Assembly (NCBI GenBank): GCA_016936255.1
Contig: JAFGYE010000026.1
Location: 1-64,000 of the forward strand
From: Marinifilaceae bacterium
GTDB taxonomy: Bacteria > Bacteroidota > Bacteroidia > Bacteroidales > Marinifilaceae
DNA length: 64,000 nt
Direction: 5' to 3'
Shown here in pieces: positions 1-64,000 of the stretch. The notes under the pieces are model-generated. The model was not told where the DNA came from, did not search any database, and worked only from the letters and a program-made list of their open reading frames with translations. Both the position numbers and the translations under genes were made by a program. Within the stretch, counting starts at the first letter, position 1, and every line of letters starts with the position of its first letter.

Positions 1-391
1 TAAAAAAAAAGTCTTTAAAATTCACAATTTGATTCGAACAAATATAACTATTTCAACACACCTCTCATTTAATTTTAAGGAACATAAAACAAAATATTAT
101 CTACACCGACCATGAGCAGATTACTGCATAAATTTAAATTTAATCAAAAAGGCATTAATAAATTCTTTAGCGAATATCTTCTACTCCACTTTTTATTCAG
201 AAAGAATATAAATTAACACGATTGCAAAACTGACTCAAATTACCGATTTTTTTCAGGAATAGCCGAAACTATCTGTATTCAATAGAGATACAAAAAAAAT
301 TGCAATCTCTACTTTACAAAAGCAGGGAAGTCGCTCTATTTAAACACACTATAAATTGACTTTCACCAGAATCGAATGTAATCGAAAGTGT

Positions 392-399
392 TATTTTTG
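392..399 (+). promoter_or_regulatory. Candidate -7 element of the rseC-rnf operon
   Basis: The octamer TATTTTTG fits the Bacteroidota -7 consensus TAnnTTTG and lies about 120 bases before the first gene. No good TTTG-type -33 element sits 19-21 bases upstream, so the call rests on one box and on position. It would place transcription start near 406 and give a leader of about 115 bases. Confidence 0.35.
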
Positions 400-461
400 T
401 TGCGTTGTGTTAAACAGCACCCATTCACTACCAAATTGACTAGATGAATGTTACATGAATG

Positions 462-487
462 AAACTCATTTGCTTTCGCAAGAGTTT
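462..487 (+). other. Hairpin in the rnf operon leader
   Basis: AAACTC (462-467) pairs with GAGTTT (482-487), and inside them TTGC (470-473) pairs with GCAA (478-481) around a TTTC loop; A468 and T469 form a bulge. There is no T-run after it, so it is not a terminator. It lies between the promoter candidate and the first start codon and could affect translation or mRNA stability. Function is inferred from position only. Confidence 0.3.
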
Positions 488-521
488 TCACTTACAAACA
501 ACAATTAATAGGGAAACGTAA

Positions 522-950
522 ATGCAAGATCCCAAAAAAATTGATCACGAAGGGACTATTCTTGAAATAGAGAATGGTAAGATTAGGGTTGGCATTGTAA
601 ATGTATCAGCCTGTGCGGGTTGTCATGCAAAAGGTGCTTGCACCATGTCTGACATGAAAGACAAATCAATTGATGTTACTGATTACAGTAACAAATTTGA
701 AGTTGGAGAAAGAGTGATCCTAAGCTATAGGGAATCCTTAGGATGGTTAGCCATGTTCCTTGCTTACATATTGCCATTTGTATTGGTGATTATTGCTCTT
801 ATTATTGCAACAGCAATTACCAGTAATGAATTAATAAGTGGGATATCGGCATTAGCCATATTACTTCCCTACTATATAATACTGTCCTTTTTTAAAGGTC
901 ATTTTAAGAAAACTTTTTCATTTACAATCGAGAAAATCGTAAACATTTAA
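522..950 (+). CDS. rseC: RseC/MucC-family protein (SoxR-reducing system)
   Basis: This 142-aa membrane protein matches the RseC family. A short cytoplasmic N-terminal part carries a cysteine motif (CAGCHAKGAC, C-x2-C-x5-C, about residues 31-40), and two hydrophobic segments follow at about residues 75-97 and 102-122. In Enterobacteria RseC works with the Rnf-like Rsx complex in reducing SoxR. In Bacteroidota it is usually the first gene of the rnf operon, as here, only 3 bases before rnfB. The cysteines suggest a redox or Fe-S role beside the complex (inference). The family call is firm from motif, topology and neighbourhood; the exact function in organisms without SoxR is unknown. Confidence 0.88.
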   Translation: MQDPKKIDHEGTILEIENGKIRVGIVNVSACAGCHAKGACTMSDMKDKSIDVTDYSNKFEVGERVILSYRESLGWLAMFLAYILPFVLVIIALIIATAITSNELISGISALAILLPYYIILSFFKGHFKKTFSFTIEKIVNI

Positions 951-953
951 ACT

Positions 954-1904
954 ATGAGCATTATAGTTATCACTATTCTGGCTTTGTGTGCTATTGGAGT
1001 AACAGCAGCAATTATACTGTTTTTTGTAGCGCAAAAATTCAAAGTGTATGAAGATCCTCGCATCGACGAGGTAGAAGAAGCATTACCAGCCGCAAATTGT
1101 GGTGGTTGTGGTTATCCCGGATGTAGAGGTTTTGCCGAAGCATTGGTAAAAGCCGATGACATTTCAAAAATGAACTGCCCTGTAGGCGGAGTTTCTGTTA
1201 TGTCGCAAGTTGGATCCATTCTTGGTCATGAAATTAGTACCTCCGAACCTACTGTAGCAGTAGTCCGTTGTAACGGAACTTGCGAAAACCGCCCAAAAAC
1301 CAATCAGTATGATGGCGCACCATCCTGTACAATTGCAGCCTCTCTTTACAGCGGTGAAACTGGTTGCCAGTTTGGTTGTTTAGGATTGGGCGAGTGTGTT
1401 GACGCATGTAATTTCGATGCAATGTATATGGACAAGGAAACTGGTCTTCCTGTAATTATTGAAGACAAATGTGTTTCTTGTGGTGCATGTGTAAAAGCTT
1501 GTCCTAACCACATTATCGAGCTTCGTAAAAAAGGACCAAAAAGTCGAAGAATATTTGTGTCTTGTGTAAATAAAGACAAAGGTGCCATTGCTAAAAAAGC
1601 TTGTGATGTTGCCTGTATTGGTTGCGGTAAGTGTGTTAAGGAGTGTCCTTTCGATGCAATTACTTTGGAAAACAACCTTGCATACATCGATTACAATAAA
1701 TGCAAACTTTGCAGAAAATGTGTAGTTGTTTGTCCAACGAATGCAATTCACGAGTTGAATTTTCCGCCTCGAAAAGAAAAACCTGCCGATAAACCAACTG
1801 CAACAAGTGTAAAACCTGTTGAGGAAACAAAGGCTGAGGTAAAGGTGGAAGAGAATCCAAAGACAGAGCCAACAGTAAATGACGAAACAACTGAGAACAA
1901 ATAA
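954..1904 (+). CDS. rnfB: Rnf complex subunit RnfB, multi-ferredoxin electron entry subunit
   Basis: RnfB takes electrons from reduced ferredoxin and passes them into the membrane Rnf complex. One N-terminal membrane anchor (residues 2-26) is followed by the RnfB-specific cluster domain with C49, C52, C57 and C75. Several further ferredoxin-type CxxCxxC...CP motifs follow (for example CVSCGACVKACP, CIGCGKCVKECP, CKLCRKCVVVCP). At 316 aa it is the long form seen in Clostridia and Bacteroidota, unlike the roughly 190-aa enterobacterial RsxB. The last 50 residues are a low-complexity K/P/E/T tail, probably a flexible tether. It sits 3 bases after rseC and 15 bases before rnfC. Confidence 0.96.
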   Translation: MSIIVITILALCAIGVTAAIILFFVAQKFKVYEDPRIDEVEEALPAANCGGCGYPGCRGFAEALVKADDISKMNCPVGGVSVMSQVGSILGHEISTSEPTVAVVRCNGTCENRPKTNQYDGAPSCTIAASLYSGETGCQFGCLGLGECVDACNFDAMYMDKETGLPVIIEDKCVSCGACVKACPNHIIELRKKGPKSRRIFVSCVNKDKGAIAKKACDVACIGCGKCVKECPFDAITLENNLAYIDYNKCKLCRKCVVVCPTNAIHELNFPPRKEKPADKPTATSVKPVEETKAEVKVEENPKTEPTVNDETTENK

Positions 1905-1905
1905 A

Positions 1906-1913
1906 TAGGAGGA
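1906..1913 (+). promoter_or_regulatory. Strong ribosome binding site selecting the rnfC GTG start
   Basis: The purine-rich run TAGGAGGA just after the rnfB stop sits about 6-7 bases before the GTG at 1920. Clear Shine-Dalgarno sequences are uncommon in Bacteroidota, and this one supports GTG rather than a downstream ATG as the rnfC start. Confidence 0.6.
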
Positions 1914-1919
1914 TCATCA

Positions 1920-3248
1920 GTGTTAAAAACATTCTCATTAGGAGGTATTCATCCTGCCGAAAACAAATTGTCGGCAAGTAGTGCAATCCAGGTATTGCCA
2001 ATACCCGAAACAGTAAGTATTCCAATTTCTCAACATATTGGCGCTCCAGCGACTCCTATCGTTAAAAAAAACGACGAAGTGAAAGTAGGGCAATTGATTG
2101 CGAAATCATCAGGATTTGTATCCGCTAATATTCACTCTTCGGTTTCAGGAACCGTTTTTAAAGTGGATGAGATAATGGATTCAAGTGGTTTCCGTAAAAC
2201 ATCTATTATCATTAAAGTTAATGGTGACGAATGGATGGATACAATTGACCGAAGCGAAGATTTGGTAAAAGAAATCAGCGCAAGCAAAGAAGAAATTATA
2301 AAAAAAATAGCCGAAGCTGGAATTGTTGGTTTGGGTGGAGCAACCTTCCCTGCTCATGTAAAATTATCGGTCCCTCCGGGAAAAACTGCCGAAGTTTTAA
2401 TCATCAATGCTGTAGAATGCGAACCTTATCTGACTTCGGACCATAGGGTTATGCTCGAAAAAGGCGAGGAAGTATTGGTTGGAACTCAAATTTTAATGAA
2501 AGCTTTAGGTGTTGACAGAGCCATTGTTGGAATTGAAAACAATAAACCTGATGCTATAGCTCATTTAACCAAGCTTGCCGGAAATTATCAAGGAATAGAA
2601 ATTTGCCCGCTAAAAACTCAATACCCTCAGGGTGGTGAAAAGCAATTGATTTCAGCAACAATTAAACGTGAAATTCCGTCGGGAGCATTACCTATTGAAG
2701 TTGGTGCTGTGGTACAAAACGTTGGAACTGCACTTGCTGTTTACGAAGCGGTTCAGAAAAATAAACCTCTGTTCGAGCGTGTTGCAACCATCACAGGTAA
2801 ATCATTAAAAAATCCTTCGAACTGGAAATTCAGAATTGGAACTCCTGTAAAAGATTTGATTGATGCTGCAGGTGGTTTACCTGAAGATACAGGTAAGATT
2901 GTGGGCGGTGGCCCAATGATGGGAAAAGCTTTAACTACTGTTGATGTTCCATTAACCAAAGGCAGCTCTGGATTGTTGCTGTTGCCTCGTGAAGAAGCGG
3001 CTCGTAAAGAATCCAAACCATGTATCCGCTGCGGTAAATGTGTTTCTGTTTGTCCGATGGGACTTGAACCATTCTTGCTAATGGTTTTGGCTGACAAAAA
3101 AGAATACGACCGTTTGGAAAGTGATGCCGTTATGGATTGTATTGAGTGTGGATCTTGTAGTTTTACATGCCCGGCAAACCGTCCTTTATTGGATTACATC
3201 CGATTGGGAAAAGGAAAAGTTGGACAGATTATGCGTTCCCGCAAGTAA
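1920..3248 (+). CDS. rnfC: Rnf complex subunit RnfC, NADH/FMN and Fe-S subunit
   Basis: RnfC is the peripheral subunit that exchanges electrons with NAD(H). The 442-aa protein starts with GTG (strong ribosome binding site at 1906-1913) and with the typical FSLGGIHP sequence. A Complex I 51-kDa-like Rossmann/FMN region lies in the middle (GLGGATFPAHVKLS, around residue 140, and the NAVECEPYLTSD motif). Two ferredoxin motifs are near the C-terminus (CIRCGKCVSVCP from about residue 368 and CIECGSCSFTCP about 37 residues later). Length and order match Bacteroidota RnfC. It is in the operon after rnfB; the 79-base gap to rnfD holds an inverted repeat. Confidence 0.96.
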   Translation: MLKTFSLGGIHPAENKLSASSAIQVLPIPETVSIPISQHIGAPATPIVKKNDEVKVGQLIAKSSGFVSANIHSSVSGTVFKVDEIMDSSGFRKTSIIIKVNGDEWMDTIDRSEDLVKEISASKEEIIKKIAEAGIVGLGGATFPAHVKLSVPPGKTAEVLIINAVECEPYLTSDHRVMLEKGEEVLVGTQILMKALGVDRAIVGIENNKPDAIAHLTKLAGNYQGIEICPLKTQYPQGGEKQLISATIKREIPSGALPIEVGAVVQNVGTALAVYEAVQKNKPLFERVATITGKSLKNPSNWKFRIGTPVKDLIDAAGGLPEDTGKIVGGGPMMGKALTTVDVPLTKGSSGLLLLPREEAARKESKPCIRCGKCVSVCPMGLEPFLLMVLADKKEYDRLESDAVMDCIECGSCSFTCPANRPLLDYIRLGKGKVGQIMRSRK

Positions 3249-3262
3249 TTAAAAATTAATAC

Positions 3263-3290
3263 TGAGTAATTCAGAATGATAAATTACTCA
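3263..3290 (+). repeat. Inverted repeat between rnfC and rnfD
   Basis: TGAGTAATT (3263-3271) and AATTACTCA (3282-3290) form perfect 9-bp arms around a 10-base spacer in the only sizeable gap inside the rnf operon. There is no T-run directly after it, so it does not look like a full terminator. It could be an mRNA processing or stability element that sets subunit ratios (inference). Confidence 0.5.
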
Positions 3291-3327
3291 TTCACACATT
3301 AACTCAATTACTAATAAACAAATAAAT

Positions 3328-4323
3328 ATGAACACCAAAGTACTAGTCGCCCCATCTCCACACGTTCATAGTGGAGATTCCATACAAAAGAACATGTATG
3401 GAGTGGTATTTGCGATGCTTCCGGCACTTGTTTTTTCATTCGTTTACTTTGGCATGGGTGCAATCATTGTTACCCTAACCGCCGTAGCATCCTGTTATCT
3501 TTTCGAATTTCTAATTTCGAAATATCTGCTTAAAAAAGTTCCTACTATAACTGATGGATCCGCATTAATCACAGGTATTCTTTTGGCCTTTAACGTACCA
3601 TCCAACCTTCCAATCTGGATTATTCTGATTGGAGCCTTGGTTGCAATTGGCATTGGCAAAATGACCTTTGGCGGATTAGGAAACAATGTATTCAACCCGG
3701 CTTTAGTTGGTCGTGTATTTCTTTTAATCTCGTTTCCGGTACAAATGACCAGCTGGCCAAAACCTTTAGGTTTTGACACTGCTTATTTTGATGCGCAAAC
3801 AGGTGCAACACCTTTAGCACTTATTAAAGAAGGATTAAAGAAAGGTGAGCCACTATCGCAGCTAATGCACGATGTACCAAGCAATATGGATTTGCTTATG
3901 GGAAATATGGGTGGATCTATGGGAGAAGTAGCTGGGGTTGCTTTACTTCTTGGTTTGGCTTACATGTTATTTAAAAAAATCATCACCTGGCATATTCCAG
4001 CAGCTGTACTTGGAACTGTTGCTGTGTTTTCGGGGATTCTTCACATGTCTAGTCCAGAAGCATATGCCGGTCCTTTATTCCATCTTCTTACAGGAGGATT
4101 ACTACTTGGTGCTATTTTTATGGCAACTGACTATGTTACCTCTCCCATGTCGAATAAAGGGATGATAATTTACGGTATTGGTATTGGTTTACTTACTGTT
4201 ATAATTCGTGTATTCGGAGCTTATCCGGAAGGTGTATCTTTTGCCATTCTTATTATGAATGCATTTGTGCCACTGATTAATGTGTATGTTAAACCAAAGC
4301 GTTTCGGCGAAAAAAGAAAATAA
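3328..4323 (+). CDS. rnfD: Rnf complex subunit RnfD, membrane flavoprotein
   Basis: RnfD is an integral membrane subunit of the Rnf pump, related to NqrB, and carries covalently bound FMN. The 331-aa product begins MNTKVLVAPSPHVHSGDS, typical of the family, and has about nine to ten hydrophobic helices. The flavinylation motif TGATPL is present with the acceptor threonine at T161. The conserved GGLGNNVFNPALVGR region is at about residues 115-129. The start codon follows the intergenic inverted repeat, and rnfG begins 2 bases after the stop. The FMN transferase ApbE that would attach the flavin is not in the window. Confidence 0.96.
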   Translation: MNTKVLVAPSPHVHSGDSIQKNMYGVVFAMLPALVFSFVYFGMGAIIVTLTAVASCYLFEFLISKYLLKKVPTITDGSALITGILLAFNVPSNLPIWIILIGALVAIGIGKMTFGGLGNNVFNPALVGRVFLLISFPVQMTSWPKPLGFDTAYFDAQTGATPLALIKEGLKKGEPLSQLMHDVPSNMDLLMGNMGGSMGEVAGVALLLGLAYMLFKKIITWHIPAAVLGTVAVFSGILHMSSPEAYAGPLFHLLTGGLLLGAIFMATDYVTSPMSNKGMIIYGIGIGLLTVIIRVFGAYPEGVSFAILIMNAFVPLINVYVKPKRFGEKRK

Positions 4324-4325
4324 TC

Positions 4326-4943
4326 ATGGCTGGGAAAAAAGAATCTACATTTACAAATATGGTTTTGGTGTTGTTTATAATAACACTAGTGGCTTCAGCT
4401 GCTTTGGGAGGACTCTACGAATTAACCAAAGAACCTATTGCTGCAGCGAAGCTGGCAAAAAAATTAAAAGCAATTAAACAGGTCGTTCCTGATTTTGATA
4501 ATAATCCTAGTGATGAAGTATATAAAATAGGAATGAACGAAAAGGATACTCTGGAATTTTATCCAGCTAAAAAAGATGGAATACTTGTTGGTACGGCTGT
4601 TAAAACATTTACAACAAATGGATTTTCGGGATATGTTTGGATTATGGTTGGATTAAAACCTGACGGAAGTATTCACAATTACTCTGTATTGGAGCATAAG
4701 GAAACTCCTGGTTTAGGTACGAAAATGGCCGACTGGTTTAAGCAAAATGATCCAGCTAAAGAAAAAGCAAGCATTATTAATAAAAATCCTGGCTCTATAA
4801 ATTTCACAGTTAGCAAAGATGGTGGAGATATTGATGCCATAACAGCTGCTACCATAAGCTCCAGAGCCTTTTTAGATGCAGTACAAAAAGCTTATAATGA
4901 ATATGCTAAAAACCCAAAAGAAGGAGGAAGCACTAATGAGTAA
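4326..4943 (+). CDS. rnfG: Rnf complex subunit RnfG, covalent FMN electron carrier
   Basis: RnfG has one N-terminal membrane helix (residues 11-30) and an outside-facing FMN-binding domain related to NqrC. The flavinylation site is the DAITAATISS segment, with acceptor T176 by family comparison; the usual SGAT is TAAT here, a common variant. The ETPGLG motif at about residues 126-131 is also typical. At 205 aa it has normal length. Its last 8 bases overlap the start of rnfE, so the two are probably translationally coupled. Confidence 0.95.
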   Translation: MAGKKESTFTNMVLVLFIITLVASAALGGLYELTKEPIAAAKLAKKLKAIKQVVPDFDNNPSDEVYKIGMNEKDTLEFYPAKKDGILVGTAVKTFTTNGFSGYVWIMVGLKPDGSIHNYSVLEHKETPGLGTKMADWFKQNDPAKEKASIINKNPGSINFTVSKDGGDIDAITAATISSRAFLDAVQKAYNEYAKNPKEGGSTNE

Positions 4944-5520
4944 TATGCAAAATTTCACAAAAGGATTTTTCAAGGAAAATGCAGTATTCGTTCTGCTACT
5001 TGGTATGTGTCCAACTTTGGGGGTAACATCTTCCGCCATTAATGGTTTGGGAATGGGGTTGGCAACTACTTTTGTATTAATCATGTCGAACATGGTAATT
5101 TCATTGGTGAGTAACCAAATACCTGATAAAGTTAAGATTCCTTCCTTTATCGTAATCATTGCTTCATTTGTAACTATGGTCGATTTGATTATGGCTGGTT
5201 ACGTTCCTGCTCTTCATGAACAATTGGGTGTGTTTATTCCCCTTATAGTTGTAAACTGTGTTGTTCTTGGCCGTGCTGAAGCTTTTGCATCTAAAAACAA
5301 GGTAATTCCTTCGATTATTGATGGTGCCGGAATGGGTTTAGGTTTTGCGATGGCATTAACAATACTAGGATCTGTTAGAGAACTGTTAGGAAGTGGAAAA
5401 GTATTCGGAATCTCTCTTTTTAGTGATACTTACGGCATGTTGGTATTCGTTTTAGCTCCAGGAGCATTTTTAGCATTAGGCTATCTGATTGCAATTATTA
5501 ACCGATTAAGAAAAGCATAA
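4936..5520 (+). CDS. rnfE: Rnf complex subunit RnfE
   Basis: RnfE is one of the two homologous six-helix subunits (with RnfA) forming the membrane core of Rnf; they have inverted topology and hold an Fe-S cluster between them in solved complexes. I chose ATG 4936 (194 aa) because AAGGAGG at 4921-4927 lies just upstream and the protein then starts MSNMQNFTKGFFKENAVFVL, as in homologues. An in-frame start at 4876 would add 20 non-homologous residues. It keeps the conserved LGMCPTLGV and the VNCVVLGRAEAFAS loop. It overlaps rnfG by 8 bases and precedes rnfA by 12. Confidence 0.95.
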   Translation: MSNMQNFTKGFFKENAVFVLLLGMCPTLGVTSSAINGLGMGLATTFVLIMSNMVISLVSNQIPDKVKIPSFIVIIASFVTMVDLIMAGYVPALHEQLGVFIPLIVVNCVVLGRAEAFASKNKVIPSIIDGAGMGLGFAMALTILGSVRELLGSGKVFGISLFSDTYGMLVFVLAPGAFLALGYLIAIINRLRKA

Positions 5521-5532
5521 AGAGAAATCATC

Positions 5533-6105
5533 ATGGAATATATTATAATTATTATATCCGCCATATTCGTAAACAACGTTGTGTTGGCGCAGTTCCTTGG
5601 AATTTGTCCTTTCCTGGGAGTATCGAAAAAAGTATCTACTGCAGTGGGTATGACCGGAGCCGTAACTTTCGTTATGATTTTGGCTACAATTGTAACTTAT
5701 CTGATTCAAAAATTTGTTTTAGATGCTTTTGGTATTGGTTTTATGCAAACCATCACCTTTATCCTGATCATTGCAGCTCTGGTACAGTTGGTTGAGATCA
5801 TTCTCAAAAAAGTGAGTCCGGCTTTGTATCAGGCATTGGGAGTATTTCTTCCATTGATTACAACCAATTGTGCAATTCTGGGAGTTGCTATCATGACCAT
5901 TCAAAAGGATTACAATCTGCTTGAAGCAGTTGTTTTCTCAGGATCTACAGCTATTGGTTTCGGTCTTGCTTTAGTGATCTTTGCAGGTCTTCGCGAGCAT
6001 CTCGACCTTGTTGATTTACCAAAAGGAATAAAAGGCACTCCGGCAGCATTAATTGTAGCCGGATTACTAGCGATGGCTTTTATGGGATTCTCAGGTATTG
6101 TGTAA
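5533..6105 (+). CDS. rnfA: Rnf complex subunit RnfA
   Basis: RnfA is the partner of RnfE in the membrane core. The 190-aa protein has six predicted helices, with the cysteine-bearing [11 protein letters not shown] in helix 1 and [12 protein letters not shown] in helix 4. In structures of the family these cysteines ligate a shared [2Fe-2S] cluster with RnfE. Length and both motifs are canonical. It is the last gene of the operon and is followed by a strong intrinsic terminator at 6135-6161. Whether this complex pumps Na+ or H+ cannot be read from the sequence by eye. Confidence 0.96.
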
Positions 6106-6134
6106 TCAAAAAACACATCATTATTATATTTTAC

Positions 6135-6161
6135 AGGCAGCTCATTTGAGCTGCTTTTTTT
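6135..6161 (+). terminator. Intrinsic terminator of the rnf operon
   Basis: GCAGCTC (6137-6143) and GAGCTGC (6148-6154) form a GC-containing stem with an ATTT loop, followed by seven T residues (6155-6161). It starts about 30 bases after the rnfA stop and is one of the clearest terminators in the window. Confidence 0.9.
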
Positions 6162-6310
6162 ATTGCATAATATCACCTCTACATGGGTAAATATCTACCT
6201 TTAATCAAATTTCTTGTGTAAATCCGTAATAATAATTAACTTGGTATCAAATGCGATCAATTTGGATCAAAACTACCACTATGTTACACACTTAAACCTG
6301 TTGAGATTTC

Positions 6311-9154
6311 ATGTTAAATAGAATGAAATTCCGCACCAGAGTGCTCGCCGGATTCGGTTTAATATTACTGTTTACGGTATCATTTGTTATCCTCTCTATT
6401 TTCCAGGTAAAAGATCTTCGCAACGAGTCCGAATTCATTTATACTCACACCTATACGGTAAGTAACGCTGTTCGGGATATCAATACACATATCCAAACCA
6501 TGGAAAGCGCCATGAAGGATATTCTTCTGGCCAAAACGCAGCAGGAATTCGATCAGGCTATTGATACAATCAATTTATATCACCTAAAAGCAATGACTCA
6601 ATTCGACACTGTTTTTAATCGCTTTTTAGGCGACAAAAGAGATGTTGGAATTGCTTATCATACCTTTATTGAATGGGAAGAGCTTCGAAATCAAATCATC
6701 GATTTAAAAGTTAGTGGTAAAGAGGTGAGTGCAAAAAAAATGGTGGACGGAATTGCCGCTGAACACCTCAATAAATTAAAAGAAAAAACGAAAGTAATGA
6801 CTGATTTTGCTGAAAATCAGGCAAATCGAATCTATAAGGAAGCAACTATAGCACATACAAAAAAACTATATCTTTTTACAGGTATAGCCATACTAATTGT
6901 ACTGGCAAGTATATTTATTACTTATATTATTTCGGAGAGTATTTCCAGGCCCATTAAAAAATTCATTTACAAGGCACAGGCAATCTATCAAGGTCAAGGA
7001 AATGGCTCTATTCGCCGCATTAGTGAAGAACAGCTTCTGGATCATTCCATGACCGAATTAACTCAAACCTACACTAAACTTCAGAACGAAATAAAGGAAC
7101 GGGAACGTGGCGAAGATACCATTCGAGTTCAGTATCAGGAAATTCATGAGTATTCGGAAAAATTAAGACTCTTTAATGATAAATTGGAAGAAAGAGTTGT
7201 TGAGCGAACAACTGCATTAGCCGAAAGTGAAGAAAAATATCGTAACCTAATTAATGGAAGTACCGATATCATCCTGGTTAATGAATATATTGGTGACGGC
7301 AGTTCTAAATTAATAGAAGCAAATGATACATCATGCGTAATGCTGGGGTATTCAAGAGATGAACTTTTCACTCTATCGCCAGCGAACTACATTGAAGATC
7401 TTCCTGATGATTATATCGTCGACTCCATAAAAAGATTAACCAGAGAGAAACAATTCACTCATGAACAAACCTTCGTTTCCAAGTATGGTAAAAAGACTCC
7501 TATGGAAACCGTTAGTCAACTTGTAACTCTGCAGGGAAAACATGTAATCTTATCAACATCAAGAGATATTACAGAACGTAAACATGCTCAGCAGGCAATT
7601 GTACAGAGCGAGCGAAGGTTGAAAAAAATGATTCATCAATCTCCCCTTCCTATTGTTATTACTGATGAAAAGCAAAACATTGAATACTTTAACGATAAAT
7701 TTATTGAGCTATTTGAATACACTTTAGATGACATAAAAACTTCGGATGATTGGTATAAATCGTGTTTTCCTGATCGAAAATATCGCGAAGAAGTTAAAAA
7801 TATTTGGAAAGAAGCTATCGCCAAAGCAAAAAAGGAACACACCGACATAGGGAAACAAGAATTTCATATGACAATTAAAAATGGCAAAGTTCGTCATTGT
7901 GAATTCTTTATGGTTCCTTTTGATAATTCATCAATGATCATCATTAATGACATATCGGAAATTATATCTACACAAAAAGAATTGGTGAAAGCCAAGGAAA
8001 AAGCGGAAGAGAGTGATCACTTAAAATCTGCCTTTTTGGCAAATATGTCGCATGAAATCAGAACACCAATGAATGGCATTATTGGTTTTGCTGATATGCT
8101 TCGCAGACCTGACAAAACAGAAGCTCAGAGCAATACCTATATAAATATCATCTATAAAAGTTCAAATCAGTTACTTAAGATCATAAACGACATTCTGGAT
8201 ATTTCGAAACTCGATTCCGGACAAACCTTTATTAAAGAAACAAAATGCTTCCTAAATGTTATTTTAGACGAGTTACATACTCAATTCTCAAAAGAAAACA
8301 GTGTCGATGATGGAATTGATTTTATAATTAATAAGACACTTTCGGATGAAGAAACATTCGTGATTACTGAAGAGAGAAAGTTGCGCCAAATACTCTCCAA
8401 CCTACTTAATAATGCATTTAAATTTACATCTTCAGGTTTTATTGAATATGGATACCATTTAATAGATAATAATTTTCTGGAATTCTATGTTCAGGATTCG
8501 GGCATTGGAATCCAAAAGGAAAAACAAGAGATTATATTTGAACGTTTTAGACAGGTCGAAGAAACTTTCACCAGGAAATATGGAGGTACAGGACTAGGCT
8601 TAGCAATTTCGAAAGGCTTTGTTGAATTGATGGGCGGTAAAATAAGAATGGAAACCGAAGAAGATAAAGGAACAACCTTCTACTTTACCATTCCTTATAA
8701 ACCTGTTGGAGCAGAAGTGGAAATTGTAAAAAACACAAATAAAAAAAACTACAAATGGGATGATAAACTAATTCTTGTTGTGGAAGATGATGAAACCAAT
8801 TTTAAATACATTGAAGCGGCTTTAAAACCAACAAAAGTTAAAATATTACACACAATATCAGGGAATAAAGCCATTGAATTAAGCCTTAGAAACCCAACTA
8901 TTAATTTGGTATTAATGGATTTAAGATTGCCGGATATTAACGGCTTGGAAGCAACTCAATCTATCAAAAAAATGAGAGACAACTTGCCTATTATTGCTCA
9001 AACAGCAAATGCTTTTAGAGAAGATCGAAATAAGAGCATAGAAGCCGGATGTGATGATTTTATAGCAAAACCTTTTGATGAAAAGAAGTTGCTTGCTACA
9101 ATAAATAAATACCTAAAAAAGGGAAACAAGTTAATTAACCAAACAGGAATATAA
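6311..9154 (+). CDS. Membrane hybrid histidine kinase (sensor-PAS-PAS-HK-REC)
   Basis: This 947-aa kinase has a membrane helix at about residues 12-32, an outside helical sensor domain and a second helix at about 183-207. A HAMP-like/coiled-coil linker and two PAS domains (about 305-430 and 435-555) follow. The HisKA box SHEIRTPMNG has phospho-acceptor H581, the ATPase keeps its N and G boxes (NLLNNAFKF, GGTGLGLAIS), and a C-terminal receiver has D870. It would autophosphorylate and relay phosphate to its own receiver. No output regulator is adjacent, so the final target is unknown. Its 3' end overlaps the convergent cyclase gene by 24 bases. The signal is not predictable. Confidence 0.93.
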   Translation: MLNRMKFRTRVLAGFGLILLFTVSFVILSIFQVKDLRNESEFIYTHTYTVSNAVRDINTHIQTMESAMKDILLAKTQQEFDQAIDTINLYHLKAMTQFDTVFNRFLGDKRDVGIAYHTFIEWEELRNQIIDLKVSGKEVSAKKMVDGIAAEHLNKLKEKTKVMTDFAENQANRIYKEATIAHTKKLYLFTGIAILIVLASIFITYIISESISRPIKKFIYKAQAIYQGQGNGSIRRISEEQLLDHSMTELTQTYTKLQNEIKERERGEDTIRVQYQEIHEYSEKLRLFNDKLEERVVERTTALAESEEKYRNLINGSTDIILVNEYIGDGSSKLIEANDTSCVMLGYSRDELFTLSPANYIEDLPDDYIVDSIKRLTREKQFTHEQTFVSKYGKKTPMETVSQLVTLQGKHVILSTSRDITERKHAQQAIVQSERRLKKMIHQSPLPIVITDEKQNIEYFNDKFIELFEYTLDDIKTSDDWYKSCFPDRKYREEVKNIWKEAIAKAKKEHTDIGKQEFHMTIKNGKVRHCEFFMVPFDNSSMIIINDISEIISTQKELVKAKEKAEESDHLKSAFLANMSHEIRTPMNGIIGFADMLRRPDKTEAQSNTYINIIYKSSNQLLKIINDILDISKLDSGQTFIKETKCFLNVILDELHTQFSKENSVDDGIDFIINKTLSDEETFVITEERKLRQILSNLLNNAFKFTSSGFIEYGYHLIDNNFLEFYVQDSGIGIQKEKQEIIFERFRQVEETFTRKYGGTGLGLAISKGFVELMGGKIRMETEEDKGTTFYFTIPYKPVGAEVEIVKNTNKKNYKWDDKLILVVEDDETNFKYIEAALKPTKVKILHTISGNKAIELSLRNPTINLVLMDLRLPDINGLEATQSIKKMRDNLPIIAQTANAFREDRNKSIEAGCDDFIAKPFDEKKLLATINKYLKKGNKLINQTGI

Positions 9155-10210
9155 TTCTGTTGGCATTTTTTTTCCTGCCAGCACTACTGATCCTAAAGAA
9201 GTATATCCATCAACCTTCTCATTCTTCTTATTCAATTCTATTAGCAGATCTCCGGAAATTAGTAAGCGTGATTCGTAAGAATTACAAAGACCCTGTATTC
9301 TTGAAGCAGTGTTTATTGCATCACCATGATAGGCAATTTCGGATTTTAATTCTCCTACTTCTGCTACCATTACTTTACCCGAATGCACTCCCGCCTTAAA
9401 AATTGGCATCATTCCATAAGTCTTTTGATAGTACTCCTTTTTCTTCTCCAGAATATCCATGAAGTCATAAAAAACCTTTAAACATCTCATTTTTTTTACT
9501 CCATCGTTTATTTTCCAGGTTAATACAACCTCATCACCAACATACTGATATATCTCAGCATAATTTATCCTAACTGCATCTGAAATGTCTTTAAAACAGT
9601 CTTGGATTAGTCTACTGTATTTAAAATGCCCTAACTTTTCGGCGTAATAAGTAGACGATTTCAAATCCATAAACAGAAAAATTCGCTTCTCTTCCTTTGG
9701 CTTGTAGTATCTTCCCAACAAAAATTTCAAGAGTACTCCTTTACCCAATTTCCGATCTATTTCGTGGAAAATTTCAATTAAGCTGCCTACTATAAAAAAG
9801 TAAACCAGTATGGCATAAAATAACTGAGAATGATACAAAGACAATAATTGAGGAAAGGTCGCCGGAAAATTATCAATCGAAAACAAATCTCCTATATGAT
9901 ACATACAATAAATCAGCAGATAGGCACTGCTAACATTTACCAATAAACTTACTGTTATTGAAAGAAAATAGGTAGGTATTTGATTGCGGAGAAATTTTGC
10001 CAATTTAAATATCACGCCCCAAATTATTCCTGCAATAATACCAGACAGTAATACATTTTTAATATTTTGCATTTTAGAAACAGACCAATGACTTGTCTCA
10101 TCCACTTGAAAAATCATTAAAAAAAAGAATGCAAGTACCCAAATTGGTATTATTGTATAAAAATAAATACCAACAGATTTACTATTAATTTTAAATAAAA
10201 TTTTATTCAT
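9131..10210 (-). CDS. Membrane-bound class III adenylate/guanylate cyclase
   Basis: The C-terminal half (about residues 175-355) is a class III nucleotide cyclase domain, which makes cAMP or cGMP. Metal-binding aspartates are D182 (FMDLKSST) and D226 (YVGDEV). The transition-state pair is N300 and R304 in GDAINTASR, so the site looks complete. The N-terminal half has four hydrophobic helices (about 14-35, 52-72, 81-105, 128-149) with no recognised sensor fold. Substrate choice is not certain by eye. The gene overlaps the upstream 64-aa gene by 8 bases and the convergent kinase by 24 bases, a very tight packing. Confidence 0.88.
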   Translation of the reverse strand: MNKILFKINSKSVGIYFYTIIPIWVLAFFFLMIFQVDETSHWSVSKMQNIKNVLLSGIIAGIIWGVIFKLAKFLRNQIPTYFLSITVSLLVNVSSAYLLIYCMYHIGDLFSIDNFPATFPQLLSLYHSQLFYAILVYFFIVGSLIEIFHEIDRKLGKGVLLKFLLGRYYKPKEEKRIFLFMDLKSSTYYAEKLGHFKYSRLIQDCFKDISDAVRINYAEIYQYVGDEVVLTWKINDGVKKMRCLKVFYDFMDILEKKKEYYQKTYGMMPIFKAGVHSGKVMVAEVGELKSEIAYHGDAINTASRIQGLCNSYESRLLISGDLLIELNKKNEKVDGYTSLGSVVLAGKKMPTELYSCLVN

Positions 10211-10397
10211 TACTATTAATAAATTGAACCAACTCCTCCACCTCTTTATAGGAATTTATTACATAATCCTCATTCAGCTTAAGATGAAACAAATGGTTCT
10301 CTAATATTTTAATATTTTCCTGAGATGTGTTACCCAATTTGGTGATTCCAAACTGATATAATTCCTCTCTGTCCTGACGCCTGCTATCTACTATCAT
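10203..10397 (-). CDS. Small 64-aa protein, function unknown, coupled to the cyclase
   Basis: I do not recognise this protein. It is acidic and helical in character, has no signal peptide or membrane segment, and its stop overlaps the start of the cyclase gene by 8 bases. That overlap suggests translational coupling, and so a possible partner or regulator of the cyclase (inference). The start codon lies directly after the terminator-like structure behind tolC, without a clear ribosome binding site. It is short, so a chance reading frame cannot be excluded, but its tight fit to the next gene favours a real gene. Confidence 0.5.
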   Translation of the reverse strand: MIVDSRRQDREELYQFGITKLGNTSQENIKILENHLFHLKLNEDYVINSYKEVEELVQFINSNE

Positions 10398-10404
10398 CCT
10401 GTAT

Positions 10405-10474
10405 ATAAAAAAGGAGTGACCGAATCAAAATTGATGAATAAACATCAACCCATCCTACTGGTTAATCCGGTCAC
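10405..10474 (-). terminator. Large stem-loop terminator behind the efflux operon
   Basis: GTGACCG (10416-10422) and CGGTCAC (10468-10474) form an outer stem. Inside, TTGATG (10431-10436) and CATCAA (10443-10448) form a second hairpin. Read on the minus strand the outer stem is followed by a short TCC and then TTTTTT, as in an intrinsic terminator. It sits 14 bases beyond the tolC stop and before the 64-aa gene. The long loop is unusual. Confidence 0.55.
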
Positions 10475-10487
10475 ATCCAACCCACTA

Positions 10488-11852
10488 TTAAATTTCTAAT
10501 TCCCCGATTGATTTCAAGAAGCTAATTTCTCTTAGCTTATAATTAATTTTTGAATCAATCAATTCACTATAAGCTTTTTGCCAAAATGCTTGAGCATCCA
10601 ACAATTCTGTAGTACTAGCCAAGTCTTCGTAAAAACTATTCTGGGTAAGCTCCATATTTTCATTTGCCTGCTCCATTGAAATTTTTGCCAGTTCTATTTG
10701 CTGATATGCCTCCTGTAATTTAAAATACGACTGCTGTACATCAAGACTGATTAAATCTCTGCTACGATCCATTTCCAACTCTTTTTGCTTGCTTTTAAAT
10801 CGCGCAGCGGCAACTTTATGCTTCCGTTCCTGCCAGTGAAAAACCGGAACAGACAAATTCGCTTGTACCGCCATAAACTGCGTAGAACCAAGCAAATTTC
10901 CGACACTACTCATGTTGCTATATGATGCACCCACTCCCAGTTGAGGCAAATAATCTGCTTGAGTATGCTTCACCTGTTCTTTTGAAATTTCAACTTGTTT
11001 ACCCAACATCAAAAGTTCTGGTCTTTGATTTAATGCTTTTTGCATGTAATCAGCATCAATTGCATTTTGAGTGATTGCAATGGTTGTATCTGTAGCAATA
11101 ATTTCGCTCCTTAAATTCTTCCCAACAACCTGACATAAAGACATTTTTGATAAAACCTGTAGGTTTTGCACTCTAAACAAATCCAACTTAGCTTGATTCA
11201 ATTGAACCTGAGCTTTTAACAATTCATTCTTAGTTGTTATTTCCAAATCAAATGCATTTTGCAGATCCCGAACCAAAGCCGAAAGCAATTCTACATACTT
11301 AGCCGCTAAATTGGCTTTTTCATTAACAGAAACAAGGTTCCAATATGCTTGATCTGTTTCTAATAAAACATCTGACGCCTGCAAACTTCTGTTATAAGTG
11401 GCAATCTCTTTTCCCATCTTAGTCATTTGATAAGAACTTCTGATTTTACCACCTAAATAAATTGGTTGTGAAAGAGTTAAACTGGCCGAAAAGAAATCAA
11501 TATTTCCCATCTCCACATTAAATCCAGGAAAGTAAACGTCGCTCGTCCCACTAAAAATTCCTTGCTGTGCCTCAGCTAAGCTATTAGCTGTTGGTAAAAA
11601 TGAACCGGGCAAACTGATATTATCAATATCATGATAATAATTGTACGACCCGTTTGCTTTTAAACCCGGTAAAAACTGTGTGTACACAAATCGAACATTC
11701 GACTCATTTTCAGCAATCATTTCATCAGCAATTTTAATTTTCTGATTGTATTCCAATGCCAAAGTCCGACTCTCTTTCAATGACAACTTTTGAGCTAATC
11801 CCTGAAAAGCAATCAGGGAAAAGATCAAAAAACTAACTATTTTATTTTTCAT
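10488..11852 (-). CDS. TolC-family outer membrane efflux protein
   Basis: This 454-aa protein has a signal peptide (residues 1-20, ending at LAQ) and the two-repeat helical architecture of outer membrane efflux proteins. Signs are paired long amphipathic helices and features such as FLPGLKANGSY, LSLPVF-like strands and the LLDAQ motif near residue 420. It would form the outer membrane channel of the RND pump encoded upstream on the same strand. The 107-base gap after the RND gene contains inverted repeats, so it may have an extra control point. The substrate of the pump is not evident. Confidence 0.92.
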   Translation of the reverse strand: MKNKIVSFLIFSLIAFQGLAQKLSLKESRTLALEYNQKIKIADEMIAENESNVRFVYTQFLPGLKANGSYNYYHDIDNISLPGSFLPTANSLAEAQQGIFSGTSDVYFPGFNVEMGNIDFFSASLTLSQPIYLGGKIRSSYQMTKMGKEIATYNRSLQASDVLLETDQAYWNLVSVNEKANLAAKYVELLSALVRDLQNAFDLEITTKNELLKAQVQLNQAKLDLFRVQNLQVLSKMSLCQVVGKNLRSEIIATDTTIAITQNAIDADYMQKALNQRPELLMLGKQVEISKEQVKHTQADYLPQLGVGASYSNMSSVGNLLGSTQFMAVQANLSVPVFHWQERKHKVAAARFKSKQKELEMDRSRDLISLDVQQSYFKLQEAYQQIELAKISMEQANENMELTQNSFYEDLASTTELLDAQAFWQKAYSELIDSKINYKLREISFLKSIGELEI

Positions 11853-11878
11853 ATGACTATAATTTGCTTTTAGCTGTC

Positions 11879-11949
11879 ATATGAAACTTACCATGCCGGA
11901 ATAATCATCCCTTTTGTGTCAAAACATTCTTGACATGGACGTTTCATAT
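11879..11949 (-). repeat. Inverted repeats between the RND and tolC genes
   Basis: Two inverted repeats are nested in this 107-base gap. ATATGAAAC (11879-11887) faces GTTTCATAT (11941-11949), and inside them TGTCAA (11917-11922) faces TTGACA (11930-11935) with a 7-base spacer. No T-run follows on the minus strand. They could be a regulator site for a second tolC promoter or an RNA processing hairpin; I cannot choose between these. Confidence 0.4.
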
Positions 11950-11959
11950 CTGCCAACAC

Positions 11960-14900
11960 TTATAAATCCATTACATTTTTGGTTGAAACCCTGTAAAAAA
12001 TCGCGTACAAAACAGGCACTACGATCAAAGTTATTAGAGTGCCAATCAATAACCCAAACATAATGGCAACGGCCATTCCGCCAAATAGTTCATCGCTGAT
12101 TAAAGGGATCATACCAAGAATAGTTGTAAAAGATGCCATAATAACCGGACGCATTCTCGAAACTGCAGAATCGATAATGGCCATTAAAATTTCTTTTCCC
12201 TCACTTATATCCTGATTTATCTGATCCAGTAAAACCACAGCATTTTTAATCATCATCCCCATCAGTCCCAGCGTACCAATTATTGCCACAAAGCCAAAAG
12301 GTTTCCCGGTAAGTAATAAACCATAACTCACACCAATGAAAGCGAGTGGAAGAATGGCTAAAATGATAATTGGCTGTCGGAAGTTATTGAACAGCATCAT
12401 GATAATAATTACCATTAACAAAAATGCCAAAGGCATAAATTTATTAATACTATCATTTGCATCAACGCTATCTTTATGCTCTCCTAACCATTCTAAATCA
12501 TACCCTTCGGGCAAAGGAATTGCCTCAATCTTTGCATGAACATTTTTAAATGTATCCGGAGCCTTATATCCTGGTGCCGGATCACATTGAGCCTTAATTG
12601 CTCTTCGACGGTCGTAACGTCTAATTATTGGATCTTCAAAATCAATTTTAATATCCGAAACTACCTGCCGCAGAGGAATACTATGGGCAATATTTCCCCA
12701 AACAGGCGTATTTTCCAAAGTTTCGATGTAGTTGTCTTCCTTCGCTTTTGTTTTCAGAATAATCGGCATCATATCGTCACCCTGATAAAAACGTCCTATT
12801 GGTAAACCATCAGTGGCGCAAGCCAATGCATTCGACACATCGGAGCGGGAAATATTAGTTACCCGTGATTGTGCCTGCGAAAAAACAGGATTCCAAACCT
12901 TAACAGGATTTTTCCAGTTATTGGTTACTTTAGCTGCTGTAGGTTCTGCCGCCATAATTTTTTCCGCCTGATCGGACAAATCTCTTAAAACCTTAGGATC
13001 CGGTCCTGAAAACTTAGCCTCAATCATATATTCTGCAAATATCGGAGAATAGTATTTTACACGACATCTTGCCGAGGAGTAATTTGCATCTAAATATTCC
13101 TGAACCTCTTTCCCTAATCTTTTTGTTGCTTCATAATCCTTTGTATCAATTATCAATTCACCGTAATTTGAATTATTATTTATAAAAGGACGAACCAATG
13201 TATATCGGGCAGGAGTTGCACCTAAACTAGTTGTTACATTTAGTACATCTTTTTGTTTAAGTAAATACGCCTCAACCTCACCAAGGTCCTTTTCTACATT
13301 TTCAATATCAGAACCTACAGGTAAATAATACTCTACAATAAACTGATTGTACTCCAGATTTGGCATAAACAGTTGCTTCACATTTTTAAAAGCAAATATT
13401 GATGATACAAATACCAATAAGGTAAGTGAAATAATTAACGTTTTGTGTCGCAAAGAATACTTAACAAAACCACGGAAATACTGATAGAATTTTCCACTGT
13501 ATGGGTCTGTATTATCCCCTTCTTTTTTACTGTATTTCTTACCTTTCAAAAATAAATCGCAGAAATAAGGTGTTTGAGTTAATGCCAGCAACCAACTTAA
13601 AAACAAAGAAATTGCAATTACCTGAAACAAACTGGCACAAAATTCACCTGTACTGTCCGGCGATAAGTAAATTGGCAAAAAAGCTAGTATTGCCACTAAA
13701 GTAGCTCCGAGTAATGGCATGGCAGTTTGTTTAGATGTCCTTACCATAGCATCTTTTCGCGGAATCCCTTTTTTGAGATCAACCAAAATACCATCGGCAA
13801 TAACAATAGCATTATCTACCAACATTCCCATTGCAACAATAATCGCAGCCAAACTCACGCGCTGCAATGCAATGTCAAAACTAAGCATTACAATAAAAGT
13901 TCCTAATATGGTAAATATCAATCCACTACCAATCAAAAGACCTGTTCTGAATCCCATAACCAGAAGCAATACAATCACCACAATTAAAACCGATTCAATT
14001 AAATTCACCATGAATTGCTCTATAGCAATACTTACACGATCCGGCTGATAAAAAACACGGTTGATCTGTATCCCAACAGGAACATTCGTCATTAATTTAT
14101 CGATCTTATCCTGAACAAGTTCTCCCAATTCAATCACATTCCCGCCCTTATCCATGGCTATTGCCAAACCAATTGCCGGAGTTTGATTGTACTTCATTTT
14201 ATTGGTGTACGGCGTATAGGAATCTTTCTTAATGTCAGCAATATCTTTTAGAAAAACCGAATTCTTACCACTGCCCGAAATCAATAAATTCTTTAAATCA
14301 TCCAATTGCTGAAAACTGCCATCGGAAGCAATTCTTACCCTATTACTTCCCACTTTAAAAGTTCCGGGATCAACAATCTTATTTTGAGCATCAAGAATTT
14401 GAATCACCTTGTAAGGATGAATACCCAAAAAAGCCATTTTTTCCTGAGAGATTTCAATATTAACACAAGATTGCTGTTCTCCAAATAAGTTAATTCGTTT
14501 CACTCCGGGCACAAGCAGCAACTCTCTCTTCATGTATCGGGAATAATCCTTTAATTCCTCATCAGAAAAACCATCTCCGCTTAAAGCAAGGAAAATCCCA
14601 TAAACATCTCCATAATCATCAAATACCATTGGATGAGATACTCCTGATGGCAGGTAAACACTTACATCATTCACTTTTCGACGCAGAACATCCCATATTT
14701 GAGGAAGATCTTTAGTTCGCACAGATGAAGCAATTTCCACAGTAATCTCTGAGTATCCTGCCATAGATCTGGATTCAATAAAATCTATATTATCCATAGA
14801 TTGAATGGCTGTCTCCAAAATATCTGTAACGCGCAATTCCACTTCGTGGGGAGAAGCTCCCGGATACTTAGTAATTACTAATGCTGATTTCACACTAATT

Positions 14901-15016
14901 TCGGCATCTTCAAGCTTCGACATTTTAGTGAAGGCCACAACTCCGCCAAACACAATCGCAATCAGCACAAAAAGCAATACCTTCCGATGATTCAATACAG
15001 CCTCTGTAAAATTCAT
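11960..15016 (-). CDS. RND efflux pump inner membrane transporter (HAE1/AcrB type)
   Basis: This 1018-aa proton-driven exporter has the AcrB plan: one N-terminal helix, a large periplasmic loop, a helix bundle, a second loop and a second bundle. In the proton relay, TM4 reads GMLVDNAIVIAD, so the first aspartate of the AcrB pair (D407) is kept while the second (D408) is Asn. The essential TM10 lysine is present in MMIKNAVVLLD. The N-terminal region (KLEDAEISVKSALV, YPGASPHEVE) is of the HAE1 type common in Bacteroidota. It overlaps the adaptor gene by 4 bases. Substrates may be antibiotics, detergents or bile-like compounds, but the sequence does not say which. Confidence 0.94.
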   Translation of the reverse strand: MNFTEAVLNHRKVLLFVLIAIVFGGVVAFTKMSKLEDAEISVKSALVITKYPGASPHEVELRVTDILETAIQSMDNIDFIESRSMAGYSEITVEIASSVRTKDLPQIWDVLRRKVNDVSVYLPSGVSHPMVFDDYGDVYGIFLALSGDGFSDEELKDYSRYMKRELLLVPGVKRINLFGEQQSCVNIEISQEKMAFLGIHPYKVIQILDAQNKIVDPGTFKVGSNRVRIASDGSFQQLDDLKNLLISGSGKNSVFLKDIADIKKDSYTPYTNKMKYNQTPAIGLAIAMDKGGNVIELGELVQDKIDKLMTNVPVGIQINRVFYQPDRVSIAIEQFMVNLIESVLIVVIVLLLVMGFRTGLLIGSGLIFTILGTFIVMLSFDIALQRVSLAAIIVAMGMLVDNAIVIADGILVDLKKGIPRKDAMVRTSKQTAMPLLGATLVAILAFLPIYLSPDSTGEFCASLFQVIAISLFLSWLLALTQTPYFCDLFLKGKKYSKKEGDNTDPYSGKFYQYFRGFVKYSLRHKTLIISLTLLVFVSSIFAFKNVKQLFMPNLEYNQFIVEYYLPVGSDIENVEKDLGEVEAYLLKQKDVLNVTTSLGATPARYTLVRPFINNNSNYGELIIDTKDYEATKRLGKEVQEYLDANYSSARCRVKYYSPIFAEYMIEAKFSGPDPKVLRDLSDQAEKIMAAEPTAAKVTNNWKNPVKVWNPVFSQAQSRVTNISRSDVSNALACATDGLPIGRFYQGDDMMPIILKTKAKEDNYIETLENTPVWGNIAHSIPLRQVVSDIKIDFEDPIIRRYDRRRAIKAQCDPAPGYKAPDTFKNVHAKIEAIPLPEGYDLEWLGEHKDSVDANDSINKFMPLAFLLMVIIIMMLFNNFRQPIIILAILPLAFIGVSYGLLLTGKPFGFVAIIGTLGLMGMMIKNAVVLLDQINQDISEGKEILMAIIDSAVSRMRPVIMASFTTILGMIPLISDELFGGMAVAIMFGLLIGTLITLIVVPVLYAIFYRVSTKNVMDL

Positions 15017-16092
15017 AACTGACCTCCGATATTAGAGTTTGACTTTTGAAGTAATTGCTTTACTTTTTGACCTTCTCGAAGACTATTAATACCAGCCGAT
15101 ACAATCAAATCTCCTTTTGAAATGCCTTTAATGATGTTAATCATTCCCATGGAATCAAAACCTTTCATCTGCACCTCTTTGCTTTTTACGCAATTCGTGC
15201 TCTCATTGTAAACCCACACATACGATTTTCCCCCTTTACTAAAAACAGACTCTACCGGTACTTTACAATGTATAGTAGTTGTAGCTTTCAATTTTGTGGT
15301 AACACTTGCCACCATTCCCGGAACAATTTGTTTATTCTGAGTATCGATTTTCAATCTCATCCTAAAAAAATTATCTCCGTTTGGTTTTTTTTCTATCTCA
15401 ATTAATTTCAAGTTAAAATCAACATTGGGGAAATTTTCGAATTTGGCATTGAAATCTGTAAATAATTTATTTTGAAAAAAATCATTTTCGCTTAAGGCAA
15501 CAGAAACTTCCAAATTACTTAAATCCAAAAGAGAAACGATAGGCTGACCTGCAGCAACTTTCTCGAAATTCTCAGCATACATAGCTTGTACATATCCAGA
15601 AAACGGCGCGTAAATCTTTGTATCTTTCAATGCATTTTCAGCAGCTTCTTTTCGAGCTTTTGCCAATTTATATGCCACTTGAATTTGATCATAGACACTT
15701 TTCGAGGTGCTTTTTTTCTCGTACAATGCAGTATATCTTTCGGCCTGAAGTTTTGCATTCTCAAAATTAGCATTGGCCGATTCCAATTGCACCAGATAAT
15801 CACGTTCATTTAACGCAGCTACTAAATCGCCCTTTTTAACAAACTGTCCCTCGTTTACATTCAAATTAACAAGGGGACCTGGAATTTGAAAGGCTAATTT
15901 TACTTCTCGTGATTCTTTAACCAAACCAGTAAACACTTTAACTGATTCATCAGCATTGTTCTCAACCTTATATACCTTTACTGGCTGAATTACTTCCGAT
16001 TTGGGCTCCGCCTTTTCATTACATGCAAAAATCCCAACCGACAATATTGCCGTTAGAATTGACATCTTCATTAATTTCATTAGTTTCATCAT
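15013..16092 (-). CDS. RND efflux periplasmic adaptor (membrane fusion) lipoprotein
   Basis: This 359-aa adaptor connects the RND pump to the TolC channel. The N-terminus is a lipoprotein signal with cysteine C24 in GIFACNE, so it is probably lipid-anchored. A split biotinyl-lipoyl domain (NEGQFVKKGDLVAAL and IYAPFSGYVQAM) flanks a short helical hairpin, then beta-barrel and membrane-proximal domains. The start is ambiguous because the first ten codons include four ATGs; I use the first. It is the first gene of the adaptor-RND-tolC operon, and the inverted repeats upstream (16110-16135) are likely operators. Confidence 0.92.
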   Translation of the reverse strand: MMKLMKLMKMSILTAILSVGIFACNEKAEPKSEVIQPVKVYKVENNADESVKVFTGLVKESREVKLAFQIPGPLVNLNVNEGQFVKKGDLVAALNERDYLVQLESANANFENAKLQAERYTALYEKKSTSKSVYDQIQVAYKLAKARKEAAENALKDTKIYAPFSGYVQAMYAENFEKVAAGQPIVSLLDLSNLEVSVALSENDFFQNKLFTDFNAKFENFPNVDFNLKLIEIEKKPNGDNFFRMRLKIDTQNKQIVPGMVASVTTKLKATTTIHCKVPVESVFSKGGKSYVWVYNESTNCVKSKEVQMKGFDSMGMINIIKGISKGDLIVSAGINSLREGQKVKQLLQKSNSNIGGQL

Positions 16093-16109
16093 TTTTGTTT
16101 TGTCGCATA

Positions 16110-16146
16110 TGAACTTAAATAGTTCACTTAGTTCATTTTAATCAAA
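16110..16146 (-). promoter_or_regulatory. Promoter and TetR-type operator candidate of the efflux operon
   Basis: TGAACT (16110-16115) and AGTTCA (16121-16126) form a perfect inverted repeat with a 5-base spacer, and a third half-site AGTTCA follows at 16130-16135. On the minus strand a TTTG box (16143-16146) lies 21 bases from TATTTAAG (16114-16121), a partial match to TAnnTTTG. The half-sites therefore overlap the -7 box and the spacer, as expected for repression by the adjacent TetR-type protein (inference). A better -7 match, TACGTTTG, is at 16214-16221. Confidence 0.45.
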
Positions 16147-16213
16147 AAAAATAACAGAAGTACCGCTACTTCCTTTTATTACATTTTTTACAATACATCA
16201 TAAATAGGCAGTA

Positions 16214-16221
16214 CAAACGTA
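16214..16221 (-). promoter_or_regulatory. Alternative -7 element for the efflux operon
   Basis: On the minus strand this reads TACGTTTG, a full match to TAnnTTTG, 9 bases beyond the tetR-type stop codon. It would start transcription near 16207, about 115 bases before the adaptor gene, and the TGAACT half-sites would then lie in the leader. Confidence 0.35.
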
Positions 16222-16229
16222 ATTTAAAA

Positions 16230-16805
16230 TTATAAAGGTATGCCTATGCCCCTAAATGCAGTAATAAATACTGCTCGCAGTCGCCTAATTATTTCCTCCT
16301 TAGAGTAATCACTTCTAATATAAAATTCATTTAGAGCTTCCAACGATTCCAAAAAATAATCAACCTCAATATCCGATCTTATTAGTTTACTATTTTGCCA
16401 TGATACAAATCGATGATGTATATTTACAATCATCTCATCATAATTAGTTTCAACATCCTTCTCTATTAACGGATATTCCTTGTAAATCTGGTCTATTAAA
16501 ATCTTCTGACTCTCAATAGCATAATTAAAATAATTGTCCAGAAACTGATTTGTTGCAATTACGGGATCGTCCTGTCTCATAATCGGATCTAAAACAGCAA
16601 CTATATTTACTTTGAAAATCTCAAGTGCTATCTCCCGAATTAAATCCTCTTTCGATCCAATAATCTTATACAATGTAGCTTTTGCCAATCCGCATTCACG
16701 AGCCAATTCCACCATATTTAACCCTTTAAGACCAAATTTCAGTATCATGTCCATTGCTACCGTAGTAACCCTTTCCTGAATTTCTATCTTATCTGATTTT
16801 GCCAT
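16230..16805 (-). CDS. TetR/AcrR-family transcriptional regulator
   Basis: The 191-aa protein has a TetR-type helix-turn-helix near residues 10-55 (MVELARECGLAKATLYKIIGSKEDL) and an all-helical ligand-binding C-terminal part. I start at ATG 16805 rather than the in-frame upstream ATG at 16835, because a -7 element (TATATTTG) lies at 16833-16840 and would put transcription start below the upper codon. It lies directly before the efflux operon on the same strand and probably represses it, with the ligand perhaps a pump substrate (inference). A 12-bp palindrome at 16851-16862 may serve autoregulation. Confidence 0.9.
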   Translation of the reverse strand: MAKSDKIEIQERVTTVAMDMILKFGLKGLNMVELARECGLAKATLYKIIGSKEDLIREIALEIFKVNIVAVLDPIMRQDDPVIATNQFLDNYFNYAIESQKILIDQIYKEYPLIEKDVETNYDEMIVNIHHRFVSWQNSKLIRSDIEVDYFLESLEALNEFYIRSDYSKEEIIRRLRAVFITAFRGIGIPL

Positions 16806-16832
16806 AATTGAACTCTCTTGGTATTTCGAGTA

Positions 16833-16862
16833 CAAATATATGTAAAAATAATCTAATTAGAT
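16833..16862 (-). promoter_or_regulatory. tetR-type gene promoter with 12-bp palindrome
   Basis: On the minus strand TATATTTG (16833-16840) matches the Bacteroidota -7 box. ATCTAATTAGAT (16851-16862), a perfect 12-bp palindrome, sits between the expected -33 and -7 positions. This placement suits an operator, though its sequence differs from the TGAACT half-sites ahead of the efflux operon. Confidence 0.45.
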
Positions 16863-16888
16863 AGTCATTGCACATTTTTAACATTTAT

Positions 16889-18247
16889 TTAAAATTGCAA
16901 TCTGAACAGAGTTTGTGTATTCGGTACCGATTTAAAAGATATCGTACCTCCATGAAGCCTCATTAACTGTCTTGAAAGACTTAAGCCTATTCCTGAACCA
17001 TTCTTTTTTGTGGTGAAAAAAGGGACAAAAACCTCTTCCTGAAGATCTTTTTCAATTCCACATCCATTATCTTCTACTTCAATAAAAACTCTTGCTTCAT
17101 CATTCCTTCCTATACGAAGAATTATCTTTTTATCTTGGATTCCTTGAAATGCCTGAATAGAATTTGTCAGCAAATTGATAATAATCTGATCCAATAAAAC
17201 AGGATCTACATCCAAATCAACTTTTTCCTCCTTACAAATTAGAAGGAAATTAATGCCGGAATTTTTAAATTTTTCTGAAAACAAATTGGAAATTTTCACG
17301 ATCCGCTCCAATAAATTAATACATAGAATATTTGATTTAGGAATTATTGCAATGTCTCTAAATCGAAGCACAAAATCCAGCATCCCCTTAATTCGTTCAT
17401 CAATAATTTCAAGTCCGCTAACGGTATCGTTTATCAGTTCTGCATCAACTTCTTTAATCGAAATTGGCTCATTTGTGTGTTCATCTCGATAATAATCAAT
17501 CAGGGTCGAAAGAGATGAATTCACAGGACTGATAGAATTCATGATCTCATGGGTCAGAACCCTGATCAGTTTTTGCCAGGACTGCAATTCCTTATCATCC
17601 AGCTCATTTTTAATATTTTGAAACGATACAAGCGTTACGTTTTCGTCAGACATCTTTAATTTAGTTGCTTTTACCGAAAGCTGAATCGTTTCATGGTTTC
17701 GATAAAGGGAAATCAGCTTCTGTTCAGATGGCAGTAGTTCTGTAATCAAACTGGAAATACCATCTTGAATTCTATCCAAATGCTGTATATGGAACAGGTT
17801 TGGCTTATTGAATATTTCTTGTGCAGCGCTATTAAATAACAATACTCTCCCTTTACTGTTGAAAGAAATCAATCCAATTCCAACATGTTCAACCAACGCT
17901 TTGAAATATTGATTTCTATTTTCATTCTCAATTTTAATATTTTGTATGCTTTTATTAATCAGATCGAATTGAGTGAATAATTGATTATATCCTAAATTTG
18001 ATTTCCTGTTTTGAAATTTAATACTGGTATCATCATTTCGAATTGCTTTAAAAAAGTTTTCCAAATCCTGATTTACAGCATTTAACTTTCGGATAAAGAA
18101 ATAAATCTGAATACTTAAAATGATAAGTAAATTCGCAATTACAAGTATATCTTTATAGTACACCCAAGCCAAAGCCAAAAAGACACAGTTGACTAATAAA
18201 GCAAATACCCGAACAATTACTACTATCGTTAATTTGGGATAAATCAT
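16889..18247 (-). CDS. NtrY/NtrB-like sensor histidine kinase
   Basis: The 452-aa kinase has two N-terminal membrane helices (about 5-29 and 33-53) with almost no outside loop, so it likely senses in the membrane or cytoplasm. A PAS-like domain (about 110-215) precedes the HisKA helix with H233 in LTHEIMNS. The ATPase domain ends with GSGIGLSLSRQLMRLHGG. It lies 10 bases after the sigma-54 activator gene on the same strand and is surely its cognate kinase. In Bacteroidota such pairs usually control neighbouring ABC permease genes responding to envelope or peptide stress (family knowledge, by analogy). Confidence 0.92.
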   Translation of the reverse strand: MIYPKLTIVVIVRVFALLVNCVFLALAWVYYKDILVIANLLIILSIQIYFFIRKLNAVNQDLENFFKAIRNDDTSIKFQNRKSNLGYNQLFTQFDLINKSIQNIKIENENRNQYFKALVEHVGIGLISFNSKGRVLLFNSAAQEIFNKPNLFHIQHLDRIQDGISSLITELLPSEQKLISLYRNHETIQLSVKATKLKMSDENVTLVSFQNIKNELDDKELQSWQKLIRVLTHEIMNSISPVNSSLSTLIDYYRDEHTNEPISIKEVDAELINDTVSGLEIIDERIKGMLDFVLRFRDIAIIPKSNILCINLLERIVKISNLFSEKFKNSGINFLLICKEEKVDLDVDPVLLDQIIINLLTNSIQAFQGIQDKKIILRIGRNDEARVFIEVEDNGCGIEKDLQEEVFVPFFTTKKNGSGIGLSLSRQLMRLHGGTISFKSVPNTQTLFRLQF

Positions 18248-18257
18248 ATTTTAGATT

Positions 18258-19631
18258 TTAAGAAATATTGTATTTCTCAATTTTACGATACAATGTCTGC
18301 CGACCAATATTCAATTCTTTAGCGACATTACTAATATTTCCACGATTTCTTTTTATTGAATTTGCAATGATCATTCTTTCAGCTTCGTTCAAACTTATAG
18401 GACTTTCTCCTAAATCAAAACTTGGATTTTGTGTTTCCAAAAGAAAATCTTCCGGACTCAATTCCTGCTTATCACTTAAAATAACAGCCCGTTCCATGCA
18501 ATGCCGGAGTTCACGAATATTTCCCGGCCACAAATAGTTTCGTAATTTATCTTTCGTTTCAGGTCTTAACTTCAAGTCTGCTTTTCCATACTTCTCAGCG
18601 TAACGCTTTAAAAAATGTTCCGCAATTTTAATAATATCATCACCTCGGTTCCGAAGAGGTGGCAACTCAATTTGTATGGTATTGATACGATACAACAAAT
18701 CTTCTCTGAAATTGCCTGCAATTACCATTTCCTGAACATTTTTATTGGTTGCACAAATCAGGCGAATATCAATATCATCTTCCCGGTTTGACCCTAAAGG
18801 TGTTACCTTTCTATTTTGCAAAGTCGCTAATAACTTCGCCTGCATAGCTGGTGATAAATTTCCTATTTCATCTAAAAACAGACTTCCACCTGAGGCAGAT
18901 TGAAAACGTCCTTGTCGATTTTCCTTTGCATCGGTAAAAGCACCTTTTACATGACCAAACATTTCACTCTCAAAGATTGATTCACTTAAAGAGCCCAAAT
19001 CTACCCCCATAAAAATTTCATTTCTTCGTGCAGACATCAAATGAAGTTCTCGGGCAACCAACTCTTTTCCGGTTCCATTTTCGCCAAGAATTAGAACATC
19101 AGCATCTGTATTTGCAACCTTCCTAATTGTTTCAAAAATAGGTTTCATAGCTTCCGAATCACCAATAATTTCCTCGAAACTCTGATTTAAATCTTGTGCC
19201 AGGAACTGTTTTTGATTTTCTAAACTGTGAACTTTTTGTCTTGTTTGATGCAATTCTACACCGCTCTTAAGTGTTGCAAATAGTTTTTTATTATCCCAAG
19301 GTTTCAGAATAAAATCTGTAGCTCCGTCTTTCATTGCATTCACGGCCAGATTAACTTCGGCATAAGCCGTAAAAAGTATTACTACCAAAGTCGAATCAAT
19401 CTTCAATATTTCCTTCAACCAAAACAAACCTTCATTCCCATTGTTAATACCTGTTGAAAAATTCATATCAAGAAGAACAACATCAAATTGATTGTTAAAA
19501 AGCAGATTGGGAATTCGATTGGGATTACTGCAAACAATCACTTCATCGAATTTACGCTTCAAAAACAATTGAAGAGAATCCAATACGCTCTTATTATCAT
19601 CAACAATTAATACAGTACCGGCTTTTTTCAT
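18258..19631 (-). CDS. Sigma-54-dependent response regulator (NtrC family)
   Basis: This 457-aa activator has a receiver domain with phospho-acceptor D55 and a sigma-54 AAA+ domain with Walker A GENGTGKE (183-190). The sigma-54 contact loop GAFTDA is at about 230-235 and Walker B LFLDEIG at 251-257. A Fis-type helix-turn-helix ends the protein (NISNVAKELNIGRQTLYRKI). All catalytic parts are intact. It is first in the two-gene operon with the kinase and is transcribed away from the ABC genes at 19857-22948. It needs an RpoN elsewhere in the genome. Confidence 0.95.
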   Translation of the reverse strand: MKKAGTVLIVDDNKSVLDSLQLFLKRKFDEVIVCSNPNRIPNLLFNNQFDVVLLDMNFSTGINNGNEGLFWLKEILKIDSTLVVILFTAYAEVNLAVNAMKDGATDFILKPWDNKKLFATLKSGVELHQTRQKVHSLENQKQFLAQDLNQSFEEIIGDSEAMKPIFETIRKVANTDADVLILGENGTGKELVARELHLMSARRNEIFMGVDLGSLSESIFESEMFGHVKGAFTDAKENRQGRFQSASGGSLFLDEIGNLSPAMQAKLLATLQNRKVTPLGSNREDDIDIRLICATNKNVQEMVIAGNFREDLLYRINTIQIELPPLRNRGDDIIKIAEHFLKRYAEKYGKADLKLRPETKDKLRNYLWPGNIRELRHCMERAVILSDKQELSPEDFLLETQNPSFDLGESPISLNEAERMIIANSIKRNRGNISNVAKELNIGRQTLYRKIEKYNIS

Positions 19632-19856
19632 TTTTTAAGTTGATTTACTCTTTCATAATTATAGATTTAAAAGTAAATCAAATTGATCAACTAAAAAACC
19701 AATTGTTCCATTCTGATACACCTTTTGGATGATTCTGTGACAATCCAATACCTTAGCCACCATCAAGAACAGACATAAACAACTCATTATATGACAACTA
19801 TTCGTATTGGCATGAAAATAGTTTCTGGCATCAATAATTATAAAAAACTCAACGTC

Positions 19857-20570
19857 ATGATAAAAACTGAAAATCTTTGTAAAACATTCAGAACTGAAGA
19901 GGTAGAAACTTCGGCTCTTTCAAATGTGAATTTAGAAATTAAAAAAGGTGAATTTGTTGCTATAATGGGTCCTTCAGGATGTGGAAAATCAACATTATTA
20001 AATATTATCGGATTACTGGACAATCCAAGCCGCGGTAATTTCAAATTCATAGAGAATGAAGTTTCGCAGTACTCAGAAAAACAAAGAACAAAACTGAGGA
20101 AAGAAAATATTGGATTTGTTTTTCAAAGTTTTAATTTAATTGATGAATTGAGTGTTTATGAAAATGTTGAACTTCCGTTGATCTATCAAAAAGTACCTAT
20201 AACTGAGAGGAAAAGAAAAGTAAATGATGTTTTAAAAAGAGTTCAAATAGAAAATAGAAGTAAGCATTTTCCTCAACAATTATCTGGTGGACAACAGCAA
20301 AGAGTTGCCATCGCCAGAGCTGTTGTTGCCAATCCTCATTTGATTTTAGCTGATGAACCAACAGGGAATCTTGATTCTGCTAACGGAAATGAAGTTATGA
20401 ACCTGCTTTCACAGCTTAATGATGAAGGAACTACAATTGTGATGGTTACTCACTCAAGCTCCGATGCAGAAAGAGCAAGCAGGGTAATTCAACTATTTGA
20501 CGGACAGATTGTAAGTGAAAACAAGAAATCCAGAATAGCAAAGCCTTCCAATGCCGTTTCCTTTTTATAA
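19857..20570 (+). CDS. ABC transporter ATP-binding protein (MacB/LolD type)
   Basis: The 237-aa ATPase has Walker A GPSGCGKST, Q-loop FVFQSFNLI, signature LSGGQQQR and Walker B LILADEPTGNLDSA with the H-loop in VTHSSS. I start at ATG 19857 (MIKTENLCKTF) as in homologues; an upstream in-frame ATG at 19791 would add 22 residues without family similarity. It belongs to the MacB/LolD group, which drives mechanotransmission or lipoprotein and peptide export, not import. It pairs with the permease 32 bases downstream and is divergent from the sigma-54 activator, its likely regulator. Confidence 0.93.
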   Translation: MIKTENLCKTFRTEEVETSALSNVNLEIKKGEFVAIMGPSGCGKSTLLNIIGLLDNPSRGNFKFIENEVSQYSEKQRTKLRKENIGFVFQSFNLIDELSVYENVELPLIYQKVPITERKRKVNDVLKRVQIENRSKHFPQQLSGGQQQRVAIARAVVANPHLILADEPTGNLDSANGNEVMNLLSQLNDEGTTIVMVTHSSSDAERASRVIQLFDGQIVSENKKSRIAKPSNAVSFL

Positions 20571-20602
20571 TTTAGACAATTAAAAATATTAACACCCTTA
20601 TC

Positions 20603-22948
20603 ATGTTTTTCAATAATCTTAAAATTGCGTACCGAAATTTAATCCGAAACAAAGGATACAGTTTTATTAATATATCGGGACTTGCCATCGGAATGGCTTG
20701 TACAATACTACTCTTACTATGGGTAAACCATGAATTGAATTTTAATAATTTCCATAAAGATGTTGACAAGGTTTATCAGGTCGCTAACTTCCAAACCTGG
20801 AATGGCAGGAAAAATGCAATGCCAAATTTACCTACTCCATTGATCGATGCAATCAAAGAAAAATATCCTGAAATAGAATATGCTACTCATTATAATGCTT
20901 GGGGAGAAAATTTATTAGTAGAATATAATGGTAAAAAGCAATACGAAAATATTAAAAGTGCTGACCCGGATTTCTTCAAGATATTTAATTTTCCATTGAT
21001 TCACGGGAATATGGAAACCTGCTTGAACGATATCAATTCGCTAATAATTTCAGAAAAAGCCGCAAAACGTATATTTGGAGAGGAAAATCCAATTGGTAAA
21101 ATCGTAAAGGTCGATAATAGACAACCATTGATAATTACAGCTGTAGCTAAAAATGCACCAAGTAATTCCAGCATAAAGTTTGATTTCCTGACTCCTTTTG
21201 ACATGATAAAAAAACAGAATCCCTATTCGGATAATTGGAATTCACACAACTACTTTGGCTATGCTAAAATCGCTAAGAATACTAATATTACCTCTCTTAA
21301 TGAAAGATTAGACCAATTTTATATTGATCATGTCGACAAGGAAAGTGAAAAATATGCATTTTTATTTCCAATCACCAAAGTGCATTTGTATAATCTGGAT
21401 GGCAATCCAACCAAAATAACACAAGTAAAAATGTTTTTCATGATTGCCATTTTCATCCTCATCATTGCCTGTTTCAACTTTATGAATCTTTCAACAGCCC
21501 GAGCGGCAAAAAGAGCCAAAGAAATTGGCTTAAAAAAAGCAATTGGGGCTACCTACTCACAATTAATGAAACAGTTTATGGGTGAATCCTTACTAATCAC
21601 AATTGTAGCTGCAAATTTTGCAATTATATTATCTCATTTATTTTTACCACAATTCAATTTATTAATGAGCAGGCAGTTGATTATAGATTATTCATCGCTT
21701 GAATTTTGGTTAATTATTTTTGCAGTAACTATTTTCACAGGATTAATCGCAGGTGCCTATCCGGCATTTTACTTGTCTTCCGTCAACCCAATTATAGTAT
21801 TAAAAGGAACCTTCTCGAGTGGCAAAGGCAGTAATCGATTCAGAAGAACATTGGTGGTCATCCAGTTTATTTTAGCATCATCCCTATTAATCTGCACCTT
21901 AGCCATTGTGCTTCAAACCAGATACCTTGCTAATATGGATATCGGGTTAAATAAAGACAATGTTATTTCAGTGAATGTGAATCAACAAATGAGGGACAAA
22001 ATAGAAAGTATCAAAAGTGAATTGCTAAACAGTTCTCTTGTCGAAGATGTGTCTTACAGTTCACATATTCCATACACGGTTTTTTCTAATGGCTGGGGCG
22101 AAAACTGGGAAGGTAAAGATCCTGACTTTAAACCTTTAATTACCTATCCGTATGTTGATGTTAACTTCTTCGATGTTTTTAAAATCAAATTTATTGAAGG
22201 AAGAGCTTTTAATAGAGATAATCCTACAGCAGATTCAAGCTGCGTAATCATAAATGAAAAATTAGCCAAAATAATTTCTAAAGAATCTGTTTTAGATAAA
22301 ATAATTCATTCAAACGACGAAAATTTAAGAATAATTGGTGTTGTAAAAAATTATCATTGTACACCAAACACCCGAAAATTACAACCGTTCATGCTTCGTT
22401 TATGCAGCGATCCAAATTATTTATTTGTAAGATATGCCGAAGGCAATTCGATGAAAGCAGTGCGGGAAATTGAAAATATCTGTTCAAAATACAATCCTGA
22501 TTTTCCACTAATCTATCAATTCATGGATGATCATTACGACAACATTTATGAAAGCGACAGGGCTACAGTTGGCACCTTACTTTATGCCTCCATTTTAGCC
22601 ATTATTGTATCCTGTTTAGGACTATTTGGCATGGCTTCATTTAATGCTGAAGAACGCACAAAAGAAATTGGAGTGCGCAAAGTATTAGGAGCTTCAATGC
22701 ATCAACTGATTATGATCTTCAGTAAAGATTTCAGCAAATGGATTGTAATAGCCTCATTAATTTCATGGCCAATTACTTATTTTACTATAGAACAGTGGTT
22801 TGACAACTACCCATTCAGAATTGATTTTCCGTTCTGGTTATTTTTAGCCGTATTTATACTGTTATTAATAATAGCCATTGTTACAGTTGCTTATCAAAGC
22901 TGGAAATCGGCTACACAAAACCCGATTAAAAGTTTAAAATATGAGTAG
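20603..22948 (+). CDS. ABC transporter permease, FtsX/MacB_PCD duplicated type
   Basis: This 781-aa permease is the long Bacteroidota form with two FtsX-like halves. The first helix (residues about 20-40, after NLIRNKGYSFINISGLAIGMA) is followed by an outside MacB periplasmic core domain. Three helices (around 275-385) carry the AKEIGLKKAIGAT coupling motif, and a second periplasmic domain is followed by three C-terminal helices with RTKEIGVRKVLGAS. The two coupling motifs contact the ATPase encoded just upstream. Members act as mechanotransmitters or peptide exporters; the substrate here is unknown. It ends 29 bases before the convergent kinase gene. Confidence 0.93.
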   Translation: MFFNNLKIAYRNLIRNKGYSFINISGLAIGMACTILLLLWVNHELNFNNFHKDVDKVYQVANFQTWNGRKNAMPNLPTPLIDAIKEKYPEIEYATHYNAWGENLLVEYNGKKQYENIKSADPDFFKIFNFPLIHGNMETCLNDINSLIISEKAAKRIFGEENPIGKIVKVDNRQPLIITAVAKNAPSNSSIKFDFLTPFDMIKKQNPYSDNWNSHNYFGYAKIAKNTNITSLNERLDQFYIDHVDKESEKYAFLFPITKVHLYNLDGNPTKITQVKMFFMIAIFILIIACFNFMNLSTARAAKRAKEIGLKKAIGATYSQLMKQFMGESLLITIVAANFAIILSHLFLPQFNLLMSRQLIIDYSSLEFWLIIFAVTIFTGLIAGAYPAFYLSSVNPIIVLKGTFSSGKGSNRFRRTLVVIQFILASSLLICTLAIVLQTRYLANMDIGLNKDNVISVNVNQQMRDKIESIKSELLNSSLVEDVSYSSHIPYTVFSNGWGENWEGKDPDFKPLITYPYVDVNFFDVFKIKFIEGRAFNRDNPTADSSCVIINEKLAKIISKESVLDKIIHSNDENLRIIGVVKNYHCTPNTRKLQPFMLRLCSDPNYLFVRYAEGNSMKAVREIENICSKYNPDFPLIYQFMDDHYDNIYESDRATVGTLLYASILAIIVSCLGLFGMASFNAEERTKEIGVRKVLGASMHQLIMIFSKDFSKWIVIASLISWPITYFTIEQWFDNYPFRIDFPFWLFLAVFILLLIIAIVTVAYQSWKSATQNPIKSLKYE

Positions 22949-22977
22949 ACTACGAATCTTCGTATCTCTCACCAATA

Positions 22978-24087
22978 TCATTTTAAAGAACATGCCTCTT
23001 CCAATCGAACCTTTTCAGACTGAATTGATTCGGGAAGAGGTATTTCTATTTGAATACAAGTGCCTTTGCCTTCCTCCGAATCCAATACTATTTTTCCATT
23101 CAACAAATCAACAAATTCTTTAACTAAATGCAATCCTAGTCCCAAACCTCCATATTTTCTAGAATTTGAACTATCAACCTGCCAAAAGGGTTCGAACACA
23201 TATTTTATGTGCTTTTCAGAAATCCCAATACCGGTATCTTTTACAAAAAGTATCATCGATGTATTCTTTTTAATTGTAAAACCGAAATTAATTTTTCCTT
23301 TTTCTGTAAACTTCAATGCATTATCTAAAAGTCGCTCCAGAATTCGTTCTATTTTACTTTTATCCGTATAAACTTCAACATCTTGCAAATCATAATCATA
23401 GTCAATATTAATGAATACAGATTTTTTTTGAAATTTATACTTCTCCAGAATTTCACTAAACAGGGAAACTATAGACAAATGTGAATAATTTAGATTTATT
23501 GCCCCTGTTCTTAAAGCAATAAGATCCAAAAGCGCTAAACATTTTTTCTGCATTTCTTTTCCTGATTTGAAAATATAACCTGAGAAATTTTTTACCTCTG
23601 CTTCGCTGTAATTAATTTCTTGAAGCAATTGTGAAAAACCTATCACCGAATTAAGAGGTGTAAATATTTCGTGACTTAGGCAAGAAAGGAGGTTTCTATT
23701 TAAATTTTCACTGCAATTTTGATCCCGAAAAGAAAGCATCCGACTTTGATCAAAAACTGAATCTACCAATTCAATCTTTAAATTCATATAATTATCATCT
23801 TCATTAAAAATTTTAAGATGAAGGTGAATTAAATTTTTACGGAATAAAACAAATTTAGTCCCACAATTACTCTGCTTTTTTAAAAGGCTTCTTATTCCAA
23901 ATAATTGCTCTTTATTCTCATTGATCAACACATAATCAATACCTTGTTCTTTCACTATATTTAGGACTTTATCAACAAATTTTTCTTCAATTACTTCAAG
24001 AGAAAAAGCATGCATTACCGAAGATAAAATTTTTCGTTCAGTGGTATCAATACAGAACAATAATGCTTTTTTTTTAATTTTATCCAT
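22978..24087 (-). CDS. Orphan soluble histidine kinase with receiver-like N-terminus
   Basis: The 369-aa kinase has HisKA with H139 in CLSHEIFTPLNS and an ATPase domain with NALKFTEKG and the GGLGLGLHLVKEF G2 box. There are no membrane helices. The first 90 residues alternate hydrophobic strands and helices like a receiver, but where the aspartate is expected the sequence reads DYVLINENK, so it may be a pseudo-receiver (tentative). It has no receiver domain of its own and no adjacent partner on its strand. The divergent LytTR protein about 480 bases away is a possible but unproven partner. Confidence 0.85.
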   Translation of the reverse strand: MDKIKKKALLFCIDTTERKILSSVMHAFSLEVIEEKFVDKVLNIVKEQGIDYVLINENKEQLFGIRSLLKKQSNCGTKFVLFRKNLIHLHLKIFNEDDNYMNLKIELVDSVFDQSRMLSFRDQNCSENLNRNLLSCLSHEIFTPLNSVIGFSQLLQEINYSEAEVKNFSGYIFKSGKEMQKKCLALLDLIALRTGAINLNYSHLSIVSLFSEILEKYKFQKKSVFINIDYDYDLQDVEVYTDKSKIERILERLLDNALKFTEKGKINFGFTIKKNTSMILFVKDTGIGISEKHIKYVFEPFWQVDSSNSRKYGGLGLGLHLVKEFVDLLNGKIVLDSEEGKGTCIQIEIPLPESIQSEKVRLEEACSLK

Positions 24088-24563
24088 TATTGCATTTGAA
24101 TTTAAGTGCTTTCATTTAACAGTTTATTTAATTAATCATATTTAAATTCCGAAACAAAAATGTCATCTTAAATTTACAGTTCCAAACATAAAAAAGAATA
24201 AATAGCTTAAGCAATCATTAAACAAAAAACAATCCTTACTACCGACTGTTGACAATATTCATCCTCATGACAGACCACCAATTATATTTTAAACAAAATT
24301 AAATTACCACTTTTCAATCTAACTTATCAACTCAGAACTAATTCTCTAAGACAAACGAACACTTATCAATATTAAACAGCAATTCATCTACTAATTAAAA
24401 CCATTCGTTAAAATTCATCATTCCAATTCTCTATATTTGCCGGTTATTATCCAAGCAATACATAATTATTGGAGTCAAAAATAAAAATAAGCTCAATAAA
24501 TTTGTCCAAATACACCAAAAACATATTATTAATCTCCATATCAAACACTTTTCTTGATATGAA
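24088..24563. other. Divergent intergenic region, 476 bases
   Basis: No coding region is evident here. The AT-rich region separates a minus-strand kinase gene from a plus-strand LytTR gene. It holds one -7 match for each: CAAAATTA at 24294-24301 (TAATTTTG on the minus strand) and TATATTTG at 24432-24439 on the plus strand. Neither has a clear -33 box. Confidence 0.5.
24432..24439 (+). promoter_or_regulatory. Candidate -7 element of the LytTR gene
   Basis: TATATTTG is a full match to TAnnTTTG, followed 124 bases later by the first possible start codon of the LytTR gene. No -33 element is clear. Confidence 0.35.
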
Positions 24564-25118
24564 ATGAGTTTCTATTATAGAGCCCAGTTAAGCAATGAGA
24601 CAAACAAACACATAAAGATAAATATGACTTGTAAAAGAAAATGCAAAATGGAACTATCAGGAAAAGAAGATCAAATTGAGTATAAAATGAAAATAGAAGT
24701 AGTCCCCTTTCAATTTATATCTACCAACACCTGGCAAAATTTAAATAAAACGTTAAATCAAACCGCTAAACATATACAAATTCAAAAAGGAAATGAAACA
24801 GTAATAATCAACAATGATACAATTGCATTTATGTATATCGAATGCAAAATTGTTTCACTAATGAATTTTTCAGGAAACAATTTTATACTAACGGAATCTC
24901 TTAATTATTATGAAGAATTACTTGAAGACAGTTTTTTTAGAGTCAACCGCCAATACATCATCAACAGAAACAATATTAAAAACATAATTTCATCAAAAGG
25001 CAAAGTTTTAGTAGAATTACTAATCCCCAAAGACAAGCTAATTACAGTTACCTGTAATAAAGAAAGAGAATTTTACAAATGGATTAAAAATACCCCAATT
25101 TCTCTTGAACAACTATAA
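24564..25118 (+). CDS. LytTR-domain DNA-binding protein without receiver domain
   Basis: The C-terminal part (about residues 85-175) is a LytTR domain, recognised by the ordered pattern YIEC, SLNYYEELLEDSFFRVNRQYIINRNNI and the closing strand region. LytTR proteins bind direct-repeat DNA. The N-terminal part is not a receiver and carries no membrane helix, so control by phosphorylation is unlikely; a partner protein or ligand could act instead (inference). The start is uncertain: ATG 24564 gives 184 aa, but in-frame ATGs at 24624 and 24648 would give shorter proteins that still hold the domain. Its target genes are unknown. Confidence 0.8.
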   Translation: MSFYYRAQLSNETNKHIKINMTCKRKCKMELSGKEDQIEYKMKIEVVPFQFISTNTWQNLNKTLNQTAKHIQIQKGNETVIINNDTIAFMYIECKIVSLMNFSGNNFILTESLNYYEELLEDSFFRVNRQYIINRNNIKNIISSKGKVLVELLIPKDKLITVTCNKEREFYKWIKNTPISLEQL

Positions 25119-25195
25119 ACCGAAACAATTCATATTTCACATTACAAGTAAACACATTTTAAGGGATAGAAACATTTCCCCACAAATAAGGAGGA

Positions 25196-26242
25196 TTAAT
25201 TTTGCATCAACATCGCTTCAAAATTATTTACCAACTGGTCAAAATCCGAATAAACTTCCTTTGCATGTTTTATAGTTTGAATTTTTATAAACTCTTTCAA
25301 TTTTTGCTTTCCTCCTTTATTGATTAAGAATTCAATAAAAGCCGCTCCTACCGGATAGCTCAAATCTCTTTCATACTTGGTAGGTTCTTCCCACAACTGC
25401 AACAATGAAAATTTATCCTTTGGAACTCTAAGTCGTGCAATTTTCAATAAATTCTGATCCATTTGATCAAAATACATTCCCAAACCTTCCTTGATCAACA
25501 TGGTCTTGAACTTTGGTTGTACTGCCATCTGACAAAGCATATGGCAAAGTTCGTAATCATTCGACTCATTGTATAGCACATTCACGATACGAAGATCCGA
25601 ATTTGAGAATCCAAGAGGACGACTAAACTTTCTAAATGCCTCATTTCTATCGCTCCACACAAAAAAGTCTACTTTTTTAATTGGTTCAGCATCGAGAGTT
25701 TCTGCAATTCTTTTATAGTTAAGATCGTTTCTTGCAATAAATTCACCAACATTCTCCAATTTATTTTTATCCTGAAAATGAAACCGAATATTCTCCGATT
25801 CTACCACTTCCCATGCTTTATAATAAATTCCTGTTTGAAACAAGCTCAAATATTTATCCGCATAATTGGCAGCCTCTTTTGATTTTCTGTCATTCTGACA
25901 TTCCTTTAATAGTTTTACAGCTCTTTGCTCTTCACCATTTATAAAATAACATTTTGCCAAATAAGCCTTACTAATCTCTTTTACATCACCCGATACAGTT
26001 GCCGATGTGATCGTTTTTTCCAAATACGGGATTGCGATTGTGAATTGCCTGGAATCAGTGTAGGCTCGACCTAAAATAGAATTTAAATCCGAATCTACTG
26101 AATTTCCCTGCAACATAGACTGAGCTTTCTCAATTACCTGATCGTATTTTTCTTTCGAGAATAATTTTTTCAACTCCTTATTTTGACTCATTGAGCTAAT
26201 ATGGAAAATGATCAGCAGTAGTGTAACAAGTATTCTATTCAT
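25196..26242 (-). CDS. Secreted TPR protein with degenerate gluzincin-like domain
   Basis: The 348-aa product has a signal peptide (MNRILVTLLLIIFHISSMSQ). I start at ATG 26242, since the in-frame ATG nine codons upstream would spoil that signal. Residues about 25-145 look like TPR helix pairs. The rest resembles the peptidase-MA-like gluzincin fold, but the zinc motif HExxH reads Y230-E-L-C-H234. The downstream glutamate motif is kept (E252-G-L). The missing first histidine suggests loss or change of catalysis. It is probably periplasmic. The family call rests on these motifs and is moderate. Confidence 0.65.
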   Translation of the reverse strand: MNRILVTLLLIIFHISSMSQNKELKKLFSKEKYDQVIEKAQSMLQGNSVDSDLNSILGRAYTDSRQFTIAIPYLEKTITSATVSGDVKEISKAYLAKCYFINGEEQRAVKLLKECQNDRKSKEAANYADKYLSLFQTGIYYKAWEVVESENIRFHFQDKNKLENVGEFIARNDLNYKRIAETLDAEPIKKVDFFVWSDRNEAFRKFSRPLGFSNSDLRIVNVLYNESNDYELCHMLCQMAVQPKFKTMLIKEGLGMYFDQMDQNLLKIARLRVPKDKFSLLQLWEEPTKYERDLSYPVGAAFIEFLINKGGKQKLKEFIKIQTIKHAKEVYSDFDQLVNNFEAMLMQN

Positions 26243-26291
26243 GGTATAAATAAGATTTAGAGCAGGCAATTTAAAGGAATAAATTGATTAA

Positions 26292-26299
26292 CAAAATTA
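26292..26299 (-). promoter_or_regulatory. Candidate -7 element of the TPR/gluzincin-like gene
   Basis: The minus strand reads TAATTTTG, a full TAnnTTTG match, about 50 bases upstream of ATG 26242. It would give a short leader of about 44 bases. No -33 box is evident. Confidence 0.35.
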
Positions 26300-26429
26300 G
26301 CATTTAAAGAACTTTATCGATTATTCAATTATCGTTCCACAACTTGCTTATAGAAACGAACCAAATAAAAAAGTTCATTTCAAAGGCATTTTGAACCTTC
26401 TTAATGAACTTTTATTTGCTAATTACCTT

Positions 26430-26975
26430 TTACAGAAAGAACAAAAACGGTATAATTATTCCAATAACAATCAACCATTTTCCTCTTCCGGAAATGCCTT
26501 TTTTACCAGGAACCATAAACATCCCTGACAGGGCGAACACAATCATTACAACAGCAAAAACATCTGCCATTAGTGTCCATCCTTTTCTACTATTATAATG
26601 AAGTTTATTAATAAAATAGACCCATTCTTTTTTCTCATACACCTCAAACGACAAACGTCCGTTTACCGGATCGTAATTTCCCAATCCTCCTTTTAAGTAA
26701 ACATTGTATTTTCTGTCATCAGGAAGTATTCGGTTTAAACGATAATCCAAAATATTCTTATGCCAATAAGCCGTTAACTGATCTGGTGTTAGATTTGAAG
26801 CCAGCTGTATCGTCTTGTACTCGGTACGGTAAGCCGGATCTTCGCCATTTTTTTTATGATTTAAAATAATTCCTGACACAGAATAAATAATAGTGATGCC
26901 AACAAAAAAATATCCCAGATCACGATGTATAAAACGGAGCCATTTTCTAAGCTTTACATTATTCCATAACCTCAT
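26430..26975 (-). CDS. PepSY-associated transmembrane protein
   Basis: This 181-aa membrane protein matches the short PepSY-TM type. A first helix (about 19-38) follows WLRFIHRDLGYFF, which contains a conserved histidine, and a PepSY-like outside domain lies at about 50-130. Two C-terminal helices follow (about 138-158 and 165-181) with the SGMFMVPGKKG motif between them. Relatives are often linked to iron or heme uptake and inner-membrane ferric reductases (family knowledge). It overlaps the lipoprotein gene by 17 bases and ends the two-gene operon. No cofactor site is proven. Confidence 0.8.
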   Translation of the reverse strand: MRLWNNVKLRKWLRFIHRDLGYFFVGITIIYSVSGIILNHKKNGEDPAYRTEYKTIQLASNLTPDQLTAYWHKNILDYRLNRILPDDRKYNVYLKGGLGNYDPVNGRLSFEVYEKKEWVYFINKLHYNSRKGWTLMADVFAVVMIVFALSGMFMVPGKKGISGRGKWLIVIGIIIPFLFFL

Positions 26976-27495
26976 AACTATTTCCGTCTACATAATAAAT
27001 TGCATAATAATTTTTGTTGTTCTCTTTCATCCAGTCACGCATTTCCTTGATATTTGCCATTTCCGAACTACAATGTTTTCCACCTTCTTCCGAAGCATGC
27101 TTAGCCTTCACCTCTGTTTCCCATTCATCAATGGCTGCTTCATCAAGTCGTTTCTCCCTAAGAATTCCAGACACCTGAATATCTTGTCCGGCCATTTCTT
27201 TATCAAATCCTTCTAAATTCCCACTTGCTTCTACACGAATAGATAAGTTCCCTGTCGAATTCTTTAGAATGCAGCGTTTGCCGGAATGTGCGCAAACATG
27301 ATTTACCAATCCCTTAAAATTAACTTCTTTACCAACCAATTCTTCAGCATTTACCATTAACTTATCAATGGTTACAACTGATGTTTCGGTTTGTGCTAAC
27401 TCACTTTTTTCAAGATGACCTTCTTTTGTCTCTTTTTGTTTTGGATTACAAGACATACAAAAAAGACAAACTGCAATGATGCTTACGTATTTCAT
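26959..27495 (-). CDS. Lipoprotein with OB-fold-like domain
   Basis: I start at ATG 27495, giving 178 aa with a lipoprotein signal (MKYVSIIAVCLFCMSCNPK, lipidated cysteine C16). A -7 element at 27539-27546 lies just upstream, so the in-frame start at 27537 would fall at or before the transcription start. After a polar linker comes a beta-rich segment (GKEVNFKGLVNHVC...GKRCILKN...IQVSGIL) that resembles an OB-fold with two added cysteines. A C-terminal part rich in Glu/Lys follows. The cysteine pair and His/Glu-rich stretch could bind metal or form a disulfide (inference). The overlap with a PepSY protein points to a joint envelope function. Confidence 0.7.
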   Translation of the reverse strand: MKYVSIIAVCLFCMSCNPKQKETKEGHLEKSELAQTETSVVTIDKLMVNAEELVGKEVNFKGLVNHVCAHSGKRCILKNSTGNLSIRVEASGNLEGFDKEMAGQDIQVSGILREKRLDEAAIDEWETEVKAKHASEEGGKHCSSEMANIKEMRDWMKENNKNYYAIYYVDGNSYEVME

Positions 27496-27538
27496 TGTGT
27501 TACTTTTTAGGATTATTAATAGTTTATTTTGATTCATA

Positions 27539-27546
27539 CAAACTTA
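27539..27546 (-). promoter_or_regulatory. Candidate promoter of the lipoprotein-PepSY pair
   Basis: The minus strand reads TAAGTTTG, a full -7 match, with a TTTG box at 27571-27574. The 24-base spacing is a little longer than the usual 19-21. It would give a leader of about 38 bases to ATG 27495. Confidence 0.4.
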
Positions 27547-27637
27547 TGAGTACCAAGGAATAAATCCTAACAAAATAACAATTCATTAACAAGATTTCTT
27601 TCCATAATACATGAATAAAACGAAAATAAATATCCTT

Positions 27638-27645
27638 TAGTTTTG
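27638..27645 (+). promoter_or_regulatory. Candidate -7 element of the signalling block
   Basis: TAGTTTTG matches TAnnTTTG and lies 162 bases before the 1245-aa kinase gene. Downstream of it the octamer CATTCGCA occurs twice (27700-27707 and 27721-27728), 21 bases apart, flanking a TTAC/GTAA dyad. No -33 box is clear. Confidence 0.3.
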
Positions 27646-27807
27646 ATGCTTATAATTGAAAAAAAACATTACTTTATAAATTGATGTTAAAATAAGAAAC
27701 ATTCGCATTACTTTAGTAACCATTCGCACGCAATACCGTACCATTACTGAATTAATAAAACACACAAACAAAATTGTTCATAAAGTATTTAACACTGCCC
27801 AAACAAC

Positions 27808-30800
27808 ATGCTTACACGATTTAAAGACTGGAAGATTAAAAGTAAACTTTTCTTGCTTACATTTCTTACTCTAACAAGTATCCTTTTCTTAAGTTTGACA
27901 TCAAACTATTTTTTCAACACAAACAAAACTCTTAGCATAATAATTAATGGCGTACGTGTTCATCAAACTCTACTCCAAAATGCCACTGAGGAACTTTATA
28001 ACTTCAAAATTTCGAAAGAAGTTGAACATCTTGAAAAATCTGCCGAATATTTAACGCGGGCAAACCATTTAGCTGAAGACTTTATACAAGTTAACAATGA
28101 CTTCACATTCAAAAGCAATGATGAAATAGCAAATTGTCTTTTCAAGGATTTTCCTGAAATCTATAATAATGAGATCAATAATGCAAAACTATTGGTTGAC
28201 CGGCTGAAGACTCTTAAAACTCTTAACAACAGCAACATTAAGGACACAAGAAGTCTTGCAGGAAAAACCTGCGGTCTTGTTGAAAAAATAAAAAATGAAT
28301 TACTTACAAAAAGAGAAAATATAAACCTTGACACAACAAAAATACAACTAACCGAAATCAAACAACATTATTCAGAAATTAGTTCTACCCTCAGTAATTT
28401 AGCGGAAAAAACCAATTCTGCTTTAATTTGGGTAATGCTCGGAATTGCTTTACTACTGGCAATTGCAATTCTGCTATTGTCAAGATATATTTCCAGATCA
28501 ATTTCTGTTCCTGTTCAACAAATGGTGAACAATTTTAAACTTATTGCCAAAGGTAACTTCCGCACTCCTTTAAGTATTAATTCAAAAGATGAAATTGGTG
28601 CTTTAGCTAATTCTTTCGACATTATTCAACAAGATTTCCAGAATGTAGTAACTCAAACACAAAAAGTTGCCCTTGGTGACTTAAGCATAAACCTTACCCC
28701 AAAATCGAAAGAGGATGAATTATCAACCTCTTTGAATCAAATGGTGAAAACTCTTAAAGATGCCAAAGCCATTAATGATGAAACCACATGGTTTAGATCT
28801 GGTGTTAATCAATTGAATGAGACTCTTCAAGGAGATCAAAATTTAAATGAAGTTTCGGAACATTCTCTGATTTTCATGACTGAATTTTTAAGAGCTGAAC
28901 TTGGTGCAATTTACGTTTATCAAGAAGAAAATGATAATTTATTACTTACTGCCTCCATTGGCATTCCAAATAAAAACCAATACAAAAATATTCGGATAGG
29001 ACATGGCTTAATTGGTCAGGTGGCTCAAACAAAAAAACTAAAACACATTAAAGATGTTCCTGAAGATTACTTTACAATTTTCTCTGGAACAGGAGAAATA
29101 AAACCTGGCAATATTGTCATTGTTCCATTAATTTTTAACGACACTCTTTGGGGTGTAATGGAATTAGCATCGATTAAAAAGATCAGCGAAACGGAAATTG
29201 AATTCATTAAAGCTGTTCGTGAAAGTATCACAGTGAAAATTGCCTCAACATTAGCGCGCGTTCGACTGGAGAATTTATTAGATACCACTCAGAAACAAGC
29301 TGGCGAATTACAGGTTCAACAAGAAGAACTTCGGGTGGCAAACGAAGAATTGGCTGAACAAACTAAAATACTAATTGATAATGAGAAAAAGCTTCAAGTT
29401 CAGCAGGAAGAGTTGAGGGTTGCCAACGAGGAACTGGAAGAACGAACCAATCAATTGGAAATTCAAAAAGACGAAATTCAAAGCAAGAACATCAGTTTAT
29501 CCCAAACTCATGAAAAATTAGAAACAAAAGCACGTGAATTGGAACAGACAAGTCAATACAAGACTGATTTTCTTGCAAATATGTCACACGAATTACGAAC
29601 ACCATTAAATAGTTTACTTATTTTATCAAATCTTCTCGCGAAAAACAAAAAGGGTAATTTAGATGACGAAGATATTGAATCAATCGAAATTATTAACAAA
29701 AGCGGCAAGGATCTGCTTCAGCTTATTAATGAAACCCTGGATCTTTCGAAAATTGAAGCTGGAAAAATGACTGTTCATTTCGAAAACTTAGGTTCCGACA
29801 GTATCGCTCAGGAAATAGTAATGAATTTTAAACATCAGGCTGAAAAGAAAAAAATAAAATTCTCTGTCGATATTGAAGAAAACTTCCCAAAAACAATAGA
29901 AACAGACCAATTGCGTTTGGCCCAAATCTTAAAAAATCTTCTGTCAAATGCATTCAAGTTTACTTCGAAAGGTGCTATTTCAGTTTCTTTGAGAAAGCTT
30001 GCTGATCAAGAAATCGTGCGCCGTGATGATTTAAAAGAAATTGAAACATGTGCATTTGTAGTTAGTGATACCGGAGTAGGAATACCGGACGAAAAGAAAG
30101 AAGCAATTTTTGAAGCATTCCAACAAGCCGACGGGAGTACTTCAAGAAGATACGGTGGTACGGGATTAGGATTATCTATTTCAAAAGAATTGGCTAGAAT
30201 GCTGGGTGGCGAAATTCATCTGGAAAGTGAATCGGGAAAAGGATCGTCATTCACTTTACTATTGCCGGTAAAACAACCTATCAATACCATTCAAAACTCT
30301 GATTCGGTGTTACAGAAGACAAATTTAGAGCCGGAAACAGAAAAACATATTGTTCTTCCTTTCTTCATTGATGATGATCGAGAGATTCCTCATACAGGCT
30401 CTACTGTGATAATTATTCATCCCGACAAAAAAGAAGCAAGCTTATTATACTACCAGATTCATGAAAACAGGTTTCACGCTTTGGCAGCCTCAAATATTGA
30501 AGACGCAATTGTACTTATCGAAGCTCATCAACCTTCGGCGATAATAATCGGCGTCGAATTACTGATGAAGAATGGCGAAACAGAATTGGATCGCTTAAGA
30601 TCTCACCCATTCGCATCTAATTTGCCAATTCATATCGTAAATCCTGTCGAGGGAATCAGAGAAAGGGACAAAAAAGCACTGCCAACAGTTAAGGCTACAG
30701 ATTTCTCCAGTGCCATTAAAAAAATTCAAAAAGAACTGTTTTCAGAATCTAAAAAGATATTAATAGTTGAAGATGACGCAATTACACGAAAAATCATAAA

Positions 30801-31545
30801 AACTCTTTTAAAATCAACAAATGCTGAAATAGAAGAAGTTTCCACAGGTATTGAAGCCTATAAACTGATTAGAGACAATAGTTACGATTGTGTAATATTA
30901 GACTTAGGCCTGCCCGATTTTACAGGAAATGAACTACTGACAAAGCTAACCGAAGCGAATATAACGATACCAAATACAATCATTTATACAGGCAAAGAAT
31001 TATCCCGCGAAGAACACCGACAACTGAGCAAATACACCAATTCGATTATTTTAAAAGGATTAAAATCTGATGAGAGATTAATGGATGAGGTCACGCTCTT
31101 TCTGCATCATGTCGCAACAACAATTCCCGAGAATCCTAAAATTAAGATTACAGAAATAGATGATTCTATTTTTAAAGGAAAAAAAGTACTGGTTGTTGAT
31201 GATGAAATCAGAAATATTTTTGCGCTGGGTAAAATACTTGAAGACAAAGAAATAGAGGTTATTGAAGCTGAGAATGGCAAAATTGCGGTTGATGTTTTAA
31301 AAGAGCACAAAAACATAGATTTAGTACTTATGGACATTATGATGCCCGAAATGGATGGTTATGAAGCCATGACTATTATTCGGAAAACTCCCGAAATTAA
31401 AAATATCCCAATTATTTGCCTAACTGCAAAGGCAATGAAAGAAGATTATGAAAAAGCAATTTCATCAGGAGCAAATGATTATTTATCAAAACCAATTGAT
31501 GAAAATAAATTGTTTTCAATGTTAAAAATATGGCTTTACAACTAA
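27808..31545 (+). CDS. Giant hybrid histidine kinase (HAMP-GAF-HK-pseudoREC-REC-REC)
   Basis: This 1245-aa kinase begins with two membrane helices (about 13-33 and 208-228) enclosing an outside four-helix sensor. HAMP modules (about 230-320) and a GAF domain (about 345-490) follow. Next is a coiled coil with a 28-residue duplication, residues 501-515 being nearly repeated at 529-543. The HisKA box SHELRTPLNS has H594; the ATPase has N and G boxes intact. Three receiver-like domains close it: one at about 864-970 without an aspartate, then true receivers with D1032 and D1176. It heads a tight four-gene set with a second kinase, CheR and CheB. The stimulus is unknown. Confidence 0.93.
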   Translation: MLTRFKDWKIKSKLFLLTFLTLTSILFLSLTSNYFFNTNKTLSIIINGVRVHQTLLQNATEELYNFKISKEVEHLEKSAEYLTRANHLAEDFIQVNNDFTFKSNDEIANCLFKDFPEIYNNEINNAKLLVDRLKTLKTLNNSNIKDTRSLAGKTCGLVEKIKNELLTKRENINLDTTKIQLTEIKQHYSEISSTLSNLAEKTNSALIWVMLGIALLLAIAILLLSRYISRSISVPVQQMVNNFKLIAKGNFRTPLSINSKDEIGALANSFDIIQQDFQNVVTQTQKVALGDLSINLTPKSKEDELSTSLNQMVKTLKDAKAINDETTWFRSGVNQLNETLQGDQNLNEVSEHSLIFMTEFLRAELGAIYVYQEENDNLLLTASIGIPNKNQYKNIRIGHGLIGQVAQTKKLKHIKDVPEDYFTIFSGTGEIKPGNIVIVPLIFNDTLWGVMELASIKKISETEIEFIKAVRESITVKIASTLARVRLENLLDTTQKQAGELQVQQEELRVANEELAEQTKILIDNEKKLQVQQEELRVANEELEERTNQLEIQKDEIQSKNISLSQTHEKLETKARELEQTSQYKTDFLANMSHELRTPLNSLLILSNLLAKNKKGNLDDEDIESIEIINKSGKDLLQLINETLDLSKIEAGKMTVHFENLGSDSIAQEIVMNFKHQAEKKKIKFSVDIEENFPKTIETDQLRLAQILKNLLSNAFKFTSKGAISVSLRKLADQEIVRRDDLKEIETCAFVVSDTGVGIPDEKKEAIFEAFQQADGSTSRRYGGTGLGLSISKELARMLGGEIHLESESGKGSSFTLLLPVKQPINTIQNSDSVLQKTNLEPETEKHIVLPFFIDDDREIPHTGSTVIIIHPDKKEASLLYYQIHENRFHALAASNIEDAIVLIEAHQPSAIIIGVELLMKNGETELDRLRSHPFASNLPIHIVNPVEGIRERDKKALPTVKATDFSSAIKKIQKELFSESKKILIVEDDAITRKIIKTLLKSTNAEIEEVSTGIEAYKLIRDNSYDCVILDLGLPDFTGNELLTKLTEANITIPNTIIYTGKELSREEHRQLSKYTNSIILKGLKSDERLMDEVTLFLHHVATTIPENPKIKITEIDDSIFKGKKVLVVDDEIRNIFALGKILEDKEIEVIEAENGKIAVDVLKEHKNIDLVLMDIMMPEMDGYEAMTIIRKTPEIKNIPIICLTAKAMKEDYEKAISSGANDYLSKPIDENKLFSMLKIWLYN

Positions 31546-31628
31546 TTCTTCTTTTTTTAATACATTTAAGTAAAGTAGAAAATTAGGGTCTGACAAAATA
31601 CTATTGGACTACAAACAATAACAGAAAA

Positions 31629-33224
31629 ATGAAAAAAGACAAAATATTAATCGTTGATGACAAGGAAGAAAATTTAATAAGCCTTGAAAGAATACTTAGC
31701 GATTTTGACGTCGAATTTGTTCGTGCATCATCTGGGGAAGAAGCTCTAAAATATACTCTGAAAGACGAATTTGCAATGTCTATTCTTGATGTGCAAATGC
31801 CTGGAATGGATGGTTATGAAACCCTTGAATTAATGAGGCAGCGAAAGAAAACTAAATATTTACCGGTGATTTTTGTTTCTGCAATTCATCAAAGCGATTT
31901 ACACATCATAAAAGGAATAGAAACCGGAGCTGTCGATTTTATTCCGAAACCTATTATTCCTGAAGTTTTGAAAGGGAAAGTAAGTGTATTTCTAGATTTA
32001 TTTCGCCAACGTAAAGAATTGGATTTGCTGCTGACGTATTTAGAAAAAAAGAACGAAGAACTTATTATTGAAAAGAACAAAGCGGAGGAAGCAACCCGAT
32101 CAAAATCATTATTTTTGGCCAACATGTCGCATGAAATTCGCTCTCCGATGAATGGCATCCTGGGTCTTTCAAAACTTTTGCAACAATCCGAACTCAATTC
32201 TGAACAAAAAGACATGCTTGACGTAATGGCAAGATCAGGTGAAAATTTAATTCAAATTATTAATGATATTTTGGATTACTCGAAAATTGAAGCAGGACAA
32301 ATTGAAATTGAAGAAATTCATTTTGATATTCGAAAAGTAACCGATACAATTTTTCATCTTTTAAATTATAAAGCCATTGAAAGAGAAATTGATTTTAAAA
32401 TTGAAGTAGATGAGATCATTCCCCAAAATATAATTGGAGACTCATTTCGTTTAAATCAAGTACTCATGAATTTGACTAATAATGCAATCAAATTCACTCA
32501 AAACGGTTCTGTTACCCTATCCATAAAGTGCATTGAAAAAACGAAAGAGCATGTATCTTTATTCTTCACAATTAAAGATACTGGTATTGGAATATCAAAA
32601 GATGCGCAAAAAAAACTATTTAGAGAATTTACACAATCTGATAGTTCAATCACCAGAGAATATGGAGGTACAGGTCTGGGCCTAGCCATTTCAAAAAATC
32701 TCACTCAATTAATGGGCGGAAAAATTATTGTAGAAAGCGAACTGGGAATTGGTTCAGAATTCATGTTCGAATTAAAATTTGGATGCAAAGAAAAAAAAGA
32801 AAACACACCCATGAATCAAAATATTACGCTCCCTTCCAACTTATCGATACTGGTAGCTGAGGACAATCCAATAAATCAAAAAGTGGTTACTCTCACCCTT
32901 CGAATGATGGGATTGACTTGTGACATTGCAAAAAATGGCGTTGAAGCTCTTGAAATGTATAAAACAAATCGTCATCAAATTATTCTTATGGACATGCAAA
33001 TGCCGGTTCTTGATGGAATTAGTGCCACCGAAAAAATTAGAAACTTCGAAATTTCCGAGTCTGTAGATGAACCAACATATATTATTGCTCTAACAGCCAA
33101 CAGTTTTATCGAAGACAAACAAAAATGTATTGAAGCTGGCATGAACGATTTCCTTAGTAAACCATTTAAAGAAGATGATCTTAGAAAAGTTTTGAGTCTG
33201 GCTTCAAAAAGCATCGCCCTATAA
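31629..33224 (+). CDS. REC-histidine kinase-REC hybrid protein, soluble
   Basis: The 531-aa protein has an N-terminal receiver (D54 in ILDVQMPGMDGYE), a short coiled coil and HisKA with H168 in SHEIRSPMNGIL. An ATPase domain (GGTGLGLAIS) and a C-terminal receiver with D455 (LMDMQMPVLDG) complete it. It has no membrane segment, so it is likely driven through its first receiver by the upstream giant kinase and then passes phosphate to its second receiver (inference). It lies 83 bases after that kinase gene and 2 bases before cheR. No DNA-binding output domain exists in the block, which suggests protein-level output. Confidence 0.93.
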   Translation: MKKDKILIVDDKEENLISLERILSDFDVEFVRASSGEEALKYTLKDEFAMSILDVQMPGMDGYETLELMRQRKKTKYLPVIFVSAIHQSDLHIIKGIETGAVDFIPKPIIPEVLKGKVSVFLDLFRQRKELDLLLTYLEKKNEELIIEKNKAEEATRSKSLFLANMSHEIRSPMNGILGLSKLLQQSELNSEQKDMLDVMARSGENLIQIINDILDYSKIEAGQIEIEEIHFDIRKVTDTIFHLLNYKAIEREIDFKIEVDEIIPQNIIGDSFRLNQVLMNLTNNAIKFTQNGSVTLSIKCIEKTKEHVSLFFTIKDTGIGISKDAQKKLFREFTQSDSSITREYGGTGLGLAISKNLTQLMGGKIIVESELGIGSEFMFELKFGCKEKKENTPMNQNITLPSNLSILVAEDNPINQKVVTLTLRMMGLTCDIAKNGVEALEMYKTNRHQIILMDMQMPVLDGISATEKIRNFEISESVDEPTYIIALTANSFIEDKQKCIEAGMNDFLSKPFKEDDLRKVLSLASKSIAL

Positions 33225-33226
33225 AT

Positions 33227-34069
33227 ATGGATCCAAACAAACTTGAATATCTCGAAAATATCGACATAGAAATTCCTTTGTTTCTTGAGGCAATATTTCA
33301 GAAATACGGTTACGATTTTAGAGATTATTCAACCGCACATATCAAAAGACGTTTAATGCATCGTATGGCAATTGGAAGATTTGAAACAGTTTCCCAGATG
33401 CAGGACAAAGTTCTTCGGGATAAAAGCTTTTTTATCAGCTTACTGGAAGATCTTTCCATTAACGTTACCGAAATGTTTCGTGATCCTGAATTCTATTCCT
33501 CTTTTCGTGAATATGTTGTGCCAAATTTAAGAACCTACCCGTTTATTAAAATCTGGCATGCCGGATGTGCAACCGGTGAAGAGGTTTACTCACTTGCAAT
33601 TCTTTTAAAAGAAGAAAATCTGCTTGACAGATGTCAGATTTATGCTACAGATTTTAATCGCAGAGTTTTGGATATTGCTAAATTAGGGATATACCCAACT
33701 CAGGATCTTGAAAAATTCAGTCGAAATTACCTCGAATCTGGCGGAAAAGGAAAACTTTCTGACTATTATACTCTTAAATACGGCTCTCTTAAATTGGATC
33801 AATCTCTTTCAAAAAAAGTAGTTTTTGCCGATCACAATTTAGTAACCGACAATGTATTTGCTGAGGTGAATTTAATCCTATGCAGAAATGTCTTAATCTA
33901 CTTTAATAAAGATTTGCAAAATAAAGTGATCGACTTATTTTACAAAAGTTTATCATCGAGTGGATTTTTGTGTCTTGGAACAAAGGAGAGTCTTCGTTTC
34001 ACACAATTAGAAAACAATTTCGCCAACATCGATTCTACTCTGAAAATATATAAAAAGAAAATCAACTAA
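33227..34069 (+). CDS. cheR: CheR-type protein-glutamate methyltransferase
   Basis: CheR uses S-adenosylmethionine to methylate glutamates on receptor helices. The 280-aa protein has the helical N-terminal domain (FRDYSTAHIKRRLMHRM, about residues 26-42) and the SAM-binding loop HAGCATGEEVYSLA (about 110-123). The ILCRNVLIYFN motif is near residue 220, and the C-terminal SLGTKESL-like segment is conserved. Length is normal. It sits 2 bases after the kinase and overlaps cheB by one base (TAATG). No MCP, CheA or CheW is nearby, so the substrate is probably not a classical chemoreceptor; the kinases' HAMP/coiled-coil helices are candidates (inference). Confidence 0.92.
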   Translation: MDPNKLEYLENIDIEIPLFLEAIFQKYGYDFRDYSTAHIKRRLMHRMAIGRFETVSQMQDKVLRDKSFFISLLEDLSINVTEMFRDPEFYSSFREYVVPNLRTYPFIKIWHAGCATGEEVYSLAILLKEENLLDRCQIYATDFNRRVLDIAKLGIYPTQDLEKFSRNYLESGGKGKLSDYYTLKYGSLKLDQSLSKKVVFADHNLVTDNVFAEVNLILCRNVLIYFNKDLQNKVIDLFYKSLSSSGFLCLGTKESLRFTQLENNFANIDSTLKIYKKKIN

Positions 34070-34635
34070 TGTTTAGAGCTGTTGTTATAGGTACATCCTA
34101 TGGAGGTTTAGAGGCTTTGAAAGCCATTATCCCCCATCTACCAAAAGATTTATCTTTGGCAGTTATTGTTGTGCTTCATATTGGCGATAATAAAAACGAC
34201 TCTTTCATCCAATACCTAAATAAACAGAGTAAAGTAAAAATAAAAGAGGCAGAAGAAAAGGAAAAAATAAAAGTCGGAACGGTTTATTTTGCACCGCCAA
34301 ACTATCATATTCTAATAGAAAACGATTCTACCATTGCTTTATCTGCAGATCCTAAAATCAATCATTCGAGACCATCCATTGATGTTTTGTTTGAATCGGC
34401 AGCATGGCACTTTAAAAATCAATTGATTGGTATTCTCTTAACCGGATTAAATCAGGATGGTGCTCTTGGAATAAAAGAAATCAAAAAATATGGTGGAATC
34501 ACTATCGTTGAAAATCCAAAAACAGCTATTGCTGCAATAATGCCTGCTTCGGCCATTAAAATAATGAAACCGAACTATATCCTGAATTTAGACCAGATTT
34601 CAAAAAAAATAATCGAATTAAGTAAGTTCGATTAA
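34069..34635 (+). CDS. cheB: Stand-alone CheB-type methylesterase domain
   Basis: This 188-aa protein is only the C-terminal methylesterase of CheB, which removes methyl groups or deamidates glutamines. The catalytic triad is visible: S10 in IGTSYGG, H37 in VLHIGD and D130 in LTGLNQDG. The usual regulatory receiver is absent, so activity is not phospho-controlled in cis. Its receiver input may come from the upstream hybrid kinases instead (inference). Its start codon overlaps the cheR stop by one base, which implies coupled translation and balanced amounts. It is the last gene of the block. Confidence 0.92.
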   Translation: MFRAVVIGTSYGGLEALKAIIPHLPKDLSLAVIVVLHIGDNKNDSFIQYLNKQSKVKIKEAEEKEKIKVGTVYFAPPNYHILIENDSTIALSADPKINHSRPSIDVLFESAAWHFKNQLIGILLTGLNQDGALGIKEIKKYGGITIVENPKTAIAAIMPASAIKIMKPNYILNLDQISKKIIELSKFD

Positions 34636-34759
34636 GCGGTTAAACAAATCTATCGCCGGATTCATTCAGAAATAAGCTCCAAAACATTTCGGATTTTATT
34701 AAAGCAGCTTATAAACCAATATTTTTCCCGAACTTTCCGCACTAACTAATTCAAAAAAA

Positions 34760-35302
34760 ATGCCAACCAATATAGAGCTTAAAGCATTCTGTAAAAACAA
34801 AGAGAAAATTAGAGAAATACTCTTATCTATTGGTGCCTCGTACAAAGGCACTGATCAGCAAAAAGACACTTACTTCCATTCCAAATCAGGCATTCTAAAA
34901 ATTAAAGAAGGATCTATTGAAAATAAATTAATTCATTATGTCAGGGAAGATAAAAAAGGCTCTAATGAAAGTCAGGTTTACTTATATCCAACAACCCCAG
35001 ATTCCAACTTAAAAAAAATTCTTGAAAAGACTGTAGGAACAAGATCCATAGTTGAGAAAAAAAGAGAAATTTACGTTATAGATAATGTGACATTCCATAT
35101 CGACACAGTTAAAGGATTAAATGATTTTGTTGAAATTATAGCCAAAGATAATGAGGGCAGTATATCAATTGAAAAATTGAAGGAACAATGCAACAAATAC
35201 ATTAAAACATTGGAAATCAATGCAAAAGATTTAAGCTTAGGATCATACTCCGATCTGTTACAACAGAATAATCTTTTTAGTCAGATTTTAGTTGATGAAT
35301 AA
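34760..35302 (+). CDS. CYTH-domain protein (class IV adenylate cyclase-like)
   Basis: This 180-aa protein has the CYTH triphosphate-tunnel fold. The N-terminal signature reads NIELKAF, so the usual ExExK has Asn in the first position, a variant often seen in bacterial CyaB-like proteins. Conserved charged strands follow (LKIKEG, YVREDK, KKREIYV, FHIDTVKGLNDFVEI). Members act on triphosphates: CyaB-type ones make cAMP, others are thiamine triphosphatases or tripolyphosphatases. I cannot decide which applies. It follows the CheB gene after 124 bases on the same strand, probably with its own promoter. A class III cyclase is also in this window (9131-10210). Confidence 0.85.
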   Translation: MPTNIELKAFCKNKEKIREILLSIGASYKGTDQQKDTYFHSKSGILKIKEGSIENKLIHYVREDKKGSNESQVYLYPTTPDSNLKKILEKTVGTRSIVEKKREIYVIDNVTFHIDTVKGLNDFVEIIAKDNEGSISIEKLKEQCNKYIKTLEINAKDLSLGSYSDLLQQNNLFSQILVDE

Positions 35303-35389
35303 TATTTCTGTCGAATCAGTTGTATTTTTTTTTACTTATATCATCGAACAATTTAGTAACTTTAAAACAGAATCTAAAGCTACGTATTG

Positions 35390-35827
35390 ATGCTCCAATT
35401 TGAATTTGATATACGAGACCATAAAATTAACAATAACGAATCGAGAGGAATACAACTTGCCCTGGGCATTTCTTTTTTAATTTGTACTGCCTTATTTTTT
35501 GTGTTTATCAACTATCTTGATTTCTTCCCTTTTAGCGAATATCTTGTACTTGTTTTGGTAATTGCATCGCTTTATTTTATTGGTTTACTTTTAGGTTGTA
35601 AATTTCTTTACCCAAAAGAATATTTAACCATCAACGCCAGAAAATTAACTTATAAAACAGGATGGAGAAATAAAGAGCTGAAAATTTACTTAAAGGATAT
35701 TAAAGATTTTACCATTACAGATCACAAGCTAATAATTGTACTGAAAAGCAAAGAGAAAATACCAATTAATCTCTGCTATTTTAGTGATAATGCAATAACG
35801 GTACTAAAAAACTATTTGAATGTATAA
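35390..35827 (+). CDS. Small membrane protein with PH-like C-terminal domain, unknown function
   Basis: I do not recognise a named family. The 145-aa protein has two close membrane helices (about residues 23-43 and 48-70) and a beta-rich cytoplasmic C-terminal domain. The pattern of short strands (YLTINARKLTYKTG, KLIIVLKSKEKIPI) resembles bacterial PH-like domains. I start at ATG 35390, directly after an in-frame TTG. It is single between the CYTH gene and a bidirectional terminator shared with tsaD. Confidence 0.6.
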   Translation: MLQFEFDIRDHKINNNESRGIQLALGISFLICTALFFVFINYLDFFPFSEYLVLVLVIASLYFIGLLLGCKFLYPKEYLTINARKLTYKTGWRNKELKIYLKDIKDFTITDHKLIIVLKSKEKIPINLCYFSDNAITVLKNYLNV

Positions 35828-35830
35828 AAA

Positions 35831-35858
35831 ACGGAAGACTTTATTTTCTTCCGTTTTC
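35831..35858. terminator. Bidirectional terminator between the PH-like gene and tsaD
   Basis: ACGGAAGA (35831-35838) and TCTTCCGT (35847-35854) form an 8-bp stem with an 8-base loop. An A-run precedes it and a T-run follows, so it can end transcripts from both convergent genes. It lies 3 bases after one stop codon and 10 bases from the other. Confidence 0.85.
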
Positions 35859-35864
35859 TATTTG

Positions 35865-36887
35865 TTATTTAATGGTCATTCTGGCAAAAGGAGCTGTATC
35901 CTGCTCTACAAATTCCTTTTTAAGAAATTTAAAATAACCGGTAATTGCAATCATCGCGGCGTTATCAAGAGAATAACCTAGCTGAGGAATAAAAACTTTC
36001 CACTTGAATTTTACGGCTGCCTCTGTCAACGCTTTTTGCAATCCGGAATTGGCTGAAACACCACCGGCAATAGCCACTTGCTTAATCCCAGTTTCTTTTG
36101 CAGCTTTTTTAACTTTGTTCATTAAAACATCAACAATTGTGTATTGCAGCGACGCACACAAATCATTCATATTTTCCGCTATAAAATTTGGATTCTCCTT
36201 TATCCGATCGCGAACGAAGTACAAAAATGACGTTTTAAGCCCACTGAAACTATAGTTTAATCCTTGAATTTTTGGCCGGCTAAATTCATAAGCAAGAGGA
36301 TTGCCTAATTTTGCATTACGATCAATAATCGGACCTCCCGGATAAGGCAATCCCATCACCTTAGCACATTTATCAAACGCCTCTCCAGCTGCATCGTCAA
36401 TGGTCTCCCCGATTACTTCCATCTCTAAATGATCTTTAACCACAATAATCTGAGAATTACCGCCGGATACAAGCAAAGCCAAAAAGGGAAAATCAGGATG
36501 CTCGTATTTGTTCTTTAAATCATCAATAAAATGCGCAAGAATATGTGCCTGCAGATGATTCACCTCGATTAAAGGAATATTTTTAGACAAAGCAAAACCT
36601 TTGGCAAAGGAAGTTCCAACCATTAATGACCCCAATAAACCCGGTCCTCTGGTAAAAGCAACTGCATCAATCTCATCGGCAGTAACTCCTGCTTTTTGCA
36701 TGGCTTGATGAACCACCGGAATTATGTTCTGTTGATGAGCTCTCGAAGCTAACTCTGGAACAACTCCTCCATAATCCATATGTACATCCTGGTTGGCTGT
36801 GATATTCGAATAAATTACTCCATCCCTTAATATTGAAGCAGAAGTATCATCACAAGACGACTCAATTCCTAATATAGTTGTACTCAT
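35865..36887 (-). CDS. tsaD: tRNA N6-adenosine threonylcarbamoyltransferase TsaD
   Basis: TsaD transfers threonylcarbamoyl to A37 of tRNAs that read ANN codons, together with TsaB, TsaC and TsaE, which are not in the window. The 340-aa protein has the ASKHA-fold signatures: ILGIESSCDDTS at the N-terminus, the metal-binding HLQAH pair (about residues 112-116), SGGNSQI and the C-terminal GGVSANSGL and SLDNAAMIA motifs. The start MSTTILGIESS matches homologues. It is transcribed divergently from tamB with about 180 bases between them. Essential in most bacteria. Confidence 0.96.
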   Translation of the reverse strand: MSTTILGIESSCDDTSASILRDGVIYSNITANQDVHMDYGGVVPELASRAHQQNIIPVVHQAMQKAGVTADEIDAVAFTRGPGLLGSLMVGTSFAKGFALSKNIPLIEVNHLQAHILAHFIDDLKNKYEHPDFPFLALLVSGGNSQIIVVKDHLEMEVIGETIDDAAGEAFDKCAKVMGLPYPGGPIIDRNAKLGNPLAYEFSRPKIQGLNYSFSGLKTSFLYFVRDRIKENPNFIAENMNDLCASLQYTIVDVLMNKVKKAAKETGIKQVAIAGGVSANSGLQKALTEAAVKFKWKVFIPQLGYSLDNAAMIAITGYFKFLKKEFVEQDTAPFARMTIK

Positions 36888-36998
36888 TAAATTTTATTTA
36901 AATCAGAATAAAAATGGCTTTACACACTTAAAAGGTTAAAAAAATCAAAAAACTCCGCAAACACTATATTAAGGTGTAAAAATCTTCTTCTTTTTAGC

Positions 36999-37006
36999 TA
37001 ATTTTG
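36999..37006 (+). promoter_or_regulatory. Candidate -7 element of tamB
   Basis: TAATTTTG matches TAnnTTTG. Transcription would start near 37013, only about 15 bases before the first codon of the conserved N-terminal segment (37028) and 54 bases before the GTG at 37067. No clear -33 box is seen. Confidence 0.35.
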
Positions 37007-37066
37007 TGCATCTCATAAAAAAGCAAAATTATCAAAAAATTTCTCAAAATATCAATTTGGACACTT

Positions 37067-40000
37067 GTGGTTATCATTATGATACCCATTTTAACGTATC
37101 TGATATTCTTGAATAGTCGTGTACAAACCTACGCAAGCCAAAAAATTGCCAATTATATTTCAGACCAAACAAATACTCCCGTCAGAATTGAAGGAGTAAA
37201 TATCTCCCCATTTAAAAGCATAATACTAAAAGGTCTTTATATTGAAGATTATCAAAAAGACACTTTGGTTTATGTTGGGAATCTAACAGCTAAAATTGAT
37301 TCTTTTAACATCAGAAAACAAAAAATTTTCATCAACAAACTGACTTTAGACAGGGCATATGTAAATCTTCAAGAAGATGAAAACAGATTGTTTAACTATG
37401 ATGTTTTTCTAGACTCACTATCCAGTGGAAAAAAAGGAAATACGACTGATACAATTCAAAAATCATGGGAAATTACTGTTGCCAACGTCGATCTTATCAA
37501 TTCTCAATTTGGATATAGCGCACCTGATACAATTCCTCAGGAATTTGGCATGAATTATAACAATATTTATGTCTCGAAACTTAATCTTCAAGCTCGTAAC
37601 ATTCAAATTGTTGGTGACTCGGTAGATTTTCAACTGCAGCATTTAAGCTGTATTGAAAAATCAGGATTCGAATTGAAAGACTTTACAGCCAAAACATGGA
37701 TAACCAGTCATCAATGGGGATTAAAGGATGTAAATATTACATCACCAAACAGTAAGCTTCAAGCAGAACATTTATATTTTAACTACGAACCGGGCAAACA
37801 AAACTGGCAGCATTTCACTAAAAAAATGAAGCTGGATTTCCAATTAATCTCCTCTCGGATTAGTTTTTTAGATATAGCTTATTTTAATGATCTGCTCTTG
37901 GGATTTAGGGAGACCGGATTTCTTTCCGGCCATATTTACGGCACTGTTTACGATTTAAGAGGTCGTGATATTGATATTGTATATGGTGCCAATACCGTTC
38001 TTAAGGGACGATTTTATATGAATGGACTTCCTTACCTAAAAGACGCTTATTTGGAGGCCGATTTTGAAGAGCTCACAACTACGATTTCTGATATTGAAAA
38101 AGTTTACATTCCTGGTTATGAAAAAGAATTCTTTAATTTGCCTGGATACTTCGACAATTTAGGCTTAATTCATTATAATGGTCAATTTAATGGTTTTTTA
38201 AATGACTTTGTCTTTTATGGAGATTTTAAAACTGAATTGGGTGAAATTAAAACGGATATACTATTTAAACCGAATTCGGGAAACAGCAGATTAAATTTTA
38301 CCGGAGATCTTAAAGCATCAAACTTCTACCTTGGAGGTTTAATAGAACAGGAAAAAGTTGGGAATGTTTCCTTAAATGTTTCGGTAAACGGTTTTACAGA
38401 AACAGATCTAACCCAAGGTGCCATGAAAGGAAATATCAGTAAAGTAGATTTCTACGATTACGAATATAAAAACCTTTCCCTGGATGGATTTTTCACGAAT
38501 TCAAGCTTTGATGGTAAAATTTCTATTGAAGATCCTAATATCGGCTTTGATTTTACCGGAAATATTGACTTTTCGAAGGAAATTCCAACAATGAAATTTA
38601 GTTCTCATCTTCGTAATGCCAAACTCTTCCCCCTTCATTTAAATACAAAAGATCCAAAATCAGAACTTAGCTTATCTCTGGATGCAAATTTTGCCGGAAG
38701 CGAATTTGATAATGCAAATGGAATTATTGAAATTACAAATACTGAATACAAGAACAGTTTGGGCGAGTTTGTTCTCAACAAACTTACAATCAACTCATTT
38801 TCATCGCCAATATTTAAAAGAACTATCCTGAATTCTGATATTTCTGATGCCAAAATAGAAGGGAATTATGAAATTGACCAATTAATTTCTTCTGTTGCAA
38901 ATATGGCTTATGTTTATTTTCCAGCCTATGCCCCGGAAAAAGAATTTGTAAATACCGACAGTACAAATAATTTTAATTTCTCAATAAATTTAAAAGAAAC
39001 AGAACCTGTTACAAAGCTTTTTTATCCAGATATTAAATTAGCTCCAAATACTAGCTTAGTAGGAAAACTAAATGCAAAAGAACAGTTAATCGAAATGCAT
39101 TTTACTTCGCCTACTCTTACGGTGCAGGATAAATCGTTTGAAGAACTCAAATTAGATCTCTCTACCGATAATAAAGAGCTTGTTATAAAAGGACGCACAA
39201 ATAAATTTAGCGTTTCAGATCAATTTAAATTGTATAACCTGTCAGAAAAAATTACTGCCAGTAATAATAAGGTTAGTTTAGATCTGCTTTGGAATAACTG
39301 GGATGCTGTCACCTACAGTGGTTTTATTAGTGCCAAAGCGAGTGTCCAAAAGTCGAAAGAATCTAATAATCCTGTTTGGGATATCAATCTGCTTCCGAGT
39401 AGTTTAATAATGGCTGATAGTGTTTGGTCTGTTCAAGAATCTAAGTTAGTAATTGACAGCACAAGTTTTGCAATTGATCATTTCAAAATCAGCAGAAAGA
39501 ATCAATACTTTGGCTTAGATGGAAAAATCTCGTCCAATCCTGCTGACAGTATCAACTTTCAAATTCAGAACATTAGCCTCAAGAATTTAAATGATCTGAC
39601 CCGAGAACAAAACATTGGAATTGACGGGACTGTTCGGGGCTACCTGCAAATTTCAGACTTTTATGGCGACAGATTATCCAACTCCAATCTCATGCTTGAG
39701 AACCTTGTTCTTAATAAAGACACCTTAGGAAATTTTTATTTGATCAGCGATTGGGAAAAAGTTGAGAAAAAACTCTCATTTTCATCTTTTACGGATCACA
39801 ACAATCACAAAGAGCTGAATTTACAAGGTAATTATTTCCCTGAATTGGATTCCCTAAACATGGATATTAATATTGACAAAATACGTTTGAACTTATTAAA
39901 TCCTTACTTACAAGAAAATATTTCCAAAATAAATGGAAATGCATCTGGCCACGTTCATATAGTAGGGGCGTCCAGTAAGCCCAAAACATCGGGATTTATT

Positions 40001-41476
40001 AAATTGGAAAATGCGAATTTTACAATAAACGAACTGCAAACAACCTATACCTGCAACGACAGCATTAAAATAACACCATCCGAATTGCAGTTTAATAATT
40101 TTAAACTAGTTGATACTGATCAAAACACAGCTACCATTTATGGTGTTATATCTCATCAGCTATTCCAGAACTTCAATTTAGATTTGGCAGTAAATACGCG
40201 TTCTTTCAATGTTCTGAACACCAAACCAACTGACAACGAACTATTTTACGGACAAGCCTATGTTACAGGAATTACGACCATGTTTGGTCCTGTGAACGAC
40301 TTAGACATTGAAGTTAGAGCAAAGACTGATAAGAATACCAGATTATACGTTCCCCTAAACAACAGTGGCGACATTGAAGAAAGTAATTTCATCACATTCG
40401 TAAATTCAAATCATCAATCGGAAACCAATTTAGAAGATGAATATAAAATTGACTTGTCGGGTATCCGCCTAAATTGCGATTTGGAAATTACTCCGGAAAC
40501 AGAAGTGCAAATTATTTTCGATTCAAAAATTGGTGATGTTCTAAAGGCCAAAGGAGGAGGAAATTTAAAACTTGAAATCGACACAAAAGGTGATTTTAAA
40601 ATATTTGGAGACTATACAATTCAAACAGGAAGTTACCTTTTCACACTGCAAAATGTGATCAATAAAAAGTTCGATTTAGCAAATGGTGGAAACATTAAAT
40701 GGGATGGCGATCCGTACAACGCAACACTTAATATTAATGCAGTATATAATGTTAAAACAACATTATACGATCTACTTTTAAATACACCATATATTGATAA
40801 TACCAAGAAGGTTCCGGTTGAATGTAACATGAATCTAAGCCAGAATCTTGAGAATCCACTTATTCGCTTTGATATCAATTTTCCTACCCTGGATCAGCAG
40901 ACACAAAGCATCCTGGAAGGCCTGTTTTCAACCGAAGATGAGATGAATAAGCAAATTTTATCCTTATTGGTTTTAAACCGATTTTACACTCCCGAATATC
41001 TTCGATCGACAGATCCTGATTTTGAAAATAAAAACTCCAGCTATGCTGTTGGAATCACCACAAGTGAGCTGTTATCCAATCAATTATCAAATTGGCTTAG
41101 TCAAATCAGCAACGATTTTGACATTGGAGTAAGTTATAGACCCGGCGATAATTTAACAAATGATGAAATTGAATTAGCTCTCTCCACTCAGGTTTTTAAC
41201 GATAAACTAACCATTAATGGTAATGTAGGAACCGGAAATAGTCAAACCAGCAATAGTGATATTGTTGGTGATGTAGATGTGAATTTTAAATTGGACAAAA
41301 AAGGAAAGTTACAACTTAAAGCATTCACCCGTTCAAATGAATATTTAGTATACGAAGAGACAAGAAATACACAAGGAATCGGTATTTTTTACAAGGAAGA
41401 CTTCAATACCTTTTCTGGATTAGTGAAAAAATACCTCAATTTCCTCAAGTCAAATAAAGATCAAAAAAAGAAGTAG
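37067..41476 (+). CDS. tamB: TamB-family translocation/assembly module protein (DUF490)
   Basis: TamB spans the periplasm as a long beta-groove linked to outer membrane protein insertion and lipid transport. This 1469-aa form has an N-terminal membrane helix (about 2-13 as annotated), an AsmA-like start (SDQTNTPVRIEGVNISPFKSIILKG), long repetitive beta strands and the C-terminal DUF490 domain (about 1090-1440). The start is problematic. The open frame continues upstream to 37019 and encodes IIKKFLKISIWTLVV, the usual TamB N-terminus, but without ATG, GTG or TTG before the GTG at 37067. A non-standard ATT/ATC start near 37028-37031 is possible. It is divergent from tsaD. Confidence 0.88.
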   Translation: MVIIMIPILTYLIFLNSRVQTYASQKIANYISDQTNTPVRIEGVNISPFKSIILKGLYIEDYQKDTLVYVGNLTAKIDSFNIRKQKIFINKLTLDRAYVNLQEDENRLFNYDVFLDSLSSGKKGNTTDTIQKSWEITVANVDLINSQFGYSAPDTIPQEFGMNYNNIYVSKLNLQARNIQIVGDSVDFQLQHLSCIEKSGFELKDFTAKTWITSHQWGLKDVNITSPNSKLQAEHLYFNYEPGKQNWQHFTKKMKLDFQLISSRISFLDIAYFNDLLLGFRETGFLSGHIYGTVYDLRGRDIDIVYGANTVLKGRFYMNGLPYLKDAYLEADFEELTTTISDIEKVYIPGYEKEFFNLPGYFDNLGLIHYNGQFNGFLNDFVFYGDFKTELGEIKTDILFKPNSGNSRLNFTGDLKASNFYLGGLIEQEKVGNVSLNVSVNGFTETDLTQGAMKGNISKVDFYDYEYKNLSLDGFFTNSSFDGKISIEDPNIGFDFTGNIDFSKEIPTMKFSSHLRNAKLFPLHLNTKDPKSELSLSLDANFAGSEFDNANGIIEITNTEYKNSLGEFVLNKLTINSFSSPIFKRTILNSDISDAKIEGNYEIDQLISSVANMAYVYFPAYAPEKEFVNTDSTNNFNFSINLKETEPVTKLFYPDIKLAPNTSLVGKLNAKEQLIEMHFTSPTLTVQDKSFEELKLDLSTDNKELVIKGRTNKFSVSDQFKLYNLSEKITASNNKVSLDLLWNNWDAVTYSGFISAKASVQKSKESNNPVWDINLLPSSLIMADSVWSVQESKLVIDSTSFAIDHFKISRKNQYFGLDGKISSNPADSINFQIQNISLKNLNDLTREQNIGIDGTVRGYLQISDFYGDRLSNSNLMLENLVLNKDTLGNFYLISDWEKVEKKLSFSSFTDHNNHKELNLQGNYFPELDSLNMDINIDKIRLNLLNPYLQENISKINGNASGHVHIVGASSKPKTSGFIKLENANFTINELQTTYTCNDSIKITPSELQFNNFKLVDTDQNTATIYGVISHQLFQNFNLDLAVNTRSFNVLNTKPTDNELFYGQAYVTGITTMFGPVNDLDIEVRAKTDKNTRLYVPLNNSGDIEESNFITFVNSNHQSETNLEDEYKIDLSGIRLNCDLEITPETEVQIIFDSKIGDVLKAKGGGNLKLEIDTKGDFKIFGDYTIQTGSYLFTLQNVINKKFDLANGGNIKWDGDPYNATLNINAVYNVKTTLYDLLLNTPYIDNTKKVPVECNMNLSQNLENPLIRFDINFPTLDQQTQSILEGLFSTEDEMNKQILSLLVLNRFYTPEYLRSTDPDFENKNSSYAVGITTSELLSNQLSNWLSQISNDFDIGVSYRPGDNLTNDEIELALSTQVFNDKLTINGNVGTGNSQTSNSDIVGDVDVNFKLDKKGKLQLKAFTRSNEYLVYEETRNTQGIGIFYKEDFNTFSGLVKKYLNFLKSNKDQKKK

Positions 41477-41491
41477 GCATTAGTCAATGAA

Positions 41492-41525
41492 AATGTGTTT
41501 TAAAATTCCACATTCAATGTTTTTT
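41492..41525 (+). terminator. Weak terminator behind tamB
   Basis: AATGTG (41492-41497) and CACATT (41509-41514) form a 6-bp AT-rich stem, and a T-run lies at 41520-41525 after five extra bases. It follows the tamB stop by 15 bases. The stem is weak and the T-run is displaced, so the call is tentative. Confidence 0.35.
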
Positions 41526-41640
41526 AGCAGAATTAATAAGAGATTTTTTTCTTTAATTGTCTCAAATATTAAATCGTAAATATTGTTATATTAGCATCTT
41601 GTCTAATAAAAAACAATTCACTAAAAAATAATCTATTACT

Positions 41641-43029
41641 ATGTTTACACTAATGGTTGTGGTTTTTGTTCTAGGATATGCTGCTATAGCACTAGAACAT
41701 CCGCTGAAAATTGACAAGGCCGCTTCGGCTCTATTAATAGGAGTAATAACCTGGGTTCTATACGTATTTGGAGGAGTTGATATTCTCTCAACAGGCGTTA
41801 GCAGAGCCTGGAATGAATATGTTGCAATAAACCCGCATGCCGACAGTCATCAAGGAATGTTGGACTTTATAACTCATCACGAGGTTCTTCATCATCTATC
41901 TGAAATATCTGCCATTCTCTTCTTCCTTTTAGGAGCAATGACAATTGTTGAGATTGTTGACCAACATCAAGGATTTAAATTAATTACTGATAAGATTAAA
42001 ACAACAAACAAAGTAAAACTTCTTTGGATACTTAGTGTTTTAACCTTTTTCATGTCTGCAGCTCTTGATAATCTTACAACCACCATCGTAATGGTTGCTC
42101 TTATCCGAAAATTGATTGATGCTAAAGAAGACCGCTGGTTTTTTGCCTCGATGGTTGTATTAGCAGCTAATGCCGGAGGTGCCTGGTCGCCAATTGGTGA
42201 TGTAACAACAATTATGCTTTGGATTGGCGGACAGGTAACTACTCTTAAAATTATCACCGGAGTATTCCTGCCTTCTTTGTTTACAATGATTGTTCCGTTA
42301 ACTATCGTTTCATTTTGGATGAAAGGAAATGTAAAACGTCCAGCTAAAGCAAACGCAAACGAAAAAGAATTTACAACAGCCAAAGAACGTGCCTTTATTT
42401 TAACATTAGGTATATCCTCCCTATTGTTTGTTCCTGTTTTTAAAACCGTAACCCACTTGCCTCCATACATGGGAATGCTATTTGGATTGGGTGTTATGTG
42501 GATGGTCACTGAAATTATGCACAAGAACAAAGAACATGAGGATAGAAGAAGACTTACTGTTATTGGTATTCTTAAAAAAGTTGATGTCCCAACCGTACTT
42601 TTCTTTTTAGGTATATTGTCAGCCGTATCCAGTTTACAATCTGCAGGACATTTGGATATTTTAGCCAAATACATGGATGAAAATATTCACAACATCTATG
42701 TCATCAACCTAATAATTGGAATCCTTTCATCTGTTGTGGATAATGTGCCTTTAGTGGCAGGTGCAATGGGAATGTATTCTATTGAAAGTGCCGGTGCGGT
42801 AGGATATCTATCCAACTTTGTTCAGGACGGTTTATTTTGGGAATTTTTAGCTTATTGTGCTGGAACAGGAGGAAGTATTTTAATTATTGGATCTGCTGCC
42901 GGAGTTGCTGCAATGGGAATGGAAAAAATCGATTTCATCTGGTATTTGAAAAAGATTTCACTTCTTGCTTTAGCCGGATACCTTGCTGGTGCCGGGGTTT
43001 ACTACCTTGAAGCAGTCTTATTGCATTAA
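41641..43029 (+). CDS. nhaD: NhaD-type Na+/H+ antiporter
   Basis: The 462-aa protein belongs to the NhaD branch of the ion transporter superfamily, which expels Na+ or Li+ in exchange for protons. It has 11-13 hydrophobic helices. Family motifs include HHLSEISAILFFLLGAMTIVE, SAALDNLTTTIVMV, ANAGGAWSPIGDVTT and SSVVDNVPLVAGAMGMY, with the intramembrane aspartates of both repeats present. It is a single gene with its own strong terminator. With the rnf operon at the other end of the window it suggests Na+ as a coupling ion in a marine organism (inference). Confidence 0.94.
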   Translation: MFTLMVVVFVLGYAAIALEHPLKIDKAASALLIGVITWVLYVFGGVDILSTGVSRAWNEYVAINPHADSHQGMLDFITHHEVLHHLSEISAILFFLLGAMTIVEIVDQHQGFKLITDKIKTTNKVKLLWILSVLTFFMSAALDNLTTTIVMVALIRKLIDAKEDRWFFASMVVLAANAGGAWSPIGDVTTIMLWIGGQVTTLKIITGVFLPSLFTMIVPLTIVSFWMKGNVKRPAKANANEKEFTTAKERAFILTLGISSLLFVPVFKTVTHLPPYMGMLFGLGVMWMVTEIMHKNKEHEDRRRLTVIGILKKVDVPTVLFFLGILSAVSSLQSAGHLDILAKYMDENIHNIYVINLIIGILSSVVDNVPLVAGAMGMYSIESAGAVGYLSNFVQDGLFWEFLAYCAGTGGSILIIGSAAGVAAMGMEKIDFIWYLKKISLLALAGYLAGAGVYYLEAVLLH

Positions 43030-43083
43030 AATTAGAATTTCCTGTTTTTGTATCGAGAATCAAAAACAATAATATTAATTTAG

Positions 43084-43119
43084 CGAGATATAATATTCTA
43101 TATTATATCTCGTTTTTTT
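43084..43119 (+). terminator. Strong intrinsic terminator of nhaD
   Basis: A perfect 13-bp stem (43084-43096 with 43100-43112) with only a 3-base TCT loop is followed by seven T residues. The base pair content is mainly AT but starts with CGAG/CTCG. It lies 55 bases after the nhaD stop and isolates nhaD from exbB. Confidence 0.9.
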
Positions 43120-43150
43120 ATGTGTTAGATTTAACTTGAAAATAGTAAAT

Positions 43151-43861
43151 ATGAATTATCTTTTGATTTTAGCTGGGATTCAAACCGTGGCACAAAATGA
43201 GGCCTTACTTGAAGGACAAGGAACTGAAGCCACCGAAATTTCTCTTAATTTTATTGATCTGGCCTTTAAAGGCGGATGGATTATGGTTCCAATTATAGTT
43301 CTTTCAGGTATCGCTATGTATATCTTTTTTGAGAGATTTTATGCCATACGCAAAGCAACAAAAGTAGATTCAAATTTTATGAACAGAATCAGAGATTACA
43401 TTCATGAAGGAAAAATAGATTCTGCATTAGCACTTTGTGAGTCGAATGAAACTCCAGTATCAAAAATGATTTCGAAAGGAATTAAGCGAATTGGACGACC
43501 ACTAAACGATGTTAATGCTGCAATTGAAAACATCGGCAATCTTGAAGTTTCTAAACTTGAAAAAAACCTGCCAACACTTGCAACTGTTGCCGGTGCCGCT
43601 CCCATGATTGGTTTCTTAGGTACTGTAATGGGTATGATTCAGGCTTTTTACGATATGTCTACCGCAGGCAATAATATTGATGTCTCCCTTTTATCACATG
43701 GTATCTATACTGCAATGGTAACAACTGTTGCCGGTCTCATTGTTGGGATAATCGCTTATTTTGCTTATAATATTTTGGTAGCAAAAGTTGAAAAAGTCGT
43801 TTTTACTATGGAGGCAACCACAACCGAATTTATGGATTTATTGAACGAACCAATTAAGTAA
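43151..43861 (+). CDS. exbB: ExbB/TolQ/MotA-family proton channel protein
   Basis: ExbB forms the pentameric channel that, with ExbD, uses the proton gradient to power TonB. I start at ATG 43151 (236 aa); an in-frame TTG at 43136 adds five residues and is less likely. The N-terminus looks like a short hydrophobic leader, then helix 1 at about residues 44-64 (GWIMVPIIVLSGIAMYIFF). A cytoplasmic loop and two long helices follow (about 139-170 and 183-210), with TVAGAAPMIGFLGTVMGMI, the family hallmark. It is first of three genes, 7 bases before exbD. Confidence 0.93.
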   Translation: MNYLLILAGIQTVAQNEALLEGQGTEATEISLNFIDLAFKGGWIMVPIIVLSGIAMYIFFERFYAIRKATKVDSNFMNRIRDYIHEGKIDSALALCESNETPVSKMISKGIKRIGRPLNDVNAAIENIGNLEVSKLEKNLPTLATVAGAAPMIGFLGTVMGMIQAFYDMSTAGNNIDVSLLSHGIYTAMVTTVAGLIVGIIAYFAYNILVAKVEKVVFTMEATTTEFMDLLNEPIK

Positions 43862-43868
43862 TTAGCTC

Positions 43869-44261
43869 ATGGCATTAAAAACCAGAAATAAGGTAAATCC
43901 TAATTTTAGCATGTCATCAATGACAGACATTGTGTTCTTGTTGCTTATATTCTTTATGGTAACATCAACTCTTATCGCTCCAAATGCGCTAAAATTACTC
44001 TTGCCGCAAAGTAAAAATCAAACCGCTGCAAAACCAATAACTACAGTTTCAATAGATAAGGAGTTTAACTTTTTTATTGAAACCACACCTATTCCATTTT
44101 CTCAACTTGAAAATCGTTTGCAAAAACGTTTGGCGAGAGAAGAAGATCCAACCATCTCCTTGCACGTTGATAAATCTGTGCCTATAGAGCAGGTTGTTAG
44201 GGTAATGAATATTGCGAAAAACAATAAATACAAGTTAATATTGGCAACAAGAGCTAAATAA
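43869..44261 (+). CDS. exbD: ExbD/TolR-family protein
   Basis: ExbD sits inside the ExbB pentamer; its single helix carries the proton-binding aspartate. Here that residue is D20 in SSMTDIVFLLLIFFMVTS, and the periplasmic domain (about 45-130) follows. At 130 aa it is typical of Bacteroidota ExbD. The gene is 7 bases after exbB and 9 bases before the TonB-like gene. Bacteroidota often carry two exbD genes in such loci; only one is present here. Confidence 0.93.
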   Translation: MALKTRNKVNPNFSMSSMTDIVFLLLIFFMVTSTLIAPNALKLLLPQSKNQTAAKPITTVSIDKEFNFFIETTPIPFSQLENRLQKRLAREEDPTISLHVDKSVPIEQVVRVMNIAKNNKYKLILATRAK

Positions 44262-44270
44262 TTTTATTCG

Positions 44271-45218
44271 ATGAGTAATTCTAAAGGCAAACGAATTGGA
44301 TTTGTTGGGACAATAATTTTCCACATTGGATTACTTGCCATACTATTTTATCTGGGATTTCATACGCCGCTTCCTCTGCCGGAGGAAGAAGGTATTTTGG
44401 TGAATTTTGGGAATACGAATCAGGGATTAGGCAAAAAAGATCCGGCTCCTTCTCAGTCGACTCAAGCTGTTACTGCTGTTTCGAAACCTGCACCAAAACC
44501 ACAGGTTTCTCAATCGAAACCGGAAAAATCAACAAGTTCAGCCAACGAAAAAATTCTTACTCAAGAAACTGAAGAAGCTCCTTCTGTTCCTTCGGCAAAG
44601 GAAACAGCAAAAAAAAAGGCTGAAATTGAAAAAAATAAAAAAATAAAAGCGGAACAAGATCGACTGAAAAAAATTGAAAAAGAAAAGAAGCGACAAGAAG
44701 AAATTAAACAACAACAAGAAGCCGAGGCGGAAAGACAACGTTTGGCTGAAATAGAAAAACTTAGAAAAGAAGAAGCAGAAAGACAGGAAAAAATTGCCAA
44801 CATCAACAATAAAGCAAAAAATGTTTTTGGCCAGGGTACTGCCTCAAATTCATCTCAAGGCAATACATCGACTTCGGGCAATCAGGGAGCTCCAAACGGA
44901 TCTTCGGATTCTGATAATTACAATGGTTCAGGTTTAGGGAATAAAGGCGTTTCGTACGATTTAAAAGGCCGAAACTCTATGTCCATACCCAAACCACAAT
45001 ATAACTTACAAGAAAGCGGAAAAGTGGTTGTTGAAATAACTGTTGACAGAAATGGAAAAGTGGTTAATGCAAGACCTGGAATGCCAGGTTCTACAACCAG
45101 TAATTCTACCCTATTTGAGGCAGCCAGAAAAGCAGCAATGAAAGCCGTTTTCAATTCTGACCCAAAAGCTTCAGCGTTTCAACAAGGATCAATCACTTAT
45201 CATTTTCAATTGGATTGA
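44271..45218 (+). CDS. TonB-family energy transducer with long charged coiled coil
   Basis: The 315-aa protein has a membrane anchor (about residues 10-30), a Ser/Pro/Lys spacer and a highly charged K/E/Q-rich coiled coil (about 105-180), as in TolA. A Gly/Ser/Asn-rich linker (about 190-225) leads to a C-terminal TonB domain (about 235-315: KPQYNLQESGKVVVEITVDRNGKVV ending in YHFQLD). It carries force from ExbB-ExbD to outer membrane receptors. The TolA-like middle makes TonB versus TolA duty uncertain, but no Pal or TolB gene is nearby. Its stop is 2 bases from the convergent TSUP gene. Confidence 0.88.
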   Translation: MSNSKGKRIGFVGTIIFHIGLLAILFYLGFHTPLPLPEEEGILVNFGNTNQGLGKKDPAPSQSTQAVTAVSKPAPKPQVSQSKPEKSTSSANEKILTQETEEAPSVPSAKETAKKKAEIEKNKKIKAEQDRLKKIEKEKKRQEEIKQQQEAEAERQRLAEIEKLRKEEAERQEKIANINNKAKNVFGQGTASNSSQGNTSTSGNQGAPNGSSDSDNYNGSGLGNKGVSYDLKGRNSMSIPKPQYNLQESGKVVVEITVDRNGKVVNARPGMPGSTTSNSTLFEAARKAAMKAVFNSDPKASAFQQGSITYHFQLD

Positions 45219-45220
45219 TT

Positions 45221-45991
45221 TTATATTAATCCAAACATTTCATAGACTCCAAGAAATTTAAAAGAGGCGAAAATAATTACCAATAAAAGAATGTAACGCA
45301 CAAATTTAGCTCCTAAACTAACAGCAAAATTAGCTGCAACATAAGCTCCAATCATATTTCCTGCGGCAAGAATAAAACCAATTTTATAATCAATTTGTCC
45401 ATTCATTATAAAAACACCCAAAGCAAATGGGGTGTAAAGAAGAACAATAAATACCTTAATCGCATTTGCCTTCACGAGATCAAAACCTGCTCCCAACACC
45501 AATCCTGAAAGAAGGAAAAACCCAACACCAGCTTGTATAAATCCACCATACAATCCTATAAAAAAGAAAATTACAATTTGTATTACACTAGGCTTAGATC
45601 GAATTAAACCAGCTTGTCCTTTCACCCACGCATCTGGTTTGTAAAGCACAATAAAAAAGAGGAAAATTAGCAAACCTCCAATGGTTTTCTGCATCATATC
45701 CTCATTGATTTCAACAGCAAGACTAGCTCCAATTACCGATCCAACAATGGCTGGAAGTGCCAGCCAGATCCCTTCTTTAAAAGAAAAAACTTTTTGCTTT
45801 TTAAAACTGCTGACTCCAACAATATTCTGCATCAAAATGGCTATTCGATTGGTTCCGTTAGCAACATTTGCGGGAAGTCCCATAAACATCAGCACAGCCA
45901 AGCTAATTATTGATCCACTACCCGCAAGCGTATTTAGAAACCCACAAAAAACACCAACAATTACAATTAAAATATAATAATACCATTCCAT
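45221..45991 (-). CDS. TSUP-family (TauE/SafE) membrane permease
   Basis: This 256-aa integral membrane protein has about eight helices in two repeats, as in the TauE/SafE family of sulfite, sulfonate or organic-anion exporters. The family sequences GVFCGFLNTLAGSGSIISLAVLMFMGLPANVANGTNRIAI (first repeat) and FFIGLYGGFIQAGVGFFLLSGLV (second repeat) are clear when read in parts. The substrate is unknown. The gene is convergent with the TonB gene; a 7-bp stem (45211-45217 with 45229-45235) spans both stop codons. Confidence 0.9.
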   Translation of the reverse strand: MEWYYYILIVIVGVFCGFLNTLAGSGSIISLAVLMFMGLPANVANGTNRIAILMQNIVGVSSFKKQKVFSFKEGIWLALPAIVGSVIGASLAVEINEDMMQKTIGGLLIFLFFIVLYKPDAWVKGQAGLIRSKPSVIQIVIFFFIGLYGGFIQAGVGFFLLSGLVLGAGFDLVKANAIKVFIVLLYTPFALGVFIMNGQIDYKIGFILAAGNMIGAYVAANFAVSLGAKFVRYILLLVIIFASFKFLGVYEMFGLI

Positions 45992-46149
45992 AATTTCATC
46001 CTTTTTAAGCGCTTAAACTAAAGATAAAAATTGAAACAAAACATGTTTAAAAACAAAATGCTTCGGAGAAAATAATTTGACTAAACATATTGCTTAAACA
46101 TCACAAAATCAATAATAGTTAAGCACTTTACAGAATATCGAACAAAAAA

Positions 46150-46173
46150 AAGAGGAGAATCAAATCTCCTCTT
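46150..46173 (-). terminator. Intrinsic terminator of glyA
   Basis: AAGAGGAGA (46150-46158) and TCTCCTCTT (46165-46173) form a perfect 9-bp stem with a 6-base loop. On the minus strand a T-run (complement of the A-run at 46144-46150) follows. It lies 23 bases after the glyA stop. Confidence 0.9.
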
Positions 46174-46195
46174 CTTCTATATTTGTAAAATAATA

Positions 46196-47476
46196 CTACC
46201 AAGCAAACATTGGTCGCTCACACATCATCTCATTTACGCGCTCACGAACAGAAGCGATAACCTCTTCGCTTTCGATATTGCTAATTACCTCATCAATCAT
46301 TTGAACGATTATTGGCATATGCTCCTCCTTTAAACCACGAGTTGTAATTGCTGGAGTTCCAACACGCAAACCAGATGTTGCAAATGGGGAACGGGTATCA
46401 AATGGAACCATATTTTTATTGATGGTAATATCAGCCTGAACCAATACATTTTCCACTTTCTTACCAGAAATTTCAGGAAATTTTGAACGAAGATCAACCA
46501 ACATGGAGTGATTATCTGTTCCACCAGAAATGACTTTGTATCCTAACTTCATAAATTCAGCGGCCATTACTTTTGCATTTTTCTGCATTTGAATCGCATA
46601 CTCCTTATATGAATCAGTTAAGGCCTCTCCAAAAGCAACTGCTTTTGCAGCTATAACATGCTCAAGAGGTCCTCCTTGTTGTCCTGGAAATACAGCAAAA
46701 TTTAATACCTGAGACATCATTTTCACTTCCCCTTTTGGAGTTGTTTGTCCCCAAGGATTTTCAAAATCTTTTCCCATTAAAATCAATCCTCCACGTGGTC
46801 CACGAAGAGTTTTATGAGTTGTTGTAGTCACAATATGACAGTAAGGAATTGGATTACTTAGTAATCCTTTTGCAATTAATCCTGCAGGATGAGCGATATC
46901 CGCCATAAGCAAACATCCTACTTTATCCGCAATTTCGCGTAAACGAGGAAAATCCCAATCGCGGGAATAAGCAGATGCTCCGGCAACAATCATTTTTGGT
47001 TTATGTTCCAAAGCCAACTGCTCTAATTCATCGTAATCAACTGTTCCGGTTTCTTCTTTTACATGATATGCAATAGGATTGTACAAAGTACCAGAAAGGT
47101 TTACCGGTGATCCGTGTGATAAATGACCGCCATGTGATAAATCCAATCCTAAAAATGTGTCCCCTGGCTGCAAACAAGCATAAAATACAGCAGCATTTGC
47201 CTGTGCACCGGAGTGTGGCTGTACGTTAGCATATTCTGCTCCGAATAATTCACATGCTCTGTCAATAGCCAATTGTTCAGTTTGATCCACGATCTGACAA
47301 CCACCATAATATCTCTTTCCCGGATATCCTTCAGCATATTTATTTGTCAGGCATGAGCCCATTGCGTCCATTACTTGCTGACTCACGAAGTTCTCAGAAG
47401 CAATTAATTCAATACCATTCTTTTGACGTAGGTATTCCTGATCAATTAGGTCGAAAATTTGAATATCTCTTTCCAT
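46196..47476 (-). CDS. glyA: Serine hydroxymethyltransferase GlyA
   Basis: GlyA converts serine and tetrahydrofolate to glycine and methylene-tetrahydrofolate with pyridoxal phosphate. The 426-aa protein shows IELIASENF near the start, the active-site lysine K222 in [23 protein letters not shown] and the C-terminal [17 protein letters not shown]. All hallmark residues are present and length is normal. It is a single gene with its own terminator. The leader contains an inverted repeat (47536-47552), and a -7 candidate lies at 47634-47641. It is probably essential for one-carbon supply. Confidence 0.97.
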
Positions 47477-47535
47477 TGTTGTTTGTCTTTTTTCCGAAAT
47501 TATTCGAAATGAATTAATGATTTGTTAGTGTTTAG

Positions 47536-47552
47536 AAGGAATATAATTCCTT
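47536..47552 (-). repeat. Inverted repeat in the glyA leader
   Basis: AAGGAAT (47536-47542) and ATTCCTT (47546-47552) are perfect 7-bp arms around a 3-base spacer, 60 bases upstream of the glyA start codon. It could be an operator or a small leader hairpin. No T-run follows on the minus strand. Confidence 0.35.
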
Positions 47553-47633
47553 ACCGATAAAGTATTTACTCCCCCTTGAAAAGATGATGCACCACAAAAA
47601 TAATTAAATTATATATTCCTAAAAGTGCAGCTT

Positions 47634-47641
47634 CAAAATTA
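47634..47641 (-). promoter_or_regulatory. Candidate -7 element of glyA
   Basis: The minus strand reads TAATTTTG, a full TAnnTTTG match, 158 bases upstream of the glyA start. It would give a leader of about 150 bases that includes the inverted repeat at 47536-47552. Confidence 0.35.
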
Positions 47642-47909
47642 GACAAATCAGCATATTAAAAAAATTATTTCTTAGCTAATTCATTCTTAAAAGAATATTT
47701 ATAACACATATAGAAAATAGATCATTTAAAATCCCTAATCTCATCACATTCTTATCAGACTCATCAAGCTCTAAAAATCAATAATCATCTTGTAAAAATC
47801 GCATCTCACCTTTCAATAAGCACATAAAATCTAAATTCTAAATTTTCATTTCACAACTTAACACATTTATTGTAAATTTAACATTGTAAATAATCCTAAA
47901 TAAACCAGT

Positions 47910-48392
47910 ATGGAAATAGTTGACTCAAATCCAAAACAAAGACCAGGACTATTAACTACCTTATGTATTCTTACCTTTATTGGAAGTGGATTCGGTATTC
48001 TAAACAATATCTTCGGGATGATTATGTCTCCTCTCAAGAACCTTTTGGATCCAGAGCTTTTCGAAACTGCACTGGACAATGTTCATGATGATTTTGCCCG
48101 GAAATTTGTAGAACAAGCACTGGAAATAGGGCAGAAAGCTCTTCAGCATATTTTTGAAATATCTCTGACTCAATTCATATTGTATGTGGCAAGCTTAACA
48201 GGTGCTATTCTAATGTTTCAATTAAAAAAGACAGGGTTTTACATCTATTCGGCAGCTCAAGTATTGCTTCTCTTTGTAGCTCCTGTGTTTATTGGATTTA
48301 ACTTATTTGTTAATATTGGAATCTTATTTGGAAGTATATTCACCATACTATTTATTGCCCTTTATGCTATCAACCTTAATAAAATGAATTAA
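47910..48392 (+). CDS. Small membrane protein, paralogue A, unknown function
   Basis: I do not recognise a named family. The 160-aa protein starts with a polar segment and the phrase RPGLLTTLCILTFIGSGFGIL, then has a central amphipathic region (about 45-80) and three more hydrophobic helices. The short motif LKKTGFYIY separates the second and third helices. It shares the same plan and both motifs with the next gene (31 bases downstream), so the two arose by tandem duplication and probably form one operon. No enzyme motif is visible. Confidence 0.75.
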   Translation: MEIVDSNPKQRPGLLTTLCILTFIGSGFGILNNIFGMIMSPLKNLLDPELFETALDNVHDDFARKFVEQALEIGQKALQHIFEISLTQFILYVASLTGAILMFQLKKTGFYIYSAAQVLLLFVAPVFIGFNLFVNIGILFGSIFTILFIALYAINLNKMN

Positions 48393-48423
48393 TATTTATT
48401 ATCCCTAAAAAAACCAAACTATT

Positions 48424-48930
48424 ATGGAAGAAAATGTAACAACTATCGAAACTCCTAAAAAAAGACCAACTTTCTTAACCGTTCTTTGTATCCTATCATT
48501 TATTGGTAGTGGTGGCTTTGGATTACTGTATTCTGTATATCAGTATGCAACTTTCGAAAGCACCTATCCTGCTCAAATGGAAAAGTTAACTACTGCAATG
48601 GATCAATTAGAACAAGCAGGAATGGATTCAGGTTTTTTCTACAAAAGCACTGAAAATGGAATCGTAGTACTAGAAAAAATGTCTCAGAACCTAGGTTTGG
48701 TTACTGGTGTTAATTGTCTTTTTGCAATACTAAGTTTACTCGGTGTCTTCATGATGTTTAAACTAAAAAAGAATGGTTTCTACTTATATACAATTATAAA
48801 CTACTTTTGGGTATTAGTTCCATTGGTTCTAATCGATTTTGAAGCATCAATGACAAATGCCTTAATTGGAGGAGTGATAGTTACACTCTTTGTCATACTT
48901 TATGCAGTGCAGCTAAAACACATGGACTAG
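48424..48930 (+). CDS. Small membrane protein, paralogue B, unknown function
   Basis: This 168-aa protein is a diverged tandem copy of the previous one. It shows RPTFLTVLCILSFIGSGGFGLL near the N-terminus and LKKNGFYLY between helices two and three, with four hydrophobic segments overall. The central soluble part differs between the copies, including its Met/Gln-rich stretch (about 50-75), so the two may have distinct partners or form a hetero-oligomer (inference). A terminator follows 24 bases after the stop and closes the pair. Confidence 0.75.
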   Translation: MEENVTTIETPKKRPTFLTVLCILSFIGSGGFGLLYSVYQYATFESTYPAQMEKLTTAMDQLEQAGMDSGFFYKSTENGIVVLEKMSQNLGLVTGVNCLFAILSLLGVFMMFKLKKNGFYLYTIINYFWVLVPLVLIDFEASMTNALIGGVIVTLFVILYAVQLKHMD

Positions 48931-48954
48931 CAAAACTACCAATGTATTAGATAC

Positions 48955-48981
48955 AAGCCACTCATTCCGGGTGGCTTTTTT
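48955..48981 (+). terminator. Terminator of the small membrane protein pair
   Basis: AAGCCAC (48955-48961) pairs with GTGGCTT (48971-48977) around a short loop, and T residues run from 48976 to 48981. It lies 24 bases after the second paralogue. Confidence 0.85.
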
Positions 48982-49007
48982 AATACTTTTTAAAATAATT
49001 TAACTCG

Positions 49008-49038
49008 GAACAAAATCACCCTTTTTGTAAATTTGTTC
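49008..49038 (+). promoter_or_regulatory. Promoter with flanking inverted repeat before the FF-repeat gene
   Basis: TAAATTTG at 49028-49035 matches the -7 consensus and would start transcription about 25 bases before the gene. GAACAAA (49008-49014) and TTTGTTC (49032-49038) form an inverted repeat whose right arm overlaps the -7 box, a placement that suits repression. Confidence 0.4.
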
Positions 49039-49066
49039 TGATATTAAAAACAAAAAATTGATTGAA

Positions 49067-49657
49067 ATGAGAACTAAATCTGTTTTTTTTGTTTTAATCT
49101 TATTGTTTTCCCTTAGCGGATTCTCTCAAAATAAGATCAACAAAACAAAGCCAAACGAGGACATTAAAGTCAATAAGGAATTTGATAAAGATGGAAATCT
49201 GATTCGATATGATTCCACCTATCTTTACACTTGGTCATCGGATAGTTGCCATCACTTTACTCCCGACTCTGCCTTTTTAAATTTTTCGGATATTCATGAA
49301 ATGAGAAAAAATATGCAGGAACAATTGGAGCAATTATTTAATCAGGACAGTTCCGGGCACAAACAATTTCAACACCCATTCTTCAACGAAGATTTCTTTA
49401 ATGATGATTTTTTCAATCCTCAATTCTTCCATAATGATTTCTTCTCCCAAGATTCCAGTTACAATGATCTTCTTCAAAAAATGGAAAAAATGATGGAAGA
49501 ACGCATGAATTTCTCGAAAGGATACAATGAAAAGATGCATCGAAATCTGGATTCATTGCACAATGATTTTATGAAAAAACAAAAGAGATATTTTCAACAA
49601 AGAGATTCCATATATCGGAAGCATAATAAGGATAAAGGCAAATCTATCGAATTGTAA
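49067..49657 (+). CDS. Secreted protein with five tandem FF-pentapeptide repeats
   Basis: I do not recognise this 196-aa protein. It has a signal peptide (residues 1-20, ending at GFSQ). I start at ATG 49067, not the in-frame TTG three codons upstream. Residues 105-129 are five tandem pentapeptides of the form FF[NHS]xx (FFNED, FFNDD, FFNPQ, FFHND, FFSQD). The C-terminal third is a charged Met/Lys/Glu-rich helix (about 135-190). The repeat, with paired aromatic and acidic residues, could bind a surface or metal, or self-associate; this is speculation. It follows a terminator, so it is transcribed alone, and is convergent with the ClC cluster. Confidence 0.75.
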   Translation: MRTKSVFFVLILLFSLSGFSQNKINKTKPNEDIKVNKEFDKDGNLIRYDSTYLYTWSSDSCHHFTPDSAFLNFSDIHEMRKNMQEQLEQLFNQDSSGHKQFQHPFFNEDFFNDDFFNPQFFHNDFFSQDSSYNDLLQKMEKMMEERMNFSKGYNEKMHRNLDSLHNDFMKKQKRYFQQRDSIYRKHNKDKGKSIEL

Positions 49658-49691
49658 ACTCTACTGCGGGAACGGTTCTTTTAAAAAACTA

Positions 49692-51467
49692 CTAATCGGC
49701 AGTTATATTTAGCAAATGCTGCCGATAAGCAGAAAATAATTTGGATTTCGAAACAAATCCAACGTATTTGCCATGATCCAAAACGGGCAAATTCCAAGCG
49801 CCTGTTTCCTTAAATTTGTCCAATACTTTTTCCATTGAATCGGCAAAAGAAATTGATGCGGGTGGCATAATCATCAAATTACAAATTGGTGTAGAATACA
49901 ATTCATCATTAAACATGATTTCACGTACCTCATCGAGCAAAATGATCCCAATTAAATAACCTTCTTCGGTAAGCACTGGAAATATATTCCTCTTCGATTT
50001 GGATATCACTTTCACCAGATCACCTAAATTCCCATCTTCCGAAATGCTTATTAAATCAGTTTCTATCACCTTTGAAAGCTGCATAAAACGTAAAACAGCC
50101 AGATCCTTATTATGAGTTATCAACTCGCCCCTTTTGGCCAATTGAGCTGTAACAATAGATTCTTTTTGCAAACTTTTTACTGTAATAAAAGAAATCGTAG
50201 TTGACAACATCAACGGAACAATTAACTCGTATCCGCTGGTAATTTCAGCTATCAAAAAGATTCCGGTTAATGGCGCATGCAAAACGCCGCCAAGAACACT
50301 GGCCATGCCAACCAATGTGAAATTACTCTCTGAGAGTGGCTCCCCCAACTCGAAATGATTGTATACAAATACAAACAAAAAGCCCAGCATCGCTCCTGTA
50401 AACACCGAAGGAGCAAAAATACCTCCTATTCCACCCGCACCTAAAGTAATTGAGGCTGCAATCACTTTTAAAAAAACCAATGCTCCAATAAAAATGACTA
50501 CCATATACCAAACATCAGTATAATTTTCAAACAAACTCGAACGAAAAACCTCAGCAAGATTCCCACCCACCAATGCTTTTACTGTGTTATAGCCTTCTCC
50601 ATATAAAGCGGGAAAATAAAATATGAGTATTCCTAAAGAAAGTCCACCAATCAGCATTCTGTTTCTCAGAAATTTAAAATGTTCAAATCGGTTTTCAATC
50701 CAAAGAAATGTTTTGGTGAAATAAACAGAAACAAGTCCTGAGAGAATACCCAGTAAAATAAAAAAGGGAATATCCCGTATCACAAAAGGATGAATGATAG
50801 CAAACTCAATCAATATATCCTCATCCAAAAAAAGCTTTGTTGTTATTGCCCCGCTAACCGAGGCCATTAGTAAGGGAATTAATGAAAATCGCGACAAATC
50901 GATTAACAATACCTCCAAAGCAAATACAATAGCTGCGATCGGAGTATTAAAAATAGCTGCAATTGCTCCCGATGCACCACAAGCCAACATCAAGGTAATT
51001 TCTTTGTAGTTTAAATGAAAATTACGCCCCATATTCGATCCGATAGCCGCTCCTGAAGAAATGATTGGAGACTCCAGACCGATACTACCTCCAAATCCTG
51101 CAGTGATAATGGCTCCTATAACGGATGAATAGGTTTTGTGTAATTTCACAATACTATTCCGTTTTGATATTGCATGCAATAGTGATGTAAGGTTGTGTTT
51201 TGCAAGATCGCGAATAATATATTTTCTAAATACCAAAGTAAGGCCAACACCGATCATCGGGTACAGAAAAAACAAATAATTCTGATAACTCCAATTGATT
51301 CCTTCCAACAAAAACTCACGTCCGCGATATACTGCTGTTTTCAATACAAGCGCAGTCATTCCGGAAGCAATACCGATAAGTACGCTCAGAATTAAAATAA
51401 AACTTTGATTATTAATGTGACGCATTCTCCATATTAGAAATCGACGCCACCGCGTGTTTCCGATCAT
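49692..51467 (-). CDS. ClC-family chloride channel/transporter with CBS pair, copy 1
   Basis: This 591-aa protein has the ClC membrane domain (about residues 15-420) and two CBS domains at the C-terminus. The gating glutamate is kept in GGSIGLESP, and the GxFxP motif reads GGIGGIFAPS. This copy is the most diverged of three. The N-terminal GSGIP-like chloride motif is degenerate (HNLTSLLHAI). The central tyrosine position of helix R is Val (SIVTAQLAKRGE). The internal proton glutamate position is Val in FALEVLL, as in channel-type ClCs. It is last of the three tandem copies, behind a terminator at 51538-51563. Confidence 0.92.
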   Translation of the reverse strand: MIGNTRWRRFLIWRMRHINNQSFILILSVLIGIASGMTALVLKTAVYRGREFLLEGINWSYQNYLFFLYPMIGVGLTLVFRKYIIRDLAKHNLTSLLHAISKRNSIVKLHKTYSSVIGAIITAGFGGSIGLESPIISSGAAIGSNMGRNFHLNYKEITLMLACGASGAIAAIFNTPIAAIVFALEVLLIDLSRFSLIPLLMASVSGAITTKLFLDEDILIEFAIIHPFVIRDIPFFILLGILSGLVSVYFTKTFLWIENRFEHFKFLRNRMLIGGLSLGILIFYFPALYGEGYNTVKALVGGNLAEVFRSSLFENYTDVWYMVVIFIGALVFLKVIAASITLGAGGIGGIFAPSVFTGAMLGFLFVFVYNHFELGEPLSESNFTLVGMASVLGGVLHAPLTGIFLIAEITSGYELIVPLMLSTTISFITVKSLQKESIVTAQLAKRGELITHNKDLAVLRFMQLSKVIETDLISISEDGNLGDLVKVISKSKRNIFPVLTEEGYLIGIILLDEVREIMFNDELYSTPICNLMIMPPASISFADSMEKVLDKFKETGAWNLPVLDHGKYVGFVSKSKLFSAYRQHLLNITAD

Positions 51468-51524
51468 GAAATTTAATAGGCTAAGTCCTAATTTAATAAA
51501 TAGAATTCTAATATCAGTAATTTA

Positions 51525-51563
51525 CAAAAAAAGAAAAGTCCATTTTGCAATTGCAAAATGGAC
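51525..51563 (-). terminator. Terminator with a 26-bp perfect palindrome, behind ClC copy 2
   Basis: Bases 51538-51563 are a perfect palindrome: GTCCATTTTGCAA followed by its exact complement with no loop bases left over. On the minus strand a T-rich tract follows (complement of 51525-51537). It begins 31 bases after the copy 2 stop and sits before copy 1, so copy 1 should need its own promoter or read-through. Confidence 0.85.
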
Positions 51564-51594
51564 CTTAACGAATATAATAACTAATTCTAACTAT

Positions 51595-53370
51595 CTATTC
51601 ATCCGAAAAATGAACCAAAACTCTTCTGTAGACATTGAATATTTTCGCTTTTGAGACAAAACCCAAATATTTTTCATCCTGCACAACCGGAAGGTTCCAG
51701 GCTCCTGTTTCTTCAAATTTTCGCATCACCTTATCCATAGGCGCATCAACATCCAAAATTGCTGGTGGCATAATCATTAAACTCCACACGTATGTATCAT
51801 CATACATCTCAGGATTAAACATGATGTCTCTGATATCATCCAACAGTACAATTCCCAACAATTTTTCATCCTCATCAACTACAGGGAAAATATTTCGTTG
51901 TGAATGCGAAATAATCTTCACTAATTCTCCTAAAGTTGCATTCGGGTTCACTCGTTTCAAATCCGTTTCGATCACCTTACCCATTTTCATAAGTGTAAGA
52001 ACCGCTTTGTCCTTATTATGAGTAATCAGCTCGCCGCGTTTTGCCAATCGTTTGGTGTAAATTGAATGTGGCTCAAAATACATGATTGTAAGATAGGCTA
52101 TGGTTGCTGTAATCATGATTGGTACAAACAATGCGTAGCCACCGGTGATTTCAACAATAAGAAATATTGCAGTAAGAGGCGCGTGCATAACACCTGCCAT
52201 CATCCCTGCCATCCCGATAAGGGTAAAATTGCTTTCGGAAAGCTTAATAAAATTAAATCCGTTAATTACCCGGGCCACAAAAAATCCGGCAACAGCTCCC
52301 AAAAATAAAGAAGGAGCAAAAATACCTCCAACCCCACCACTACCTGTAGTAACTGTTGAGGCAATCACCTTAAAACCAATAACCAGCACCACATATCCTA
52401 ACAACAGCCAATAATTGTCTTTCAGAAAATAGAATATACTATTATTTACTAAATCAGTATGATTGCCATTCAGCAACGATTGAATGGTGTTATAACCTTC
52501 TCCATAAAGCGGAGGAAACAAGAAAATCATTATCCCCAGCAAAATACCTCCAACAATCATTTTTCGATAACAGTTGGTAATCTTCCCGAATATTGATTCC
52601 AGATACATTGAAAAGCGGGTGAAATAAAGAGAAACCAAACCTGCGAAAATACCTAAAATGATATAGTAAGGGATATTATTGATTACAAAAGGAGTTGTTA
52701 CATCATATGTAAGTAAAACACCTTTTCCCATAAAAAAGTAGGAAACACTAGCTCCGGTAATCGATGAAATTAAAAGTGGAATTAAAGATGCCATGGTTAA
52801 ATCGAGCATGAGTACTTCCAAAGTGAAAATCATTCCCGCCATAGGGGCTTTAAAGATTCCACCGATTGCTCCTGCTGCTCCGCAGCCAACCATCAGTGTA
52901 ACAATCTTGTAGTTCATATGAAAAAGACGAGCCAGATTCGAACCAATAGATGCCCCTGTAAGCACTACGGGCGCCTCAGCTCCAACCGATCCTCCAAAAC
53001 CAATTGTTAAAGTACTGGCGATAATTGAAGAATAGTTGTTATGAGGTTTTATTTGAGAATTCTTCTTTGATATCGCATACAAAATACGCGATACACCATG
53101 TCCGATGTTATCCTTCACAAAAAATTTCACAAACAAAACAGCAAGGAAGATACCTATTGCAGGATAAGCCAGATACAACAAGTTGGCAGAATCAACATGC
53201 AATCGATGCGTTAAAAAATGATGTGTAAAATGAATTGCGTTCTTCAAAAGAAGCGCAGCCAAACCACTTACCAGGCCCACTAAAAAACTTAAAAGTAGAA
53301 CGAACTGTCGTTCCTTGATGTTCTTCACTCTCCAAATTAAAAACCTGGAAAGCAAGCTTTTATTCTTCAT
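51595..53370 (-). CDS. ClC-family chloride channel/transporter with CBS pair, copy 2
   Basis: Also 591 aa, with the ClC domain and C-terminal CBS pair. The gating glutamate is in GGSVGAEAP, the chloride loop reads GHGVSRILYAI, the GxFxP motif is GGVGGIFAPS and the helix R tyrosine is present (SIYTKRLAKRG). The internal proton glutamate position is Val (TLEVLML), a channel-like feature, though some bacterial exchangers also lack it. CBS domains usually sense adenine nucleotides. The gene has a terminator behind it and a -7 candidate at 53560-53567, so it is likely its own transcription unit within the cluster. Confidence 0.93.
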   Translation of the reverse strand: MKNKSLLSRFLIWRVKNIKERQFVLLLSFLVGLVSGLAALLLKNAIHFTHHFLTHRLHVDSANLLYLAYPAIGIFLAVLFVKFFVKDNIGHGVSRILYAISKKNSQIKPHNNYSSIIASTLTIGFGGSVGAEAPVVLTGASIGSNLARLFHMNYKIVTLMVGCGAAGAIGGIFKAPMAGMIFTLEVLMLDLTMASLIPLLISSITGASVSYFFMGKGVLLTYDVTTPFVINNIPYYIILGIFAGLVSLYFTRFSMYLESIFGKITNCYRKMIVGGILLGIMIFLFPPLYGEGYNTIQSLLNGNHTDLVNNSIFYFLKDNYWLLLGYVVLVIGFKVIASTVTTGSGGVGGIFAPSLFLGAVAGFFVARVINGFNFIKLSESNFTLIGMAGMMAGVMHAPLTAIFLIVEITGGYALFVPIMITATIAYLTIMYFEPHSIYTKRLAKRGELITHNKDKAVLTLMKMGKVIETDLKRVNPNATLGELVKIISHSQRNIFPVVDEDEKLLGIVLLDDIRDIMFNPEMYDDTYVWSLMIMPPAILDVDAPMDKVMRKFEETGAWNLPVVQDEKYLGFVSKAKIFNVYRRVLVHFSDE

Positions 53371-53559
53371 TTCTAAAAAAATTCAACGTTTATGTCTAAC
53401 GACATTATTAATACGTATAGATCGGATGGCTGAAGAAGTCAGGCGACCCTATAGAGAATTACATAAAAAAATCCAGCGATTCCATTAATCTTATGTATCC
53501 CATTGATTATCTGAGCCAATCAGGCAATACATTTACATAACAGCTCTTCAAACGGAGTG

Positions 53560-53567
53560 CAAAAGTA
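53560..53567 (-). promoter_or_regulatory. Candidate -7 element of ClC copy 2
   Basis: The minus strand reads TACTTTTG, a full TAnnTTTG match, about 190 bases upstream of the copy 2 start. No -33 box is clear, and the leader would be long (about 180 bases). Confidence 0.3.
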
Positions 53568-53658
53568 ACAGATATTTAATAAGGAGAAAACCTTTTGACA
53601 GAAAATTTTATAAACTTTCCTCATGATGGCCTAAATTTCTGATAATCAACACAAACTA

Positions 53659-53672
53659 AACAAACGTTTGTT
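53659..53672. repeat. 14-bp perfect palindrome downstream of ClC copy 3
   Basis: AACAAACGTTTGTT reads the same on both strands. It lies about 90 bases upstream of the copy 2 -7 candidate and could be a regulator binding site. No T-run follows it, so it is unlikely to be a terminator. Confidence 0.4.
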
Positions 53673-53711
53673 GTGACAAAGCATCAGAAAGAATCTTAAA
53701 TTTCGATTTTA

Positions 53712-55487
53712 TTAATCTTCTGAAAAATGCTTTAACATACGACGGTAAGTAGAAAAAATTTGCGCCCTCGATACGCACCCACAATACTTACCTTCATTAA
53801 GAACAACCAAGTTAAATTTATCGGAATATTGATACTTGCTAGCCACATCAGCCATCGACTCGTCGTGCTGAATTATAACCTCTGGAACAACCATCAAATC
53901 ACGAACAAATACTTCATCATACTTCTCTGGCTGAAACATTATCTCCCGAATATCATCCAACTTTACAATGCCTTGAAAATTATTCTCCTCATCAATTACA
54001 ATAAATATGTTCCGGTGTGCTTTAGCGATAACTTTAACTAATTCTCCCAATGTGGCATCTGAATTTACGGTGCTAAAGTCTTTCTCAATTAATCGGGTAA
54101 CCCGCATCAACGACAATACGTTTTGATCTTTATCATGTGTCATTAACTCTTTACGCTTGGCTAACTGTATGGTATAAACAGAATGAGTTTCGAAGGTTTT
54201 TACCGTGGCATAAGAAACTGTAGCTGTTATCATCAAAGGAACAAACAATTGATAACCTCCTGATATATCCGCAATCAAAAACAATCCTGTTAATGGTGCG
54301 TGCAACACTCCGGCAATCATTCCTGCCATACCAATTAGAGCAAAATTATTAACCTCAAGATCTCGAAACCCTAAATGACGCACAAGTTTAGCAAATAAAA
54401 CACCTGCATTAACTCCCATAAATAATGTAGGTGCGAAAATACCACCTACACCACCTGCTCCAAAAGTAATTGAAGCAGCAATCACTTTAAAAAATATCAC
54501 CATAACCAACAAAACAATAATCATCCAAAAATTATCCTGAAAAGAATAGAAAAATGAATTGTTGAACAGGTAGGAATAATTGCCTGACAGAGATGAGTTA
54601 ATCGCATCATATCCCTCTCCAAATAAAGCGGGGAAAAAGAAAATAATAACTCCAAGTGATAATCCACCAAAAATTAATTTCTTATAAATCGAATCAATTT
54701 TTTCGAAAATACCATGTATAAACATGTAGCACTTTGTAAAATAAGTAGCAATCAGACCGGTGAAAATCCCCAAAACAATGTAGTAAGGTAAATCCGACAT
54801 AATAAACCCGTTTTGCACCTTAAAAGGATACAAAACATCCATTCCCAAAAAGAAATAAGAGGTTATAACAGCTGATGCAGATGCTAACAAAAGCGGAACC
54901 AAAGACCACATGGTGAGATCAAGCATGATTACTTCCAAAGCAAAAACAATTGCAGCAATCGGAGCTTTAAAAATCGCAGCCATTGCTCCCGCACAGGCAC
55001 AACCCAAAAGCAATGTAATATGCTTGTAATTTAAGTGGAATAAACGCCCAATATTTGATCCAAGAGCAGCTCCGGTCGCGACAGTTGGCCCTTCCAAACC
55101 AACCGAACCACCAAATCCAACTGTTAGGGCCGATGTTACAACTGATGAGAACATATTGTGGCGGCTAATTTGAGCATTGGATTTTGAAATGCCATAGAGT
55201 ACATTTGGTATGCCATGACGAACCGGACGTCTGATCACATATTTTATAAATAAAACGGCCATCAAAATTCCAATAGTTGGATAAATAACGTATAGTATAT
55301 TTTTATATTCCAGCGAGGAGTTACGTTGAAGAAGGGAACTGATAAAATGGACAGAATTTTTAATAATTACTGCTGCAATTCCTGATGTTACACCAATAAT
55401 AATAGCTAACATTGAAATAAACTGACGATTATTTATGTGCTTTAAACGCCAAACCAAAAAACGACCTAATAATGATTTTTTTTTCAC
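53712..55487 (-). CDS. ClC-family chloride channel/transporter with CBS pair, copy 3
   Basis: The first transcribed copy, again 591 aa. It is the most canonical: chloride loop RHGIPNVLYGI, gating motif GGSVGLEGP, GxFxP as GGVGGIFAPT and helix R tyrosine in SVYTIQLAKR. As in the other two copies the internal proton glutamate position is Val (FALEVIML). Two CBS domains follow (about 450-590). Equal length and common ends show that the three arose by tandem duplication, with clear divergence since. Roles may include anion homeostasis, acid or osmotic stress; the ion (chloride, fluoride or other) is not proven by sequence. It is divergent from the NMO/FabK-like gene. Confidence 0.93.
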   Translation of the reverse strand: MKKKSLLGRFLVWRLKHINNRQFISMLAIIIGVTSGIAAVIIKNSVHFISSLLQRNSSLEYKNILYVIYPTIGILMAVLFIKYVIRRPVRHGIPNVLYGISKSNAQISRHNMFSSVVTSALTVGFGGSVGLEGPTVATGAALGSNIGRLFHLNYKHITLLLGCACAGAMAAIFKAPIAAIVFALEVIMLDLTMWSLVPLLLASASAVITSYFFLGMDVLYPFKVQNGFIMSDLPYYIVLGIFTGLIATYFTKCYMFIHGIFEKIDSIYKKLIFGGLSLGVIIFFFPALFGEGYDAINSSLSGNYSYLFNNSFFYSFQDNFWMIIVLLVMVIFFKVIAASITFGAGGVGGIFAPTLFMGVNAGVLFAKLVRHLGFRDLEVNNFALIGMAGMIAGVLHAPLTGLFLIADISGGYQLFVPLMITATVSYATVKTFETHSVYTIQLAKRKELMTHDKDQNVLSLMRVTRLIEKDFSTVNSDATLGELVKVIAKAHRNIFIVIDEENNFQGIVKLDDIREIMFQPEKYDEVFVRDLMVVPEVIIQHDESMADVASKYQYSDKFNLVVLNEGKYCGCVSRAQIFSTYRRMLKHFSED

Positions 55488-55761
55488 CCTAAAATTTAAA
55501 TAAAACCAATCTCACGATTCCAACGCAACCAATTGCCAATCATTCACCAAATTCCTTCATTCGAAGCTTAAAATAAAGAATATCTTCCTTAAGATACAAG
55601 AAGCAACTCCCTAATCGAAAAAATAATCCAATGTAATCTGATATATATAATAGATCTAAAGAACATCTTTCAGATCACATTACTACGTTCTAAAGAGTAA
55701 CAAGTTGAATAGGTATGCTTAAAATCATACTTCCACGTCTTATTCTTATCAAGAATTTTTC

Positions 55762-55769
55762 TAAATTTG
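55762..55769 (+). promoter_or_regulatory. Candidate -7 element before the NMO/FabK-like gene
   Basis: TAAATTTG matches TAnnTTTG. Transcription would begin near 55775, about 20 bases before the terminator hairpin and 85 bases before the start codon. No -33 box is clear. Confidence 0.4.
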
Positions 55770-55792
55770 CATCATCACCGATTCATATTAAC

Positions 55793-55831
55793 AGACACAA
55801 GCATACAATCTTTGTTCTTGTGTCTTTTTTT
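55793..55831 (+). terminator. Intrinsic terminator in the leader of the NMO/FabK-like gene
   Basis: AGACACAAG (55793-55801) and CTTGTGTCT (55817-55825) form a perfect 9-bp stem with a 15-base loop, followed by seven T residues. There is no plus-strand gene upstream for it to end, because the neighbour is transcribed the other way. It is therefore either an attenuator of the downstream gene or the 3' end of a short RNA. Confidence 0.75.
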
Positions 55832-55859
55832 GATTGAATAACATTAGATTCTAAAGAAA

Positions 55860-56813
55860 ATGACAAATCGAATAACATCTCTTTTCAATATTAAATACCC
55901 AATTATTCAAGGGGGAATGGTTTGGTGCTCAGGTTGGAAGTTGGCAACGGCTGTTAGTAATGCCGGAGGATTAGGTTTAATTGGCGCCGGATCGATGCAC
56001 CCTGATACATTTCAGGAGCATATTCAAAAAGCAAAAACTGCAACCAACAAACCATTTGGTGTTAATGTTCCATTACTTTATCCTGAAATGGATAAGATCA
56101 TGAACATCATTGTAAAAGAAGGTGTTAAAATTGTATTTACATCGGCAGGAAGCCCTAAAAAATGGACTCCATTTTTAAAAAAACATGATATTACGGTGGT
56201 GCATGTTGTATCAAGTGCTTTTTTTGCAAAAAAATGCGAGGATGCAGGTGTTGATGCAATTGTTGCTGAAGGTTTTGAAGCAGGAGGTCACAATGGAAGA
56301 GAGGAAACAACTACAATGGCATTAATTCCTTCGGTTAGAAAAGTCATTAAATTACCTTTGATTGCGGCTGGTGGAATTGGATCAGGAGAAAGCATGTTAT
56401 CTGCAATGATATTAGGAGCTGATGGAGTTCAAATGGGAACCCGTTTTGCCATTTCTGAAGAATCCTCGGCTCACGAAAATTTTAAAAAATCGGTACTGAA
56501 ACTAAGTGAAGGCGACACAAAACTGGCTCTGAAAAAGTTAGCCCCTACCCGTTTGGTTAAAAATGATTTTTTCAATCAAGTACATGAAGCAGAATGTAGA
56601 GGTGCATCCCCGGAAGAAATGAAGGAAATATTAGGAAAAGGCCGTGCTAAAACAGGCATGTTTGAAGGGAATTTAGAAGAGGGTGAATTGGAGATTGGTC
56701 AGGTTTCTGCACTAATCAATAAAATCCAACCCGTTTCTGAAATTATAACTCAAATAGTACAAGAATATCAAGAGAGCCTGACTCAATTACAATCCGAAAA
56801 ATATAAATTTTAA
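55860..56813 (+). CDS. NMO/FabK-like FMN-dependent oxidoreductase
   Basis: This 317-aa TIM-barrel flavoprotein belongs to the nitronate monooxygenase/FabK superfamily. Visible motifs are IIQGGMVWCSGWKLATAVS with NAGGLGLIGAGS near the N-terminus, EGFEAGGHNG (about residues 141-150, with the catalytic histidine region) and AAGGIGSGE and GADGVQMGTRF for FMN phosphate binding. NMO detoxifies nitronates, while FabK reduces enoyl-ACP in fatty acid synthesis. No other fatty acid gene is near, so I cannot choose. A terminator in its leader suggests attenuation. The M16 peptidase genes follow after 34 bases, perhaps in one operon. Confidence 0.85.
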   Translation: MTNRITSLFNIKYPIIQGGMVWCSGWKLATAVSNAGGLGLIGAGSMHPDTFQEHIQKAKTATNKPFGVNVPLLYPEMDKIMNIIVKEGVKIVFTSAGSPKKWTPFLKKHDITVVHVVSSAFFAKKCEDAGVDAIVAEGFEAGGHNGREETTTMALIPSVRKVIKLPLIAAGGIGSGESMLSAMILGADGVQMGTRFAISEESSAHENFKKSVLKLSEGDTKLALKKLAPTRLVKNDFFNQVHEAECRGASPEEMKEILGKGRAKTGMFEGNLEEGELEIGQVSALINKIQPVSEIITQIVQEYQESLTQLQSEKYKF

Positions 56814-56847
56814 GGCGTATCCATTCTTAAATTACACAGAAGAAACT

Positions 56848-58086
56848 ATGATTGAATTTGATAAATTTACACTTAAGAATGGCTTGCGGGTAATTGTGCA
56901 TCGCGATGAGACCACTCCAATGGCTGCCGTAAATATATTATACAATATTGGAGCAAAAGATGAAAATCCTGAACGAACCGGATTTGCACACCTTTTTGAG
57001 CACCTCATGTTTGGAGGATCGATAAATATTCCAAATTACGACGAACCCCTGCAAATGGTCGGAGGCGACAACAACGCATGGACCAATAATGACATCACCA
57101 ATTACTATCTTACTGTTCCAAAAGCAAATTTGGAAACTGCTTTTTGGTTGGAATCCGACAGAATGCTGAGTTTGGCTTTTAGCGAAAAAAGTCTGGAAGT
57201 GCAACGAAGTGTAGTCATTGAAGAGTTTAAACAACGGTATTTCAATCAGCCTTACGGCGATGTATGGTTGCATCTTCGCCCTTTGGCCTATAAAGAACAT
57301 CCTTACCAATGGCCTACAATTGGGAAATCTATCGATCACATTGAAAAAGCTACCTTAGAAGAAGTTAAGGATTTCTTTTTTCACCATTACGCTCCCAACA
57401 ATGCAATAATGGTTGTTGCAGGAAATGTGGATACTCAACAAGTAAAAGAACTATCGGAAAAATGGTTTGGACCAATTGAACGAAGAGAAATTCAGGAAAG
57501 AAATCTTCCTGTAGAACCAACTCAAAATGAATTCCGGAGCAAACGAATTGACAGTAACGTGCCGTTTGATGCCATCTACATGGCCTTTCATATGGGGAAA
57601 AGAATGGACGAGGATTTCTATATTATTGATTTGATTTCGGATGTATTGTCTAACGGACAATCGTCCCGGATTTTTCAATCGTTGGTAAAAGAAAAGAATT
57701 TATTCTCTTCGATCGACGCCTACATTACAGGTGAATTTGAACCGGGCTTGTTTCTGATAACAGGAAAACTAGTTGAAGGTGTAGCCATGGAAACAGCAGA
57801 TGCTGCCATTTGGGAAGAACTGAATAAAATGGCCACAACAAAAGTTGATGAGTACGAACTTCAGAAAGTGAAAAATAAGGTGGAGTCAAGCTTAGTGTTT
57901 TCAGAAATCAGCTATTTAAACAAGGCTATGAACCTGGCTACCCATGAATTATTAGGTGATGCCGACGACATTAATAAAGAAGTGGAAAAATATCAGAAAG
58001 TAAGTGTTAATGACATTTTAAACAGCTCCGCTAAAATTTTCAGAAAGGAAAATTGTTCTACACTTTATTACTACTCAAAAAAATAG
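56848..58086 (+). CDS. M16-family zinc metallopeptidase, catalytic subunit
   Basis: This 412-aa peptidase has the inverted zinc motif HxxEH as H48-L-F-E51-H52, with the third ligand likely in VVIEEF (E125/E126). N- and C-terminal M16 halves are present. No signal peptide is visible, so it may be cytoplasmic. It is paired with the next gene, which lacks the zinc motif. Such active/inactive pairs form heterodimers in several bacteria and in mitochondria (MPP). The start codon follows the NMO/FabK-like gene after 34 bases, and the next gene starts 2 bases after its stop. Confidence 0.93.
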   Translation: MIEFDKFTLKNGLRVIVHRDETTPMAAVNILYNIGAKDENPERTGFAHLFEHLMFGGSINIPNYDEPLQMVGGDNNAWTNNDITNYYLTVPKANLETAFWLESDRMLSLAFSEKSLEVQRSVVIEEFKQRYFNQPYGDVWLHLRPLAYKEHPYQWPTIGKSIDHIEKATLEEVKDFFFHHYAPNNAIMVVAGNVDTQQVKELSEKWFGPIERREIQERNLPVEPTQNEFRSKRIDSNVPFDAIYMAFHMGKRMDEDFYIIDLISDVLSNGQSSRIFQSLVKEKNLFSSIDAYITGEFEPGLFLITGKLVEGVAMETADAAIWEELNKMATTKVDEYELQKVKNKVESSLVFSEISYLNKAMNLATHELLGDADDINKEVEKYQKVSVNDILNSSAKIFRKENCSTLYYYSKK

Positions 58087-58088
58087 GA

Positions 58089-59405
58089 ATGGAAAATTTA
58101 TATAGAAACACAGCTCCAGAATTCAAAACCGTAGATAGCGTTGAAATTCTGCCCTCACGAAAACATTCGTTGAGCAACAACATTCCCGTTCACATTATTA
58201 ATGGTGGTAGTCAGGATGTAGTGAAAATTGAATTCATTTTTAATGCTGGAATCTGGCAGCAGAAAAAGCCGTTAATTGCTACTTTAACAAATACAATGCT
58301 TAACGAGGGAACCTCCTCTTTAACTGCATCTGAAATTGCAGAGAAATTTGATTTTTTGGGAGCTCACATTGGGTTTTCGGCGAGCAAACATGATGCAAGT
58401 GTTACACTGTACAGCCTTAAAAAACATTTTTCTGAAACCCTTTCTTTAATTGCAGATCTAATTAAGAATTCCATTTTTCCCGAAAAAGAATTCAAAACAA
58501 TTCTAACCAATAAAAAACAGCAGTATCAAATTGATCATCAGAAAACAAATGTTTTAGCGAAAGAAAAATTCACCGAGATGATTTATGGAAAAAATCATCC
58601 TTATGCAAACATTTATGATATTCGTGAATTTGACAATTGCAGTCTGCAAGATGTTAAAGAATTTTACAAAGAACATTACACACCTGACAATTGCCACATT
58701 ATAATAGCTGGTAAGGTGGATGATAATGTATTAACTGAAGTTGAAGAGTTATTTGGTGAAACTAAATGGAGAAATCAAAGTCAGTCAATTGATTTCAATC
58801 ATAAAATAATTGGTTCAAAAGAAAAGTCCGCCTTCGTATGTAAAGATGATGCTGTTCAATCGACAATCCGAATTGGTCGCAAATTATTCACGAAAACTCA
58901 TCCCGATCATACGGGAATGCAACTTTTAAATCTAATACTTGGAGGTTATTTCGGATCACGATTGATGCAAAATATCCGGGAAGATAAAGGATATACCTAC
59001 GGAATCAACTCCATCATACTCTCTCATTTAAAAGATGGCCATTTTGCAATTGTAACTGAGGTAGGCGCTGAGGTTTGTAAGGCTGCAATACAAGAAATAT
59101 TCGTTGAAATTAAGCGGTTAAGGGAAGAATTTGTCTCTGAAGAAGAGTTGACATTAGTGAAAAACTATATTTCAGGTGAAATGCTTCGAAATTTAGACAG
59201 TCCTTTTGCCTTGTCGGATGGATTAAAAGGAAATTTACCTTTTGGTTTAGACAATACCTATTTTGCTCATTTTATTAAGGATTTAAAGGCTGTAACTGCA
59301 AAAAAAATAATGGAATTAGCGAATGAGTATTTGCAACCTGATGATCTTTACCTTATAGTATGCGGACCGAAGGAATGTGAAGAAGCCATTACTTTTCCAA
59401 AGTAA
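58089..59405 (+). CDS. M16-family peptidase-like protein, non-catalytic subunit
   Basis: I start at ATG 58089 (438 aa), 2 bases after the previous stop; the in-frame TTG at 58053 lies inside the previous gene. At the position of the zinc motif the sequence reads LTNTMLNEG, so HxxEH is absent. The substrate-binding Arg/Tyr pair in the C-terminal half (GGYFGSRLMQNIREDKGYTYG) is kept. This matches the inactive partner of M16B heterodimers. It probably binds and shapes the substrate for the catalytic subunit encoded upstream. Confidence 0.9.
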   Translation: MENLYRNTAPEFKTVDSVEILPSRKHSLSNNIPVHIINGGSQDVVKIEFIFNAGIWQQKKPLIATLTNTMLNEGTSSLTASEIAEKFDFLGAHIGFSASKHDASVTLYSLKKHFSETLSLIADLIKNSIFPEKEFKTILTNKKQQYQIDHQKTNVLAKEKFTEMIYGKNHPYANIYDIREFDNCSLQDVKEFYKEHYTPDNCHIIIAGKVDDNVLTEVEELFGETKWRNQSQSIDFNHKIIGSKEKSAFVCKDDAVQSTIRIGRKLFTKTHPDHTGMQLLNLILGGYFGSRLMQNIREDKGYTYGINSIILSHLKDGHFAIVTEVGAEVCKAAIQEIFVEIKRLREEFVSEEELTLVKNYISGEMLRNLDSPFALSDGLKGNLPFGLDNTYFAHFIKDLKAVTAKKIMELANEYLQPDDLYLIVCGPKECEEAITFPK

Positions 59406-59588
59406 TTCCTTTTTTTGCCAAACAGAATGATACATCAGTTTAATGTATAGTAATTTGCTGCAAACTTCACATATAAGTGATTACCTGCAAAAAAAAAGGC
59501 AAACAAGTCCTATATTTAGTATCTTAAAATTATAAGATTTTGCTACTTTTAATTGTTGCAACGATATATACAGAACAAACAGGTTTTT

Positions 59589-61835
59589 ATGAGTGGTGAG
59601 ACCGAAAAAGATAAACAACTAATACTTGACGCCTACGAGGAACTTTTGAAACATTGCAAAAGAAGCCGTGAGCCTGAGAGTAAACAATTGATAGATAAAG
59701 CTTTCCATTTTGCCTGGGAAGCTCATAAGGGCGTGCGCCGTAAATCAGGAGAGCCCTATGTACTGCATCCAATTTCTGTAGCTCAAATTGTAGCAGAAGA
59801 AATGGGTTTGGGTACTAAGTCCATTGTATCTTCCTTACTGCATGATGTAGTTGAAGATACCGAATATACACTTGAAGATATCCAAAATCATTTTGGTGAA
59901 AAAGTTGCCCAAATTGTTGATGGTCTGACTAAAATTTCAGACGTATTTGATCAACAAACCTCAATGCAGGCAGAAAATTTCAGAAAAATGCTATTAACCC
60001 TGTCCGACGATTTAAGGGTAATTCTGATAAAAATGGCTGACAGACTGCACAATATGCGCACTTTGAATTCAATGCCATTGCGCAAGCAAATGAAAATTGC
60101 CGGCGAAACACTATTCCTTTTTGCCCCTTTAGCACATAGAATGGGATTGTATTCTATTAAATCTGAATTAGAAGATTTAAGTCTGAGATATGAACACCCG
60201 GATGACTTTGACAACATTTCTAAAAAGATTATAGAACAAGAAACAAAGCAGCAAAAAATAATAGAAAGCATAATTGCTCCCATTGAGGAGAAACTGAAGC
60301 AAGCAGATATTCAATGCTCCATTAAAAACCGACCAAGGTCAATTTTCTCTATATGGAATAAAATTGAAACTCAGAATACCAGTATTGAAGAAATTTACGA
60401 TCTCATTTCCGTTCGGGTCGTTTTCACACCAAAAATTGGTGTTCCTGAGAAAAACCAATGTTGGAACATTTACTCCCTTATTACCGACATTTACAAACCC
60501 AAACCAGAACGTATCAGGGATTGGGTTAGTACACCTAAAGCCAACGGCTACCAGGCTCTGCACGTAACAGCTATGGGACCTCAGGGAAAATGGATCGAAT
60601 TTCAGATAAGAACAGAGAAAATGGATGACATCGCAGAAAAAGGTTTTGCAGTTCATTCCAAATACAATACCATTGGAAACGGTGAGTCTGAATTAGATAA
60701 ATGGCTAAACGATGTTCGTGAAATCTTAGATAATCCGGAAGCTGATGCAATGGCTTTTCTCGACGAATTTAAATTGAATTTATTTTCGAAGGAAATTCAG
60801 GTTTTTACACCTAAAGGTCAAATTCGCACCTTACCGAAAAAAGCCACGACCCTTGATTTTGCCTACGATATCCATACAGATATTGGAAATCATTGTATTG
60901 GAGCGAAAGTAAATCATCGGTTGGTTCCATTAAGCCATGAATTAAAAAGTGGTGATCAGGTAGAAATTTTAACCTCTGAAAAACAAGCACCCAAATATGA
61001 ATGGATCGAATTTGTAATCACTGCCCGCGCAAAGTCTAAAATTAAATCAGCCTTTAAAAAAGAAAGAAAAGAATACACTATAAAAGGTGCCAGAATGCTA
61101 GAAGACCAATTATCTGACAGCGGTCTTCTTCTAAATGCGAAAGCATTTAGAAAAATGCTGGAACACTACAAGCTTTCAAATAAAGAAGAATTATTTTATA
61201 AAATTGGTTTGGGAAAAATCAATATTAACGAAATTGATGGTGTCGTTCGAAAAAAATCAAAAAGCAAATTTATCAAGTATTGGAAACTTCAGTTTTTTGG
61301 AGGTTCGGGGGAAAATGAGGACGAAGAAATCCTTGAAACCCCTAATTCAAAACCAGAACTTGATAAAAAGAAAACCCTTATGCTTACAGAGTTAGCTGCT
61401 AATGAGAGCTACAAAATAGCATCTTGCTGCAAACCAATACCTGGCGACGAAGTTCTTGGCTATCTGGATATGGCTAATAACGTAACCATCCACAAAAGGA
61501 AATGCCCCAATGCATTAAAGTTAATGTCAAGCCAGGGCGATCGTATTCTTGCTGCAGACTGGACCAGTCATAGATTAATGTCTTTTCTCGCCATTATTGA
61601 ATTAACCGGAATTGATAAAATTGGTATTGTTAATGAAGTTACTAATGTTATCTCTAAAGATCATGATGTAAATATGCGCTCGCTGCACTTTGAAAGCCAT
61701 GATGGTGTGTTTGAGGGCTTAATCCATCTCTATGTTCACAACACTGAAGATCTTAACAATTTAATTATGAAACTTATCAAGATCAAAGGTCTTGATAATG
61801 TGAAACGTATCGAGAATATTGAAGAATACAGCTAA
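59589..61835 (+). CDS. rel: Bifunctional (p)ppGpp synthetase/hydrolase (RelA/SpoT homologue)
   Basis: The 748-aa stringent-response enzyme makes and degrades (p)ppGpp. I start at ATG 59589 (MSGETEKDK); the in-frame TTG 12 codons upstream is less likely. The HD hydrolase is intact (H85-D86 and E89-D90 in LLHDVVEDTE). The synthetase domain has the GYQALH motif and FQIRTEKMDDIAEKGFAVH. A TGS domain (VFTPKGQIRTLPKKATTLDFAYDIH read in parts), the CCKPIPGD zinc-finger-type motif and a C-terminal ACT domain follow. Both activities look functional, so it is probably the single long Rel of the genome. It is followed by fur. Confidence 0.95.
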   Translation: MSGETEKDKQLILDAYEELLKHCKRSREPESKQLIDKAFHFAWEAHKGVRRKSGEPYVLHPISVAQIVAEEMGLGTKSIVSSLLHDVVEDTEYTLEDIQNHFGEKVAQIVDGLTKISDVFDQQTSMQAENFRKMLLTLSDDLRVILIKMADRLHNMRTLNSMPLRKQMKIAGETLFLFAPLAHRMGLYSIKSELEDLSLRYEHPDDFDNISKKIIEQETKQQKIIESIIAPIEEKLKQADIQCSIKNRPRSIFSIWNKIETQNTSIEEIYDLISVRVVFTPKIGVPEKNQCWNIYSLITDIYKPKPERIRDWVSTPKANGYQALHVTAMGPQGKWIEFQIRTEKMDDIAEKGFAVHSKYNTIGNGESELDKWLNDVREILDNPEADAMAFLDEFKLNLFSKEIQVFTPKGQIRTLPKKATTLDFAYDIHTDIGNHCIGAKVNHRLVPLSHELKSGDQVEILTSEKQAPKYEWIEFVITARAKSKIKSAFKKERKEYTIKGARMLEDQLSDSGLLLNAKAFRKMLEHYKLSNKEELFYKIGLGKININEIDGVVRKKSKSKFIKYWKLQFFGGSGENEDEEILETPNSKPELDKKKTLMLTELAANESYKIASCCKPIPGDEVLGYLDMANNVTIHKRKCPNALKLMSSQGDRILAADWTSHRLMSFLAIIELTGIDKIGIVNEVTNVISKDHDVNMRSLHFESHDGVFEGLIHLYVHNTEDLNNLIMKLIKIKGLDNVKRIENIEEYS

Positions 61836-61936
61836 ATTAAAATTTATTCTAAATAAGCTTTCAGTTCTAAAAAAAATCACTATTTTAGACCCATTATTTT
61901 AAATTAGATTAGATAACACCTAGGTTATTTTTTGAT

Positions 61937-62395
61937 ATGAGCAACGAAGACACTAAAGAAATTGTTAAGAAGATGTTTACAGAATATCTTCAGAAAAAGG
62001 GACATCGAAAGACTCCGGAAAGATACGCAATACTAGATGAGATATATTCCCGGGAAGGACACTTCGATATTGAATCTCTTTATATTTTTATGAAAAATAA
62101 AAATTATCGCGTTAGTAGAGCAACCCTTTACAATACTATAGATCTTCTTTTAGATTGTAAATTGGTAGTTAAGCACCAATTTGGCAAAAATATCGCTCAA
62201 TTCGAAAAAGCATATGACAGCAACAAGCACGATCATTTGATCTGTATCCGTTGTGGCAAAGTACTTGAATTTTGCGATACCCGTTTAGAGGATGTTCGTA
62301 AAAATGTTTCCGATGATATGGATTTCAAAGTTTCTCATCATTCCTTATATATTTACGGAACATGTCAAGAATGTCGAAAAATTGAAACCAATTAA
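61937..62395 (+). CDS. fur: Fur-family metal-responsive repressor
   Basis: The 152-aa protein has the winged-helix DNA-binding domain (residues about 10-85, with [17 protein letters not shown]) and a dimerisation domain with metal sites. The regulatory site residues are visible in NKHDHLIC and in [13 protein letters not shown] structural zinc site is formed by CIRCGK and CQEC. Iron uptake control is the usual role, but a Zur- or PerR-like role cannot be excluded by eye. It lies between rel and purA, an order common in Bacteroidota, and is followed by its own terminator. Confidence 0.92.
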
Positions 62396-62418
62396 TTTAT
62401 CAACAATAAATATCTCTA

Positions 62419-62445
62419 AAAACCTCTATAACCGGAGGTTTTTTT
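62419..62445 (+). terminator. Intrinsic terminator of fur
   Basis: AAAACCTC (62419-62426) and GAGGTTTT (62435-62442) form an 8-bp stem with an 8-base loop, and T residues continue to 62445. It lies 24 bases after the fur stop. Confidence 0.85.
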
Positions 62446-62506
62446 ATGCCCAAAATTGACTTATCAACAAGACCCGTTTTCCTCTTCACGGAATAAAAAT
62501 ATTTAT

Positions 62507-62514
62507 TACCTTTG
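62507..62514 (+). promoter_or_regulatory. Candidate -7 element of purA
   Basis: TACCTTTG matches TAnnTTTG. Transcription would begin near 62521, leaving a leader of about 118 bases that contains the large inverted repeat at 62559-62598. No clear -33 box. Confidence 0.4.
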
Positions 62515-62558
62515 ACTGTTAAAACTTGTAAGTATTCTTCAAGATTTAACAACATACC

Positions 62559-62598
62559 CCAAACCAATTTTATAAATCCAATCATAAAATTGGTTTGG
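62559..62598 (+). repeat. 15-bp perfect inverted repeat in the purA leader
   Basis: CCAAACCAATTTTAT (62559-62573) and ATAAAATTGGTTTGG (62584-62598) are perfect 15-bp arms around a 10-base spacer, 40 bases before the purA start codon. No T-run follows, so it is not an intrinsic terminator. In RNA it would form a long stable hairpin; as DNA it could be a repressor site. It is distinct from the fur terminator upstream. Confidence 0.7.
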
Positions 62599-62638
62599 AT
62601 AATTACTTGTTAAGATTTACTATCAAATTATTAGACAG

Positions 62639-63910
62639 ATGAAAGTTGATGTACTTTTAGGCCTCCAATGGGGAGATGAAGGTAAAGGAAAAGTTGTGGA
62701 TGTACTAACCCCAAAGTACGATTTTATCACCCGTTTTCAGGGTGGCCCCAACGCAGGACACACTTTGGAATTTAATCAAATTAAGCACGTTCTGCATACA
62801 ATTCCTTCCGGGATCTTCCGCGATGATAAGATTAACGTTATTGGAAATGGTGTTGTTATCGACCCGGTAATTTTCAAGAAAGAAATTGAAGGAATAAAAA
62901 AACTTGGAATCGATCTATCCAAAACCTTATTTATTTCGAAGAAGGCTCATTTAATTTTACCTTCTCACAGAATTCTTGACGCGGCATCAGAAGCGGCTAA
63001 AGGAAAATCAAAAATTGGATCAACCCTTAAAGGAATTGGACCAACCTATATGGATAAAACCGGAAGAAACGGTTTACGTGTAGGAGATATCAAATTGAAC
63101 TTCAAGGAAAAATATGACTCTTTAGTTGACAAGCATCGTTTAATGCTTGACAAACTTTATGAGTTTGATTACGACATTTCTGAATATGAAACCGAATGGT
63201 TTGAAGGCATTAAAGTTCTAGCTGAATTTCAGTTAATCGACAGTGAACAATTTCTTAATGATGCTCTTAAAGATGGTAAATCAATTCTTGCCGAAGGTGC
63301 ACAGGGAACGATGCTCGATGTTGACTTTGGATCCTACCCATTTGTAACTTCATCGAACACTGTTTGTGCCGGAGCTTGTACTGGTTTAGGTATTGCACCG
63401 AATCGAATTGGCAGAGTTATTGGTATTTTTAAAGCTTATTGCACAAGAGTTGGTATGGGACCATTTCCAACTGAGCTTTTTGATACTGATGGAGATTTGT
63501 TAAGAGCTAAAGGAAATGAATTTGGATCGACAACCGGTCGTGCCAGAAGATGCGGTTGGTTGGATCTTGTTGCTCTTAAGTATTCGATCATGATTAACGG
63601 CGTTACTGAATTAACCATGATGAAATCGGATGTAATGGACGATTTTGACACCATTAAAATTTGTACATCTTACCTTGTAAATGGTGAAGAAGTTGAGCAT
63701 GTTCCTTATGAAATGACTGACGATATCAAACCTGTTTACACAGAGTTTAAAGGTTGGAAAACTGATATGACTGCTGTTACTCATGAGAATGAGTTCCCTG
63801 AAGAATTTAATGCTTACATTAATTTTATTGAGGAAGAAACCGGAGTAACTGTTAAAATTGTTTCTGTTGGTCCAAACAGAGCTCAAACTATTGAAAGAAT
63901 GCTTGATTAA
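62639..63910 (+). CDS. purA: Adenylosuccinate synthetase PurA
   Basis: PurA joins IMP and aspartate using GTP, the first committed step to AMP. The 423-aa enzyme has the P-loop-like GLQWGDEGKGKVVD at its start with the catalytic aspartate in GDEG, GPNAGHT, the IMP-binding GSTLKGIGPTYMDKTGR region, AEGAQGTMLDVDFG and the C-terminal TTGRARRCGWLD. Everything is canonical. It is a single gene closed by a strong terminator. Control may act through the leader hairpin (inference). Confidence 0.97.
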   Translation: MKVDVLLGLQWGDEGKGKVVDVLTPKYDFITRFQGGPNAGHTLEFNQIKHVLHTIPSGIFRDDKINVIGNGVVIDPVIFKKEIEGIKKLGIDLSKTLFISKKAHLILPSHRILDAASEAAKGKSKIGSTLKGIGPTYMDKTGRNGLRVGDIKLNFKEKYDSLVDKHRLMLDKLYEFDYDISEYETEWFEGIKVLAEFQLIDSEQFLNDALKDGKSILAEGAQGTMLDVDFGSYPFVTSSNTVCAGACTGLGIAPNRIGRVIGIFKAYCTRVGMGPFPTELFDTDGDLLRAKGNEFGSTTGRARRCGWLDLVALKYSIMINGVTELTMMKSDVMDDFDTIKICTSYLVNGEEVEHVPYEMTDDIKPVYTEFKGWKTDMTAVTHENEFPEEFNAYINFIEEETGVTVKIVSVGPNRAQTIERMLD

Positions 63911-63950
63911 TCAGGCACAACAATAAAAGTCTGTTAAGACTCACAAAAAA

Positions 63951-63984
63951 AAAACCTGTTTGAAAATCAAACAGGTTTTTTTTT
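63951..63984 (+). terminator. Intrinsic terminator of purA
   Basis: A 13-bp stem (63951-63963 with 63967-63979, core ACCTGTTTGA/TCAAACAGGT) with a 3-base loop is followed by T residues up to 63984. A matching A-run before it makes it potentially bidirectional. Confidence 0.92.
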
Positions 63985-64000
63985 AATTCTGTAAAAACAT

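Follow-up and report, generated by a model that had tools for sequence, protein, structure and literature searches.

Purine-related riboswitches (the purine (RF00167), PRPP and ZTP/pfl classes) and the 5′-terminal stabilising hairpins of the ompA type are the described systems closest to the leader considered here. Comparative genomics has also yielded candidate structured RNAs of Bacteroidetes, among them Bacteroid-trp, Bacteroidales-1, Flavo-1 and others (PMC2864571). For B. thetaiotaomicron, a published study gives a median 5′ UTR length of 32 nt, with a minority of mRNAs (13.5%) exceeding 100 nt (PMC7366714). Among open-licence articles in PubMed Central, screened by title and the start of the abstract and, where there were more, among the best 20, we found none on the control of purA or on a purA leader in Bacteroidetes.

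The locus described here lies in the window, the 64,000-nt stretch of Marinifilaceae DNA that was analysed, and resembles each of these systems in part. It is like the purine-related riboswitches in placing a folded 5′ leader ahead of a gene of purine biosynthesis; unlike them, it has no such Rfam match (E up to 5), precedes one gene per genome with no regulon, is clade-restricted in the genomes searched, and carries no + strand terminator at its inverted repeat. Its first hairpin, P1, recalls the ompA type in standing at the (inferred) mRNA 5′ end, but the stem pairs of P1 are invariant, and behind it come another conserved hairpin and more segments that are kept. With Bacteroid-trp, Bacteroidales-1 and Flavo-1 it shares the phylum and the recourse to comparative genomics, whereas none of these is tied to purA in the available part of their description (PMC2864571) and none is among the Rfam matches obtained here.

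The inverted repeat before purA

A RelA/SpoT-like ORF, fur and purA follow one another on the + strand (Table 1). We take the last to be purA from general knowledge of the family and a first reading of the sequence, and the names fur and RelA/SpoT-like are likewise presumptive. Between fur and purA, 40 bases 5′ of the ATG, the first-pass annotation had placed a perfect 15-bp inverted repeat, and the exact arms with their 10-nt loop are indeed found there. Its view that the repeat is not a terminator also holds, in that the stem is followed on the + strand by ATAATTACTT, with no T-run on inspection of the sequence, and a terminator is listed at the repeat in the − strand reading only.

Table 1. 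Positions of genes and leader features in the window
Feature	Position	Strand	Remarks
RelA/SpoT-like ORF	59553-61835	+	upstream of fur
fur-family regulator	61937-62395	+	upstream neighbour of purA
−7 promoter element, TACCTTTG	62507-62514	+	fits Bacteroidetes TAnnTTTG
Inferred transcription start	62518-62519	+	G-5 at 62514 would put +1 at 62519
P1 hairpin, GUUAAA-A-CUUG / CAAG-A-UUUAAC	62518-62550	+	10 pairs, loop 11 nt
P2 (inverted repeat)	62559-62598	+	conserved core 62559-62565 / 62592-62598
Inverted repeat arms	62559-62573 and 62584-62598		15 nt, 100% complementary, gap 10 nt
TTTTATAAATCC	62568-62579	+	between P2 core arms; 9 of 12 positions invariant (13-row alignment)
UAAAUC	62573-62578	+	might pair with GAUUUA at 62614-62619 as a pseudoknot or alternative helix; weak
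TAAGATTTA	62611-62619	+	near-copy of P1 3′ strand; nearly invariant (13-row alignment)
Possible P3, ATCAA-A-TTATT / GATGA-AAG-TTGAT	62622-62650	+	start codon within stem
purA, adenylosuccinate synthetase	62639-63910	+	423 aa

Perfect inverted repeats with arms of at least 14 nt and a loop of 3-20 nt were absent from 12 dinucleotide shuffles of the window, and the RNA around the repeat folds with a z of -4.06, none of 200 shuffles folding as well. Two perfect repeats with arms of at least 15 nt (same loop range) occur in the window itself, the one in the purA leader and one at 63946-63984. The latter, after purA, is an 18-bp perfect inverted repeat with an A-run and a T-run and resembles a bidirectional terminator.

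On comparison with relatives, the perfection of the 15-bp arms is a feature of the window's strain, a local extension of P2, because L043 (from G071, labelled as the same species) has T instead of A in the 5′ arm and hence a mismatch, because the Labilibaculum relatives L010-L013 keep a long but imperfect stem (L010 has a G-U, L011 a mismatch as well, L012 and L013 indels), and because the rest retain a seven-position core. Outside the Labilibaculum core, P2 is reduced to its outer seven positions, most sequences having a mismatch within them, and in Marinifilum all that remains is CCGAACC/GGTCCGG, or a close variant of it, interrupted by a mismatch.

The exact 15-mer has three copies in the genome, namely both arms and one within the upstream RelA/SpoT-like ORF, where 61198-61212 is an exact copy of one arm (ATAAAATTGGTTTGG). 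There are 12 further copies with one mismatch, against 5 matches for the backward control; the extra copies are probably due to chance, though they stand somewhat above the control.

The surroundings of fur hold other features. TTATCAACAA, which we take to be one letter off the DnaA-box consensus, occurs twice, at 62397-62406 and 62461-62470, flanking the fur terminator; its second copy is slightly changed in aligned relatives and shorter (TCAACAA or near) in Ancylomarina. A scan of the fur protein against viral contigs gave no match and was uninformative.

A conserved leader with two hairpins

In the Bacteroidetes element TAnnTTTG, the T is placed at -12 and the G at -5 (PMC6847099). The promoter element TACCTTTG is present in type in 12 relatives (L010-L021) and the same element recurs in five Ancylomarina sequences. 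Because the G of TACCTTTG at 62514 is taken as -5 on that placement (PMC6847099), +1 would fall at about 62519, one base past the first base of P1. A start near 62518-62519 would therefore give the purA mRNA a leader of about 120 nt, with P1 within a base or two of its 5′ end and an AU-rich stretch between P2 and the AUG.

In P1, ten pairs flank a mismatch, A.A here and A.C in some of the relatives; all ten are invariant in 16 distinct leaders, and the arms are 10-12 nt apart across leaders. P1, never varying, could equally be kept as sequence. The half-sites of P2 are separated by 24 to 30 nt between genomes (30 in L059), and its six core pairs are formed in 96.9% of cells, with 3 of 96 broken (16 distinct leaders); a seventh position between the core pairs, where A faces U, C, A or G, was excluded from the model as a mismatch. 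TTTTATAAATCC forms a loop in Marinifilum and is partly stem in the window sequence.

Conserved folding was assessed on a MAFFT alignment built without structure (A4, with 18 rows of which 16 are distinct, the two duplicates being left uncounted). The consensus fold of the leader has an energy of -12.14 kcal/mol; column shuffles gave -1.80 +/- 1.68 kcal/mol, and none of the 500 was as low (z -6.2). No shuffle among 500 was as low for the P2 region alone, nor for the nine leaders outside the Labilibaculum core, which lack the long repeat. Fourteen segments served as controls (one upstream of fur, three within fur and ten within purA, with 12-15 distinct sequences and 300 shuffles each); their z values lay between -2.18 and +1.11, and for the segment at purA +1125, 8 of 300 shuffles were as low. 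Secondary structure conserved on the mRNA strand, the property by which we would recognise a structured leader, is thus found at a level that none of the 500 shuffles reached and outside the 14 controls.

The strand on which the fold is conserved bears on its nature. A lesser score is obtained for the consensus of the reverse complement (z -3.3, with 5 of 500 shuffles as low), because P1 is symmetric; that consensus keeps P1 and loses P2, and the loss favours RNA over a DNA operator. The one-sided, pairing-preserving changes in P2 are G-U on the mRNA strand (GU in 7 cells, UG in 1), these eight cells representing few independent events. Single-sequence folds have z values of -2.3 to -3.9 in L009-L013 and -2.5 in L017, and the remaining nine of the 15 leaders have ordinary values (-0.1 to -1.9). 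The single-sequence z thus follows the state of the P2 stem; in nine of the 15 single leaders the reverse complement is more stable than the mRNA strand. Base-pair covariation showed no excess over shuffles among the 16 distinct leaders (73 of 500 reached the score), and one P2 pair is changed on both sides (G-C, G-U, A-U). Overall, we see moderate evidence that selection acts on the leader as RNA.

Identity in the leader exceeds that at 4-fold-degenerate sites of purA in all 78 pairs compared (mean 0.82 vs 0.57). Nonetheless, sequence conservation proves little here, because conservation is even higher in the 125 nt 5′ of fur (0.869 vs 0.814 for the leader, which is higher in only 21 of 105 pairs), a control that takes in the end of the ORF before it. 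This upstream region, 61812-61936, includes a long block rich in A and T that ends in AAATTAGATTAGATAACACCTAGGTTATT; the region may represent the promoter and operator of fur. Synonymous constraint specific to the start of purA was considered and rejected (10 of 22 codons for purA, counting comparable codons among the first 25, vs 8 of 20 for fur).

These results can be set against the view that the leader has no function and that the perfect repeat is a strain-level accident in an ordinary conserved intergenic region. The loss of the perfect arms in L043 and the other aligned relatives is as that view would have it, as are the equal conservation upstream of fur and the lack of significant covariation; the consensus fold is not, since it lies far beyond both the shuffles and the 14 controls and does so also when the Labilibaculum core is removed, and we consider an absence of function very unlikely. 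The first-pass annotation had proposed that a lack of conservation or covariation in close relatives, or a scattering of the sequence through the genome, would speak against a role: the leader is conserved in relatives and is no scattered repeat, and covariation is weak.

Distribution and single occurrence in the genome

A covariance model comprising P1 and P2 (R1) was built after 13 leader-bearing purA loci had been oriented and aligned. R1 matches 16 of 56 genomes of the family, in 5 of 17 genera, once per genome, and in all 16 cases purA follows directly at the expected distance; the named carriers are Labilibaculum and Marinifilum. Across 393 genomes sampled evenly from the order, searched with strict filters under which weak matches are lost, the one match was the window's own genome. 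With 150 of 6712 candidates scored, R1 has a single match in that genome at E values up to 10. In seven of nine genomes of the genus the exact P1 pattern is present once, at purA, the exceptions being G003, with one extra match that has a longer gap, and G006 (63% complete), with none. A P2-type pattern, CCGAACCNTTTTATAA, allowing one mismatch, gave 13 matches in nine genomes, two of them purA leaders, vs 11 for the backward control, and was set aside as being at chance level.

The first-pass annotation had offered a stable 5′ hairpin or a large operator as plausible. The hairpin survives, now as P2 of a two-hairpin leader present in five genera. Under an operator reading, a dimeric repressor of purA would bind P1, which lies immediately 3′ of the promoter, and/or P2; P1 is indeed invariant in sequence and placed to block polymerase, the elements have inverted symmetry, and P1 is kept on the reverse strand. 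A large operator is nonetheless less likely, because the spacing of the P2 half-sites varies, because the P2 consensus appears on the mRNA strand only, and because the P1 pattern is single. Variable spacing extends to the arms of P1 as well, and the confinement of the exact P1 pattern to purA in most genomes of the genus leaves no regulon by exact match. We therefore regard an operator as distinctly unlikely. A regulon operator was likewise rejected, R1 and the exact P1 pattern being single-copy at purA in the window's own genome, a result that covers matches to the model and exact copies of the pattern.

Known classes and alternative pairings

The first-pass annotation had not recognised a purine riboswitch, and Rfam models compared with 62300-62800 gave none, the 14 matches with E up to 5 being of other kinds and all below their gathering scores. 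No conserved leader ORF or leader-peptide attenuator was found, 12 of 16 leaders having no ATG at all; a CTG frame begins before the inferred +1 and stops within the leader in 15 of 16, and a TTG frame of 14 codons is open to the leader end in 6 of 16 only.

Three further pairings were considered and rejected. The pseudoknot UAAAUC/GAUUUA is paired in 96.9% of cells, with two of its six pairs broken in some rows, and is weak, its pairing measures being no better than shuffles. For the P1 5′ strand, a helix with the TAAGATTTA copy is predicted at -1.7 kcal/mol vs -6.0 kcal/mol for P1 itself in L009, and at -0.7 to -2.2 kcal/mol over 15 leaders, so that a switch of this type is not supported. 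Counted by eye, 7 of 15 leaders have P3 in their minimum-energy fold, and sequestration of the start codon by it was discarded, AUG accessibility being ordinary, 13th lowest among the 44 ATG-start ORFs of at least 150 codons in the window. A ligand-sensing switch would be conceivable at most; the competing pairings examined are weak or no better than shuffles, and the start codon is no more occluded than is usual. That the leader would be the first of a riboswitch-like class in marine Bacteroidales, sensing a purine-pathway metabolite or the state of adenylate supply through P1 and a P2 pseudoknot (UAAAUC with GAUUUA), with a diverged form in Ancylomarina that has mutually exclusive helices, is to our mind an improbable proposal.

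The sister genus and the putative 5′-terminal hairpin

Five genomes of the genus Ancylomarina gave no R1 match, the best in the four named Ancylomarina loci having E 0.23. Five Ancylomarina purA leaders, of 189-191 nt, differ from the R1-type leader. What they share is the promoter, a 5′ hairpin, GUUAACA/UGUUAAC, that begins at the same base as P1, and the words AACCGTTTTAT, as in Marinifilum, and ATCAAATTATTA, with little else (by eye). Their consensus fold, -26.68 vs -12.97 +/- 3.40, was reached by none of 300 shuffles. Within alignment A3, segment 41-50 can pair downstream with 69-78, two of the five sequences losing one pair, and segment 41-48 can also pair upstream with 12-19 (by eye; seen in the L069 fold), so that 12-19/41-48 and 41-50/69-78 are mutually exclusive helices. 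All five leaders (L063-L065, L069 and L022) contain a short ATG frame that begins MY(Q/L)LG(Y/C)NQPFYSNYLS and has species-variable tails. The suggestion from these five sequences is that the 5′-terminal hairpin of the purA mRNA is older and that the rest of the leader changes quickly.

P1, with P2 behind it, could be a constitutive stabiliser that shields the purA mRNA from 5′-end-dependent decay and senses nothing. P1 starts at the inferred +1; its first three bases are predicted to be paired with probabilities of 0.80-1.00 in 15 of 15 leaders; and Ancylomarina has a different hairpin in the same place. A helix would lie within a few nucleotides of the mRNA 5′ end if the start deduced from TACCTTTG is right. 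A stabilising stem would, however, be expected to drift with compensation, whereas the pairs of P1 are invariant letter for letter, and the conserved TTTTATAAATCC and TAAGATTTA are left unexplained. Folding just after the start is also inconsistent in other Bacteroidales purA leaders: a general 5′ hairpin there was rejected at a mean z of -0.95, with z below -2 in 5 of 17 loci, these being the usable ones of 84 (the other 67 were without a usable promoter, a recognised start or enough leader). A purely constitutive stabiliser is in our judgement unlikely.

Discussion

Overall, we lean, with slightly better than even confidence, towards the reading that the repeat is P2 of a folded purA 5′ leader of about 120 nt, working in cis as RNA. 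I read this leader as a candidate clade-restricted cis-regulatory leader RNA. In its general outline, P1 would begin no more than a base or two from the 5′ end of the purA mRNA, followed by P2 and then by the AU-rich stretch that leads to the AUG. The folded leader would set purA output after transcription start, through protection of the 5′ end and/or through binding of a cellular factor that alters decay or translation.

The leader probably tunes the amount of PurA enzyme, since close relatives, the marine bacteria Labilibaculum and Marinifilum, also keep a folded leader. A role in purine control is a candidate one, its sole basis being purA as the downstream gene. Regardless of the specific route, a leader of about 120 nt with two conserved hairpins is a concrete candidate, open to test, through which the IMP-to-AMP branch might be controlled at the RNA level, and it is small enough for direct probing.
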